Shown here: positions 1 to 50,521 of the stretch, one piece after another
Position numbering within the stretch: position 1 is the first letter of the stretch
How the letters are laid out: each line of letters opens with the position of its first letter
Assembly (NCBI GenBank): GCA_021776685.1
Contig: JAJFFJ010000019.1
Location: 1 to 50,521, forward strand
DNA from: Alphaproteobacteria bacterium
Lineage (GTDB): Bacteria > Pseudomonadota > Alphaproteobacteria > Bin65
Direction of reading: 5' to 3'
Length of the DNA stretch: 50,521 nt
The notes under the pieces: model-generated
Seen by the model: the letters and a program-made list of their open reading frames with translations, nothing else
Database searches by the model: none
Told to the model about the DNA's origin: nothing
Translations under genes and position numbers: made by a program

Positions 1-98
1 GATCATTCGGCCGCAGCCGTCATTCTGCTGCGGTATATACCAGCGCCTTCCTTAGATCGAAAGCGCCGGAAGGCACACTAAAAGACAAGCCGGGCACT

Positions 99-172
99 TG
101 GAGGCGCGGACCGGAATCGAACCGGTGTAAACGGATTTGCAGTCCGCTGCGTAACCACTCCGCCACCGCGCC
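99..172 (-). tRNA. tRNA-Cys (anticodon GCA), CCA encoded
   Basis: Read on the minus strand this is a complete 74-nt cloverleaf. The acceptor GGCGCGG pairs with CCGCGCC, followed by discriminator U and an encoded CCA at 101-99. The anticodon loop carries GCA (ACTGCAAAT), the T-arm has GGTTCGATTCC, and U73 is the standard Cys identity base. No intron is seen. Confidence 0.97.
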
Positions 173-328
173 GGCATTGCCTGCCAGGCCCCCAATCCGG
201 GGGCACTGGAAGAGGGCTGATATAAGGGGCGGCAAAAGGCAGCGTCAAGCTGCGGCGTGTGACAATCGGTGCGGCGTCTTGTGCTTCTGCCTTTGGGGTT
301 ATCGCTGCCGCACCCCACAAGTCCTTGA

Positions 329-357
329 TTGTCAGTGTCTTCCACGGCCTCTATATA
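329..357 (+). promoter_or_regulatory. sigma70-type promoter ahead of the PIMT-like gene
   Basis: TTGTCA (329-334), 17-nt spacer, TATATA (352-357). This would start transcription near 364, leaving a leader of about 100 nt before the ATG at 467. The gap 173-466 otherwise holds nothing I recognise. Matches are to the general -35/-10 consensus only. Confidence 0.5.
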
Positions 358-466
358 GTCGATAATTCCGGCTGCGCGCGGGGTGCGTTAACTTTCACCC
401 TGTATCCTTGTTCTTGGGATCGCCTGCAATTGGTTTTTGACAGGTAGTGTCTAACAGGTAGTTTTC

Positions 467-1123
467 ATGACCGACTTTGCCGCGGCGCGCCACAACATGG
501 TGGAAAGCCAAATCCGGCCCAACCGGGTCAGCAACCCCGCCCTGATCGAAGCCTTGCAGGATGTTCCGCGCGAACAGTTCGTGCCGGTCGCCAGCCGGCC
601 CGTGGCTTATGTGGACGACGATATCGCGGTAAAGCGCGGGCGCTTCCTGATGGAACCCCGAATAATGGCGCGGCTGATCGAATCGGCTGCCATTGATCCG
701 AATGACATGGTGCTCGATGTGGGGTGTGGCACCGGCTATTCCACAGCGATTTTGGCGCGTTTATGCGGCACAGCTGTGGGACTGGAAAGCGATGACGAAC
801 TGGCGGCGGAGGCGGAGGAACGACTGACGGCGCTGGGCATCGACAATGCGCTGATCGTGCGCAATGACCTGCGCGAAGGATACCCCGGCCAGGCGCCCTA
901 TGACGTGATCATTTTTGGCGGCGCTGTGGCGGAAATTCCCGAGGCCTTTGGCGAGCAGCTGGCGGAACGCGGCCGTTTGCTGGCGGTTGTGGGTGGCGAC
1001 GGAATTGTCGGCAAGGCAACGTTGATGACCAAACATGGCGGTGTGTTGTCGAGCCGCGAAGTGTTTGATGCCGCGACCCCCTTTCTGCCCGGATTTGAGC
1101 CGGCGGAGGATTTTCGGTTTTGA
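467..1123 (+). CDS. PIMT-family methyltransferase (protein-L-isoaspartate O-methyltransferase-like)
   Basis: This 218-aa SAM-dependent methyltransferase has PIMT-family architecture. The N-terminal segment (VESQIRPNRV, then DVPREQFVP) is typical of the family, and SAM-binding motif I is DVGCGTGYS at about residues 84-92, with an acidic residue in GLESDD ending the next strand. The loop that in canonical PIMT reads DQTISQP is replaced here by GRFLMEPRI, so repair of isoaspartate is not assured. A second, canonical copy lies at 33798. The start is ATG with AGGTAG upstream. Its stop lies 45 nt before the preferred tolC start, and this pairing with tolC is common in Alphaproteobacteria. Confidence 0.88.
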   Translation: MTDFAAARHNMVESQIRPNRVSNPALIEALQDVPREQFVPVASRPVAYVDDDIAVKRGRFLMEPRIMARLIESAAIDPNDMVLDVGCGTGYSTAILARLCGTAVGLESDDELAAEAEERLTALGIDNALIVRNDLREGYPGQAPYDVIIFGGAVAEIPEAFGEQLAERGRLLAVVGGDGIVGKATLMTKHGGVLSSREVFDAATPFLPGFEPAEDFRF

Positions 1124-1167
1124 TCGTAGATGTTAGTAGGAAACAAGAATGTGACGAGGCGCACCAG

Positions 1168-2604
1168 ATGATCTTTCCTCGCCGCGGGCCCGCGTCGCTG
1201 ATGATTGCCGCTGTCTTTGTTGGCGCCATGGGCGTTGCCGCGAGCTTTCAGGCGACCCCGGCCGGCGCACGGTCGCTGCGCAAGTCGCTGACCGACGCCT
1301 ACCATACGAACCCGAGGCTCAAAGCAGCCCGCGCCCAGCTCAAAGAGATCGACGAGCAGGCGGCCCAGGCAATCTCTAATTGGCGCCCGAATGTCTCCCT
1401 GTCCGCTGATGCAGGGCGGGCGTGGAACAATTCGCGCAGCACCCGTTCGATTCCGTCAACCACCAGCCGCACCATTCGCAATCCGCGCGGCGTCAATCTG
1501 ACGATCAGTCAGATCATCTGGCGTGGCGGCCGGAACTTTGCTCAGCTGCGTCAGGCCGAAGGCAACATTCGTGCCCAGCGCGCGCGGCTGCTGTCCACGG
1601 AGCAGGCGGTATTTCTCGATGTTGTGCGCGCCCACATGAATGTGGTGCGCGATCTGGCGGTGGTCCGCCTCAGTGAAGTCAACTCCGTCCGGCTCGCGCG
1701 TCAGCTGCGCGCCACGCGCGACAGGTTTTCAGTGGGTGAAGTGACCCGCACCGACGTGGCCCAGGCCCAGGCCCGTGTTGCCCGGGCGCGGGCGGATCTG
1801 GTTCGCGCAGAGGGCGACCTGCAGAATTCCAGAGCAAACTATCGCAATCTGGTTGGCCGGCTTCCAAACAAACTGCGGCAACCGCGCCGCTTGTTGCGTA
1901 TACCGCGCCGCCGGGTTCATGTGATCAACCAGGCGCGGCGCTACCACCCGGATGTGGTTGCGTCGATCTATGCTGAGCGGGCGGCCCATGCCGGTGTCGA
2001 TCTCGTGCGGGGTGAACTGCTGCCATCCCTGAGCGTAGAAGGCACGATGGGGCACAATCGCGATTCGGGCAGTCCGCGCACCGCAACAGATTCGGCGACG
2101 ATTACAGCCAGGCTAACCGTGCCGCTGTACCAGTCCGGGGCGGTCATGTCCCGGATTCGCGCGGCCAAACAGGGCGTGTTCCGGCTGCGCCATGACCGCG
2201 CGCAGGCCTACCGGACGGTGACCGAGAATGCCACCCGCGGCTGGAACAGTTTCCGGACCGCCTCCTCGCAGGTGCGGGCATTCCGGTCGGAGGCGCGGGC
2301 CAATTCCATTGCCCTTGAAGGCGTTCGGCAGGAAGCGCGGGCCGGTCTGCGCACGGTGCTGGATGTTCTGGATGCCCAGCAGGAGTTGTTCCAGTCCCGC
2401 GTCGATCTTGTGCGCTCGGAGAGAGATCGGGTCGTGGCTGCGTATGAAGTTTGGGCAGCTATGGGACGGCTGACCACGCGGCAACTGCGGCTCAGGGTCA
2501 AACGCTTTGACCCGAAGGCCTATTACAAGGCCGTGAAATACAAATTGTGGGGATTCGGGCGATCTGTCGGCAAGCCGCCGAGATACAACCCAAAAAAGCC
2601 ATAA
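1168..2604 (+). CDS. tolC: TolC family outer-membrane efflux/secretion channel
   Basis: About 478 aa. TolC-type proteins form trimeric outer-membrane and periplasmic tunnels used by type I secretion systems and RND pumps. A hydrophobic signal peptide ends near ATPAGA-RS, followed by SLTDAYHTNPRLKAARAQL, the usual first helix of the mature protein. Two long helical repeats (about 70-230 and 290-430) carry the typical TRTDVAQAQARV and LRTVLDVLDAQQELF segments. I chose ATG 1168 (GAGG nine bases upstream, directly before the signal peptide). The frame is open back to a TTG at 1120 that would overlap the PIMT-like stop. No inner-membrane pump partners are adjacent. Confidence 0.93.
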   Translation: MIFPRRGPASLMIAAVFVGAMGVAASFQATPAGARSLRKSLTDAYHTNPRLKAARAQLKEIDEQAAQAISNWRPNVSLSADAGRAWNNSRSTRSIPSTTSRTIRNPRGVNLTISQIIWRGGRNFAQLRQAEGNIRAQRARLLSTEQAVFLDVVRAHMNVVRDLAVVRLSEVNSVRLARQLRATRDRFSVGEVTRTDVAQAQARVARARADLVRAEGDLQNSRANYRNLVGRLPNKLRQPRRLLRIPRRRVHVINQARRYHPDVVASIYAERAAHAGVDLVRGELLPSLSVEGTMGHNRDSGSPRTATDSATITARLTVPLYQSGAVMSRIRAAKQGVFRLRHDRAQAYRTVTENATRGWNSFRTASSQVRAFRSEARANSIALEGVRQEARAGLRTVLDVLDAQQELFQSRVDLVRSERDRVVAAYEVWAAMGRLTTRQLRLRVKRFDPKAYYKAVKYKLWGFGRSVGKPPRYNPKKP

Positions 2605-2649
2605 TTCACCACTTTTTGCTTCTGAACGCGGGGAGACGCGCCGGGCATT

Positions 2650-2678
2650 TTGAATAAATTAACGAATCGACCTATAGT
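2650..2678 (+). promoter_or_regulatory. sigma70-type promoter for popZ
   Basis: TTGAAT (2650-2655), 17-nt spacer, TATAGT (2673-2678), placing the start of transcription about 24 nt before the ATG at 2709. It lies in an AT-richer patch between tolC and the PopZ-type gene. Confidence 0.5.
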
Positions 2679-2708
2679 GTGCCCGGGAGTTGCAGGGCCG
2701 AAGAGCAG

Positions 2709-3860
2709 ATGAGCAAGACGCCAGCCACCCAAGAACCCTCGATGGAGGAAATCCTGTCCTCGATTCGGAGAATTATCTCCGAGGACGACAAGGATTCACC
2801 GACAGCCCAGGCCCATGGGACGCCTGAGCCGGCCGCTGAGCCGGTTCCGGAGCCTGCCCAGAGGAATGGCGCCGTCGCTTACCCGGAGCAGGCGGTTGTT
2901 GCCGCAAATGGCGCAATCAATGGCCATGACACTAATGGCGCTACGCACCTGCCGGTTCAGCCAGAAGAATCTCTCAAGATTGCGCCCAACGGCGCCTTCG
3001 GCGGTGGACAGATGGGCGAAGCCGGACCGGCTGCACCCGCGCACGTCGAAGCCTTTGCTTCCGGGCACACAGATACACTTACGCTCGATCAACCGGCCAA
3101 TGAGGTTGCGGCGCCGTCCTACAGGGCGGGCGCTGGATTTGAAGGCGTGCCGGGCCATGGCGCAGCGGAAGAAGTGTTGGACCTGACCGAGATGGTGGCG
3201 TCTGACGGCCGGGTTGTAAAAATCACGCCCCAGGGTCTGAACGATCCCGCCCTTGCAAACGGTGCGGTGAGCCAGCATGGCCTTGATCACGAATATCCGG
3301 GCAGCGAGGGGCATCTGACAAATAGCGCTGACGCCTTCGGCGCATCGTTCGGCCAGGCCGCGCAGGCCGAGACGCAAGGCGTCGACGAGGTGAGCTACAC
3401 GGACGCCGATCTGGACGGGACACCCGCCTATATGGCCGCCGCCGATACAGGCGCGGTACAAAATTCAGCCGCTGACACACCTGCCGACACTATGCCGGAA
3501 TATACAGACCAGGACCCGCCGGAAGCCCAAAACGACTTCCAACCGGCAGAGCCATCAGCCGATGCGTTTGCAGAGTTGGCGGGGACGGAGGAGCAAGGTA
3601 GCGACGAGGCCATGACACAAAATTCACAACCGACTCAGGAAAACGGTATCCAGCCCGCGTTTGGCGACAACGCCTTCCGTGGGAATGCTGATCAAGGCGC
3701 GGCTGCTGCTGGTGCCGCTAATGTCGCCGGTGCAGGTCTGGACGCCATGGTGCAACAGATGGCGGAGCCGATGATCCGTCAGTGGATTGAGCAGAACATG
3801 CCGCAGATGATCGAGCAGATCGTACGTGACGAGGTCGCCCGCCGTCTAAGCGGCGGCTGA
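2709..3860 (+). CDS. popZ: PopZ-type polar organising protein (DUF2497 family)
   Basis: 383 aa with the two conserved ends of DUF2497/PopZ. The N-terminal helix is EPSMEEILSSIRRIISED (about residues 9-26). The C-terminal oligomerisation helices (about 343-381) contain MAEPMIRQWIEQNMPQMIEQ and end VARRLSGG. Between them is over 300 residues of acidic, Ala/Pro/Gly-rich low-complexity sequence, expected to be disordered. In Caulobacter PopZ forms a polar condensate that anchors the ParB-centromere complex, but that protein is much shorter, so the linker here is expanded. ATG 2709 is preferred over an upstream in-frame start at 2679 because the conserved helix follows it directly. Its place just upstream of valS is typical for the class. 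Confidence 0.88.
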   Translation: MSKTPATQEPSMEEILSSIRRIISEDDKDSPTAQAHGTPEPAAEPVPEPAQRNGAVAYPEQAVVAANGAINGHDTNGATHLPVQPEESLKIAPNGAFGGGQMGEAGPAAPAHVEAFASGHTDTLTLDQPANEVAAPSYRAGAGFEGVPGHGAAEEVLDLTEMVASDGRVVKITPQGLNDPALANGAVSQHGLDHEYPGSEGHLTNSADAFGASFGQAAQAETQGVDEVSYTDADLDGTPAYMAAADTGAVQNSAADTPADTMPEYTDQDPPEAQNDFQPAEPSADAFAELAGTEEQGSDEAMTQNSQPTQENGIQPAFGDNAFRGNADQGAAAAGAANVAGAGLDAMVQQMAEPMIRQWIEQNMPQMIEQIVRDEVARRLSGG

Positions 3861-3883
3861 TCCGCGGCAATTAGCAGCCGAAC

Positions 3884-3922
3884 GAAAGCGCCCCGCGGAT
3901 TGACCTCCGCGGGGCGCTTTCG
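3884..3922 (+). terminator. Intrinsic terminator-like hairpin between popZ and valS
   Basis: A perfect 16-bp stem, GAAAGCGCCCCGCGGA (3884-3899) with its complement (3906-3921), around a 6-nt loop. The 3' arm ends in TTTCGT rather than a long U-tract. It lies 23 nt after the popZ stop. Confidence 0.75.
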
Positions 3923-3994
3923 TATGGGAACCCGGCTGGGCCGACCTGCCGCCAGAGCGTAACCAGAGCGCAACCTGACCAACCCGAGGGCATC

Positions 3995-6691
3995 ATGCTC
4001 GACAAAACCTTTGACCCGCACGCGGTTGAAGCCCGCCAATATGAACGTTGGGAGGCGTCCGGCGGATTCGCGGCTGATCCGCAGAATGCCGCCGAGCCCT
4101 ATGCGATCATGATCCCGCCGCCGAATGTGACGGGCAGCCTGCACATGGGGCATGCGCTCAACAACACCATCCAGGACATCCTGATCCGCTATCACCGGAT
4201 GGCCGGCCGCAATGTGCTGTGGCAACCGGGTATGGATCATGCCGGCATCGCCACGCAGATGGTGGTGGAACGCCAGTTGGGTGAGCAGGGTGTACACCTT
4301 GATCGCGGCACCGGCCGGCAGGGAGAAAACAGCAATCTGATCGGGCGAGAGGCCTTCGTCGAAAAGGTCTGGGAATGGAAAGAACATTCCGGCGGTGTGA
4401 TCCTGGAGCAACTGCGCCGCCTGGGCGCGTCCTGCGACTGGGAGCGCGAACGTTTCACAATGGACGAGGGGCTCTCCCGCGCCGTGCTCGAGGTGTTTGT
4501 CGCGCTTTATAAAGAAGACCTGATCTATCGCGGCAACCGGCTGGTCAACTGGGATCCGAAATTCCACACCGCGATTTCGGACCTTGAGGTGGAGCAGCGG
4601 GAAGTGCAGGGGCACCTCTGGCACTTCAAATATCCCATTGAAGGCGAGGACGGCCGCTTCATTACCGTCGCCACCACCCGTCCGGAGACGATGCTGGGCG
4701 ACACGGGCGTCGCCGTGCATCCAGAGGACGACCGCTACAAGGATCTCGTTGGCAAGCACGTGATCCTGCCCCTGGTCGGCCGCCGGATTCCGATTGTTGC
4801 TGATGAATATGCAGATCCGGAAGCAGGATCCGGCGCGGTCAAGATCACGCCGGCCCATGACTTCAATGACTTCGAGGTGGGCGAACGCTGCAGCCTGGAG
4901 AAAATCAATATCTTCACCGTCGACGCGGCGATCAATGAGAACGCGCCGGAGAAATACCAGGGTCTGGACCGGTTCGAGGCGCGGAATCAGGTGGTGGCAG
5001 ATCTGGAGGCCGAAGGCCTGCTGGAAAAGATCGATGACCACCCCCACACGGTGCCCCATGGCGACCGCTCAGGTGTGCCCATCGAGCCCTATATGACGGA
5101 TCAGTGGTTCGTGGATGCTGAGACTATGGCGAAGCCCTGCATCGAGGCGGTGGAGAAGGGCGACACGGTCTTTGTGCCGAAGCAGTGGGAAAAGACCTAT
5201 TTCGAGTGGATGCGCAACATCCAGCCCTGGTGTATTTCGCGCCAGCTCTGGTGGGGTCACCAGATTCCCGCCTGGTATGGCCCGGATGGCGAGATCTTCG
5301 TCGAGAAATCCGAAGCTGAAGCGCAGGCCGCGGCCGACCTACACTATGGCAAAGCCGCCGAACTGACCCGGGATCCGGACGTACTCGACACCTGGTTCTC
5401 CTCAGCGCTGTGGCCGTTCTCGACCATCGGCTGGCCGGATGAGACGCCGGAACTGGCCGCATACTATCCCGGCAGCTGTCTGGTCACTGGCTTCGACATC
5501 ATCTTCTTCTGGGTCGCCCGCATGATGATGATGGGTATGCACTTCATGAAGGACGATGCCGGCGCGCCACAGGTTCCCTTCAAGGATGTCTATATCCACG
5601 CTCTAGTGAGGGACGAGAAGGGGCAGAAGATGTCCAAGTCGAAGGGCAATGTGCTGGACCCGCTCGACCTGATCGACAAGTTCGGCGCCGACGCCGTGCG
5701 TTTCACGCTGGCAGCCATGGCTGCCCAGGGCCGCGATATTCGGATGGCGGAAAGCCGTATTGAGGGCTATCGCAACTTTGCCACCAAGCTGTGGAATGCC
5801 GCCCGCTATGCGGAGATGAACGATGCCGCGGTGCCGGAGGGATTTGACCCGACGGCAAACAAGGAAACCGTCAATCGCTGGATTGTCAGCGAACTGGCGG
5901 AAGTGGGCGCCAAGGTTGAACAGGCGATCGAGGAGTATCGATTCAACGAAGGCGCTCACGCGCTCTACCAGTTTATCTGGCACACCTATTGCGACTGGTA
6001 TCTGGAATTCACTAAACCGATCCTGCAGGCGGGCAGCGCCGAGGCTCAGGCAGAGACCCGCGCCACCACCATGTGGGTGCTGCACCGCATGCTGCACTAT
6101 CTGCATCCGATGATGCCGTTCCTCACGGAAGAGCTGTGGCAACAATTGGGCGATGGCAACTCGTTGCTGATGACCAATTCCTGGCCCGCCGCGGGCGCAG
6201 ACCATGTGGATGCGGACGCGGTGGCGGAGATGGACTGGGTGGTACGCCTGATCACCCAGGTGCGGGCGGTCAGGGCGGAGCTGAATGTATCGCCCGGTGA
6301 CAAAATTCCGCTGCAGATCAAGGATGCCGGCGCGGCTACCCAGTCACGGCTCGACACCAACCGCGAGATCATTGAGCGGCTGGCGCGGCTGACCGGGATT
6401 GAGCCTGTGGAGGCGGTGCCCGACGGGGCGATTCAGGAAGTGCTGGACGAAGCGACCCTGATCCTGCCGCTTGCCGGCGTCGTCGACATCGACCAGGAGC
6501 GGGCCCGTCTCCAGAAGGAGCTGGACAAGATCGCCGGCGAGATCAACAAGTTCGAGAAGAAGCTGTCTAACGAAAACTTTCTTTCAAAGGCGCCGGAAGC
6601 TGTGGTTGCCGAGCAACGTGAACGCAAGGCCGACGCCGAAGCCCAGCAGGTCAAGGTTGCAGAGGCATTGAAACGGCTGGAATCTGTCTAG
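3995..6691 (+). CDS. valS: Valyl-tRNA synthetase
   Basis: 898 aa, normal length for a class Ia ValRS, which charges tRNA-Val in the cytoplasm. The HIGH signature is PPNVTGSLHMGH (about 42-53). The editing (CP1) domain holds TTRPETMLGDTGVAVHP. KMSKS is K545-M-S-K-S549. The anticodon-binding domain follows, and the C-terminal coiled-coil arm (about 830-898, rich in Lys and Glu) closes the protein. The start ATG is preceded by GAGGG. It is separated from popZ by a terminator and appears to be its own transcription unit. Confidence 0.98.
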   Translation: MLDKTFDPHAVEARQYERWEASGGFAADPQNAAEPYAIMIPPPNVTGSLHMGHALNNTIQDILIRYHRMAGRNVLWQPGMDHAGIATQMVVERQLGEQGVHLDRGTGRQGENSNLIGREAFVEKVWEWKEHSGGVILEQLRRLGASCDWERERFTMDEGLSRAVLEVFVALYKEDLIYRGNRLVNWDPKFHTAISDLEVEQREVQGHLWHFKYPIEGEDGRFITVATTRPETMLGDTGVAVHPEDDRYKDLVGKHVILPLVGRRIPIVADEYADPEAGSGAVKITPAHDFNDFEVGERCSLEKINIFTVDAAINENAPEKYQGLDRFEARNQVVADLEAEGLLEKIDDHPHTVPHGDRSGVPIEPYMTDQWFVDAETMAKPCIEAVEKGDTVFVPKQWEKTYFEWMRNIQPWCISRQLWWGHQIPAWYGPDGEIFVEKSEAEAQAAADLHYGKAAELTRDPDVLDTWFSSALWPFSTIGWPDETPELAAYYPGSCLVTGFDIIFFWVARMMMMGMHFMKDDAGAPQVPFKDVYIHALVRDEKGQKMSKSKGNVLDPLDLIDKFGADAVRFTLAAMAAQGRDIRMAESRIEGYRNFATKLWNAARYAEMNDAAVPEGFDPTANKETVNRWIVSELAEVGAKVEQAIEEYRFNEGAHALYQFIWHTYCDWYLEFTKPILQAGSAEAQAETRATTMWVLHRMLHYLHPMMPFLTEELWQQLGDGNSLLMTNSWPAAGADHVDADAVAEMDWVVRLITQVRAVRAELNVSPGDKIPLQIKDAGAATQSRLDTNREIIERLARLTGIEPVEAVPDGAIQEVLDEATLILPLAGVVDIDQERARLQKELDKIAGEINKFEKKLSNENFLSKAPEAVVAEQRERKADAEAQQVKVAEALKRLESV

Positions 6692-6702
6692 GGTGGTGCT
6701 GA

Positions 6703-6731
6703 TTGAAAGCCGGTGTGCTTCACACTAGCAT
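6703..6731 (+). promoter_or_regulatory. Candidate promoter for the 2OG-Fe(II) oxygenase gene
   Basis: TTGAAA (6703-6708), 17-nt spacer, TAGCAT (6726-6731), within the 73-nt gap after valS. Four of six bases match at -10. This would leave a leader of about 26 nt before the GTG at 6765. Confidence 0.4.
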
Positions 6732-6764
6732 TAGGGCAACTGCAAGCCGAACCTGGGTGAACCC

Positions 6765-7832
6765 GTGACGAGCAACGGCGACTTTACCGAAATTCCCATC
6801 GTGGATCTGTCTCCCTGGCGGGGAGATGCCGGGGGGCGGGCGGCCTTTGCCGATGAGGTGCGGGAGATCTGCCACAATGTCGGTTTCCTGGTGCTGACCG
6901 GGCATGGCATTGATCCGTCGACGGTGACGGACGTTTTTTCGATCTCGGAGCGCTTTTTTGACCTTTCGGAAGAAAAGAAGCGCCTGATCGACAAGCGCCA
7001 GTCGCGCCATTTCCGCGGCTGGGAACCGGTGGGCGCAGAGTACACAAATAACCGTCCTGATATGCGTGAGCAGATCGATCTGTGGAGCGAGCACACGCCA
7101 CATCCGGCGGATTCCCATCCGGCCTATCTCAGGTTGCTCGGCCCCAATCAGTGGCCGCCGGAAGAGGTGGTTCCCGGCTTTCACGCCATCCTGGACCGGT
7201 GGTTCCGCGAGATGGGCGCACTGGCGGATGACTTGATGGGCGTGTTTGCCACCGGACTTGGCCTGCCCGAAGACCATTTCGACCGGCTGTTCGGCGCCGA
7301 GCGTATGTCGCTGACAAAGCTGATCTGCTATCCGGAGACGCCGGCGGGGGAGTTCGGGGTCAACGCCCACCATGACGCCGGTTTCCTGACTATTCTGGCG
7401 CCCGGTGAGGTGCCGGGTCTGGAGGTGGAGAACGCCGCCGGCGACTGGATCACCGTACCGCTGATCCCCGGCTCTTTCGTCATCAACCTCGGCGAGGTGC
7501 TGCAGGCGATGACGGGCAACTATTTCATCGCCACACCGCACCGGGTGAGAACCCGCGCACCGCGCCTTTCCTGCGGCTATTTCCATGGTCCATCCCTGGA
7601 CATGTCGATTGCGCCGCTCGATCTGGCACCCGAATTTCGCGACGCTGTTGCCGCGAGCCCGCGCCACGCGAATGCCGGCTTCATGGCCCAGGCGGAAGAG
7701 ACCGAAGCAGGCGTCGCGGCCATGCAAAGTGCGGAGCACCCGGATATCTACGGCGAGCAACTCTGGAACTATTTCCTGCGTAGTTATCCTGACAACGCGT
7801 GTCTGCATTATCCTGATGCCGTCGCGCCCTGA
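6765..7832 (+). CDS. 2-oxoglutarate/Fe(II)-dependent oxygenase, isopenicillin-N-synthase family
   Basis: 355 aa. It has the N-terminal DIOX_N domain (IPIVDLSPW, then FLVLTGHGID) and the double-stranded beta-helix with the Fe(II) triad H202-x-D204 (NAHHDAGF) and H259 (ATPHRVRT). R267-x-S269 (RLS) is the usual co-substrate anchor. Members oxidise small molecules, and the substrate cannot be told from the sequence. The GTG start is the first plausible one: the IPIVDL strand begins ten residues in. It appears monocistronic, as the next gene is 37 nt downstream and encodes an unrelated secreted protein. Confidence 0.92.
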   Translation: MTSNGDFTEIPIVDLSPWRGDAGGRAAFADEVREICHNVGFLVLTGHGIDPSTVTDVFSISERFFDLSEEKKRLIDKRQSRHFRGWEPVGAEYTNNRPDMREQIDLWSEHTPHPADSHPAYLRLLGPNQWPPEEVVPGFHAILDRWFREMGALADDLMGVFATGLGLPEDHFDRLFGAERMSLTKLICYPETPAGEFGVNAHHDAGFLTILAPGEVPGLEVENAAGDWITVPLIPGSFVINLGEVLQAMTGNYFIATPHRVRTRAPRLSCGYFHGPSLDMSIAPLDLAPEFRDAVAASPRHANAGFMAQAEETEAGVAAMQSAEHPDIYGEQLWNYFLRSYPDNACLHYPDAVAP

Positions 7833-7869
7833 CGGACGGGTCACTTCCGCCGCCTAACCGGAGCCTTTC

Positions 7870-8283
7870 ATGAAAGCTATAATTGCCATCGCTGCCGCCT
7901 TGGCCGCACTGACACCTTTGCCGGTGCAGGCCGCCGACATGACCAGCGCCAAGACCGTATCCTGCATGGTCGCTAAGGGAGGCCGTTGCAAGGCCGACGG
8001 CACCTGCACGTGGCGGGACGCAACGGAGCGGGACAAAGGACGGATCCTGGTGCTTGAATTGGAGGCCAAAATCGCGCTGATGCAGTTCAATGGCAAACGC
8101 AAGAAAATGGGTATCGTCGCCGCCGACAAAGTCGAAAAAGGTGTTCGACACGTGGTCGTAAAACGAAAAGCAAACGCCAACCCAAAGTTCGACATGGTCC
8201 TGAAAATCAAGAAAAGCGGCGCTTTCAGTGGCTCGCGTGCCAGGAAACGCGTGCGATTCACAGGCACCTGCAAGGCCGGCTAG
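7870..8283 (+). CDS. Secreted small protein of unknown function
   Basis: 137 aa. A clear Sec signal peptide (about residues 1-21, cleavage after PVQA) is followed by a basic mature protein with four cysteines: CMVAKGGRCKADGTC near the N-terminus and one in GTCKAG at the C-terminus, compatible with two disulfides. Lys is abundant. The Cys-x7-Cys-x5-Cys opening followed by beta-strand-like sequence resembles small periplasmic proteins, but I recognise no named family. It converges on another secreted orphan gene 27 nt downstream. The start ATG is preceded by GGAG. Confidence 0.75.
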   Translation: MKAIIAIAAALAALTPLPVQAADMTSAKTVSCMVAKGGRCKADGTCTWRDATERDKGRILVLELEAKIALMQFNGKRKKMGIVAADKVEKGVRHVVVKRKANANPKFDMVLKIKKSGAFSGSRARKRVRFTGTCKAG

Positions 8284-8310
8284 CACCAATCCTGTCGGAG
8301 TGCCTGCCCA

Positions 8311-8838
8311 CTAACGAAATCGCAGGGAATTGAAAAACCGTAGCATCGGCGCGTCGATTGCGGCGCCGGCCTGGCCCACGGCATGGCGCTGGCTGAATCC
8401 CAGATGCACCACTGCGCCCGTGCGTGGATGCAGGCAATAGAGATCCGCGCCTTTCAACCGGTATTGCCGGCCTGACTTGCTGCGCCAGGGCCGGGCAAAG
8501 CGCTTGAAGACACAGTTGGCGCCCGCAAGCTGCCGCCGGATCGGTCGTGATCCATCGGTGCTCGTGGTCAGCCGCTGGGCCAGGGCCTCCAGACCGGTCC
8601 AGCCGCTCGCCCGGCCGCTCAGGGTTCGCCCGAACGCGATGATGGAGGTTCTCGTCCCGGGGACCCGGTTTCGAAAGGTCACCATGCGGGTTTGCTTGCC
8701 AACGGCGGTCCAGCCGGCGCCCTGGGGCTTTACGACCGAGAAGTCGCCGTGAGTCACCCGTTGCGCTGTGGCATGTGCTGGCATCAACGCTGCCGCACTG
8801 GCCACAACGATGGATATTTTGAGAGCTTGTGTGCGCAT
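8311..8838 (-). CDS. Secreted protein of unknown function
   Basis: 175 aa with a signal peptide (about 1-25, cleavage after HATA). The mature part has two cysteines (NCVFKRF and LYCLHP) likely to form a disulfide, and a C-terminal LRFFNSLRF strand. The central GADLYCLHP and VHLGFSQR segments look like a compact beta-rich domain. I recognise no family. It is divergent from ilvD, and its start lies 130 nt from the ilvD start, so both promoters must sit in that gap. It may be functionally linked to the secreted genes at 7870 and 10819, but only proximity suggests this. Confidence 0.72.
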
Positions 8839-8917
8839 GGGTGGTCCTCCCGACTGCTATGAGGGTGGCGGTCTGACGCAGCCCGTGACGCCGCGTCTGC
8901 TTGTACCGGTCGTCACC

Positions 8918-8937
8918 CTGCCGCTATTTTGCGGCAG
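8918..8937. promoter_or_regulatory. Palindrome ahead of ilvD, overlapping a possible -10
   Basis: CTGCCGC-TATTTT-GCGGCAG is a perfect 7-bp inverted repeat around a 6-nt AT core, 32 nt before the ilvD ATG. A weak promoter TTGTAC-N18-TATTTT would place the -10 in the loop, so it could be an operator or an RNA hairpin in the leader. Confidence 0.35.
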
Positions 8938-8968
8938 AACCCGCCACGCATCAAATCAAGAGATCATC

Positions 8969-10720
8969 ATGCCTGAAGGCGATAAACCGAAATTCGACAA
9001 GTCCAAGATGCCCAGCCGTCACACAACCGAGGGGCCGGAACGCGCCCCGCACCGGTCCTACCTCTACGCCATGGGCGTGACGGAGGAGGAAGTGCACCAG
9101 CCGCTGGTGGGCGTGGCGACGGCCTGGAACGAGGCCGCACCCTGCAACATCTCCCTCGGCCGCCAGGCCCAGGCCGTGAAGCGGGGCGTGAAGGTTGCCG
9201 GCGGCACGCCGCGGGAATTCACCACCATCACCGTGACCGACGGCATCGCCATGGGCCACGAAGGCATGAAGAGCTCGCTGGTCAGCCGCGAGGTGATTGC
9301 GGATTCGGTGGAGCTGACCATGCGCGGCCATTGCTATGACGCGCTGGTGACCCTGGCGGGCTGCGACAAGTCCCTGCCGGGCATGATGATGGCCATGGTG
9401 CGCCTGAATGTGCCGGCGGTGTTCATCTATGGCGGCTCGATCCTGCCCGGCCGCTTCCGTGGCAAGGACGTGACCGTGGTCGACATCTTCGAGGGCGTCG
9501 GCCAGCACGCTGCTGGTAACTGGACCGACGCGGATCTGCACGAGCTGGAGCTTGTGGCCTGCCCGTCAGCCGGCTCCTGTGGAGGTCAGTTCACCGCCAA
9601 CACCATGGCCTGCGTGTCGGAGGCCATGGGCCTCGCCATCCCCGGTTCCGCCGGTGCGCCCGCGCCGTATGAATCCCGCGACCAGTTCTGCGAGGCCTCG
9701 GGCGAAGTGGTGATGAAACTGCTCGAAACCGGCTTGAGGCCACGGGACATTGTCACCCGAGAAGCCCTTGAAAATGCAGCAGTTATTGTCGCGGCAACCG
9801 GCGGTTCCACAAATGCCGGCTTGCACCTGCCGGCGATTGCAAACGAGTGTGGTATCAACTTCGACCTGCATGATGTGACGGAGATTTTCCGCAAAACGCC
9901 CTACATCGCCGACCTGAAACCCGGCGGCAAATATGTCGCCAAGGATCTGTTCGATGTGGGCGGCGTCGGCATTGTCATGAAGGAACTGATGGAAAATGGC
10001 CTACTCCATGGTGACTGCATGACTGTCACGGGTAAAACCATCGCCGAGAATCTGGAGGACGAAGTGTTTCCGGACGATCAGGACGTGGTCTATCGGGTCA
10101 AGAACGCGCTCGCACCCACCGGCGGCGTCGTCGGTGTGAAGGGCAACCTGGCGCCTGAAGGCGGCATCGTGAAGGTGGCGGGCATCGCGGAGGAAAACCA
10201 GAGCTTCACTGGCCCCGCCCGGGTCTTCGACTGCGAGGAAGACTGCTTCGAGTATGTCACGAAAGGCGCCAATGTTGGGGGTGGCGTCCAGGAGGGCGAC
10301 TGCCTGGTGATCCGCTATGAGGGGCCCAAGGGCGGCCCCGGCATGCGCGAGATGCTGTCCACGACGGCGGCCCTCTATGGCATGGGCATGGACAATGTGG
10401 CGCTGATCACCGACGGCCGCTTCTCCGGTGGCACCCGCGGCCTCTGCGTCGGCCATATTGGCCCCGAGGCGGCGGTGGGCGGTCCCATCGGCCTGCTTCA
10501 GGACGGCGACATGATCACCATCAACGCGCCCACCGGTGAGATCAGCGTCGACCTCAGCGATGAAGAGCTGGCCAAACGTAGGGAAGCCTGGGTGCCGCGC
10601 AAGAATATGTACAGCTCAGGCGCCCTCTGGCGCTACGCCCAGACCGTCGGTTCCGCCGAGAAGGGCGCCGTCTGCCATCCGGGCGGCCACGGCGAGAGTC
10701 ATATCTACGCGGATATCTAG
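8969..10720 (+). CDS. ilvD: Dihydroxy-acid dehydratase (IlvD/Edd family)
   Basis: 583 aa. IlvD dehydrates 2,3-dihydroxy-isovalerate and -methylvalerate in valine, isoleucine and leucine synthesis, using an Fe-S cluster and Mg2+. The three cluster cysteines are visible: C59 (APCNISL), C132 (AGCDKSLPG) and C204 ([13 protein letters not shown]). The C-terminal signature [19 protein letters not shown] is present. ATG 8969 is chosen because [20 protein letters not shown] begins the conserved region; the frame is open further upstream but without family sequence. Related sugar-acid dehydratases share the fold, so the substrate is probable rather than certain. A terminator follows. Confidence 0.93.
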
Positions 10721-10746
10721 GGATTCAACTGGCGACCGAATATGAG

Positions 10747-10780
10747 GAAAGGGCGGGTTTCAGACCCGCCCTTTCAATTT
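10747..10780 (+). terminator. Terminator after ilvD
   Basis: Perfect 12-bp stem GAAAGGGCGGGT / ACCCGCCCTTTC (10747-10758 with 10764-10775), loop TTCAG, followed by AATTT. It lies between the convergent ilvD and the minus-strand gene ending at 10819, so it may serve both, although the tail is better on the plus strand. Confidence 0.75.
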
Positions 10781-10818
10781 CTACATGTCCCTGAGGCGAC
10801 CTCTGAACTGGCGCAACC

Positions 10819-11874
10819 CTACCGCCGCACCTCCCACCAAATCACGCTGACCTTGAGTTTGGCCCGGCGCGCGGCGGGGTTGTCAGAGCTGAAGGGCTTC
10901 CCGCTCCCCAGCGCTTTCTGATCGGCGGCTGACAGGTTTTCCGGCCAGGTCAGACGCAGGATCAGCTGTTTTGCCTCCGGCACATCCTTGCCGGCGATCA
11001 CGCTGCCGCCGCCATCCCGGTTGAAGCTCGACACCTGAAAGGGCAGGCCAAAGATACGCTCGAGTTTGATCAGGCCGGTGCCAATACGGATGCCGTCGCT
11101 GGTGCGCCAGATGCTGTCCTTGCGGGTGACGATCACCCATTGGGGCAGGTTGGTTCGCTCCTTGAAGAAGACCGTGACTTCCCGTGGTGTGCCGCCAAAG
11201 ATCAGCGCCCCCCGATGCTTCGGCAGGTCGGCGTGGGGCGGCTGGTACATGCCGACGCGCACGTTGGCTGCGCCGAAGCTGCGCCGGAGCCCCGCCAGGG
11301 TGGTGCTCCTGCTGATCGGCCCGAAGCTCTGTCCGGGCTTGATAACGAAGGAGACCTTAGGCGGCGGCAGTAACGTGTTTTTGGCCCGGCAACCCAGAAA
11401 TGCCAGCCGGGCGCCATTTTTGTAGATCGCGATGCCATGGGTCACGTCATGGCCTTGCCCCTGGGCCCGGGCAATGAGCGAGTCTTCGTATCGATAGAGG
11501 TATTGGCCGCGGCGGAACCTGATCTCCGTCCGAGCGCCCCGTGAATAACCCATGACGAAGATCTGAAACTGGCTGGCGGACCCGACGCGCTGACGGGGAA
11601 ATTGCAGTTCAATCTGACCGTCCGCCTTGGCGATCCGATAGGTCATGAAGGAGACCTTCGGCGTCTCCCGTCCATTGGGTGTCCGCTGGAGGTTTTGTCC
11701 CTTGGGAATGCAAAAGGCGAGCGACCGCCCATTCTTCAGAACGCAGCCGGTATAGGCGGTTTCGTCCGGGCCGGAACACAGGCTTTTCCAGGCAACTTGC
11801 GCCTGCGCGTTGGCCACAGCAAATATCGCAAAGGGAACCGCGGCCAGGCTCGCCATCAACAATCGTCGGGTCAT
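10819..11874 (-). CDS. Large secreted protein of unknown function
   Basis: About 351 aa with a signal peptide (MTRRLLMASLAAVPFAIFAV, cleavage near ANAQA). Two related blocks can be seen: LKNGRSLAFCIPKG near the N-terminus and IYKNGARLAFLGC about 100 residues later, suggesting an internal repeat of a beta domain with disulfide cysteines. The C-terminal half has DGIRIGTGLIKLERIFG and LPFQVSSFNRDGGG, a pattern I associate with conserved periplasmic proteins of unknown role. ATG 11874 or ATG 11886 (four residues longer) could be the start, and neither has a strong ribosome site. No function is assigned. Confidence 0.72.
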   Translation of the reverse strand: MTRRLLMASLAAVPFAIFAVANAQAQVAWKSLCSGPDETAYTGCVLKNGRSLAFCIPKGQNLQRTPNGRETPKVSFMTYRIAKADGQIELQFPRQRVGSASQFQIFVMGYSRGARTEIRFRRGQYLYRYEDSLIARAQGQGHDVTHGIAIYKNGARLAFLGCRAKNTLLPPPKVSFVIKPGQSFGPISRSTTLAGLRRSFGAANVRVGMYQPPHADLPKHRGALIFGGTPREVTVFFKERTNLPQWVIVTRKDSIWRTSDGIRIGTGLIKLERIFGLPFQVSSFNRDGGGSVIAGKDVPEAKQLILRLTWPENLSAADQKALGSGKPFSSDNPAARRAKLKVSVIWWEVRR

Positions 11875-12048
11875 ATGTCGGTCCATATTTCGGGGATTTC
11901 GGATCAGCACGCAAATCACGCGGTGCGGGCCTGTAACGCAAGCGTAAATGGACCCATGGGCATCCACAAGGGAAGGGGGGCCGAAATATGATAGAGCCTT
12001 CTTTTTGGCGGTGGGCCGATACGCCGGAGCTTGCCCAATGGAGCGACC

Positions 12049-12585
12049 ATGACAATCCGACCCTGCACGCCCGACGATACCGACGCCATCTGGGAAATCA
12101 TCAACGACGGCGCGCAGGCCTATCGTGGCGTGATCCCGGCGGACCGGTGGCACGACCCCTATATGAGCCGTGATGATCTTCAATCGGAGATCGACGCCGG
12201 AGTGCGCTTCTTCGGACTAGACGCAGGTGGCGCGTTACAGGGGGTCATGGGCATTCAGGATGTGGCCGGGCCCAGGCTGGAAGGGACGGGAGGCTGGCCG
12301 GATGTGACCCTCATCCGCCACGCCTATGTACGGACCAGCGCCCGGCGGGGGGGAGTCGGCGGCAAGCTCCTTGCGCATCTCATGGGGCTCGAGCGAAACC
12401 CGCTCCTGATCGGCACCTGGGCCGCGGCCACCTGGGCGGTCGAATTCTACGAAAAACATGGCTTCTGGGTCACCGACCGGGACCAGGCCCGCAGGCTTCT
12501 CAAGGCCTACTGGACCGTCCCTGAGCGGCAGATAGAGACATCCGTGGTGCTCGCAGAGGCAGGATATACGCTGCCGGAAATCTGA
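12049..12585 (+). CDS. GNAT family N-acetyltransferase
   Basis: 178 aa. MTIRPCTPDD-TDAIWEIIND opens the GNAT fold, the acetyl-CoA loop is VRTSARRGGVGGKLLAHL (the R/Q-x-x-G-x-G/A motif), and WAVEFYEKHGFWV is the classic C-terminal strand-helix. Such enzymes acetylate an amine from acetyl-CoA, and the substrate is unknown. ATG 12049 has GGAG seven bases upstream and is preferred over an in-frame TTG at 12031. It is divergent from the secreted orphan gene. Confidence 0.9.
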   Translation: MTIRPCTPDDTDAIWEIINDGAQAYRGVIPADRWHDPYMSRDDLQSEIDAGVRFFGLDAGGALQGVMGIQDVAGPRLEGTGGWPDVTLIRHAYVRTSARRGGVGGKLLAHLMGLERNPLLIGTWAAATWAVEFYEKHGFWVTDRDQARRLLKAYWTVPERQIETSVVLAEAGYTLPEI

Positions 12586-12685
12586 CCAGGTTTCACCGGG
12601 AACATCCCACCGTGGACTTGGGTAAGCTGCCTGCGGCCTGCACCGGGAGATAATGGGCCGCGGGGGCAGTGTACCTTATGGCGTC

Positions 12686-12991
12686 TCAGTCCACGTCTGA
12701 GCGGATCACCCGATAAAGCCCCGGAAAATAGGTGAAGTCGCCTTTGTGACGTTCGGTAAATGCGGTGAATTCCGGAGCTTGCACGGCGGCATAAAACGCT
12801 TCCGGACTGGTCCATTCGGCGCGGTTGATGAGCTGGAAGCGAGCATTGTCGTCGATCGCGCGATGCAGCGCGGTCGAAACATACCCGGGCGCTTTGCGCA
12901 TCAAATCTGCACCTTCTTCCCAATAGGCGGTTGAAGCGTCGGTGGCGCCATCGGGCACCTCGAAGGCGTTGAGCAGAATCACGTTGGACAT
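12686..12991 (-). CDS. Antibiotic biosynthesis monooxygenase (ABM) domain protein
   Basis: 101 aa, a single ABM ferredoxin-like domain: VILLNAFEV strand, APGYVSTALHRAID, FQLINRAEWTSPEAFYAA with the usual W-x-S pattern. Members are cofactor-poor monooxygenases acting on quinones or haem, or stress proteins. It lies 3 nt after the MarR gene on the same strand, so the pair is one operon and MarR probably controls it. The substrate is not known. Confidence 0.88.
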   Translation of the reverse strand: MSNVILLNAFEVPDGATDASTAYWEEGADLMRKAPGYVSTALHRAIDDNARFQLINRAEWTSPEAFYAAVQAPEFTAFTERHKGDFTYFPGLYRVIRSDVD

Positions 12992-12994
12992 GGG

Positions 12995-13495
12995 TCAGTT
13001 TCCTTTTGGCGTCATGGAGATGGGTTTTGAGGCAGACCGGGCGCGACCGCCACTTGCGGTCAACCGCTCGGTAAGGTCGTGGAGCAGACCCGCGGCTTCG
13101 GTGAGACGTTCCGCACTCAGGCCCTCGGCAAGCGCGCCAGACCAGGCGGCTTGAACGCCGTCGACCTCTTTCAAGGCGCTGCGCGCCTTTTCGGTCAGGA
13201 CAACCAGCCGCGCACGTGCGTGGTCCGGGTTGGCTTCCAGAGTGATGAATCCCAGACGTTCAAGATCGTTGACCGTCCGCTGCACTGATTGCCGGGCCAG
13301 TCCCATGCGCCGGCCGATCTGCGCAACGGACAAAGAGCGATCGGCTAGGTCGATTGCGCCCAGGACCTGCCAGCGCGCACTGGTGAGACCCAGAGGTTCC
13401 ATCAGCTGGTCACCCGCCGTGAGCAAGTGACCGTTCAGACGAAAGATCTCCAGGATCAGGTCCGTCAGGGCATGAGATTCATGGGTTCGGGGCAT
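12995..13495 (-). CDS. MarR family transcriptional regulator
   Basis: 166 aa winged-helix regulator. The HTH is in SVAQIGRRMGLARQSVQRTV and the wing in LGFITLEANPDHARARLVVLT, with dimerisation helices at both ends. MarR proteins repress neighbouring detoxification genes and release DNA on binding phenolics or oxidants. The start ATG 13495 has GGAGTGA upstream. Cotranscription with the ABM monooxygenase and a perfect palindrome over the predicted promoter suggest an autoregulated pair responding to an aromatic or quinone stress, which is inference. Confidence 0.93.
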   Translation of the reverse strand: MPRTHESHALTDLILEIFRLNGHLLTAGDQLMEPLGLTSARWQVLGAIDLADRSLSVAQIGRRMGLARQSVQRTVNDLERLGFITLEANPDHARARLVVLTEKARSALKEVDGVQAAWSGALAEGLSAERLTEAAGLLHDLTERLTASGGRARSASKPISMTPKGN

Positions 13496-13515
13496 TCTTC
13501 ACTCCAGTTGGTAGG

Positions 13516-13544
13516 TGTATGTCATAATGACAGTCGACTGTCAA
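13516..13544 (-). promoter_or_regulatory. marR promoter and perfect 16-bp operator
   Basis: On the minus strand TTGACA (13544-13539), 17-nt spacer, CATACA (13521-13516). The perfect palindrome TGACAGTCGACTGTCA (13528-13543) covers the -35 and most of the spacer, ideal for repression. The start codon follows at 13495. Confidence 0.7.
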
Positions 13545-13588
13545 TTAAACCACTGATAACGCGTCGTTGCTTTAATCTGGTTCCTGGA

Positions 13589-13616
13589 TTGACCTGCATT
13601 CGTCGGCAACTATGGG
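13589..13616 (+). promoter_or_regulatory. Candidate promoter for the gene at 13656
   Basis: TTGACC (13589-13594), 16-nt spacer, TATGGG (13611-13616). The -35 is good and the -10 is weak. It lies in the divergent gap shared with marR, about 45 bp from its operator. Confidence 0.3.
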
Positions 13617-13655
13617 ATTGGTGGCTGTGGCGGATGACAAGCGAAGAGTGGGCAG

Positions 13656-14246
13656 ATGAGCGAGATTTGGTACACGGCGCGCCAACCATTTGGTCCCGCT
13701 CAGGGTGACCGGTGGCAGGGCTATCTACGCTGGCGCGAACTGTCTGGGGTCGAAGATCTGGTGACCCTCGACACCTCGCTCTGTCCTGAAATTGTTGAGG
13801 AACTGTCCCGGATGGACTGGGACCACAATGTTCAGGAGGACTACGTCACTTTCTGGTTCCGCAATCTGGACTATCTTTTGCACCGCACCGAAGAAGCTCC
13901 GGATCGGCAGGTCCTTGCGGGGTGGCGGGAGCCGCCGGCGGGGCTGGACGACGGAGCGGTCGCGGCGACTTTGGCCGACCCTCGGTTCCGCTTTCAGGGC
14001 TATGAACTCTTGGATGTCCATGGCGATATCAGTGCGCTGAGCAACTGCACTGGCTTTGACGATGCCTACCGCACTGCCGAACTGAATGCGGTTGGGTTGC
14101 TGGACAGCCTGGATCGCGCCCGTCAGGTGCAGGCCGCCTTGAAGTCGCATTATGCCGGCCATGGCCACGAAGACACCCATATCTGGGCCGTCTGGAATAT
14201 GGAGGCGGGCGGTCCTGCCGGTGCCACCCAGGAAGCTACCGCCTAG
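13656..14246 (+). CDS. Unrecognised protein, probably cytoplasmic
   Basis: 196 aa, no signal peptide and no membrane segment. It is rich in Trp, Tyr and Asp, with segments such as DRWQGYLRWRELSG, VTFWFRNLDYLLHR and GHGHEDTHIWAVWNMEA. An internal stretch near residues 110-150 (FQGYELLDVHGDISALSNC) carries a possible metal-binding mix of Asp and His, but no motif I can name. Codon usage looks like the neighbours. It is divergent from marR and convergent with the pirin pair (4-nt overlap of the ends). I do not know its function. Confidence 0.7.
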   Translation: MSEIWYTARQPFGPAQGDRWQGYLRWRELSGVEDLVTLDTSLCPEIVEELSRMDWDHNVQEDYVTFWFRNLDYLLHRTEEAPDRQVLAGWREPPAGLDDGAVAATLADPRFRFQGYELLDVHGDISALSNCTGFDDAYRTAELNAVGLLDSLDRARQVQAALKSHYAGHGHEDTHIWAVWNMEAGGPAGATQEATA

Positions 14247-15109
14247 AAACGTCCCGCCTGAAAATCCTGAAACGCCTGGTGGATCTCCGCCTCTGTGTTC
14301 ATGACAAAGGGGCCGTAGCGGGCCACCGGTTCGCCCAACGGTCTCGCGGCCACCAGCAGGGCGCGGGCGCCTTCCTGTCCGGCATGGAGGGTGATTTCAC
14401 CTCCAGGCGACAGGACCGCCAGATGATGCGCTGCGATGTCGGTGCCGGCCACCACCAGATCGCCGTCAATCACGTAGCAGATGGCCGCATGGTCCGGCGG
14501 CAACGCCTGAGTGTAGGCCACGCCGGGGGCGAGCTGGATGTCCAGATAGAGCGGATCAACCGCGATGCCTTTTACCGGGCCGGTCACCCCGGCCGCCGCA
14601 CCGGCGATGACGCGTAGGGTGACACCATCCGCGGGCTGGGTCTCAGGCACCTCGTCAGCGGTGTATTCCTGATAGGCAGGCGGGCTCATCTTGTCTGCCG
14701 CAGGCAGGTTGACCCAGAGCTGGAAGCCCCGTACCTCACCGTCGTCGTCATGACCCTGTTCCGGCATCTCGGAATGGATGATGCCGCGGCCGGCGGTCAT
14801 CCATTGCACGGCGCCGGGCCCAATCACGCCATTTGCGCCAGTATGGTCGCGATGGCGCATGCGCCCGCCAATCATGTAGGTGACCGTCTCGAAACCCCTG
14901 TGCGGGTGGTCTGGAAAGCCGCCAACCGGCTCATCTGGCGCGGCAGGCCAGAAGTCCGACAACAGCAGGAATGGGTCCACATGATCCAGGTGTTGTGTGG
15001 CGATCATGCGGGTGAGGGTCAGGCCGGGCACGTCGGCCGAGGCAACGGCAGGGACGACCTGCTCGACCGATCGGCTTCGCGCCGTTTGGGTGGCCGTCGT
15101 TATGCTCAC
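14243..15109 (-). CDS. Pirin family protein (second of a coupled pair)
   Basis: About 288 aa bicupin. The metal site is conserved: HPHRGFETV gives two His, and GRGIIHSEMPEQ gives the third His and the Glu. Pirins are Fe-binding nuclear or cytoplasmic proteins; some bacterial members are quercetin 2,3-dioxygenases, others act as redox sensors. The GTG start overlaps the stop of the upstream pirin (GTGA), so translation is coupled. It is clearly homologous to its neighbour but well diverged, for example QEYTADEVPE against QEFDGAGVPE. The C-terminus ARYGPFVMNTEAEIHQAF is the family hallmark. Confidence 0.9.
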   Translation of the reverse strand: MSITTATQTARSRSVEQVVPAVASADVPGLTLTRMIATQHLDHVDPFLLLSDFWPAAPDEPVGGFPDHPHRGFETVTYMIGGRMRHRDHTGANGVIGPGAVQWMTAGRGIIHSEMPEQGHDDDGEVRGFQLWVNLPAADKMSPPAYQEYTADEVPETQPADGVTLRVIAGAAAGVTGPVKGIAVDPLYLDIQLAPGVAYTQALPPDHAAICYVIDGDLVVAGTDIAAHHLAVLSPGGEITLHAGQEGARALLVAARPLGEPVARYGPFVMNTEAEIHQAFQDFQAGRF

Positions 15110-15996
15110 ACGAAGTTCCCGTCCTGGAAATCCTTGAAGGCCTGGTGGATCTCTTGCTCTGTATTCATCACAAAGGGTCCGTATCGGGCGATGGGCTCGC
15201 CGATGGGCGCGCCCGCGACCAGCAGCAGGCGGGCCGTCTTGTCCCCGCTGTTCCTCAAGCTTACACAATCACCTGAGGATAACACCGCCAGATGCCGGCG
15301 CGGCACGCTGTTAGTGGAACGATCGTTCAAGTCGCCATTCCCGCTCTCTGCGCCTGTAATCTCCACGGCGTCGCCTTCGAACACATAAACGAAGCCGTTG
15401 TGCCCGCTTTCCACAGGCTGGATTACCGCGGCGCCAGTGGGCAATGTGACATCCAGATAAAGGGGCGTCCCGTGGATGCCTTCGACCGGGCCAGAGATAT
15501 CCCCATGTGCGCCAGCAACCACGCGGATCAAGGCGCCGTCTTCCTGGCGTACCTCCGGGACCCCCGCGCCATCGAACTCCTGATATCGCGGGTCGGTCAT
15601 CTTCAGGCGTGCGGGCAGGTTCACCCACAGCTGAAATCCCTGCATGCGGCCGTCCACCTGCTCCGGCATTTCCGAGTGGAGGATGCCGCGGCCCGCAGTC
15701 ATCCATTGCACGCCACCGCCCCGCAGGACGCCTTCCGCACCGGTGTTGTCGCGGTGCCGCATGTTGCCGTCGATCATGTAGGTGACCGTCTCGAACCCGC
15801 GGTGCGGGTGCTCCGGAAAACCGGCGATGTAGTCGTCGGGATTTTCGGTGTTGAATTCGTCCAGCATCAGGAACGGATCCAGATCGGGCAGGGCAGGGGT
15901 CGAGATGCTGCGGTTGAGCTTGACGCCGGCACCGTCGCTCGCAGGTTCCGCGGCGACAATGCGCTCGGCCGTGCGCCATTTGGGAGGCGTTGACAT
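15106..15996 (-). CDS. Pirin family protein (first of a coupled pair)
   Basis: 296 aa bicupin with FPEHPHRGFETVTYMIDG and GRGILHSEMPEQ, carrying the His-His-His-Glu iron site. The end, ARYGPFVMNTEQEIHQAF, nearly repeats that of the next gene. MSTPPKWRTAERIV is taken as the N-terminus (ATG 15996, GGAG about ten bases upstream). An insert near residues 235-255 (ESGNGDLNDRSTNSVPRRH) distinguishes it from its partner. A compound repeat element lies about 200 bp upstream and points toward it. Confidence 0.9.
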   Translation of the reverse strand: MSTPPKWRTAERIVAAEPASDGAGVKLNRSISTPALPDLDPFLMLDEFNTENPDDYIAGFPEHPHRGFETVTYMIDGNMRHRDNTGAEGVLRGGGVQWMTAGRGILHSEMPEQVDGRMQGFQLWVNLPARLKMTDPRYQEFDGAGVPEVRQEDGALIRVVAGAHGDISGPVEGIHGTPLYLDVTLPTGAAVIQPVESGHNGFVYVFEGDAVEITGAESGNGDLNDRSTNSVPRRHLAVLSSGDCVSLRNSGDKTARLLLVAGAPIGEPIARYGPFVMNTEQEIHQAFKDFQDGNFV

Positions 15997-16195
15997 GGGG
16001 CAGGTGCTCCGGTGGCTGTGCCCGCAGGGAAGCGGACAAAGCGTTTTAGCAGGAGAAATGATTGGAACAGAGGTGGCGTCACCGGCGTCGCGGGTCAAGC
16101 CCATCCGCTTGAATACCGGGATATAATTCCTATATTTCTGTTGGCGAAGTTTTCCGGGCCTATCGCGCTTGGGGGCTATTTTTGGAGGTGTTCAT

Positions 16196-16225
16196 CTCCC
16201 CCACATTTCCCCACAAAACCCCAAA
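16196..16225 (-). repeat. Triple 10-bp direct repeat of TGTGGGG type (MraZ-operator-like)
   Basis: Minus strand reads TTTGGGGTTT, TGTGGGGAAA, TGTGGGGGAG: three units at exact 10-bp spacing, so each TGGGG is followed by a 5-bp spacer. This equals the layout reported for MraZ binding sites. It sits between the thioesterase stop (16287) and the pirin start (15996). Confidence 0.7.
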
Positions 16226-16250
16226 TCCGGCAGATTCGCAGTGCGGAATC

Positions 16251-16284
16251 GCAACAAAAGGCAACATATCGCAACGTTTAAAAA
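16251..16284 (-). repeat. Triple 10-bp direct repeat of GTTGC after a T-run
   Basis: Minus strand: a run of seven T, then GTTGC at 16275, 16265 and 16255, exactly 10 bp apart (GTTGCGATAT, GTTGCCTTTT, GTTGCGATTC). The same array with the same GTTGCGATATGTTGC core occurs at 34498. It starts just after the thioesterase stop codon. Confidence 0.7.
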
Positions 16285-16286
16285 AA

Positions 16287-16763
16287 CTAGTCCGCCAGCG
16301 GATCGGAAACGCGCATCAAGGTGGCCATTGCAATGGCGACCAGCTTTTCCCGGCCGTCCTGCACGGCGAAGACCTCACCCTGGGCGACCACGGTGCGGCG
16401 TGTGACCTTGATGACCTTGCCGCGGCCGATGAATTCCTCGCCGGCGCCGGGCGCGAGCAGGTTGATCTTGTATTCGCTGGTGCGTACGTCGCCGGCAACC
16501 GTGGCCGCCGCCCACGCGCAGGAGGCATCGGCCAGGAAGCCAAACAGGGAGCCGTGGATGAAACCGTGATGCTGGGTCAGGTCTTCCTTGAAGGGCAGGC
16601 GCAACTCGGCCTCGCCACCCTCGCACTTGGTCACGTAGGCGCCGATCAATTGCAGGTAGCGGGACTGGTCCAGATAAACCTGCATGTCGGCCAGGGTCAC
16701 GGGCGCTGCGGTGCTGTGGATACCCTGACGGTCTTGCCCGCCGTTGGTGTTGTCAGCCGACAA
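16287..16763 (-). CDS. PaaI-type hotdog-fold thioesterase
   Basis: About 158 aa. The hotdog core is clear: LRLPFKEDLTQHHGFIHGSL, with the H-G-x-x-H-G-x catalytic loop, then FLADASCAWAA and SEYKINLLAPG (the Y-K-I-N-x-L strand), ending in a central-strand VAIAMATLM. Family members hydrolyse acyl-CoA, often phenylacetyl-CoA-type products. The start is uncertain: TTG 16763 has GGAG seven bases upstream and overlaps the EthD gene by 11 nt, while GTG 16769 and ATG 16685 are alternatives. It is the last gene of a minus-strand run. Confidence 0.85.
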   Translation of the reverse strand: MSADNTNGGQDRQGIHSTAAPVTLADMQVYLDQSRYLQLIGAYVTKCEGGEAELRLPFKEDLTQHHGFIHGSLFGFLADASCAWAAATVAGDVRTSEYKINLLAPGAGEEFIGRGKVIKVTRRTVVAQGEVFAVQDGREKLVAIAMATLMRVSDPLAD

Positions 16764-17121
16764 TTTCACGCTCCGTCGAAAAGAAGATAGGGGAGTTTGC
16801 AAAATCGATGAACCGCCCTTCGTCGTCCATCAGCGCCTTGCCCGCAGCCCGGCCTTCGGAGGTGGAGAAACCGGCAGCGACCGCGTCCCAGTCGTCGAAC
16901 CACAATTCGGCGACCCCGTCGAAGGGTTCCGGCGCGCCGCGTGCCTTGGCAGCGCCCGCGCCAAAGTCGTGCGGCGCGTGGGTGGTCTGCACATACCGGC
17001 GGATGCCCAGCGCGCCCGCGTGTTGCTTGACCAGCGGCGCATGGTCGTCCCGCCAGGTGCGGTCGAAGTCGTCGAAACTCATGCCGGGTTTGCGGCGCAG
17101 GCAGAAGACGATTTTGATCAT
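16753..17121 (-). CDS. EthD domain-containing protein
   Basis: 122 aa. MIKIVFCLRRKPGMSFDDFD and WRDDHAPLVKQHA are the EthD signature, and AELWFDDWDAVAAGF is the second ferredoxin-like half. EthD-type proteins were first found beside ether-degrading P450s, and some are decarboxylases or small-molecule binding proteins. The role here is unknown. ATG 17121 follows GGAAGAG. It lies 22 nt after the GFA gene and its end overlaps the thioesterase start, so it is part of a cotranscribed run. Confidence 0.9.
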   Translation of the reverse strand: MIKIVFCLRRKPGMSFDDFDRTWRDDHAPLVKQHAGALGIRRYVQTTHAPHDFGAGAAKARGAPEPFDGVAELWFDDWDAVAAGFSTSEGRAAGKALMDDEGRFIDFANSPIFFSTEREIVG

Positions 17122-17143
17122 GGGCTCTTCCGTTTGGCCTGGG

Positions 17144-17551
17144 TCAGGTCTTGGGCCGCCATTCATCGTGGCGGGGCAGGGTGTCTGACAGGTCCAGCCA
17201 GGCCAGATGGCGTGACCAGAACAGATGCTCCCGGGGCGCAAGGGCTCCGGGTTCGTCGAGGGTACCGGCGGCGAGATCGATGCTGCCCCGTCCGGTGCGT
17301 GATTGCCAGGTCAGCGTGCTGCCGCAACGGGCGCAAAAACCCCGTTCGGCGCTGTCCGAGGAGGGGTAGATCGCCGGCGGTACCGTGAAGGTGACGCTTG
17401 TGCTGGGGAAAGTCGCCCAGGTGGCCATGGCCGCGCCGGTTTGTTGCTGGCAGTCGCGGCAATGGCAATGGTTGACCCAAGTGGGCTCCGCCGTCGCGGT
17501 GTAGCGGATCGTGCGGCAGAGACACCCACCGGTGATCTCGATTTCGCTCAT
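17144..17551 (-). CDS. GFA family (CENP-V/glutathione-dependent formaldehyde-activating-like) protein
   Basis: 135 aa with the Zn-binding cysteine pattern of the family: GGCLCRTIRY, then HCHCRDCQQQTGA, then FCARCGSTLTW. These residues hold two zinc ions in the beta-tent fold. True Gfa promotes glutathione-formaldehyde adduct formation, but most family members have no proven activity. Its ATG (17551) overlaps the stop of the exonuclease III gene as ATGA, implying translational coupling. Confidence 0.92.
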   Translation of the reverse strand: MSEIEITGGCLCRTIRYTATAEPTWVNHCHCRDCQQQTGAAMATWATFPSTSVTFTVPPAIYPSSDSAERGFCARCGSTLTWQSRTGRGSIDLAAGTLDEPGALAPREHLFWSRHLAWLDLSDTLPRHDEWRPKT

Positions 17552-18357
17552 GCCGCGGCCGAGAGATCCGGTGGTGGGGCCAGCCTGCACCAGATCGGCG
17601 TGTGGTCCGATGCCTTGGTCTTGCCCCGCGGCCGCTCGTCGATCTGACAGTCTACTAGTAGATCAGCGGCCTGGGATGACAGCAACAGGTGGTCGATGCG
17701 GATGCCCAGGCCCTTCTGCCATGCGCCGCCCTGGTAGTCCCAGAAGGTGTAGGCACCGGCCTGGGTATGGAAGTTGCGGAAGGCCTCGGTGAAACCAAGG
17801 TTCACCAGCCGGCGAAAGGCGCCGCGGCTCTCCGGCCGAAACAGGGCGTCGCCCTCCCAGCCGGCAGGATCATAGCAGTCCTCTGCCTGGGGAATGACGT
17901 TGTAGTCGCCGCCGAGCACGACTGGTTCCTCAAGTGCAAGCAGGCCCTGGGCATGGTCGATCAGGCGCTCCATCCAGGCGAGTTTGTAGGTGAACTTGTC
18001 CGTTCCGGTGGGGTTGCCGTTGGGCAGATAGATCGTCGCGACCCGAATGTGGCCGGCGTCCGTATCGGTGGTGACCTCGAGATAACGGGCCTGCTCGTCG
18101 CTTTCGTCGCCGGGTAGCCGATCCTCTGCAATCTCAATGGGAGTCTTCGAAAGCACGGCGACGCCGTTGTAAGACTTCTGGCCACTGACGGCGACGTTGT
18201 AGCCCATGTCCTCGAATTCCAGGGCAGGGAAGTTCTCGGCGATGCACTTGATTTCCTGCAGGAGGACAATATCGGGCGCTTCTTGCTTCAGCCAGTCGAG
18301 CACATTTGGCAGCCGGGCCTTGACGGAGTTGACGTTCCAGGTGGCGATGGTGGTCAT
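17548..18357 (-). CDS. xth: Exodeoxyribonuclease III (AP endonuclease)
   Basis: 269 aa EEP-superfamily nuclease for base-excision repair. Visible catalytic motifs are TWNVNSVKAR (Asn), LLQEIKC (metal Glu), the NGNPTGTDKFTYK loop with catalytic region, GGDYNV (Asp-x-Asn), WDYQGGAWQKGLGIRIDHLL and the final SDHTPI (Asp-His). ATG 18357 begins MTTIATWNVNSV directly, so the open upstream frame is ignored. In many Alphaproteobacteria xth follows erpA directly, but here an acyltransferase gene lies between. Confidence 0.95.
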   Translation of the reverse strand: MTTIATWNVNSVKARLPNVLDWLKQEAPDIVLLQEIKCIAENFPALEFEDMGYNVAVSGQKSYNGVAVLSKTPIEIAEDRLPGDESDEQARYLEVTTDTDAGHIRVATIYLPNGNPTGTDKFTYKLAWMERLIDHAQGLLALEEPVVLGGDYNVIPQAEDCYDPAGWEGDALFRPESRGAFRRLVNLGFTEAFRNFHTQAGAYTFWDYQGGAWQKGLGIRIDHLLLSSQAADLLVDCQIDERPRGKTKASDHTPIWCRLAPPPDLSAAA

Positions 18358-18379
18358 GAGCGCAATCGGACAGTTTGGG

Positions 18380-19582
18380 TTAGCGGGGCCGCTGACGCGG
18401 CGCCCCGAACATGAGGCGGAGGGGCGGGCACGGACGGATGAACAGGTGATAAAACACCAGGGGCAGGACGACGGCGATGATCGACAGCATGACCACACTG
18501 ATCCAGATGCCGAGACCGGACTGCATCATATACCAGCCTGCAACGATAACGACGAGATGATGGATGATAAAGAGTGGCATGACCGCGTCGGCCAGATAGC
18601 GAAACACTGGTCCGCGACGCCAGCGAACCCGGCCAAGGCCGCCATAAAGAGCGCAGACAATACCCCAGGCGCCGATGCCGACCAGCGCGCGGCCGACTAG
18701 CGTATCGACATACCAGAGCATTGCTGCCAGTGCCGCGGCACCCAATAGCCCCAGCCGCCACCATTCCTTGCGCACCGCCGCGTCCAGGGCTGGCCAGGAT
18801 GCCACCAGCGCGCCCATTAGGAAGAACAGCGCGAAGAAGACGAAGTTGGCGTAGTCGTTGATCAGGCTCGGATAGTAGGGCCACCAGCCGTGGCTGAGCA
18901 TCAGCCAGCCAGCTAGCAACACCGCGGGCAGGTAGGCCGCAATCGTTGCGCTGCGGTTGTCCAGGCGGGGCAACCACTGGTCACCCCTGCCCAGGGCGCG
19001 CAGCATCGGGTAGGTCACCGCACTGATGACGATCAGATAGACCAGAAACCAAAGATGCGACCAGGTATGCAGATTGAAATGGGTGAAATACCGGGGGAGG
19101 AAGCTGAAGAGGGATTCGGTCAGAGGTGCGATGCGGACCATACCAATCGCACGCAGCGAAAGCCCGCCCAGTCCCTCAAAATATTTGATCACTGGCGTGA
19201 TCAGAACCATGCCGACCAGCAATGGGATTGCCAGCCTGCGGACCCGGTTTTCGACAAATACACGCGTGCCCTTGATGCGCAGTGCAGCGACCGCCGACCA
19301 GCCAGCCATCATGAAAAAGGCCGGCATCGACCAGGCGTGGCGAAGTTCATAGACTCCCCCAAGAAACGCCGATTGGTTCGCGTCCTTCAGATGATAGGTA
19401 ACGCCGAGCCCGAAAATCGCGATGACGTGCCCGAAGATCACGGAAAAACAGGTAATGATGCGGATTGCATCGACTTCGCTGCGCCGTGGTTTGGCGACAG
19501 CAGAATCCACCGCGGGAGCCACCTGATCTGGCGACTCCTCATGTGGCGACACTTCGGATCGGGTGTCGGACGTGTCGGGCAA
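18380..19582 (-). CDS. Membrane acyltransferase family protein (acyltransferase 3 / OpgC-like)
   Basis: About 400 aa with roughly ten membrane helices. The opening SEVDAIRIITCFSVIFGHV carries the conserved His of the acyltransferase-3 fold, followed by HAWSMPAFFMMAGWS with R-x-R-R-L-x-x-P (VRRLAIPLL) and HLWFLVYLIV. Such proteins O-acylate periplasmic glucans, lipids or sugars at the inner membrane. A hydrophilic N-terminus of about 35 residues precedes the first helix. The start is unclear: TTG 19582 or in-frame GTGs near 19552. It is inserted between erpA and xth on the same strand. Confidence 0.85.
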   Translation of the reverse strand: MPDTSDTRSEVSPHEESPDQVAPAVDSAVAKPRRSEVDAIRIITCFSVIFGHVIAIFGLGVTYHLKDANQSAFLGGVYELRHAWSMPAFFMMAGWSAVAALRIKGTRVFVENRVRRLAIPLLVGMVLITPVIKYFEGLGGLSLRAIGMVRIAPLTESLFSFLPRYFTHFNLHTWSHLWFLVYLIVISAVTYPMLRALGRGDQWLPRLDNRSATIAAYLPAVLLAGWLMLSHGWWPYYPSLINDYANFVFFALFFLMGALVASWPALDAAVRKEWWRLGLLGAAALAAMLWYVDTLVGRALVGIGAWGIVCALYGGLGRVRWRRGPVFRYLADAVMPLFIIHHLVVIVAGWYMMQSGLGIWISVVMLSIIAVVLPLVFYHLFIRPCPPLRLMFGAPRQRPR

Positions 19583-19635
19583 GACGGCGTTCGCTGCAGT
19601 GGCGGAGAGGCCCAGCCTAGCCAGCCGTCACGCGG

Positions 19636-19971
19636 TCAATCAACAGAAAAGCTGGTGCCGCACCCACAGTTCGACGTGGCGTTCGGGTTTTCGATGGCGA
19701 AATAGCTGCCGATCAGTTCCTGCTTGTAGTCCACTTGCGCGCCTTGCAGGAAATCGAGCGAAACTTCGTCAACCACCACCTTCACACCATCGCGTTCAAA
19801 GATACGGTCATCGTCGTTCTGGGCATCGTCGAAGTCAAAGCGGTATTGGAATCCGTTGCAGCCGCCGCCATCCACGGCAATGCGCAGCATCAACGCCTCG
19901 TTGCCTTCGGCAAGCCGGAGCTCCGCCACTTTTTTCGCGGCGCCTTCGGTAATTGCGAATGATTCAGTCAT
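19636..19971 (-). CDS. erpA: Iron-sulfur cluster insertion protein (A-type carrier)
   Basis: 111 aa HesB/IscA-type carrier. The three cluster-ligand cysteines are in GGGCNGFQYRF and NCGCGTSFSV. The C-terminus STSF-type ending and DGVKVVVDEVSLDFLQGAQ are standard for ErpA. It delivers [2Fe-2S]/[4Fe-4S] clusters to apo-enzymes. ATG 19971 precedes TESFAITEGAAKKVAEL, the normal family start. It is divergent from dgt, across a 127-bp gap with a palindrome and a promoter. Confidence 0.95.
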   Translation of the reverse strand: MTESFAITEGAAKKVAELRLAEGNEALMLRIAVDGGGCNGFQYRFDFDDAQNDDDRIFERDGVKVVVDEVSLDFLQGAQVDYKQELIGSYFAIENPNATSNCGCGTSFSVD

Positions 19972-20017
19972 ATCTAGCTCTGCCTTGGACACCGATTGCG
20001 GAGCATCGGTTATAGGA

Positions 20018-20045
20018 GAGATAGACAATTGTCGCGCACTGTCAA
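20018..20045 (-). promoter_or_regulatory. Candidate erpA promoter with palindromic spacer
   Basis: Minus strand TTGACA (20045-20040), 16-nt spacer, TATCTC (20023-20018). The perfect palindrome GACAATTGTC (20024-20033) lies in the spacer, where a repressor could act. The same 10-mer recurs at 48680-48689. Confidence 0.4.
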
Positions 20046-20098
20046 TCGGTGCGCCGCGCGCGTTGCTACTCCCAGGCCCCACCTCTAAGGTGCCGCGC

Positions 20099-21268
20099 AT
20101 GTTTGGCCAAGGCATCGGCACACGTTACGCGCCCTTCGCGACCGATCCGGCGCGGACCCGCGGTCGCTTGTATTCAGAGCCCGAAAGCGCGACACGGACG
20201 GTGTTTCAGCGCGACCGAGACCGCATCATTCATTCCACGGCCTTCCGGCGGCTGAAACATAAAACGCAGGTATTTGTCGCCCATGAAGGCGATCACTACA
20301 GAACCCGCCTGACCCATTCGCTCGAGGTTTCCCAGATCGCCCGCAGCATCTGCCGGCAACTCGGGCTCAACGAAGAACTGGCGGAAGCCCTGGCGCTGGC
20401 TCATGATTTGGGGCACACGCCCTTTGGACATGCGGGTGAAGAGGCGCTGGACTCCAAGATGTCCGGCTATAGTGGCTTTGACCACAACGCCCAAACCCTG
20501 CGAATAGTCACCCGGCTGGAGCAACGATACGCTGAATTCGATGGTCTGAACCTCACATGGGAAACCCTTGAGGGTGTGGTCAAGCACAACGGGCCGGTGA
20601 CGGGACCGTCAGTGCCATTGCCGATTGTTGACTATGATGGCCAGCACGGGTTGGAACTGGATACTTGGCCAGGTCCGGAGGCGCAGGTAGCGGCTCTATC
20701 TGACGACATTGCCTATAACAGTCATGACCTTGACGATGGGTTCCGTGCTGGTCTGTTCGGCTTCGACGAAATTCGTGAGGTCCCCCTGGTTGGGGAGGCG
20801 CTGGCGGAGGTGGAGGGGCTGTATCCCCGCCTTGACGATCCCCGCAAGATCCATGAAACGGTCCGGCGCATCATCGATCGGATGGTGAGTGACCTTTTGA
20901 CAGAGACACGCCGCCGGCTGGCGGAAGCTTCACCACAGTCCGCGGAAGAGGTGCGGGGACTGGGCCATCCGGTCGCTGCGTTCTCGGATGAGATGTCCGG
21001 GCACGACAATGAGCTTAAATCTTTCTTGCGCGAGCGCATGTATCAGCACTATTTGGTCAACCGTATGACCAGCAAGGCGCGCCGTGTAGTGGCCGATCTG
21101 TTCGACCTGTTCCTCAATGAGCCTGAACTGCTGCCGAATGAATGGCGCGCCCGCACTGCGGCTCCTGCGTCAGACCGCACGGCCAGGGTGATTGCGGATT
21201 ATATTGCCGGCATGACTGATCGATTCGCCCTGGACGAACATCACAAACTATTTGATCCGATACTGTAG
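20099..21268 (+). CDS. dgt: Deoxyguanosinetriphosphate triphosphohydrolase-like HD protein
   Basis: 389 aa HD-domain dNTPase. Metal ligands are visible as H73 (LTHSLEVSQIAR), H102-D103 (HDLGHTPFGHAG), and a later Asp in LSDDIAYNSHDLDDG. ARTRGRLYSEP and RDRDRIIHSTAFRRLKHKTQ are the conserved N-terminal motifs. dGTPases cut dNTPs to nucleoside and triphosphate, tuning dNTP pools. ATG 20099 (AAGG upstream) is chosen; the frame extends further back with no family similarity. It begins a run of seven genes with gaps of at most 3 nt. Confidence 0.95.
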   Translation: MFGQGIGTRYAPFATDPARTRGRLYSEPESATRTVFQRDRDRIIHSTAFRRLKHKTQVFVAHEGDHYRTRLTHSLEVSQIARSICRQLGLNEELAEALALAHDLGHTPFGHAGEEALDSKMSGYSGFDHNAQTLRIVTRLEQRYAEFDGLNLTWETLEGVVKHNGPVTGPSVPLPIVDYDGQHGLELDTWPGPEAQVAALSDDIAYNSHDLDDGFRAGLFGFDEIREVPLVGEALAEVEGLYPRLDDPRKIHETVRRIIDRMVSDLLTETRRRLAEASPQSAEEVRGLGHPVAAFSDEMSGHDNELKSFLRERMYQHYLVNRMTSKARRVVADLFDLFLNEPELLPNEWRARTAAPASDRTARVIADYIAGMTDRFALDEHHKLFDPIL

Positions 21269-21271
21269 AAA

Positions 21272-23026
21272 ATGAGCATTTTCAGCGAGATACGGCGTCA
21301 CGTTATGGCGGCGCTGGATGAAATGGTTGCCGACGGCACGCTGCCTGCGGGCCTGGATTTTGGACGTGTCAATGTCGAGCCGCCACGCGATCCCTCCCAC
21401 GGTGACATGGCAACCAATGCGGCCATGGTTCTGGCCAAACCGGCGGGTAGCAAGCCACGCGACATCGCCGAGGCGTTGGCGGGTGAGTTGGCAAAGCGGC
21501 AAGAAATTGACTCGGCTGAGGTTGCCGGACCAGGCTTTATCAATCTGCGCCTGGACCCTGCTTTGTGGCGGCGCTGCATTGGAGACGTGTTGGCGGCGGG
21601 CGCTGCCTATGGTGGCTCAGATACCGGCGGCGGCGCGAAAGTGAATATTGAGTATGTCTCCGCCAATCCGACCGGATTGCTTCACATGGGCCATGCGCGC
21701 GGCGCGGTCTTCGGTGACGCACTCGCCAGCCTGCTGGCAAAGGTCGGATATGACGTGACACGGGAATATTACGTCAACGATGCCGGCAACCAGATCGATA
21801 TCCTGGCAGAGTCTCTGATCAAACGGGGCCGGCAACTTGCCGGCGAAACGATTCCCGACAGCGAGTTTGAAGGATTTTACCCGGGCGAGGAGGTGATCGA
21901 CGCCGCACGCGCCGCGAATGAGGAAGACCCTGATTGGCTGTCTCTGCCGGATGGGGATCGCCATGCTTTTGCCCGTCGGCAAGCGGTCGACTTCCTGATG
22001 GTGCGAATTCGGGAAGACCTTGCCCATCTGGGAATCGAGCAGGAGATCTATACCTCCGAAGCAGCGCTGGTGGCCGATGGCGCGGTCGGCCGTGCCCTCG
22101 ATACGCTGGAGTCACGTGGATTGATCTACACCGGCGTGCTGGAGCCGCCAAAGGGCAAAAAGCCGGATGATTGGGAAGAACGCCCTCAAACCCTGTTTCG
22201 GGCCACGGATTTTGGCGACGACGTCGATCGCCCCTTAAAGAAATCCAACGGCGAATGGACCTATTTCGCGACGGATATTGCCTATCACCTCGACAAATAC
22301 CGCCGCGGCTTCGCCACCCTGATCGATGTGTGGGGTGCTGATCACGGCGGCTATGTGAAGCGCATGAATGCTGCGGTCGATGCCATTACCGAAGGCGAGG
22401 CAGCCCTCGATGTAAAAATATGCCAGCTGGTTAACCTGATGGACAAGGGCGAACCGGTTAAAATGTCCAAGCGCGCCGGCAATGTGGTCACCATTCGTGA
22501 GGTCGTGGACGAAATCGGCAAGGACGTGGTGCGCTTCATCATGCTCACCCGCAAGAATGATGCGCCGCTTGATTTTGACTTTGCCAAAGTTACAGAACAG
22601 TCCAAAGACAATCCGGTTTTTTATGTTCAATACGCCCACGCGCGAGTGCATTCAGTGTTCCGCCAGGCCCGCACGACGATTCCTGATTTACCTTTGGATG
22701 ACGAGTCTTTGGCAGAGGCAAATCTAGAGCTGCTGACCGACCCCGGTGAACTGGCCCTGATAAAAACAATTGCAGGATGGCCGCGAATAGTGGAAAGTGC
22801 TGCGGAAGCACACGAACCACATAGACTTGCGTTTTACTTGAATGACACCGCGGCCGAGTTTCATGCTCACTGGAACCGTGGGAAGGATGAGGCGGGGCTA
22901 AGGCTCGTAGTGGATAGTGACAGAGAATTAACGCTGGCGCGGTTGGCTATGATTCGCGCGTTGGCGTTGGTGATCGCGTCCGGGTTGGAGGTGTTCGGGG
23001 TAATGCCGGTGGAGGAGATGCGCTAA
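21272..23026 (+). CDS. argS: Arginyl-tRNA synthetase
   Basis: 584 aa class I synthetase. An N-terminal tRNA-binding domain precedes the ArgRS catalytic core, where [16 protein letters not shown] is the HIGH region, [17 protein letters not shown] follows, and [10 protein letters not shown] is a KMSK-type loop. A C-terminal DALR anticodon domain contains [13 protein letters not shown]. The gene starts 3 nt after dgt, and its stop overlaps the ATG of the SPOR gene (TAATG). Confidence 0.98.
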
Positions 23027-23844
23027 TGTATATGGCGCCAATACAACGGTCGCGGGGACGGCAGCGCAACGGCGGTGTCAAATTCCTGTTTGGCCTTACG
23101 GCATTTCTCGGTGCGCTCGCCACCGTGGGCTACGTTTTCCTGGTAGGCCAGGGACAGCCGGCCTATCAAGTCCAGGCGTCGCTGGACGCAAATACACCTC
23201 TTCAAACGGCAGCCAGCAAGGGTCGGAGCAACGGGGTACACGCGTTGTGGGTTGGGTCGAATTCCGGGTCGCGCCAACAAGCGCTGGTGGGGGCCGTGCG
23301 GAGACCGCCCCAGGAAACGATTATCAAGCCTTCGCAGGTAGACCAGATCGCGCCCGGTGGTGGCGGTCAAAAAATTGCAGCTATCAGACGCCTGCCAAAA
23401 GGAACCGCCCCAAAATCTGCACCGGTGACGGTGACCCGGACGGCAACCCGGATCGTGGCCCAATTGCCAACCAAGCGCCCGCAGCGTGCGGCGCACCGGA
23501 AAAACTCTTCTCAGCGACGGCACATCGCGGTGCGACGTGCGCCGGTAAAGCGGCGCACGCGAGCAATCGCCCAGGCAACGACAGCGGACATGATCGGGCC
23601 GTATCGCATCCAAGTCGGTTCATTCAAAACGCCGGAGGCAGCCCATGGCAAATGGATCAGCCTGCGCCAACGCCACAATGACCTGCTGGGTAGTTACATC
23701 ATGGTGATTGAGAAGGTAAACCGGGGCCGTCGGGGGGTGGTCTACCGGTTGCAGGCCGGACCTCTCAGGACGCGTGGCGCCGTGAACAAGGTCTGCAGTC
23801 GTCTGAGCAAACGACGTATTGGCTGCTCGCTTGTCGACGGATAG
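23026..23844 (+). CDS. SPOR-domain inner-membrane protein
   Basis: 272 aa. A short basic N-terminus is followed by one membrane helix (about residues 20-42, FLFGLTAFLGALATVGYVFL). A basic, Ala/Pro/Arg-rich linker comes next, then a C-terminal SPOR domain (about 190-270: GPYRIQVGSFKTPEAAHGKW, then VVYRLQAGPLRTRGAVNKVC). SPOR domains bind glycan strands lacking stem peptides at division sites. The protein is thus predicted to be a bitopic envelope protein facing the periplasm. The argS-SPOR-nagZ order is typical of Alphaproteobacteria. Confidence 0.92.
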   Translation: MYMAPIQRSRGRQRNGGVKFLFGLTAFLGALATVGYVFLVGQGQPAYQVQASLDANTPLQTAASKGRSNGVHALWVGSNSGSRQQALVGAVRRPPQETIIKPSQVDQIAPGGGGQKIAAIRRLPKGTAPKSAPVTVTRTATRIVAQLPTKRPQRAAHRKNSSQRRHIAVRRAPVKRRTRAIAQATTADMIGPYRIQVGSFKTPEAAHGKWISLRQRHNDLLGSYIMVIEKVNRGRRGVVYRLQAGPLRTRGAVNKVCSRLSKRRIGCSLVDG

Positions 23845-24859
23845 TCCGCCCGCGCCTGTCATCTACGGCTGTCACGGCCTCGAACTCACTCCGCAGGAAC
23901 GCGATTTTTTCGCCGCCGCCCGGCCCGCCGGGTTCATCCTTTTCGCCCGCAACTGCAAAAGCCGCGCTCAGGTGTCGGATCTGGTGGCAGATCTGTCACA
24001 CTGCGCGGGTATCAATCCGGCGCTCATCCTGATTGACCAGGAGGGCGGACGTGTCCAGCGTCTCTCTCCGCCTGAATGGCGAGCCGCTCCCTCCGCGGCA
24101 GAACTTGGGCGGTTGGTCGAGCGCAGCATGGACGTCGCCGTTGAGGCCATCAAGTTGAATACTTTGCTCATTGCTGCGGAGCTGACGGAGCTAGGCATCA
24201 ACACTGACTGCGCCCCGGTTGTGGATGTGCCGGCGCCGGGCAGTCACAACATCATCGGCGACCGTGCGTTCAGCGACCAGGTGGATCTGCTGAGCCACCT
24301 GGCACGGGTCATGGCGGAATCCCTGTTGGACGGCGGCGTGCTGCCGGTGATCAAGCATCTGCCGGGGCATGGCCGCGCGCTCGCCGACAGCCACCTCGAA
24401 TTGCCAACCGTGGATGCGCTGCGGTCGGACCTCGATGACGTGGATTTTGCCGCTTTTCAACCGCTCGCGGATCTGCCGCTCGGAATGACGGCCCATATTG
24501 TCTATCCGGCCATCGACTCCAAACCGGCAACCCAGTCATCGGCGGTGATCCGAGGCGTAATCCGTCAGCAAATTGGCTTCGACGGGCTGTTGATGACCGA
24601 CGATCTGTCCATGCAGGCGCTCAGTGGAAGCTTTGCCGATCGGGCGCGGGATAGTCTGGCGGCAGGGTGCGATATTGTCCTTCACTGCAATGGCGATATG
24701 GCCGAGATGACAGAGATCGCCGGCGCCGTTGCAGGCAAGCTGTCGACTGAAGCGTCAGACCGCCTGTCCCGCGCCCAGGCATTGATTGCCACTTCACCGC
24801 AAATGCCGCCGGTGGATGCGGTTGACCGCCTCACGAAGTTGCTGGCGGACAATGCCTGA
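23819..24859 (+). CDS. nagZ: Beta-N-acetylhexosaminidase (GH3)
   Basis: About 346 aa cytoplasmic GH3 enzyme that removes GlcNAc from anhydro-muropeptides during peptidoglycan recycling. LILIDQEGGRVQRL is the substrate-loop signature, KHLPGHGRALADSHLELP (from K179) holds the catalytic His-Asp loop, and LLMTDDLSMQALSG carries the nucleophile Asp. The start is uncertain: TTG 23819 or TTG 23831, both overlapping the end of the SPOR gene. The next gene begins inside its last codons. Confidence 0.93.
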   Translation: MAARLSTDSPPAPVIYGCHGLELTPQERDFFAAARPAGFILFARNCKSRAQVSDLVADLSHCAGINPALILIDQEGGRVQRLSPPEWRAAPSAAELGRLVERSMDVAVEAIKLNTLLIAAELTELGINTDCAPVVDVPAPGSHNIIGDRAFSDQVDLLSHLARVMAESLLDGGVLPVIKHLPGHGRALADSHLELPTVDALRSDLDDVDFAAFQPLADLPLGMTAHIVYPAIDSKPATQSSAVIRGVIRQQIGFDGLLMTDDLSMQALSGSFADRARDSLAAGCDIVLHCNGDMAEMTEIAGAVAGKLSTEASDRLSRAQALIATSPQMPPVDAVDRLTKLLADNA

Positions 24860-25556
24860 ACAGTTTCCATCGTTGGCCGAGATACTGGCGTTCCTGCTGC
24901 CGCTACTGGTCGCTATGACCGTGCACGAAGTAGCGCACGCCATTGTTGCCCGAGCCCTGGGAGACCGTACTGCGCAGGAACAGGGCAGAGTGAGCCTGAA
25001 TCCATTCCGGCACATCGACTGGCTAGGCACCATCCTTGTGCCGGCGGTGCTGATCCTGATTCGGGCGCCAATTCCGATAGGCTGGGCGCGCCCCGTCCCA
25101 ATTGACGCCAGCCGGCTTGGCCACCCCCGGCGCGATCTGGTGCTTGTGGCCCTCGCAGGGCCGTTGGCAAATATTGCCCTGGCGGCAGCATCGGTTGGTC
25201 TGTTGGCTTTGTCCGGGTCTGCGCCGGATGAGTTGACCTTGTGGGACAAGATCTTGTCCTTCTCTGTCTTTGCCAATACCGTCATCGGGCTGTTCAACCT
25301 GCTGCCGCTCCCGCCCCTGGACGGAGGGCGAATCATGCTGGGCATCCTCCCTGAGGGGCTCGCCAGACGTTATGCACGTTTAGCACCACTTATCTCCATT
25401 GGCCTGATTCTGGCGTTGATTCTGGTGCCGCTTGTCTGGATGGTCACCGGCGACAGTGCCACTTTGTTAAATGACATTCTAAAGCCAGCGGTTCGCAGCC
25501 TGGTCGGGTTTGTCGAAAGGATTACCGGCACGGCAATGGTCTGGACATGGACGTAG
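24852..25556 (+). CDS. Site-2 protease family (M50) membrane metalloprotease
   Basis: 234 aa, about five membrane helices. The zinc motif H25-E26-V-A-H29 lies in TVHEVAHAIVA, and the third ligand Asp157 in NLLPLPPLDGGR. GPLANIALA is the conserved substrate-edge motif. These compact M50 proteases lack PDZ domains, and their substrates are unknown. ATG 24852 overlaps the nagZ stop by 8 nt (ATGCCTGA), so translation is coupled. The same position is occupied in related genomes, between nagZ and scpA. Confidence 0.93.
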   Translation: MPEQFPSLAEILAFLLPLLVAMTVHEVAHAIVARALGDRTAQEQGRVSLNPFRHIDWLGTILVPAVLILIRAPIPIGWARPVPIDASRLGHPRRDLVLVALAGPLANIALAAASVGLLALSGSAPDELTLWDKILSFSVFANTVIGLFNLLPLPPLDGGRIMLGILPEGLARRYARLAPLISIGLILALILVPLVWMVTGDSATLLNDILKPAVRSLVGFVERITGTAMVWTWT

Positions 25557-26359
25557 ACGCGCAAGATTTTGAAGAGACGCCGCGAGCGCCCCAGCAGCTG
25601 ATCCTTGATCTGGACGGCTATGAAGGACCGCTCGACCTGCTGTTGACCCTGGCGCGTGAGCAGAAGGTCGATATCAAACGGCTCTCCATGCTGCAGCTCG
25701 CCGATCAGTATCTTGAATTTGTTGCCCGGGCCCAGAAGATCCGGCTGGAGTTGGCCGCGGACTATCTGGTGATGGCCGCCTGGCTTGCCTACCTGAAATC
25801 CCGGCTTTTGTTGCCGCAGTCGGACGAGGATGGTGAGCCGAGCGGCGCCGAAATGGCGGCGGCGCTCAAATTCCAGCTGCAAAGGCTGGAAGCGATGCGC
25901 AATTCCGGCGAAGTAATTTTCGAACGTCCGCAGTTGGGCAGTGAGTTCCACCCCCGCGGTATGCCAGAGCCTGTGCGCATTTCGTCGTCGGATACCTTTG
26001 AGAGCAGTCTTTACGATCTGCTGTCGGCATATGGCGCAATCCAGGGACGTGGCAAGGCCACCACCCTCCAGATTCGCGCATCGGAACAATTGTTTGCAGT
26101 CGAAGCAGCACGCCGGCGGCTCGAGGCGGCGTTGGGAGCGATGCCCGAATGGCAGACCCTAATGAGCTATCTTCCGGACGGGCTCAACCAGGGGCTCAAC
26201 TGGCGCTCAGCGGTTGCATCTACCTTTGCCGCCAGCCTCGATCTGGCCAAGTCCGGCAAGGCTGAACTCCGGCAGGATCACGCTTTCGGGCCGATCTACG
26301 TGCGCAGCCGGCAACGAGACGCAACAGATCAACCTTCGGGTGACTCCAGCAATGACTGA
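25547..26359 (+). CDS. scpA: Segregation and condensation protein A
   Basis: 270 aa kleisin of the SMC-ScpAB condensin. LDLDGYEGPLDLLLTLAREQ and KVDIKRLSMLQLADQYLEF form the N-terminal helical domain that binds the SMC neck. A helical and acidic middle follows, then a C-terminal winged helix (SSLYDLLSAYGAI and beyond) for the SMC head. ATG 25547 overlaps the protease gene by 10 nt. The smc gene is not in the window. Confidence 0.95.
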   Translation: MDVDAQDFEETPRAPQQLILDLDGYEGPLDLLLTLAREQKVDIKRLSMLQLADQYLEFVARAQKIRLELAADYLVMAAWLAYLKSRLLLPQSDEDGEPSGAEMAAALKFQLQRLEAMRNSGEVIFERPQLGSEFHPRGMPEPVRISSSDTFESSLYDLLSAYGAIQGRGKATTLQIRASEQLFAVEAARRRLEAALGAMPEWQTLMSYLPDGLNQGLNWRSAVASTFAASLDLAKSGKAELRQDHAFGPIYVRSRQRDATDQPSGDSSND

Positions 26360-27050
26360 AATCAATGACGCCCTTCGGCTGATCGAAGCGCTTATCTTTG
26401 CCTCTGACAAGCCGGTGGAAGAGGCGCGCTTGGCGGATCGTCTGCCCGAGGGCTCGGATATCGGCGAAGTCATGGCCACCCTCAAGGCAGCCTATGAGGC
26501 GCGGGGCGTCAATCTGGTGCGGGTTGGCAAGGCCTGGGCATTTCGCACGGCGCCGGATCTGGCCGGCAGCTTGGTGATAGAACGTGAGCGGCGGCGCAAA
26601 CTGTCGCGCGCCGCGGTCGAAACGCTTGCTGTCGTTGCCTATCATCAGCCGGTGACACGCGCCGAAATCGAAGAGATCCGAGGCGTGACGCAGAGCAAAG
26701 GTACAGTTGATGTTTTGCTGGAGGCTGGTTGGATCAAACCAGGGCGCCGCCGGCAAACGCCTGGCCGGCCCGTCACCTGGATGACAACAGTGGAATTTCT
26801 CGACCATTTCGGCCTCGAGTCGCTGAAAGACCTGCCAGGAGCGGCGGAATTGCGTGCCGCCGGCTTCCTTGACAGCCGGCCCGCCATTCAGGCGTATCGC
26901 GCTGACGCGTCAGAATCAGACTTGCCTTTGGAAAACGAGGATGGACACGGGGACGAAGGTGTCGATGAAGCCGGCGCGGTGCACCAGGAAGATGATCTCC
27001 TTGTGGATTCCGAACCGGAAGAGAAACAGGCCGCCGCGTCGAACAGCTAG
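26352..27050 (+). CDS. scpB: Segregation and condensation protein B
   Basis: 232 aa. Two winged-helix domains bind the ScpA middle: LIEALIFASDKPVEEARLAD opens the first, and ETLAVVAYHQPVTRAEIEEI plus GVTQSKGTVDVLLEAGWIKP marks the second. TTVEFLDHFGLESLKDLP closes the folded part. An acidic tail of about 45 residues (rich in Asp and Glu) follows. ATG 26352 overlaps scpA by 8 nt (ATGACTGA). This is the last gene of the seven-gene operon. Confidence 0.95.
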   Translation: MTEINDALRLIEALIFASDKPVEEARLADRLPEGSDIGEVMATLKAAYEARGVNLVRVGKAWAFRTAPDLAGSLVIERERRRKLSRAAVETLAVVAYHQPVTRAEIEEIRGVTQSKGTVDVLLEAGWIKPGRRRQTPGRPVTWMTTVEFLDHFGLESLKDLPGAAELRAAGFLDSRPAIQAYRADASESDLPLENEDGHGDEGVDEAGAVHQEDDLLVDSEPEEKQAAASNS

Positions 27051-27083
27051 CCGCCTGAGCCACCCGAGGATTTGTCTTTTAGC

Positions 27084-27108
27084 GTTGCAATTGCAACTCG
27101 CTCGCAAT
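27084..27108. promoter_or_regulatory. Fur-box-like palindromes ahead of the iron ABC transporter
   Basis: ATTGCAACTCGCTCGCAAT (27090-27108) has TTGC-N9-GCAA arms, the form I recall for alphaproteobacterial Fur sites. It overlaps a perfect 14-bp palindrome GTTGCAATTGCAAC (27084-27097). The pair lies about 46 bp upstream of the permease start. Confidence 0.55.
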
Positions 27109-27153
27109 AGCAAAAGCTAGCGCATCTTGCGCAGACACTTGGGTTGAGCACAT

Positions 27154-28866
27154 TTGTCCAGTTCCTCAAATACGGATATTGACCGCCATGGTTGGGCATT
27201 TACTGCCTTCGCGACGCTATGGCGGCACAAGGGGCTGACAGCGGCTGTCTGGTTGGTCGCCGGACTGGTGGCTTTGCCGCTTGTGGTAGTGGCCGGGTTT
27301 CTGGTGACCCCTGCGGACGATTATCTCGCGCATTTGGCGGCGACCGTACTGCCAAGATATCTGTGGAACACGCTGCTCATTCTGGTCGGGGTCGGGGCAG
27401 GTGTTCTGCTGGGTGGTGTCGGAACGGCCTGGCTGGTCAGTCTTTGCGAATTTCCCGGCCGGCGCTTCTTTTCCTGGGCTCTGGTGTTGCCCTTCGCGCT
27501 TCCAGCGTATGTCATCGCCTATACCTATACTGGGTTGCTGGACGTGGGCGGACCCTTACAAGGCTGGCTGCGCGAGGATCTTGGAGCGGTCTGGCTTGCG
27601 GATTTGATTCCGGAGGTTAGAACGCTCGAAGGCGCCATCGCCATGCTGGTGATGGTGCTCTATCCGTATGTTTACCTGTTGGCACGGGCGGCATTCATAG
27701 AGCAATCGGTGTGTGCTTTCGAAGTAAGCCGAACCTTGGGCTGCGGTCCCTGGATGACCATGCGACGGGTGGCGTTGCCCCTGGCGCGGCCGTCGATTGC
27801 GGCGGGCACTGCCCTGGCGCTGATGGAAGCACTCAACGACTTTGGGACTGTGCAGTTCTTTGGCGTGGACACATTTACCACCGGTATTTTCCGGGTATGG
27901 GAGGTGGATGACCGGCCAGATGCCGCCGCGCAGCTGTCGGTGCCGCTGCTGATCTTTGTTTTTGCCTTGCTGGCCGTGGAGCGATGGTCCCGTGGCCGCG
28001 CGAAATATATGCATATGAGCACCCGGTACCGGCCCTTGCCGCAAATTCGGCTTACCGGCGGCCGCGCATTGTTTGCCATGATGTTTTGCGCCCTTCCGGT
28101 TTTGGTCGGATTTGTAGTGCCGACATTCTGGTTGCTGATCTGGACGATCGAGGGCGCAGAACAGCTGCTGGACGGTGATTTTTGGCGACTGGTGCTGAAT
28201 ACATTCTTGCTTGCCGGAATCGCAGGTTGTGTGGCCGTTGCGGCGGCGCTGGTGCTGGCCTACGCGCTGAGGAGTGGCTGCAGTCCTCTGACCCGGCTGG
28301 CGGTTCGATTTGCGAGCATGGGCTATGCCATTCCTGGCGCCGTATTGGCGGTGGGGCTTGTCTTGTCTCTCGGTTGGGTCGACCGTGGACTGGACACGAC
28401 AAGCCGCAATTGGTTTGGATTTGGAACCGGGCTCATATTCACCGGGTCGGCAATTGCCCTGATCCTTGCTTACGCCATACGGTTCCTGCCCATCGCGTTG
28501 GGCAGCGCGGAGGGGGGCCTGAGCCGCATCAGCCCCCACATGGACGATGCCGCACGCAATCTGGGGCGCGGTGGCCTGGGAATTGTGAGGCGGGTGCATA
28601 TGCCGCTGATAGGCGGCAGCCTCTGGGCTGGCGGGCTGCTGGTTTTTGTCGATGTAGTAAAGGAACTGCCTGCCACACTTCTCCTTCGGCCTGTCAATTT
28701 CGATACCCTTGCCGTGCGGACATATGAATATGCCAGCGATGAACAGCTGTATCAGGCCGCGCCGTCGGCTCTGGCGATTGTGCTGGTCGGCCTGGCCCCG
28801 GTCCTGTTGCTGAACCGGATGATCGACCGTAGCCGCGCCGGTGACCTGCGCCACGGGGACGCCTGA
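27154..28866 (+). CDS. Ferric iron ABC transporter permease (FbpB/SfuB type)
   Basis: About 570 aa with roughly twelve membrane helices in two fused permease halves, as in FbpB, AfuB and SfuB. Each half carries an EAA-type loop: FEVSRTLGCGPWMTMRRVAL and the related LGRGGLGIVRRVHMPLIGGS. The permease moves ferric ion from a periplasmic binding protein into the cytoplasm. TTG 27154 is the only reasonable start after an in-frame stop at 27145. The stop overlaps the ATPase start (TGATG). No periplasmic binding protein is encoded nearby, so it must be elsewhere. Confidence 0.93.
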   Translation: MSSSSNTDIDRHGWAFTAFATLWRHKGLTAAVWLVAGLVALPLVVVAGFLVTPADDYLAHLAATVLPRYLWNTLLILVGVGAGVLLGGVGTAWLVSLCEFPGRRFFSWALVLPFALPAYVIAYTYTGLLDVGGPLQGWLREDLGAVWLADLIPEVRTLEGAIAMLVMVLYPYVYLLARAAFIEQSVCAFEVSRTLGCGPWMTMRRVALPLARPSIAAGTALALMEALNDFGTVQFFGVDTFTTGIFRVWEVDDRPDAAAQLSVPLLIFVFALLAVERWSRGRAKYMHMSTRYRPLPQIRLTGGRALFAMMFCALPVLVGFVVPTFWLLIWTIEGAEQLLDGDFWRLVLNTFLLAGIAGCVAVAAALVLAYALRSGCSPLTRLAVRFASMGYAIPGAVLAVGLVLSLGWVDRGLDTTSRNWFGFGTGLIFTGSAIALILAYAIRFLPIALGSAEGGLSRISPHMDDAARNLGRGGLGIVRRVHMPLIGGSLWAGGLLVFVDVVKELPATLLLRPVNFDTLAVRTYEYASDEQLYQAAPSALAIVLVGLAPVLLLNRMIDRSRAGDLRHGDA

Positions 28867-29921
28867 TGGCGTCAGTGTCGTTCAGGAAGCTGCGTAAAAC
28901 TTTCGGCGCCATGTCTGCGGTCGACAACATCAATCTGGATGTGGCGGACGGTGAGCTTGTTTGCCTTGTCGGCCCCTCCGGGTGCGGAAAGTCGACCCTG
29001 CTGCGATTGGCGGCAGGTTTGGAGACTGCTGACAGCGGCGAAATTCAAATCGCCGGCAAATCCATGGGGACGGGAGGCGCCAGGCTGGTGCCGCCAGAAG
29101 GGCGCAACGTCGGCTTTGTTTTCCAGGACTATGCTCTATTTCCCCATCTCTCCGTACGGGAGAATGTGGAATTCGGCCTTACCAAACTGGATGCCAGCAC
29201 CAGAGCAGCCCGGGCGGATGCGGCCCTCGCCCGCGTTCGCATGATGGTTCATGCGGGCGACTATCCGCACACGCTCTCGGGTGGTGAGCAGCAGCGAGTG
29301 GCACTGGCCCGCGCCATGGCGCCTCAACCCGGGGTCTTCCTGCTGGATGAACCGTTTTCCGGCCTTGATGCGAGCCTGCGCAATCAATTGGCGGAAGAGA
29401 CCTGGCATTTGCTGAAACAATCGGGCGCTGCCACCCTGTTGGTGACGCACGATCCGGAAGAAGCCATGTTGATGGGCGACCGCATTGCAGTGATGCGCGA
29501 TGGCGCGCTGGAGCAGGTAGGCACGCCCCAGGAGGTCTACGCTTCGCCCAGGTCGGCGTTTGTGGTGGAGTTTCTGAGCGAAGCGAACCGGTTTCGGTAC
29601 AAGGTTGGCGATGACGGTCAGGTACCCACTCCCTTTGGCCCGATTGATAGCCAGAACCTGCCTGAAGGAACGGAGGTCGATGTACTGATTCGCTATCATG
29701 CTATCTCATTTGATGAAGCAGGCGCCAAAGGGGTGGCGGCAACGCTCCGGGCGGTGCTGCCCTATGGTCGCGGCAGCCACGTACGTTTGGAAGTGGCGGG
29801 CGATGAGGGGCCAATATTCCTCCGTGGTCGCCTCCCACGTACGGATTTGCCGGAGCCAGGCAGCGCCATCAGCATGACGCTGAATCCTTCACATGTGTTT
29901 GTATTTCCGGTGGAATCGTAA
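28866..29921 (+). CDS. Ferric iron ABC transporter ATP-binding protein (FbpC type)
   Basis: 351 aa. Walker A GPSGCGKST, Q-loop FQDYALFPH, signature LSGGEQQRVALARA, Walker B LLDEPFSGLD and switch TLLVTHD are intact. After the ATPase domain, from about residue 230, comes a TOBE/regulatory domain (LPYGRGSHVRLEVAG). It energises the permease encoded just upstream, with which it is translationally coupled. Polyamine or other CUT1-type cargo is possible in principle, but the fused two-half permease and the Fur-like box favour iron. Confidence 0.93.
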   Translation: MASVSFRKLRKTFGAMSAVDNINLDVADGELVCLVGPSGCGKSTLLRLAAGLETADSGEIQIAGKSMGTGGARLVPPEGRNVGFVFQDYALFPHLSVRENVEFGLTKLDASTRAARADAALARVRMMVHAGDYPHTLSGGEQQRVALARAMAPQPGVFLLDEPFSGLDASLRNQLAEETWHLLKQSGAATLLVTHDPEEAMLMGDRIAVMRDGALEQVGTPQEVYASPRSAFVVEFLSEANRFRYKVGDDGQVPTPFGPIDSQNLPEGTEVDVLIRYHAISFDEAGAKGVAATLRAVLPYGRGSHVRLEVAGDEGPIFLRGRLPRTDLPEPGSAISMTLNPSHVFVFPVES

Positions 29922-29940
29922 CCAAAATCCGCCGTTTTCA

Positions 29941-29969
29941 TTGACATCTGCCGGTATCGCGCCTTCATT
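29941..29969 (+). promoter_or_regulatory. Candidate tatABC promoter
   Basis: Perfect TTGACA (29941-29946), 17-nt spacer, then TTCATT (29964-29969), a weak -10. It lies within the 112-nt gap before tatA. Confidence 0.35.
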
Positions 29970-30033
29970 GTGTCTAAGCATGTTCCAAAACTGATGTGCG
30001 GCGGGCCGGTCCGCTGCTACAGGGAGAACCGAG

Positions 30034-30270
30034 ATGGGCCTGAGCATTTGGCAAATCTTGATTATTGTCGGCGTCGTCGTTCTTCTTTTCGGCGCGAACC
30101 GTATTCCCCGTCTGATGCGCGATCTTGGCTCGGGCGTGACCCAGTTCAAGAAGGGCCTGAAAGACAAAGAATCTGGTGACGGGGACGATGGTGAGACGCC
30201 CGCGCTGGAATCAAGCAAGACGGCGGACGCAACGGATAAAGCGAACGAAAAGCCGGCGCATCGCACCTAA
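30034..30270 (+). CDS. tatA: Twin-arginine translocase subunit TatA
   Basis: 78 aa. One N-terminal helix (LSIWQILIIVGVVVLLFG) and the FGANRIPRLMRDLGSGV amphipathic helix, then an acidic tail. TatA oligomers form the pore that exports folded Tat substrates. GGGAGA precedes the ATG. Order tatA-tatB-tatC is complete here. Confidence 0.97.
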   Translation: MGLSIWQILIIVGVVVLLFGANRIPRLMRDLGSGVTQFKKGLKDKESGDGDDGETPALESSKTADATDKANEKPAHRT

Positions 30271-30314
30271 CAAGGTTGCGCTTGCCGGCTTCACGCTAGA
30301 GGTGCGCAGCGCCC

Positions 30315-30731
30315 ATGCTTGACATTGGCTGGATGGAAATGGCGGTCATTTGCGTGATCGCCTTGTTGATTCTGGGACCGAAGGAGTTGCCACGCGCGAT
30401 CCGGACGGTGACCCAGCTGGTCGCACGCGCCCGTGGTCTGGCCAACGAGTTCAAGTCCGGGCTGGACGATATCGTCCAGGAAAGCGAACTGCGCGACCTC
30501 CAAAAAGACATCAATGATAATTTGAGCGGCAATTCGATAATGGGCAGTCTGGAAGACGACCCGACTGCGGCAACTTATGACTATATGGAAGACGACTGGG
30601 ACAAGCCGTCGCCAATGAGGCCGTTGGACGATGAGGATCGAACGCGGCCGCGCCGAAAGCGACCTGAGAAAACCCGGTCAAAGACCTCCCGCGGGGATCA
30701 GCGGCGCGCCTCACGGCGCAAGGTGCGATGA
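30315..30731 (+). CDS. tatB: Twin-arginine translocase subunit TatB
   Basis: 138 aa. MLDIGWMEMAVICVIALLIL is the membrane helix, with GPKELPRAIRTV hinging into a long amphipathic helix. A variable basic C-terminal tail (residues 105-138, rich in Arg and Lys) follows. TatB forms the receptor complex with TatC. Its stop overlaps the tatC start by 4 nt. Confidence 0.96.
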   Translation: MLDIGWMEMAVICVIALLILGPKELPRAIRTVTQLVARARGLANEFKSGLDDIVQESELRDLQKDINDNLSGNSIMGSLEDDPTAATYDYMEDDWDKPSPMRPLDDEDRTRPRRKRPEKTRSKTSRGDQRRASRRKVR

Positions 30732-31624
30732 TGGCCCAATCGGACGCCAAGACGCCGGAAGCCAGTCCATCGGACGACGGTCAGCCGGACGATACCCCGC
30801 CGGATGAAATCCCGCCGGAAGACAAGCCGCCGGAAGAAATTGCGCGTATGACGATGATGGAGCATCTGGGGGAGTTGCGCACCCGGCTGCTGTGGTGTGT
30901 CCTTGGCCTGATGGTTGCCTTTGGCGTCGCTGTTTTCTTCGCGCAGGAGATCTTTGATTTTCTGGCGGCGCCCCTGGTGGAGGTGTTACGGCGCGAGAAC
31001 GGTGCGAATGGCAAGCTGGTTTATACAGCGCTGTATGAGCAGTTCTTCGTCGAAATCAAAATCGGATTCTATGCCGCCTTCTTCCTGGCGTTTCCAATCT
31101 TTGCAATCCAGATCTGGAAATTTGTGACGCCCGGGCTCTACAAGCACGAACGCCGCGCATTTCTGCCATTTTTGCTGGCAACACCGATCTTGTTCTTTGC
31201 CGGTGGCGCGATGGTCTACTACTTCATCATGCCCCTGGCGTGGGAGTTCTTTGCGTCTTTCCAGCAAAAGGGGACGGACGGTGGCGCAACCATCGAGCTG
31301 TTGCCGAAGGTCGGCGAATATCTGTCTCTGGTGATCCGCCTGATTTTTGCCTTTGGCATCGCCTTCCAGCTGCCCGTGGTGCTGACCCTCATGTCGCGCG
31401 CCGGGATCGTCAGCGCCCGGGGCCTCGCCAAGCGGCGGAAATATGCCATTGTCTGTGTCTTTGTTGCGGCGGCGCTCCTCACGCCGCCGGATGTTATCAG
31501 CCAGATCGGGCTCGCAGTGCCGATCTTGATTCTCTATGAAATCTCGATTCTCCTGGCCCGCTCCGTCGAGAAAAAGCGGGCAAAGCGCCAGTCGGAACTG
31601 GACGGATTGCCGGACGAAGGTTGA
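30728..31624 (+). CDS. tatC: Twin-arginine translocase subunit TatC
   Basis: 298 aa, six membrane helices. MTMMEHLGELRTRLLW is the conserved first cytoplasmic motif. FVTPGLYKHERRAFLPF with the conserved Glu and LTPPDVISQIGLAVPILILYE are standard. TatC binds the RR signal peptide. A Pro/Asp/Glu-rich N-terminal extension of about 35 residues (repeats such as DDTPPDEIPPEDKPPEE) precedes the usual start and is probably disordered in the cytoplasm. Confidence 0.97.
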   Translation: MMAQSDAKTPEASPSDDGQPDDTPPDEIPPEDKPPEEIARMTMMEHLGELRTRLLWCVLGLMVAFGVAVFFAQEIFDFLAAPLVEVLRRENGANGKLVYTALYEQFFVEIKIGFYAAFFLAFPIFAIQIWKFVTPGLYKHERRAFLPFLLATPILFFAGGAMVYYFIMPLAWEFFASFQQKGTDGGATIELLPKVGEYLSLVIRLIFAFGIAFQLPVVLTLMSRAGIVSARGLAKRRKYAIVCVFVAAALLTPPDVISQIGLAVPILILYEISILLARSVEKKRAKRQSELDGLPDEG

Positions 31625-31663
31625 GCCCGCTCCCGGCTGCTGGACGGGCCGTCTGCCCAATCC

Positions 31664-31699
31664 TATAACCACCCGTATAACCGCCCATAAAACCGCCCT
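31664..31699 (+). repeat. Degenerate 12-bp tandem repeat, three copies
   Basis: TATAACCACCCG, TATAACCGCCCA, TAAAACCGCCCT in the 124-nt gap between tatC and serS. A weak hairpin GAGCCC-CTACA-GGGCTC (31702-31718) follows immediately. No known motif is recognised. Confidence 0.55.
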
Positions 31700-31748
31700 T
31701 GGAGCCCCTACAGGGCTCAGGTCCCGTAGATGAAAGCGCTGCCTGCCT

Positions 31749-33026
31749 ATGTTTGATCCCCGATGGATTCGTGAAAATCCGGATGCCTTCGATGCCGGGC
31801 TGGTCCGCCGTGGGCTAGAGCCCTTGAGTGCGCAGGTGCTGGCGCTCGACAAGACCCGCAGGGAGGCGCAGACCCAGGCTCAGGAAGTTCAGTCCCAGCG
31901 CAACGCGCTGTCGAAACAGGTGGGGGCGGCCAAAGCGAAAGGTGAAGACGCGGCAGAGATCATCGCCGAAGTCGGCGCCCTCAAGGACGAGCATGCCCGC
32001 CTGGAAGAGGCGGGCAAAACAGCCGATCAGGCATTAAAGGCGTTTCTCGAAGGATTGCCCAATACACCCGCCGCGGATGTGCCGGAAGGTGCGGATGAAG
32101 CGGACAATCTGGAGATTAGGCAGCACGGTCACGCGCCGACATTCGAATTTGAGCCAAAGCAGCATTTCGAGATCGGTGAGGCCATGGGCCGGATGGATTT
32201 CGAGGCGGCCTCGCGCCTTTCGGGCGCTCGGTTCGTGGTGTTGCGCGGTGCGCTGGCGCGCATGGAGCGGGCGCTGGGCGCCTTCATGCTCGACCTGCAT
32301 ACCAAAGAGTTCGGCTACACCGAAGTGAGCCCGCCGATCCTGGTGCGAGACACAGCGCTCTATGGCACGGGCCAGCTACCCAAGTTCGCCGACGATCTCT
32401 ACCGGACCGAAGATGACTACTGGCTAATCCCGACCGCCGAGGTGCCGCTCACCAACCTTGTGGCTGGCTCCGTACTGAGCGAATCCGACCTGCCGGTGCG
32501 GGTCACAGCGCTCACACCCTGTTTCCGCTCGGAGGCGGGCGCTGCGGGCCGGGACACCCGCGGCATGTTGCGGCAGCACCAATTCAGCAAGGTGGAGCTT
32601 GTCAGCATCTGCCTGCCGGACCAGTCGGACGCCGAGCTGGAACGCATGACCGGCTGTGCCGAGGAAGTGCTGAGACGTCTGGGCCTGCACTACCGGGTGA
32701 TGCTGCTGTCATCGGGTGACATGGGCTTTTCTGCCCGCAAAACCCATGATCTCGAGGTCTGGCTTCCGGGACAGGACGCGTATCGCGAGATTTCTAGCTG
32801 TTCCAGTTGCGGAGACTTTCAGGCACGCCGCATGGACGGACGCTACCGGCCAGATGGCGAGAAGGGCACCCGCCATCTGCATACCTTGAACGGCTCCGGG
32901 CTGGCGGTTGGCCGGGCGCTGATCGCCGTCCTGGAGAATTACCAGAATGCCGACGGCAGTGTGCGGGTACCCGAGGCGCTGCAGCCCTATATGGATGGCG
33001 CCGAGGTCATCGGCGGCGATGGCTGA
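31749..33026 (+). CDS. serS: Seryl-tRNA synthetase
   Basis: 425 aa class II synthetase. The N-terminal coiled-coil arm (about 30-105, rich in Ala, Glu and Lys) contacts the long variable arm of tRNA-Ser. Motif 2 is [20 protein letters not shown] and motif 3 is [18 protein letters not shown]. It also charges tRNA-Sec where present. Its stop overlaps the surE start by 8 nt (ATGGCTGA). Confidence 0.98.
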
Positions 33027-33801
33027 GCCGCTCGCCGATCTTTCCAAAGCTCGAATACTTGTCACCAATGATGACGGCATCCAGGCAAATGGCCTGGAGG
33101 TGCTGGAGGAGATCGCCCGGTCCCTGAGCGACGACGTCTGGGTGGTGGCGCCAGAACAGGAGCAAAGCGGCGCCGCGCATTCTCTGACATTGCGCCATCC
33201 CCTGCGCATTCGCGAACACACACCCCGGCGGTTCTCGGTGGATGGCACGCCAACGGACAGTGTGCTCATGGCAATCGGCCATCTTTTGCAAGACCGCCGG
33301 CCCGATCTGCTGCTTTCAGGCGTGAACCGAGGCGCAAATCTCGGAGAAGACGTCACGTATTCCGGAACCGTCGCCGCCGCAATGGAGGGCGCATTGCTGG
33401 GCGTCCGGTCAATGGCGCTCAGCCTCGCAGTGGCAGGCAATGCCGCCGCCCGGTGGCAGACCCCACAGCAACTGGCGCCAGACATGATCCGGCGTCTTGC
33501 GGCAGTGCAGTTGGATGCCAATATACTGATCAATATCAATTTTCCGGATGCTGACCCGGACGATGTTCAGTCTGCGCAGGTAGCGCGACTTGGGCGTCGC
33601 AAGCTGGGTGAGCAGTTGGAACAACGGATCGATCCGCGCGGTGTGCCCTATTACTGGATAGGCCCGATGCGGGAAGAGGCGGGCGACGAGCCGGACACGG
33701 ACCTCGCCGCCGTTTTTACCAACGCTATTGCGGTCACGCCGGTGCATCTGGACCTCACCCACCACCCGGCAATTGCTGCACTACGGCAGGCGCTTGAATG
33801 A
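33019..33801 (+). CDS. surE: 5'/3'-nucleotidase SurE
   Basis: 260 aa. The metal site opens as [17 protein letters not shown] (Asp-Asp), followed by [14 protein letters not shown] and [21 protein letters not shown] with the Asn ligand. SurE removes phosphate from nucleotides and polyphosphate and is linked to stationary survival together with pcm. That pairing is present here: pcm starts inside the surE stop (4-nt overlap). Confidence 0.97.
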
Positions 33802-34433
33802 ACCTTGATCCACGGAAAGCCCAGCTTGTGCTTGAAATGCGCCAGGGTGGTGTGGCCGATACGCGGGTGCTTTCAGCGATTGAAGAGACCCCGCGGGACA
33901 AGTTCGTGCCCGAAAAATATGCGGAGTTTGCCTGGGACAACCGGCCCTTACCCATCGGTTACGATCAGACCATCAGTCAGCCGTTGGTGGTCGGGCTTAT
34001 GACCCAGGCACTGGAGCTGACCGGCGTCGAATCAGTACTCGAAGTTGGGACCGGCTCCGGGTATCAGACCGCGATCCTCAGCCGCCTGGCGGCCCATGTC
34101 TGCACGATCGAGCGAATTCGTGAACTGCTGGAGGCAGCTGTGCTGCATCTTGCAGAACTCAGTATCCTGAATGTGTCGACACGGGTGGGTGATGGCGCCG
34201 AGGGATGGCCCAAACGTGCCCCGTTCGACCGCATCATCGTTACAGCGGCGGCCGCGGAAGTGCCACAGCCTCTGATCGATCAGCTTGCGGACGGCGGCAT
34301 TCTGGTGGTGCCGGTGGGTGACCCCGGAGCGGACCAGAAATTGCGGATTATCCGGAAAACGGACGGGCTATTGACCACCGACGAGCTGGGCCTTGTACGT
34401 TTCGTCCCGCTCGTGACCGGCGGCTTGGCCTGA
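33798..34433 (+). CDS. pcm: Protein-L-isoaspartate O-methyltransferase
   Basis: 211 aa, canonical PIMT. The substrate loop GYDQTISQPLVVGLMTQ and motif I EVGTGSGYQTAIL are intact, as is the later PFDRIIVTAAAAEVPQPL. It methylates isoaspartyl residues in damaged proteins using SAM to start their repair. It is the better repair candidate of the two PIMT relatives in the window. In other alphas an M23 peptidase often follows; here an intergenic repeat element follows instead. Confidence 0.97.
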   Translation: MNLDPRKAQLVLEMRQGGVADTRVLSAIEETPRDKFVPEKYAEFAWDNRPLPIGYDQTISQPLVVGLMTQALELTGVESVLEVGTGSGYQTAILSRLAAHVCTIERIRELLEAAVLHLAELSILNVSTRVGDGAEGWPKRAPFDRIIVTAAAAEVPQPLIDQLADGGILVVPVGDPGADQKLRIIRKTDGLLTTDELGLVRFVPLVTGGLA

Positions 34434-34484
34434 CGCGGCCTCTGACACGGGTCTTGCACGAGATCTTCCAAGGAGTCATCGGCC

Positions 34485-34522
34485 GGTTTTTTCAAATGTT
34501 GCGATATGTTGCAGTTTGTTGC
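34485..34522 (+). repeat. Triple 10-bp direct repeat of GTTGC after a T-run (copy 2)
   Basis: A T-run, CAAAT, then GTTGC at 34498, 34508 and 34518 (GTTGCGATAT, GTTGCAGTTT, GTTGCGGTCA). It matches the minus-strand element at 16251-16284 almost base for base across the first two units. It lies in the 320-bp gap after pcm. Confidence 0.7.
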
Positions 34523-34570
34523 GGTCAGCTGGCGAACCAGACGTCAGACCCAACCGGAAGTTTTCACCAA

Positions 34571-34600
34571 TGTGGGGTTATGTGGTGTTTTGTGGGGGAC
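34571..34600 (+). repeat. Triple 10-bp direct repeat of TGTGGGG type (copy 2)
   Basis: TGTGGGGTTA, TGTGGTGTTT, TGTGGGGGAC: TGGNG pentamers with 5-bp spacers, 53 bp after the third GTTGC. No gene follows on the plus strand before the convergent ATPase gene ends at 34754; the rest of the gap holds nothing else clear except a GGA-N6-TCC patch near 34695. Confidence 0.7.
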
Positions 34601-34753
34601 TCTTTCCCCGTCCATCACAAGGGTGAAGGCCATCGCCTGCGTCCAGATCAAGGCGTTCGGAGAACAGTTGGTTCACGATTCAAAGAGCAATATAGGATAT
34701 AAGTCCTTATCGTCGCTTTTCAAGGAATTCGGGCGTTTCGGGCGTGGCCGTTT

Positions 34754-35614
34754 CTAGGGCTGAATCTTCACGCCCAGCCGGCCGGCTAGATCCTGAATGA
34801 ACTGCCAGGCCACGCGCCCGGAGCGGGAGCCGCGGGCCATCGACCATTCATTGGCCTCTTGGCGCAACTGTTCGCCGGGGAGGTCGAGGCCGAAGGCCGT
34901 CGCATAGCCTTCCACGATGGCGAAGTAGGTGTCCTGGTCGCAATTGTGGAAGCCGAGCCACAGGCCAAAGCGATCCGATAAAGATACTTTCTCCTCAACC
35001 GCCTCGCTGGGCGAAATCGCGGTAGAACGCTCGTTCTCGATCATATCCCGGGGCATCAGGTGCCGGCGGTTGGAGGTGGCGTAGAAAATTACATTGGCGG
35101 GCCGGCCTTCGATGCCGCCTTCGAGAACAGCTTTCAGCGATTTGTAGGAGGCGTCGCCATGGTCAAAGGACAGGTCATCGCAGAACAGAACGAAGCGGCG
35201 TTCCACTTTCCGGAGGATTGTCAGCAACTGGGGCAGGGTCGGGATGTCCTCGCGGTGGATCTCCACAAGAGCGATGGGGGTGTCCAGGGTCTTGTTGACT
35301 GCAGCATGGACCGATTTGACCAACGAGCTTTTGCCCGTGCCCCGTGCGCCCCAGAGCAGCGCATTGTTTGCCGGAAGGCCGGTTGCGAAGCGTCGGGTAT
35401 TTTCAAACAACTGGTCACATTGCCGTTCGACACCCTGCAACAGGGCAATGTCCAGCCGGTTGACCTGAGTGACGGGCTCAAGCGCCGCCGAATCCGCGTG
35501 CCAGACAAACGCGTCCGCCGCGCCCAGCTCGACCTGGCCGGCCGCAGGAGGCGAAATACGCTCCAGGGCATCGGCAATTCGCAACAAGGCAGTTTTCGTC
35601 GTGTCGTCGATCAT
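34754..35614 (-). CDS. DUF815-family AAA ATPase
   Basis: 286 aa. Walker A is WGARGTGKSSLVKSV, Walker B FVLFCDDLSFD, and a sensor-like YATSNRRHLMP follows. C-terminal WSMARGSRSGRVAWQFIQDL is characteristic of DUF815. These single-domain AAA proteins are broadly conserved but uncharacterised. It is divergent from yajC across 277 bp, and its end faces pcm across the repeat-containing gap. There is no obvious functional link to either. Confidence 0.92.
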   Translation of the reverse strand: MIDDTTKTALLRIADALERISPPAAGQVELGAADAFVWHADSAALEPVTQVNRLDIALLQGVERQCDQLFENTRRFATGLPANNALLWGARGTGKSSLVKSVHAAVNKTLDTPIALVEIHREDIPTLPQLLTILRKVERRFVLFCDDLSFDHGDASYKSLKAVLEGGIEGRPANVIFYATSNRRHLMPRDMIENERSTAISPSEAVEEKVSLSDRFGLWLGFHNCDQDTYFAIVEGYATAFGLDLPGEQLRQEANEWSMARGSRSGRVAWQFIQDLAGRLGVKIQP

Positions 35615-35647
35615 GGCGTTTGGAATGGTCTATATTTGTGGAGCGGG

Positions 35648-35675
35648 TTTCAAAGGCGCGCCGCACTCCTATATA
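35648..35675 (+). promoter_or_regulatory. Candidate yajC-secDF promoter
   Basis: TTTCAA (35648-35653), 16-nt spacer, TATATA (35670-35675). The -10 is strong and the -35 weak. It would give a leader of about 210 nt. The rest of the gap 35615-35891 has no recognised element. Confidence 0.35.
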
Positions 35676-35891
35676 GGCTGGATGTCGCAAAGGTCTGCAA
35701 TACCCAATGGCCGGCGGCGGCGGACGGTAGGGGCCATTGTACGGGTCGTCAACCGGCGGCAACCATCAAGGGTGCGTTTCGGTCGCGGGTCGCAGCGCTT
35801 GCGCAGGAATTGTGGCGGTTTATAGTCCGCCACCGTCCGCGTCGGCACCCGACTCGGCGAACGGGAATCATCTGGTCAACAGGAGACGGAA

Positions 35892-36263
35892 ATGTGGATT
35901 TCGACCGCGTATGCCCAGGCGGCTGGAGGTTCCGGCGGCGGCGATGGCGGATTTGGCCTGGGTGGCCTCGGCGGCATCCTGCCGATCGTCCTGATTTTTA
36001 TCGTTTTTTACTTCCTTCTGATTCGCCCGCAGCAGAAGCGGCAGAAGGATCATCGCCTGATGATCGCCAATGTCCAGCGTAACGACACAGTGGTCACGAA
36101 TGGCGGCATTATCGGCAAGGTGACAAAGGCCGGCGAGGGCCCCGAGCTCGAGCTGGAAATCGCGCCGGACGTGCGGGTCAAGGTGGACCGCGGCATGATT
36201 GCGATGGTCAAAGGCAAAGAGGGCGCGGCGCCGGCAGCAGGCGCTGCTGCGCCAAAAAAATAG
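35892..36263 (+). CDS. yajC: Preprotein translocase subunit YajC
   Basis: 123 aa. A Gly-rich N-terminus precedes one membrane helix (ILPIVLIFIVFYFLLIRPQQ) and the YajC core NDTVVTNGGIIGKVTK and VDRGMIAMV. It associates with SecDF at the inner membrane. AGGAGA precedes the ATG. An Ala-rich tail ends the protein. Confidence 0.97.
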   Translation: MWISTAYAQAAGGSGGGDGGFGLGGLGGILPIVLIFIVFYFLLIRPQQKRQKDHRLMIANVQRNDTVVTNGGIIGKVTKAGEGPELELEIAPDVRVKVDRGMIAMVKGKEGAAPAAGAAAPKK

Positions 36264-36332
36264 GCTGGGGTCTGGGGCGCGCACCGTTCTTCAGAGCGGG
36301 CAATGAGACACAGGGCACGAGACATTTAATCG

Positions 36333-38000
36333 ATGATCAATATCACCCGCGGCCAGATCATTACCGTGGCGTTCGTCTGCCTCCTTGGCATCCTGTTCGC
36401 ACTGCCGAATCTGTTTAGTGAAAGTACCACGCGCTCGCTGCCAGGCTGGGTGCCGAACAAACAGATGAGCCTCGGGCTGGACCTGCAGGGCGGCGCCCAT
36501 CTGCTGTTCCAGGCAGACATGACCAAGAATGTTACGGAGGATCTGAAGGATCTCCGTAAAGGAATTCGTACGGAATTCCGGCGTTTGCGCATCTTTGCGT
36601 CGATCGCGCGGCCCCGGAATGGCGTCAAAAGCTTTCGTCTCCGCCTGCGAAAAAGGGGTGGTGGTGAGTTGACCTCCGCGGATGTGGAGAAGGCTCGCGA
36701 AGCAATCCAGCAGGTTCTGCGTGACCGCAATGCTGCTGGCAGCGCGCTTGCCGGCACGTCTGCCCTCTACGAAGTAACCCTGGATGACAAGGGCGCAGGG
36801 CGGGTTCTGATTACCGAAGCCGGTGAACTGCGGCTGCTGGACCGGCTGATAGAACAGGCCATCAGCGTCATCCGGCGCAGGATCGATGAAACTGGCGTTC
36901 GCGAACCTACGGTGCAACGCCAAGGGCGCAACCGTATCCTGGTGCAGGTGCCAGGTGTCGAAGACCCGGAAGAAATCAAGACGTTAATCGGCAAGACCGC
37001 CAAGATGACCTTCCACATGGTCAATCACGATTTGGGTCAACAAGGCGATGTGGCGACCCGCGGCGGCACGGCGTTGCCGCGTGGCACAATTCTGATCGAG
37101 CATAATGACTATCGCGCCGAAAACTCGCAGGTAGCGCAGTTTGTGGCGGTACGGGAAAATGTAGAACTGGATGGCGAGAAACTCGCCGACGCGACCCAGT
37201 GTTTCGACCAGAATTCCGGCCTGCCGGCAGTCTGCTTCAGATGGAATACCGAAGGCGCACGGACATTCTGCCGGATTACCCGGGAGAATATTGGCCGCCG
37301 CTTCGCCGCGGTGCTGGATGACAAGGCGGTGACGGCGCCGACAATTCAGGCCGCGATCTGCGACGGCAGCGGCATCATCACCGGCAACTTCTCGATCCAG
37401 TCGGCCAGCCGCATTGCCCTGCTGCTGCGCGCCGGTGCGCTGCCGGTCGACCTGAAGGTCGTGGAAGAGCGTACGGTCGGCCCGGGCCTTGGCCAGGACA
37501 ATATCGACGCCGGCAAGATCGCAAGCATCCTGGGCATGGTCTTCGTGGTGATCTTCATGGGGATCACATATGGACGCTTTGGCCTGATGGCCAATGTGGC
37601 GCTGCTTTTCAATTTGGTGCTAATCGCCGGCGCCCTGTCACTGCTGCAGGCGACCCTTACCTTGCCCGGTATTGCCGGTATCGTGCTGACCATCGGCATG
37701 GCGGTGGACGCCAATGTTCTGATTTTTGAGCGAATACGCGAAGAAGTTCGCGCCGGACGAACGCCGTTGTCGGCCATCGATACCGGCTATCGGCGGGCGA
37801 TGACCACCATCGTCGACTCCAACCTGACGACCTTTATTGCGGCCATGCTTCTGTTCCTTTTCGGCTCCGGCCCGGTTCAGGGGTTTGGCGTGACGCTGGC
37901 GATTGGTCTCGCCACTTCCATGTTCACGGCCATCATGGTCACCCGCTTGCTGGTGGTCACCTGGTGGCGGATACGCCGCCCTGCGGCGTTGCCGATCTAG
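36333..38000 (+). CDS. secD: Protein translocase subunit SecD
   Basis: 555 aa. The first membrane helix is followed by LDLQGGAHLLFQAD, the SecD signature, then a large periplasmic region containing P1 and head domains (VIRRRIDETGVREPTVQRQG). Five C-terminal helices follow, including GMAVDANVLIFERIREE with the D-x-N proton path. SecD with SecF pulls preproteins out on the periplasmic side using proton motive force. It lies 70 nt after yajC. Confidence 0.97.
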   Translation: MINITRGQIITVAFVCLLGILFALPNLFSESTTRSLPGWVPNKQMSLGLDLQGGAHLLFQADMTKNVTEDLKDLRKGIRTEFRRLRIFASIARPRNGVKSFRLRLRKRGGGELTSADVEKAREAIQQVLRDRNAAGSALAGTSALYEVTLDDKGAGRVLITEAGELRLLDRLIEQAISVIRRRIDETGVREPTVQRQGRNRILVQVPGVEDPEEIKTLIGKTAKMTFHMVNHDLGQQGDVATRGGTALPRGTILIEHNDYRAENSQVAQFVAVRENVELDGEKLADATQCFDQNSGLPAVCFRWNTEGARTFCRITRENIGRRFAAVLDDKAVTAPTIQAAICDGSGIITGNFSIQSASRIALLLRAGALPVDLKVVEERTVGPGLGQDNIDAGKIASILGMVFVVIFMGITYGRFGLMANVALLFNLVLIAGALSLLQATLTLPGIAGIVLTIGMAVDANVLIFERIREEVRAGRTPLSAIDTGYRRAMTTIVDSNLTTFIAAMLLFLFGSGPVQGFGVTLAIGLATSMFTAIMVTRLLVVTWWRIRRPAALPI

Positions 38001-38012
38001 GGGATCTGAGAC

Positions 38013-39203
38013 ATGGCACTCACTATCATTCCTGCGGGGACCAAGTGGCCCTTCGTCCGCTTTCGGCCAGCCTACTTTACATTTTCCGCAGTCCTGCTGG
38101 CGCTGGGCATCATGTTTTACGCCACCCAGGGCCTGAACTTTGGGATCGATTTCCGCGGTGGCATCCTGATCGAGGTTGGCACGAAGTCAGTTAATGGTGC
38201 CCGGCCACCCGCGAAGATCGATGAAATGCGCGCCCAGTTGGCCGCCCTCAACCTCGGTGAGGTGAGCCTGCAGGAGTTCGGCAAGCCGCAGGACGTGCTG
38301 ATCCGGGTTGAGCGGCAGGATGGCGACGAGCGTGCGCAGATTTTGGCAATCCGCAAAATCCGCAACAGTTTTTCCCTGGTCGCATTCGGCACAAATGCAG
38401 CCAAGCCGGAACGCAAGCTGCCCAACGGCACATTTGTCATCCCGGGTGTCCTGAATAACACCAAGATAGCGGCCGTGCAGGCTGCACTTAAGGGGATCAA
38501 AGACGTAGAGGTCCGGCCCGACGGCAGCGGCGGCGCCATCATGATCGTGGTGACGAAACCCGCAACCGAAGCGAAAGCCCTGCGCGCACAGGTCACCAAG
38601 GTGAAGGATACCCTTGCCACCGTTGAGTTCCGCCGTCAGGAATTTGTCGGTCCGCAGGTGGGCAGCGAACTGATCGAGGCGGGCATCATCGCCACGGTTC
38701 TCGCGCTGCTTGCGATCATGCTCTACGTGTGGTTCCGCTTTGAGTGGCAGTTCGCTGTCGCCTCGGTTGTGGCCCTGATACACGACGTATTGCTGACGGT
38801 GGGCCTGTTCGCCTTTATGCAAAAGGAGTTCAACCTCGCCACCGTGGCGGCGATCCTGACCATTGCTGGCTATTCCATCAATGACACGGTGGTTGTGTTT
38901 GACCGGGTGCGGGAAAATCTGCGCAAATACAGGAAGATGCCGCTCACCGAATTGATGAATCAGAGCATCAACGAGACCCTGTCGCGAACCGTCATGACCA
39001 GTGTGACGACATTGCTGGCGCTTGGATCGCTGTTTTTCTTCGGTGGCGAGATCATCAGCGGTTTCTCAATCGCGCTCATCTGGGGTGTGGTGATCGGCAC
39101 CTATTCATCGATCTGCCTGGCGGTGCCACTATTGCTGCTGCTCAACCTGAAACGGGGTGGGACTGCCAGCGGCGGAGAGGCCACGGCCGACGCGGGCGCC
39201 TGA
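38013..39203 (+). CDS. secF: Protein translocase subunit SecF with an enlarged periplasmic domain
   Basis: 396 aa, against about 300-325 usual. Helix 1 and GIDFRGGILIEV are standard, and EFVGPQVGSELIEAG resumes the normal protein near residue 209. Between them two similar stretches are present, residues 69-118 and 152-200. Each has a helix, then a strand pair, then another helix ending in R-K-I / T-K-V, which suggests an internal duplication of the P1 unit. SYSINDTVVVFDRVREN-type proton-path sequence follows. It lies 12 nt after secD. Confidence 0.95.
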   Translation: MALTIIPAGTKWPFVRFRPAYFTFSAVLLALGIMFYATQGLNFGIDFRGGILIEVGTKSVNGARPPAKIDEMRAQLAALNLGEVSLQEFGKPQDVLIRVERQDGDERAQILAIRKIRNSFSLVAFGTNAAKPERKLPNGTFVIPGVLNNTKIAAVQAALKGIKDVEVRPDGSGGAIMIVVTKPATEAKALRAQVTKVKDTLATVEFRRQEFVGPQVGSELIEAGIIATVLALLAIMLYVWFRFEWQFAVASVVALIHDVLLTVGLFAFMQKEFNLATVAAILTIAGYSINDTVVVFDRVRENLRKYRKMPLTELMNQSINETLSRTVMTSVTTLLALGSLFFFGGEIISGFSIALIWGVVIGTYSSICLAVPLLLLLNLKRGGTASGGEATADAGA

Positions 39204-39237
39204 AGGCCTGCGCTGACCGGCGCGCATCAGCGATCCT

Positions 39238-39612
39238 ATGCAAATCATCGAAACCGGCGCAGGCGGCAGACCTCTGGTTGAGGCCTATGGCCCCGGCGGC
39301 TTCCGCATCGACGGACGGCGTACCGAGGGCTCGGTGCTGATTTTGCCGGACCAGGCCATCGACTGGTCTGTGTTCCGCTTTGAGGACCTGACGCTGGACT
39401 CATTCGCGCCGGTGATCGAGGTGGCCCAGCAGGTGGAAATATTGCTGCTTGGCTGCGGGCCCGCGACCCAACTGCCAGATCGGGCAATGCGCGACGGACT
39501 CCGTGGCCATGGCATATCTCTTGAACCCATGGACACCGGCGCCGCCTGCCGCACCTTCAATGTGCTGGTGGCAGAGGCGCGGCCGGTCGCGGCGGCGCTG
39601 ATCGCGCTCTGA
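39238..39612 (+). CDS. Mth938-like (DUF498) domain protein
   Basis: 124 aa with the Mth938/NDUFAF3-type fold: FRIDGRRTEGSVLILPDQAI, LLLGCGPATQLPD (the nucleotide-like Gly loop) and GISLEPMDTGAACRTFNVL. The mitochondrial homologue NDUFAF3 helps assemble respiratory complex I. It directly follows secF (34 nt), a conserved order in Alphaproteobacteria, and an NDUFAF6-like gene lies about 1 kb downstream. Cytoplasmic, no signal peptide. Confidence 0.92.
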   Translation: MQIIETGAGGRPLVEAYGPGGFRIDGRRTEGSVLILPDQAIDWSVFRFEDLTLDSFAPVIEVAQQVEILLLGCGPATQLPDRAMRDGLRGHGISLEPMDTGAACRTFNVLVAEARPVAAALIAL

Positions 39613-39630
39613 GGACTGGCCTGCGCGCAA

Positions 39631-39669
39631 AAAGAAACCGGGGCTCCTTCGAGCCCCGGCTCTTTCTTA
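39631..39669. terminator. Bidirectional terminator
   Basis: Stem CCGGGGCTC / GAGCCCCGG (39638-39646 with 39651-39659) and loop CTTC. It is flanked by AAAGAAA on the left and CTCTTTCTT on the right, so both strands end in a T-rich tail. It separates the convergent Mth938-like and PuuD-like genes. Confidence 0.85.
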
Positions 39670-39686
39670 CAGACGTGGTTTGGTGA

Positions 39687-40295
39687 CTACCAGGCGTTCT
39701 GGGCTGCCACCATGCAAAACAGCATCGGGAAGGACAACAAGGTGTTGGTCCGCGAGAACAGCATGGCTGTCCGCGCCGCCTTGGCCTTGGTGTCAGCATC
39801 CGCATCGACCATGCCGAGTGCTTTCTTCTGGTTCGGCCAGATGACGAACCAGACGTTGAACCACATGATCGCGCCCATCCACATGCCGATGCCGATCAGT
39901 GTGAAGCCCACATTATAGCCGTCTGGTGCGACGAGGCCGATGGTGAGAGCCTGAACAAAGTAGCCGTTCAGTATCGCCAGGATAACGCCGGTGACGATGG
40001 TCGACATCGCGCCCCAGCGGAACCACCACAGCACCGCCGGCGCAATCACTTTGCCGATGGCCGGTTTCTGCTCGTCCGGGATCTTCGGCATGTTCGGGAT
40101 CTGGACGAAGTTCAGATACCAGAGCAGGCCTATCCACATCACGCCCGACAGGACGTGGAAATAGCGGAACAGGAATTGCCAGAAGGATTTGTCGAAACTG
40201 AATGCCTGGATCACGCTGTAGATGAGCCAGATAACGATTGCGAGCGCGAAGCCCGCGAGCACGGTATTGCGCAGACTGGTCAGGATTGCAGCCAT
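39687..40295 (-). CDS. PuuD/urate-oxidase-N (DUF989)-like membrane protein
   Basis: 202 aa, five membrane helices. FRYFHVLSGVMWIGLLWYLNFVQ and AVLWWFRWGAMSTIVTG are the conserved core, and LFSRTNTLLSFPMLFCMVAAQ ends the protein. In urate hydroxylase PuuD this domain is followed by cytochrome c; here the gene stops first. Conserved histidines suggest haem. Whether it handles urate is doubtful, as no purine-degradation genes are adjacent. It is divergent from the NDUFAF6-like gene. Confidence 0.88.
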   Translation of the reverse strand: MAAILTSLRNTVLAGFALAIVIWLIYSVIQAFSFDKSFWQFLFRYFHVLSGVMWIGLLWYLNFVQIPNMPKIPDEQKPAIGKVIAPAVLWWFRWGAMSTIVTGVILAILNGYFVQALTIGLVAPDGYNVGFTLIGIGMWMGAIMWFNVWFVIWPNQKKALGMVDADADTKAKAARTAMLFSRTNTLLSFPMLFCMVAAQNAW

Positions 40296-40583
40296 ACTCC
40301 CATCCCCTATGTTGTGTTCTGAGGGTCCTATTTACGAGATATAGTGTGTAAACAACGACGCCCGCAAGCGCCAAAGACCAACCGCTGTTGGCGACCAGCA
40401 TCCCCGTGTTGGCTGGTCCCGCGTCGGATGGCCCAGGATCGTCCTAACCTAAGCCGCCTCTCGGTGATTGTGAAGCCGTGCTGGCATACATAGGATGGAT
40501 TTTCCAGATTCGGGGATTTGCCAGATGTCTGCCAAAGCCCCATACGTGATGTTCCTCCCAATTTTCTGAACACAGCCGCGCCG

Positions 40584-41456
40584 ATGCCGCGTAAGCCGAA
40601 CCCTCGCCTGAGCTATGCCGCCGATCAGGTCCGCCGCTACGACTATGACCGGTACCTGACCAGCCTGTTTGCGCCCGCGGACCGGCGGGAGGGGCTGTTT
40701 GCCTTGCTCGCCTTCAACATCGAGGTGGCCAAGACCCGCGAAACCGTCACCGAACCGCTGCTGGGCCAGATCCGCCTGCAATGGTGGCGGGAGGCCATTG
40801 CCGAGATCTATGACGGCGATCAGGAGACCGGCGACGCTGTACGCCGGCACGAGGTGGCGATCCCACTGGCAGACGCGATCCGCACCCATAACCTGCCGCG
40901 GCGCGCCTTCGACCAGCTCATCGATGCCCGCGAATTCGACCTCACCGATCAGGCGCCTGAGTCGCTCGGCACGCTGATGGACTATCTGGACGCCACCGCC
41001 GGCGGCTTGTTCCATCTGGCCGCCATCCTCCTGGGCGCCCGCGACACCCCATCGGTTTCGGTGGCCCGCAGTGTCGGCCGGGCCTGGGGGCTGACCGGGC
41101 TCATCCGGGCGATCCCCTTCCACGCCCGTCAGCAGCGTTGCTTCATTCCGCAGGATCTTCTTGAGGCCACGGGCCTGAAACAAAGCGACCTCTATGCCCT
41201 GAAACCGGTCGAACCCCTGGAGGCCGCCGTCCAACGCCTGTGGCAGGAAGCCAAGCGCCGGCTGCAGCGGGCACGCAACCAACGGGACACGGCGGACGCC
41301 GCGGCTCTGCCAGCGCTCCTGCCGGCGGTGCTGGCAGGGCGCTACCTGAAGCGGATGGAGGCGGCCAGGTTCAACATCCTGTCCAAGCCGCCAGAGATCG
41401 GCCGTCTTCGTCGCCAGATCATGCTCTGGCGCGCCGCCCGCCGGGGCCGTTTCTGA
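40584..41456 (+). CDS. Squalene/phytoene-synthase superfamily protein, NDUFAF6-like
   Basis: 290 aa. The fold is recognisable: DRYLTSLFAPADRREGLFAL, GQIRLQWWREAI. The Asp-rich motifs of active prenyltransferases are missing, however: NIEVAKTRETVTEP replaces the first, and LTGLIRAIPFHARQQRCFIP the second. The latter strongly resembles human NDUFAF6, a complex I assembly factor, so I favour that role over isoprenoid synthesis. ATG 40584 is chosen by family start. Divergent from the PuuD-like gene and convergent with trmFO. Confidence 0.9.
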   Translation: MPRKPNPRLSYAADQVRRYDYDRYLTSLFAPADRREGLFALLAFNIEVAKTRETVTEPLLGQIRLQWWREAIAEIYDGDQETGDAVRRHEVAIPLADAIRTHNLPRRAFDQLIDAREFDLTDQAPESLGTLMDYLDATAGGLFHLAAILLGARDTPSVSVARSVGRAWGLTGLIRAIPFHARQQRCFIPQDLLEATGLKQSDLYALKPVEPLEAAVQRLWQEAKRRLQRARNQRDTADAAALPALLPAVLAGRYLKRMEAARFNILSKPPEIGRLRRQIMLWRAARRGRF

Positions 41457-41462
41457 GACCGG

Positions 41463-42836
41463 TTATTCCGCTGCGGCCAGGGCCGGGTTGAGCCAGCCGT
41501 CCAGATCGCGAAGCGCCCGTTCGGCATAGGCGCGCTTGCGGTCGCGGCCTTTCAACTTGCGGCGGCCCGATTCGGGGTCCGGCGCAGGCGGTGGCGGAAA
41601 CAGGCCAAAGTTGACATTCATCGGCTGAAACGTGTCGGCCGTCGCACCGCCGGTAATATGGCCCAGCAGCGCGCCCAGCGCCGTGGTGGGCGGCGGCAAC
41701 GCAAAATCCGCGCCCAGTCTGTCGGCGGCGGCCATGCGCCCTGCGAGCAGCCCCACAGCGGCGCTCTCCACATAGCCCTCGACCCCGGTGATCTGCCCGG
41801 CAAAGCGCAGGCGCGGGTCTGCCGTCAGGCGCAGGCCCTCATCCAGCAGCTTTGGACTGTTCAGGAAGGTATTGCGGTGGATGCCGCCCAGGCGGGCGAA
41901 CCGGGCGTTCTCGAGCCCCGGGATGGCCCGGAAGATCGCACTCTGGGCGCCATGCTTCAGCTTGGTCTGGAAGCCGACCAGGTTGTAGAGGGTCCCGAGC
42001 GCGTTGTCCTGGCGCAACTGTACAACCGCGTGCGCCCGCTTGCCGGTCCGGGGATCGGTCAACCCTACTGGCTTCATGGGCCCAAACCGCAAGGTCTCGG
42101 GTCCGCGCTCCGCCATCACCTCGATCGGCAGGCAGCCTTCGAAATAGGGGGTGTCCTGCTCCCATTCCTTGAATTCGGTTTTCTCGCCGGTAATCAATGC
42201 CGCGATGAATGCCTCATACTGGGCCTCGTCCATGGGGCAGTTGATATAGTCCTTGCCCGTACCGCCCGGGCCCGGCTTGTCGTAGCGGGACTGGAACCAG
42301 GCCACGTCCATGTTGACGCTGTCGGTGTAGACAATCGGCGCAATGGCATCGAAGAAGGCGAGGGCGTCCTCGCCGGTGATCCCGAGGATCGCCTGGGAGA
42401 GGGCCGGGGAGGTGAGGGGGCCGGTCGCCACGATGACGCTGTCCCAGTCCGCTGGGGGCAGGGCGTCGATTTCTTCCCGCGCAATATCAACCAGGGGCTC
42501 TGCGTCCAGGGCCGCGCTGACGGCCGCGGAGAAATGATCCCGGTCCACCGCCAGCGCGCCACCCGCAGGCACCTTGTGGGCGTCTGCCGCGGTCAGCACC
42601 AGCGAGCCGCACCGGCGCATTTCTTCATGCAGCAGCCCGACCGCATTGCCCGCCCAGTCGTCCGAGCGGAAGGAGTTGCTGCAGACCAGTTCCGCAAGCG
42701 CCTCCGTCTGATGGGCTTCGGTGCCTCGCACAGGGCGCATCTCGTGCAACACCACCGGCACGCCAGCTCGTGCCAGCTGCCAGGCCGCCTCGCTGCCGGC
42801 CAGCCCGCCGCCGATGATATGGACCGGCGCGGTCAT
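41463..42836 (-). CDS. trmFO: Folate-dependent tRNA (uracil-54-C5)-methyltransferase
   Basis: 457 aa FAD enzyme that makes ribothymidine-54 in the tRNA T-loop from methylene-tetrahydrofolate. The FAD-binding fingerprint is [17 protein letters not shown], with [21 protein letters not shown] (the catalytic Cys region) and [19 protein letters not shown] further on. A phased repeat lies 80-110 bp upstream. It converges on the NDUFAF6-like gene with a 6-nt gap. Confidence 0.97.
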
Positions 42837-42914
42837 CGGTCGCCCTGGCCCGGCTGTTGGTGGTGCGCCGGAAATCCTGAAAGCATTTCGGTGAGGCGGC
42901 CCAAATATCCCTCG

Positions 42915-42944
42915 ATGTGGGGGAATGTGGGGGAATGTGGGGGA
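42915..42944 (+). repeat. Triple perfect 10-bp repeat ATGTGGGGGA (copy 3)
   Basis: Three identical 10-bp units in the 476-bp gap between divergent trmFO and the hydrolase gene. The TGGGG pentamers with 5-bp spacers match the arrays at 16196 and 34571. A T-run followed by GCGTTGC at about 43030-43043 may be a remnant of the GTTGC partner array. Nothing else is recognised in the gap. Confidence 0.75.
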
Positions 42945-43312
42945 GTCTGATATTTCACCCCAGCTCGATCCGTCCCGAACTCACCAATAGGACGGCTGGG
43001 TCGCGCCTTCGTCGCCAGCTTGAGACGCCTATTTTTTGCGTTGCTAACTTTTGTCATCTTTGAGCTTTGCCGCGATCAGGAGTGACGGCCTCGCGCAATG
43101 GGAGGCGGTTGAAAAGTAGGAAATATTTCCGCCAATTCAAGCAAGAATACAGCGGCCGGAGGCTTGTGGCAGGAAAGGGAAATCGGGCGCCGCCGTTCAA
43201 GCCCAAGTTTGGACATTTTGGGACAGCCGATGTCAAATCGCTTGTGCACTCCACTTCGCTTGTTACGCTGCGCCCGCCAACTAGAACGCCGAGCGATTAT
43301 CGGGCACGGACA

Positions 43313-44500
43313 ATGACTTCGCAGAACGACAGTACGCTTAAGTGGGACGGCCAGCCGCCGCGATCCTTTGATATTTTCGTCGAAGACGGGGTGCTCGACG
43401 ACCTGCGCACCCGTCTCCGCGCCACCCGCTGGCCTGACCAGGCGCCGGGCGAACCTTGGCAGTTCGGCACCGATGTCGCCTATCTGAAGGGGCTGTGCAC
43501 CTACTGGGCTGAGGAATATGACTGGAGGGCCCAGGAGGCGGCGCTCAACAGCCTGAACAACCATAAGGTAACCATCGGTGGCTACGATCTGCACTATGCC
43601 CATGTGCCGGGAGAGTCACCGGATGCGCCGCCGTTGCTTCTTACCCATGGCTGGCCCGGATCATTCTGCGAATATCACCAACTGGTTCAGCGACTGACGC
43701 GGCCGTCAGACTTTGGGGGCCGGCCGGAGGACTCATTTACGGTCGTAGTGCCATCGCTGCCTGGCTACGGCTTTTCCTTCACGCCGGGCCAGCGCCGGTT
43801 CGGCCTGCGGGATGCCACGGATATTCTCGCGGTGTTGATGACCGACGTGCTGGGCTATGACAAGTTCTTCGCCCATGGCCAGGATTTTGGCTCCTATGTT
43901 GCGGCCCACCTCGGCAACGCTCACGCCGACAAGACGCGGGGCATTCACATTACGCTGATGGCGCTGCCGAGGGTTCTGCCCGAGCTGCCCGAGCCAACGG
44001 ACGAGGAGAAACGTTACCAGGCGCAGCTTGCCAACTGGCTGACCGAAGAGACCGGCTATGTCCAGATCATGGGAACCAAGCCACAAACCCTTTCGTTCGG
44101 GCTCACCGATTCTCCTGCCGGATTGGCATCGTGGATCGTTGAGAAATGGCGCTCATGGAGTGATTGCAACGGTGATGTGGACGCTCATTTCGGCCGGGAC
44201 GTGATCCTGACCAACATCATGATCTACTGGGTTACGGGGGCGATCGGTTCCTCCGGATGGCCCTACTACCAGCGCACCCGTGAGCCATGGATCATATCCG
44301 AAGATGAGCCAGTGACCGTGCCCACCGCCTATGTGGAGCATCCCTTCGAGATCCTGACACCACCGCGCTCGCTCGCGGAAATCATGTACACCAACATCCA
44401 ACGCTGGACGGTTATGGACAGCGGCGGGCATTTCGCGGCCCTTGAAGACCCGGACCGGCTGGCCAACGACATTTCGTCCTTCTTCGCCAGCCTGCACTAG
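43313..44500 (+). CDS. Epoxide-hydrolase-type alpha/beta hydrolase with EHN domain
   Basis: 395 aa. The N-terminal EHN domain (residues 10-90, DDLRTRLRATRWPDQ) precedes the hydrolase fold. HGWPG (112-116) is the oxyanion loop, D191 in HGQDFGS is the nucleophile position (most relatives read GGDWG), and GGHFAALEDP holds the catalytic His. Members open epoxides to diols, and juvenile-hormone-type hydrolases share the layout. ATG 43313 is chosen; the frame is open back to 43067 without similarity. It is a single gene with no close partners. Confidence 0.92.
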   Translation: MTSQNDSTLKWDGQPPRSFDIFVEDGVLDDLRTRLRATRWPDQAPGEPWQFGTDVAYLKGLCTYWAEEYDWRAQEAALNSLNNHKVTIGGYDLHYAHVPGESPDAPPLLLTHGWPGSFCEYHQLVQRLTRPSDFGGRPEDSFTVVVPSLPGYGFSFTPGQRRFGLRDATDILAVLMTDVLGYDKFFAHGQDFGSYVAAHLGNAHADKTRGIHITLMALPRVLPELPEPTDEEKRYQAQLANWLTEETGYVQIMGTKPQTLSFGLTDSPAGLASWIVEKWRSWSDCNGDVDAHFGRDVILTNIMIYWVTGAIGSSGWPYYQRTREPWIISEDEPVTVPTAYVEHPFEILTPPRSLAEIMYTNIQRWTVMDSGGHFAALEDPDRLANDISSFFASLH

Positions 44501-44734
44501 TTAATCGGCCGGCAGCGTCGGGATCTTGGGCCTGCTTGGGTATCCACCCATAGCCGTAGGCTGCCACTGCCCGTGGTGCCAGAAAGCGCGCGCCGTTCCT
44601 CCTATTTAGTCAAACCATTCTCTCTGCAAGTCACAGCTTGAGCGCGAGCTGCGCGACGACGGAACTAGGTGGTCCCAGCCGACTCCAGTAGGTTTCGCAT
44701 TTCTCGAGCGCGCGCCGAAAGCAAGATATTTAGT

Positions 44735-44965
44735 TGCCGCTGCTGATAGGGTTAAAGAAAAAAAGTATATCAATAAATAAAAAATACATCATTTCTTCAA
44801 TAATCGACACAATTACCCAAAAATATCGTGTATTCATGATAATTGGAAAACTGAGGATAATTTTATAAATATTGCATTTGTTATGATCTCTCCATATATA
44901 TAAAAATCCTCTTTTCGATATGTGCGTTCTTTAGAATTTGTTTCTAGAATATTTTAGGATTTTCT
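44735..44965. other. AT-rich non-coding island
   Basis: About 230 bp made mostly of A and T (A-tracts, TATATA steps) in an otherwise GC-rich window. No ORF crosses it. It lies in the 655-bp gap (44501-45155) between the hydrolase and DUF1611 genes. The rest of the gap has no recognised motif beyond a TATATA about 20 bp before the DUF1611 start. Confidence 0.75.
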
Positions 44966-45155
44966 ACCGCACATCTGTATCAAGTAATAAGCCAAAAAGC
45001 GACTTCGATCCCGGCCTGTAATGGCGAAGGGGAGCGTAGGCGTCAGACGGCATATTCCTACAGATACTCTTAGTTTGTTGAGTCGTTAAGTCTGCGTCCG
45101 ACCGGCGTCGAACCTGACGTGGTCGGTCGTATATATATTCACCCAAGGAGACCCA

Positions 45156-46352
45156 ATGCCTACCTCGCTCGCCCTACCGGCGAAGACAGATGCTCCCATC
45201 CTCCCCGCACCCGTCGCGAAGCTCAGCCGGCACCTGATGCCAGCGCGAAAGCGCGACGATGTCGCGCCAAGGCCTACCGCGATTATCTATTGCGAAGGCA
45301 ATTTCGGTGCAATCGACGGCAAAACCGCAAACGGGCTTGTTCGTCATTCTGAGAAATATGAGATTCTCTCGGTCATCGACAGCGAGAAAGCTGGTCTCGA
45401 TACGGGCGTTGTTCTCGATGACAGGGCAAATGCCATCCCGGTTTGCCGTGATCTCGCCGATGCGCTCTGGCAAGCCGTCGATGTGCCTGACTATTTCATC
45501 TTCGGCATGGCGCCATTGAGTGGAATGCTGTCCATGCACGAGCGGAAACTGGTGCTTGAGGCGATCGGCCTTGGGATGAACGTCGTCAACGGCCTCCACG
45601 AATTCCTGAACGATGACCCGGAATTCGCCGCAGCGAGCGCGGCGAACAATGTCCATATCCTCGACGTCCGAAAGCCCCGCGCCAAGAAAGATCTGCGGAT
45701 GTTCAGCGGCCGCATCGATGAGGTCACCTGTCCAAAAATCGCTGTGCTCGGCACCGACGGCGCCATCGGCAAGCGCACCACCGCCACGATCCTGACAAAA
45801 GCTCTCAATGACCGTGGCCTAAAGGCGGTGATGGTGGGCACCGGGCAAACCGGCCTCATTCAGGGTGCCCGCTACGGCATCGCGCTCGACGCCATTCCGT
45901 CGCAATTCTGTTCCGGCGAAATGGAAGCCACAATGGTCGAAGCCTTCGAGGGCGAAAATCCCGATGTGATCATCGTGGAAGGGCAAGGCGCGCTCAGCCA
46001 TCCTGCGTACCTGACCTCGACCTTCATCCTGCGCGGTAGCCACCCCGATGGCGTTGTGCTGCAGCATGCACCGGGACGCACCAATCTTGGCGACTTCGGC
46101 GACATGCCCATGCCGACCCCGGCCAGCGAGATCAATCTCATTGAGACGTTCGCCGACACCAAAGTCATCGGCCTGACGATCAACCATGAGAACATGAGCG
46201 ACGCCGAAGTTGGTACGGCTATCACCGACTATACGAGTGACCTCGGCATCCCCGTGACCGACGCGCTGACCCGCTCGCCAGACCGTCTGGCGGAAATGGT
46301 CTTCCGCGCATTCCCGGAACTGGAGGCGAAGGTGACCGGCCAAGCGCAATGA
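45156..46352 (+). CDS. DUF1611 family P-loop protein (DgcN-like)
   Basis: 398 aa. An N-terminal Rossmann-like domain (AIIYCEGNFGAIDGKTANGL) is followed by a P-loop domain with GTDGAIGKRTT at residues 199-209 and VIIVEGQGALSHPAY. A DUF1611 protein, DgcN, has been described as an N-acetyltransferase for D-glutamate in marine bacteria, so amino-acid N-acylation is a reasonable guess. It overlaps the PLP racemase gene by 4 nt, which fits a role with D-amino acids. AAGGAG precedes the ATG. An extended N-terminus of about 38 residues, without obvious structure, is unusual. Confidence 0.88.
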   Translation: MPTSLALPAKTDAPILPAPVAKLSRHLMPARKRDDVAPRPTAIIYCEGNFGAIDGKTANGLVRHSEKYEILSVIDSEKAGLDTGVVLDDRANAIPVCRDLADALWQAVDVPDYFIFGMAPLSGMLSMHERKLVLEAIGLGMNVVNGLHEFLNDDPEFAAASAANNVHILDVRKPRAKKDLRMFSGRIDEVTCPKIAVLGTDGAIGKRTTATILTKALNDRGLKAVMVGTGQTGLIQGARYGIALDAIPSQFCSGEMEATMVEAFEGENPDVIIVEGQGALSHPAYLTSTFILRGSHPDGVVLQHAPGRTNLGDFGDMPMPTPASEINLIETFADTKVIGLTINHENMSDAEVGTAITDYTSDLGIPVTDALTRSPDRLAEMVFRAFPELEAKVTGQAQ

Positions 46353-47527
46353 CCGCGCCGCGCCTGGAAATCGACCTCGAGAAAATCCAACACAATGCCA
46401 GAGTACTGGTTCAGCGACTGGCGCCTCACGGCGTTTCGGTGACTGGTGTCACCAAAGCGTGCCTCGGGTCGCCAGAGATCGCCGGCGCCATGGTGCGCGC
46501 CGGCGTCCAAGGCATCGGCGACTCGCGCATCGAGAACATAGAAGCGATGCGCCGGGCCGGCATACAGGCGCCGATGACGCTTATCCGCTCTCCCATGCCG
46601 AGCCAGACCGACCGGATCGTCGCGGCCGCTGACATAAGCCTCAATACCGAAGTCGACGTTATCGCGATGCTCGACACTGCCGCGCGACGAGCCGGAACCA
46701 CACACGGGGTCGTCCTGATGGTCGAGCTGGGGGATCTCCGAGAGGGCATCATGCCCAGCGACGTTGTGGCGATTGCACAGAAAGTCCTTTGCTTCCCGAA
46801 CATCGTGCTCAAGGGCATCGGGACCAATCTTGCGTGCCGCAGCGGTGTGTCGCCCGACGCGGAGAATATGGCTGAGCTGTCAGTGTTGGCGGAGTCGGTC
46901 GAGTCGGCAACCGGCGTCCCGCTCGACATCATCTCCGGCGGCAACTCGGCCAATCTTTCCTGGATATTCGGCGGTGCCGACACCGGGAGAATTAACGAGC
47001 TCCGCCTGGGAGAATCAATTCTCCTCGGGTGCGAACCGCTAATTGGTGAACCGATCGACGGCCTTTTCAGCGATGCCTTCACGCTCGTGGCTGAGGTGGT
47101 CGAGTCGAAGATCAAACCATCAAAGCCTTGGGGCGAGATCGCAGGGTTCACCACAGAAGTGCAGGCGCAATTCGGAGACCGTGGCCAGATTACGCAATCC
47201 ATCCTGGCGATTGGCCATCAGGACACGTATCCCGATGGCCTTTCCGCCCCTCCCGGAATTGCCATTCTCGACGCCACCAGTGATCACCTGGTGATCGACT
47301 CCGGTGACATTCACACGCCGGTCGGCGCCGAGATCAGATTCCAGCCGAATTACGCGGCGCTGGTTCGCTCAATGACATCACCCTTCGTGACCAAGGCCAT
47401 GAAAGGACAGGGAGAGAGTGTCGTGCCCGGCAAAATCTCCCAAATTGAAGCGCCTAACGGCTTCATTACGCCCATCGTTCCACAGCCGGCACCGAGATCA
47501 GCAATTGGCCTGTCCGCTCCCGGATAA
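46349..47527 (+). CDS. PLP-dependent alanine/ornithine-racemase family enzyme
   Basis: 392 aa, fold-type III. The PLP lysine is K36 (VTGVTKACLG), and RLEIDLEKIQHNARVLV and the GIGTNLACRSG and DIISGGNSANL phosphate-binding loops match the family. Its relatives racemise ornithine or other amino acids. It starts within the DUF1611 stop (ATGA), so the two proteins are made together. The substrate is not defined by the sequence, and no transporter or dehydrogenase is next to it. Confidence 0.9.
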   Translation: MTAPRLEIDLEKIQHNARVLVQRLAPHGVSVTGVTKACLGSPEIAGAMVRAGVQGIGDSRIENIEAMRRAGIQAPMTLIRSPMPSQTDRIVAAADISLNTEVDVIAMLDTAARRAGTTHGVVLMVELGDLREGIMPSDVVAIAQKVLCFPNIVLKGIGTNLACRSGVSPDAENMAELSVLAESVESATGVPLDIISGGNSANLSWIFGGADTGRINELRLGESILLGCEPLIGEPIDGLFSDAFTLVAEVVESKIKPSKPWGEIAGFTTEVQAQFGDRGQITQSILAIGHQDTYPDGLSAPPGIAILDATSDHLVIDSGDIHTPVGAEIRFQPNYAALVRSMTSPFVTKAMKGQGESVVPGKISQIEAPNGFITPIVPQPAPRSAIGLSAPG

Positions 47528-47739
47528 ACATCGGGCCATGTGCGGGGCAAGCCGTCTGCTTTAACTTATGGCAGGCGCAGCAGATGGCTTTCCTGAAGGG
47601 CGCGACCTAGGTTAACGCCAGAACGATCATTCCACCGTTGATTTCACCGGTGAATCCCAAACATCGACGCTTTTTCAGCCGCCGGTCCCGGCGCGCGAGC
47701 GGTTCCGCTCCAGCGTTCCCATTCCGCCGGCAAATCCAG

Positions 47740-47787
47740 CGCCCATTCAAACGCCCATTCAAACGCCCATTCAAACGCTCACCCAAA
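47740..47787 (+). repeat. 12-bp tandem repeat just before the GST gene
   Basis: CGCCCATTCAAA three times exactly (47740-47775) plus a variant CGCTCACCCAAA (47776-47787). The array ends eight bases before the GST ATG and so covers the leader next to the ribosome site (AAAGGT). The remainder of the gap 47528-47739 has nothing I recognise. Confidence 0.85.
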
Positions 47788-47795
47788 GGTAACTC

Positions 47796-48482
47796 ATGCT
47801 GAAATTCTACTACAGTGCTGCGCCCAACCCGACCAAGGTTGCCCTGTTCCTGGAAGAAGCAGGACTGGACTATGATCCGATCCCGATCGACACCCGCGCT
47901 GGTGACCAGCACCATGCGGATTTTCTGGCGGTCAATCCGAACGCCAAGGTCCCGGTGATCGTGGATGACGGCGTAACTGTATTCGACAGCAATGCCATCC
48001 TGCTTTACCTGGCGGAGAAGACCGGACAGTTCATGCCGGAGGACACGCCGGCGGCCCGCGGAGAGATGCTGTCGTGGCTGATGTTCGTCGCCACCGGCAT
48101 CGGGCCTTTCACGGGCCAGGCGGTTCACTTCCAGGCCTATGCGCCGGAAAAGCTGCCCTATGCCATCAACCGCTACCGGTTTGAGGCCGAACGGCACTAT
48201 GCCATCCTCGATGCCCGGCTGGCGGACAACCGCTTCCTGCTTGGCGACACCTACACTTTCGTCGATATGGATGCCTGGGGCTGGGCCCGCCTGATCCCCA
48301 ACATTCTGGGCGAGGACGCGCTGGACAAGCTGCCGAACCTGAAACGTATGGTCGAAGAGATCAATCTGCGCCCGGCGGCTGATCGCGCCATTGCCCTGAA
48401 AGACCGCCACGAGTTCAAGACCGAAATGGACGAGGAATCAAAGCGCGCCATGTTCCCGCAGAACTACAGCACCGCGGCCTGA
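47796..48482 (+). CDS. Glutathione S-transferase family protein
   Basis: 228 aa. The N-terminal thioredoxin-like domain reads FYYSAAPNPTKVALFLEEAG, with NPNAKVPVIVDDG (cis-Pro) and VFDSNAILLYLAEK (the Ser that binds the gamma-Glu of glutathione). The helical C-terminal domain has DTYTFVDMDAWGWARLI, the conserved N-cap motif. It is likely cytosolic; detoxification or disulfide reductase activity is possible. The leader carries a 12-bp minisatellite. Confidence 0.93.
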   Translation: MLKFYYSAAPNPTKVALFLEEAGLDYDPIPIDTRAGDQHHADFLAVNPNAKVPVIVDDGVTVFDSNAILLYLAEKTGQFMPEDTPAARGEMLSWLMFVATGIGPFTGQAVHFQAYAPEKLPYAINRYRFEAERHYAILDARLADNRFLLGDTYTFVDMDAWGWARLIPNILGEDALDKLPNLKRMVEEINLRPAADRAIALKDRHEFKTEMDEESKRAMFPQNYSTAA

Positions 48483-48560
48483 TCGCGTCGGGAAGAGGGA
48501 GCGTGGCCGTGTACGCTCAGACAGACACTAGTCGCCGGCGCCCCTAGAACAGCGCCCCTT

Positions 48561-48592
48561 GATCAGCGCAGGACTGCCAACCTGCGCTGATC
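48561..48592. terminator. Strong hairpin after the GST gene
   Basis: Perfect 12-bp inverted repeat GATCAGCGCAGG / CCTGCGCTGATC with loop ACTGCCAA, 78 nt after the GST stop. There is no T-run after it, so factor-dependent termination or a protein-binding site is possible. Confidence 0.5.
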
Positions 48593-48660
48593 GACGATTC
48601 TGATATTTGCCAGGCCTGGACCTCGGAAATCGACGCCGCTGCCGCGAACTTTCAATAAAA

Positions 48661-48689
48661 TTGACAGGTCAATTAATTTGACAATTGTC
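48661..48689. promoter_or_regulatory. Operator-like cluster of inverted repeats
   Basis: Two TTGACA boxes (48661-48666 and 48678-48683) on one strand, 17 bp apart from start to start. The second overlaps the perfect palindrome GACAATTGTC (48680-48689), and a TCAATTAATTTGA near-palindrome lies between. It is about 95-120 bp upstream of the secreted PAN-domain gene. Confidence 0.4.
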
Positions 48690-48781
48690 CCAGTGGCAGG
48701 CTGATTGGCGCCACACCGGCTTTGTCCCAAGGGGCGCGTGGATGGAGCCGACGATGGCAGCGTCCATTTTGGGGCAATCAA

Positions 48782-49486
48782 ATGCACATTCGGAAATATG
48801 CCGGTCTTTTGACCGGCCTCTTGGTGTTAGGTTTCTGGACGAATCTTGCGCAGGCGGACGGCGAACGAATCGAAGAAAACAACTTCCCGATCTGGCGCTG
48901 CGCAAACTCAAACAACTGGGCGCACTACAGTAGGGGCTCTTCTGTACGGTTAGCCAAATGCACCACTTTCAAGAACGCGCAAGGACGCTCGTTCAACATT
49001 GAGATTCTTTACCAGGATAATTTTCGCGACTACAGAGGCAAGCGCTATGCAAACTTCCGTTTTTGCCGGGGGCGCGGCTGCCAATTTAGAGTTCCAACGA
49101 ACAACCTGATCTCATCCGGCAGGGTCGGCATGAGAGGTTCTCACCACATTAACCGGACACAGGCAAAGAATATTGTCCTGTACATCCTGCGGAATCGGGA
49201 TCGCTATTGGCGCGGCCGTAGAAGCGACGTCTTCAAAAAACATGGCGTAAGGCGGGGGCAGAGCAAGGATGTCTATCGCGGTGTATCGCTCGAAAAGGGC
49301 TACGATCGGCCAGGCAAGGCCTACGCCAGATACCCGGTTGCAATAGCCCATCATTGCCGGATCAGATGCATCCAGGACAGGCGCTGTAAAGCGTTCACAT
49401 ATGCGTCCCGCGCCTGCTTCCTGAAAAGCTATCCCTACAACCGGGTGCGGTCTCGTACCGTCACGTCGGGCAAACGCATCCGGTAG
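48782..49486 (+). CDS. Secreted basic protein with a C-terminal PAN/Apple-type domain
   Basis: 234 aa. A signal peptide (about 1-25, MHIRKYAGLLTGLLVLGFWT, cleavage near AQA) precedes a very Arg-rich mature protein. The last 65 residues hold CRIRCIQDRRCKAFTYASRACFLKS, a PAN-type cysteine pattern as used in protein or carbohydrate binding. The first part has further cysteines (WRCANSNN, AKCTTFKN, FCRGRGCQF). ATG 48782 begins the signal peptide; a frame open upstream to 48722 has none. No partner gene is obvious. Confidence 0.8.
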   Translation: MHIRKYAGLLTGLLVLGFWTNLAQADGERIEENNFPIWRCANSNNWAHYSRGSSVRLAKCTTFKNAQGRSFNIEILYQDNFRDYRGKRYANFRFCRGRGCQFRVPTNNLISSGRVGMRGSHHINRTQAKNIVLYILRNRDRYWRGRRSDVFKKHGVRRGQSKDVYRGVSLEKGYDRPGKAYARYPVAIAHHCRIRCIQDRRCKAFTYASRACFLKSYPYNRVRSRTVTSGKRIR

Positions 49487-49596
49487 GACTGCGGATTGGT
49501 GCCCCTCTGGGCCGGTAATACAATCCTGGGGATTTTCCGACTCGTCAGGCAACCCGGCCGCGCCCTCCAAGTGCTGGCTGGTAGGTCGGCTACGGC

Positions 49597-50521
49597 TCAG
49601 GAGTTCTCGGCAGGTGCCGGCGCGTAGACCTCGATCGGGTCATCGAAGCCCTTGACCTTGTGGTGGCCCAGCGCGCGTCCGTCGGTCTCACTGGCGGCCG
49701 CGAATTCACTGGAATACAGCACTCGTTCACTCAGGTTCCGGGTCAGGCCCTCGATCCGTGCGACCAGGTTTACCGCTGGGCCGATAACGGTGAAATCGAG
49801 CCGGTGGGCGGCACCGATATTGCCATACATGACATCGCCGATATGCAGCGCCGCGCCGCAGGTGATGGGGGGAAGGGCGTCGCCACCGCGCCCCTGGTTC
49901 AGCCCGTCGATGGCGTCAAACCCGGCGTGCACCGCGTCGAGCGCAGCACGGCAGCGGTCGGCGGCGTTATCTCCGTCCACCAGAAAGACCGCCAGCATGG
50001 CGTCACCGATGAATTTGAGGATTTCCCCGCCCTCTGCCTGGACCGGCTGGCCGAAGGCGTCGAAATAGAGATTGAGATGCTCGATCAGGGTGTCCCGCGG
50101 CAGGGTGTTGGAAATCTCCGTAAATCCCTGAAGATCGGTCATCAGGATTACAGCACGCAAGGTGCGGCCATGGCCGCGTCGGATGTTGCCGGCGAGAATT
50201 TCGCCGCCGGTGCGCTTGCCCACATAGGTGTCGAGCAGCACGGCCGCCAGATATCGGACCGCCTGCACCTCGGTCAGTTGCCCGATGGTCGGCAGGATTG
50301 AATCCACCAGCCGGAGATGATCGGTCGAAAAGCCGCCCGGGGCCCTGGTGACGAAGGTGATCGCCTGGTCGGACTGGTCGGAGAAGGGCAGCTTCATGGC
50401 GCAATAGTCGGTGCAGCCCTGCTCCTGATAATCGATAATTGACGGGAAAATCTCTGGACCGCCAAGTGTTTCAATATGCCAGCGAAAGGCGGCGGCGCCT
50501 TCCCGCAGAATCTGGAGGGGA
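49597..50521 (-). CDS. Class III adenylate/guanylate cyclase domain protein (partial, 5' end outside window)
   Basis: 308 codons are visible and the frame stays open to the window edge, so the N-terminus is missing. A sensor-like upstream region (WHIETLGGPEIFPS, then YCAMKLPFSDQ) leads to the cyclase domain. There AVILMTDLQGFTEIS and LKFIGDAMLAVF give the two metal Asp residues and the Lys. DFTVIGPAVNLVARIE carries the later catalytic segment. It makes cAMP or cGMP, and which one is not certain. An internal ATG at 50397 could be mistaken for the start, but upstream codons continue the same conserved region. Confidence 0.9.
   Translation of the reverse strand, partial: PLQILREGAAAFRWHIETLGGPEIFPSIIDYQEQGCTDYCAMKLPFSDQSDQAITFVTRAPGGFSTDHLRLVDSILPTIGQLTEVQAVRYLAAVLLDTYVGKRTGGEILAGNIRRGHGRTLRAVILMTDLQGFTEISNTLPRDTLIEHLNLYFDAFGQPVQAEGGEILKFIGDAMLAVFLVDGDNAADRCRAALDAVHAGFDAIDGLNQGRGGDALPPITCGAALHIGDVMYGNIGAAHRLDFTVIGPAVNLVARIEGLTRNLSERVLYSSEFAAASETDGRALGHHKVKGFDDPIEVYAPAPAENS

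Follow-up and report, generated by a model that had tools for sequence, protein, structure and literature searches.

An apparently mobile, conserved pair of overlapping DUF1611 and PLP racemase genes that may form N-acyl amino acids

A DUF1611 gene and a gene for an Orr-type PLP racemase-family protein recur together as an overlapping pair that is distinct from the DgcN-DgcA pair and appears to be passed between distant bacteria as a unit. The reading we favour, which is tentative but has a fair prospect of being right, is that of a horizontally transferred, translationally coupled module in which a racemase and an acyl-trapping DUF1611 enzyme would together yield an N-acyl amino acid. The pair was analysed in a window of 50,521 nucleotides (the whole stretch of DNA studied), in which it comprises the following features:

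45156..46352, + strand: DUF1611 protein of 398 aa with N-terminal Rossmann-like and C-terminal BioD-like P-loop domains; residues 1-35 predicted to be disordered
46349..47527, + strand: Orr-type fold-type III PLP racemase-family protein of 392 aa with PLP lysine K36; residues 355-392 predicted to be disordered
46349..46352, + strand: 4-nt stop/start overlap, ATGA, of the two genes, with the same geometry in 27/27 distinct pair loci
45144..45149, + strand: Shine-Dalgarno-like AAGGAG 5' of the DUF1611 ATG, found by eye, position approximate

The first-pass annotation had called a 4-nt overlap between a DUF1611 gene and a PLP racemase gene, and both reading frames and the overlap lie where it placed them. 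A consensus promoter scan at the locus found none, and an Rfam search of window positions 40000-50521 returned no match, negatives that carry no information either way. Just 5' of the pair lies an AT-rich stretch (window 44500-45099; GC 0.44 versus about 0.6 around it).

Profile searches assigned the first protein to DUF1611, with both domains above their cut-offs (PF07755, 225.3 bits versus 25; PF17396, 89.5 bits versus 22.6). It scored below the DgcN equivalog model NF041892 (155.3 bits versus a cut-off of 480) and falls into a separate clade; described earlier as "DgcN-like", it is not DgcN itself. The P-loop GTDxAIGKRTT of the paired proteins is invariant or nearly so. Common to the paired and DgcN branches are the P-loop GTDxxxGK, TGQTG, EGQGxLxH, H304, R308 and N343, whereas the two branches differ by fixed residues at dozens of other positions. 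Judged from these alignments, a common core with fixed differences is as expected of enzymes that would share a type of reaction but not a substrate. A structure predicted from an alignment of homologues (mean pLDDT 83.3) matched Ava_3511 (2obn, Z = 40.6), TM0796 (2g0t, Z = 37.9) and DgcN (7xrj, Z = 32.6) most closely over the whole chain; every protein ranked below these had just the P-loop domain in common with it, MinD, BioD and cobyrinic acid a,c-diamide synthase among them.

The second protein matched Ala_racemase_N (PF01168, 98.3 bits versus a cut-off of 24.1), and K36, the PLP lysine, is invariant and aligned with the lysine of alanine racemase. Together with the predicted whole-chain fold, these features place it among the fold-type III PLP enzymes; the earlier claim that the partner belongs to a superfamily other than that of DgcA is supported. 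The predicted structure, likewise built from a homologue alignment (mean pLDDT 86.8), matched alanine racemase 5yyc in Foldseek (E = 2.5e-21, TM 0.71). As it resembles alanine racemase and D-threonine aldolase alike, the fold alone cannot decide between racemase and aldolase. Sequence models favour an Orr-type racemase: the best NCBIfam model, ornithine racemase Orr (NF040742), matched over the full length at 326.5 bits, and the aldolase BhcC model reached 28.3 bits, far under this value. Since the Orr score lies below the family cut-off, it gives only a weak guess at the substrate. The conserved cores of both the DUF1611 and the racemase folds are intact.

Co-occurrence of the two genes had been named beforehand as a check on the first-pass reading, with lack of conservation counting against it; the pair is kept at 27 distinct loci (the window, L002-L004, L071-L083, L089-L091, L093 and L094-L099, with the Phaeobacter porticola plasmid locus and G331, apparently the same, counted once). 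Of 385 genomes surveyed from the same class, 104 had DUF1611 above the cut-off and 15 had Orr-type matches exceeding 160 bits; 17 further Orr matches, at 43 bits or less, were excluded as other alanine-racemase-like proteins. Fourteen of the 15 strong Orr-type genes directly follow a DUF1611 gene in the same orientation, and the fifteenth (G064) belongs to a split locus in which the DUF1611 and Orr genes both run into contig ends. Among 349 genomes surveyed across the phylum, 11 had an Orr match at E up to 1e-20. Seven of these are paired, three of them, including the window's own, being already in the class sample; in the remaining four loci (L086, L087, L088 and L092), the 4-kb stretch had no match to DUF1611. 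In L087 and L088 an oxidase-like frame, noted by eye, precedes the unpaired Orr gene.

The pair was also found in three MAG loci assigned to Hyphomicrobiales, Planctomycetota and Krumholzibacteriota, where binning errors are possible; a fourth locus (Limnochordia) carried Orr only. The racemase matched 22 plasmid records, of which the best seven all carry the pair (four Vibrio species, Aliiroseovarius crassostreae, Ruegeria conchae and Phaeobacter porticola) and eight of the other 15 were inspected. A Roseibium aggregatum plasmid bears only a C-terminal racemase remnant (L110:8001-8393), in a similar accessory region with a Crp/Fnr regulator, small genes, transglutaminases and a cold-shock gene. 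Marine invertebrates are frequent among the stated sources of the pair plasmids (L094-L100: crab, shellfish hatchery, barnacle, one coarse seawater filter, and three records without a source), with sampling bias likely.

At all 27 distinct loci, an in-frame Orr-type start codon begins at the fourth-last nucleotide of the DUF1611 frame, stop codon included (ATG in 19, GTG in 4 and TTG in 4; L082 has an alternative ATG at -1). This fixed overlap suggests translational coupling and a fixed stoichiometry of the two products.

Phylogenetic trees of the two proteins gave matching pictures. In the DUF1611 tree (62 rows, L073 being absent), one clade with support 100/99 holds 29 rows: 26 paired proteins, the contig-cut protein of G064 (L085) and two without Orr (L101 and L102), the placement of L101, like that of L111 and L113, being unsure because of long branches. 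In the racemase tree (39 rows), all 27 paired proteins form one clade, again with support 100/99, which excludes the 12 unpaired Orr proteins. Distance matrices of the two proteins correlated closely over 26 pairs (Mantel r 0.89, with 0/5000 permutations as high; L096, a near-copy of L095, was left out), a value to which shared descent contributes. That the two genes are coincidental neighbours with separate functions is therefore extremely improbable: members of each family do also occur alone, but the constant overlap, the matching clades and the correlated distances together nearly refute it.

As a comparison, we used 20 loci of the DgcN branch, each a 19-kb stretch from a genome of the same class, on long contigs among the best-scoring DUF1611 matches. 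DgcA lies nearby in 20/20 of these control loci versus 0/27 pair loci, which, with matching clades that include neither DgcN nor the unpaired Orr proteins, argues for a distinct mobile module rather than DgcN with an odd partner. The Planctomycetota and Krumholzibacteriota rows nest among alphaproteobacterial rows in the trees, and several copies are on plasmids; by this pattern of relatedness, the pair appears to travel between distant bacteria as a unit.

Four genomes of the window's own family (G065, G185, G279 and G357) gave no Orr match, and three of the four gave a DUF1611 match. An empty insertion site was sought in them and none was demonstrated: of the genes flanking the pair in the window, only the upstream epoxide hydrolase gene has a close relative (87%, in G279), the 19-kb stretch around that relative has nothing else in common with the window by blastn, and the downstream GST reaches no more than 43-47% identity in its best matches. 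No relative of the DUF1611 alignment was confirmed in viral contigs. Phage records yielded distant DUF1611 proteins only, of about 30% identity, in 34 records from jumbo phages (Dickeya phage AD1, L113:2791-3846, and Erwinia jumbo phages); the AD1 gene overlaps a putative asparagine synthase gene.

We propose that the Orr-type racemase would switch a free amino acid back and forth between its L- and D-forms, and that the DUF1611 enzyme would trap one enantiomer by placing an acyl group, probably acetyl from acetyl-CoA, on its alpha-amino group, so that the pair would drive a one-way conversion to the N-acyl amino acid. PLP racemases bind their substrate as an aldimine, for which its alpha-amino group must be free, so an N-acyl amino acid is not a substrate for them. 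Racemisation would thus precede acylation, the reverse of DgcN followed by DgcA, where DgcN reportedly acetylates D-Glu first and the enolase-superfamily enzyme is then said to racemise the N-acetyl compound. We infer the catalytic activity, step order and acyl donor of the pair in this way, together with a substrate other than D-Glu; family resemblance alone hints that this is perhaps a basic or diamino acid.

Several observations speak against this proposal. The solved folds nearest to the DUF1611 protein are Ava_3511 and TM0796 rather than DgcN, its P-loop domain is also like those of ATP-using enzymes (in VIA-align, BioD, cobyrinic acid a,c-diamide synthase, CTP synthase and cyclic 2,3-diphosphoglycerate synthetase, Z about 13-15), and DUF1611 proteins of the pair clade occur without Orr in Vibrio coralliilyticus (L102) and V. 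nigripulchritudo (L101). In V. coralliilyticus the DUF1611 gene lies directly 5' of hflK-hflC, with no Orr match, and the V. nigripulchritudo protein is divergent (39%). The first two observations, with the invariant or nearly invariant P-loop, would also suit an ATP-dependent ligase or kinase that acts by BioD-like chemistry on the racemised amino acid in place of a CoA acyltransferase. We consider this distinctly unlikely, as the DgcN branch has this P-loop too and DgcN is reportedly an N-acetyltransferase, a designation carried by both model NF041892 and PDB entry 7xrj.

The acyl-trap proposal also has to be weighed against D-amino-acid catabolism, in which outside D-amino acids would be turned into usable L-forms or N-acyl-L-forms. 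Here the DgcN/DgcA precedent, the ABC transporter beside dgcA in Pantoea, a possible deacylase (an MlrC-like M81 hydrolase) near 3/27 pair loci, and an unpaired Orr-type gene behind an annotated D-amino acid dehydrogenase in Shinella (L107:2710-5788) all lend some plausibility. Yet no amino-acid transporter, dehydrogenase or deacylase recurs across the 27 pair loci, and a racemase alone would give the L-form from a D-amino acid, making acylation needless. PF07364 was unmatched in the window's genome, in a search that matched nowhere, its control included. We regard catabolism as unlikely, if still worth keeping in view. The first-pass annotation was right that the pairing is real, and it is conserved and, by its overlap, apparently coupled; its further suggestion of D-amino-acid turnover is a conjecture, and the neighbouring genes are not catabolic-looking.

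Genes recurring around the pair were counted in the 27 pair loci (475 kb; L089 and L002 are short stretches of 4 kb and 7.5 kb) and in the 20 control loci (380 kb):

GroESL near the pair: L074, L080, L081, L083, L097
HflKC near the pair or a DUF1611 gene: L094, L099, L135, L102
Protein of about 117 aa, with one apparent transmembrane segment by eye: L099:7515-7865; also L075, L077, L079, L080, L081, L082, L083, L098, L136
T2SS pilotin-like gene in four Vibrio plasmid pair loci: L094:13097-13474, L095:11083-11448, L096:11094-11459, L097:11094-11459
MlrC-like M81 hydrolase: L002:2649-4130, L004:10911-12392, L078:11085-12578

GroESL lies near 5/27 pair loci (Fisher p 0.06), HflKC near 3/27, either of them at p 0.014, and the protein of about 117 aa near 10/27 (p 0.0025), versus 0/20 control loci in each case; the families were picked after the plasmid loci had been seen, so these Fisher values are optimistic. 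The M81 hydrolase (3/27) and the pilotin-like gene (4/27) were likewise found near 0/20 controls. The 117-aa copy of L099 had no significant Pfam or NCBIfam match. The pilotin-like gene lies directly 3' of the racemase gene, which it overlaps in L094, L096 and L097 (T2SSS_2 was tested for L097). The M81 hydrolase was considered as an obligatory third gene and rejected, since so few pair loci have it nearby; the L078 copy shares 76% identity with that of L004 and 71% with that of L002. A close copy is present in 2/15 pair genomes of the class sample (100% and 87% identical, one only beside the pair) and in 0/16 comparison genomes, where G182 has 43-46% relatives.

The GroESL and HflKC counts, with Hsp20 and NhaA on the Vibrio plasmids, hint at a stress island, in which the pair would travel with accessory protein-quality-control genes and its product would protect cells under stress. 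We treat this link as a lead. It is compatible with the acyl-trap proposal, but the families were chosen post hoc and the window has none of the five neighbours listed; moreover, G331 and G187 have a further GroEL besides the one near the pair, but no second GroEL was found in G197 and G290, of one genus, so it is not accessory there. Stress protection is quite improbable on this evidence, and so too is its sharper form, a mobile plasmid or island pathway beside GroESL/HflKC whose product would be a stress metabolite, either an N-acyl-D-amino acid or some other compound derived from a racemised amino acid, and which would not serve to degrade D-amino acids. The terms 'HflK', 'GroEL' and 'racemase' are absent from the main text of PMC8290217, which we compared by analogy. 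The catabolic, ATP-dependent and stress-metabolite readings are not all mutually exclusive with one another.

As far as we found, DUF1611 function has been tied only to the D-glutamate pair DgcN-DgcA, and no paper on function turned up under the DUF1611 name in the literature searched. With a second, separate branch partnered by a PLP racemase, DUF1611 is seen to have joined up with racemases of two unrelated kinds, and paired DUF1611 genes should not be annotated as DgcN. For the acyl-trap module, the small two-gene system, with its probably soluble proteins, makes substrate, acyl donor and step order directly testable.

The nearest known system, DgcN-DgcA (EC 2.3.1.312, N-acetyltransferase, and EC 5.1.1.25, N-acetyl-D-glutamate racemase, according to PMC11747546), likewise has DUF1611 directly followed by a racemase, with the P-loop, TGQTG, EGQG and other core residues in common. 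It differs in its DUF1611 branch, about 27-34% identical by tblastn and in a separate clade, and in its partner, an enolase-superfamily enzyme rather than a PLP enzyme; the implied order of steps is reversed. In Halorussus halophilus, too, a DUF1611 gene adjoins an epimerase gene, but the partner is annotated as a dipeptide epimerase, not a PLP racemase, and the DUF1611 protein is 41% identical. Ava_3511 and TM0796, nearer in fold to the paired protein than DgcN, have PDB titles without a function. Ornithine racemase Orr shares the full-length match and the invariant PLP lysine with the pair racemase, which nevertheless scores below the cut-off of 480 and forms a clade apart from all 12 unpaired Orr proteins tested. 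Our literature search, which left subscription papers mostly outside its reach, found no earlier account of DUF1611 paired with a PLP racemase, and we regard this combination with an unrelated racemase as a variant of the known DUF1611-racemase pairing.
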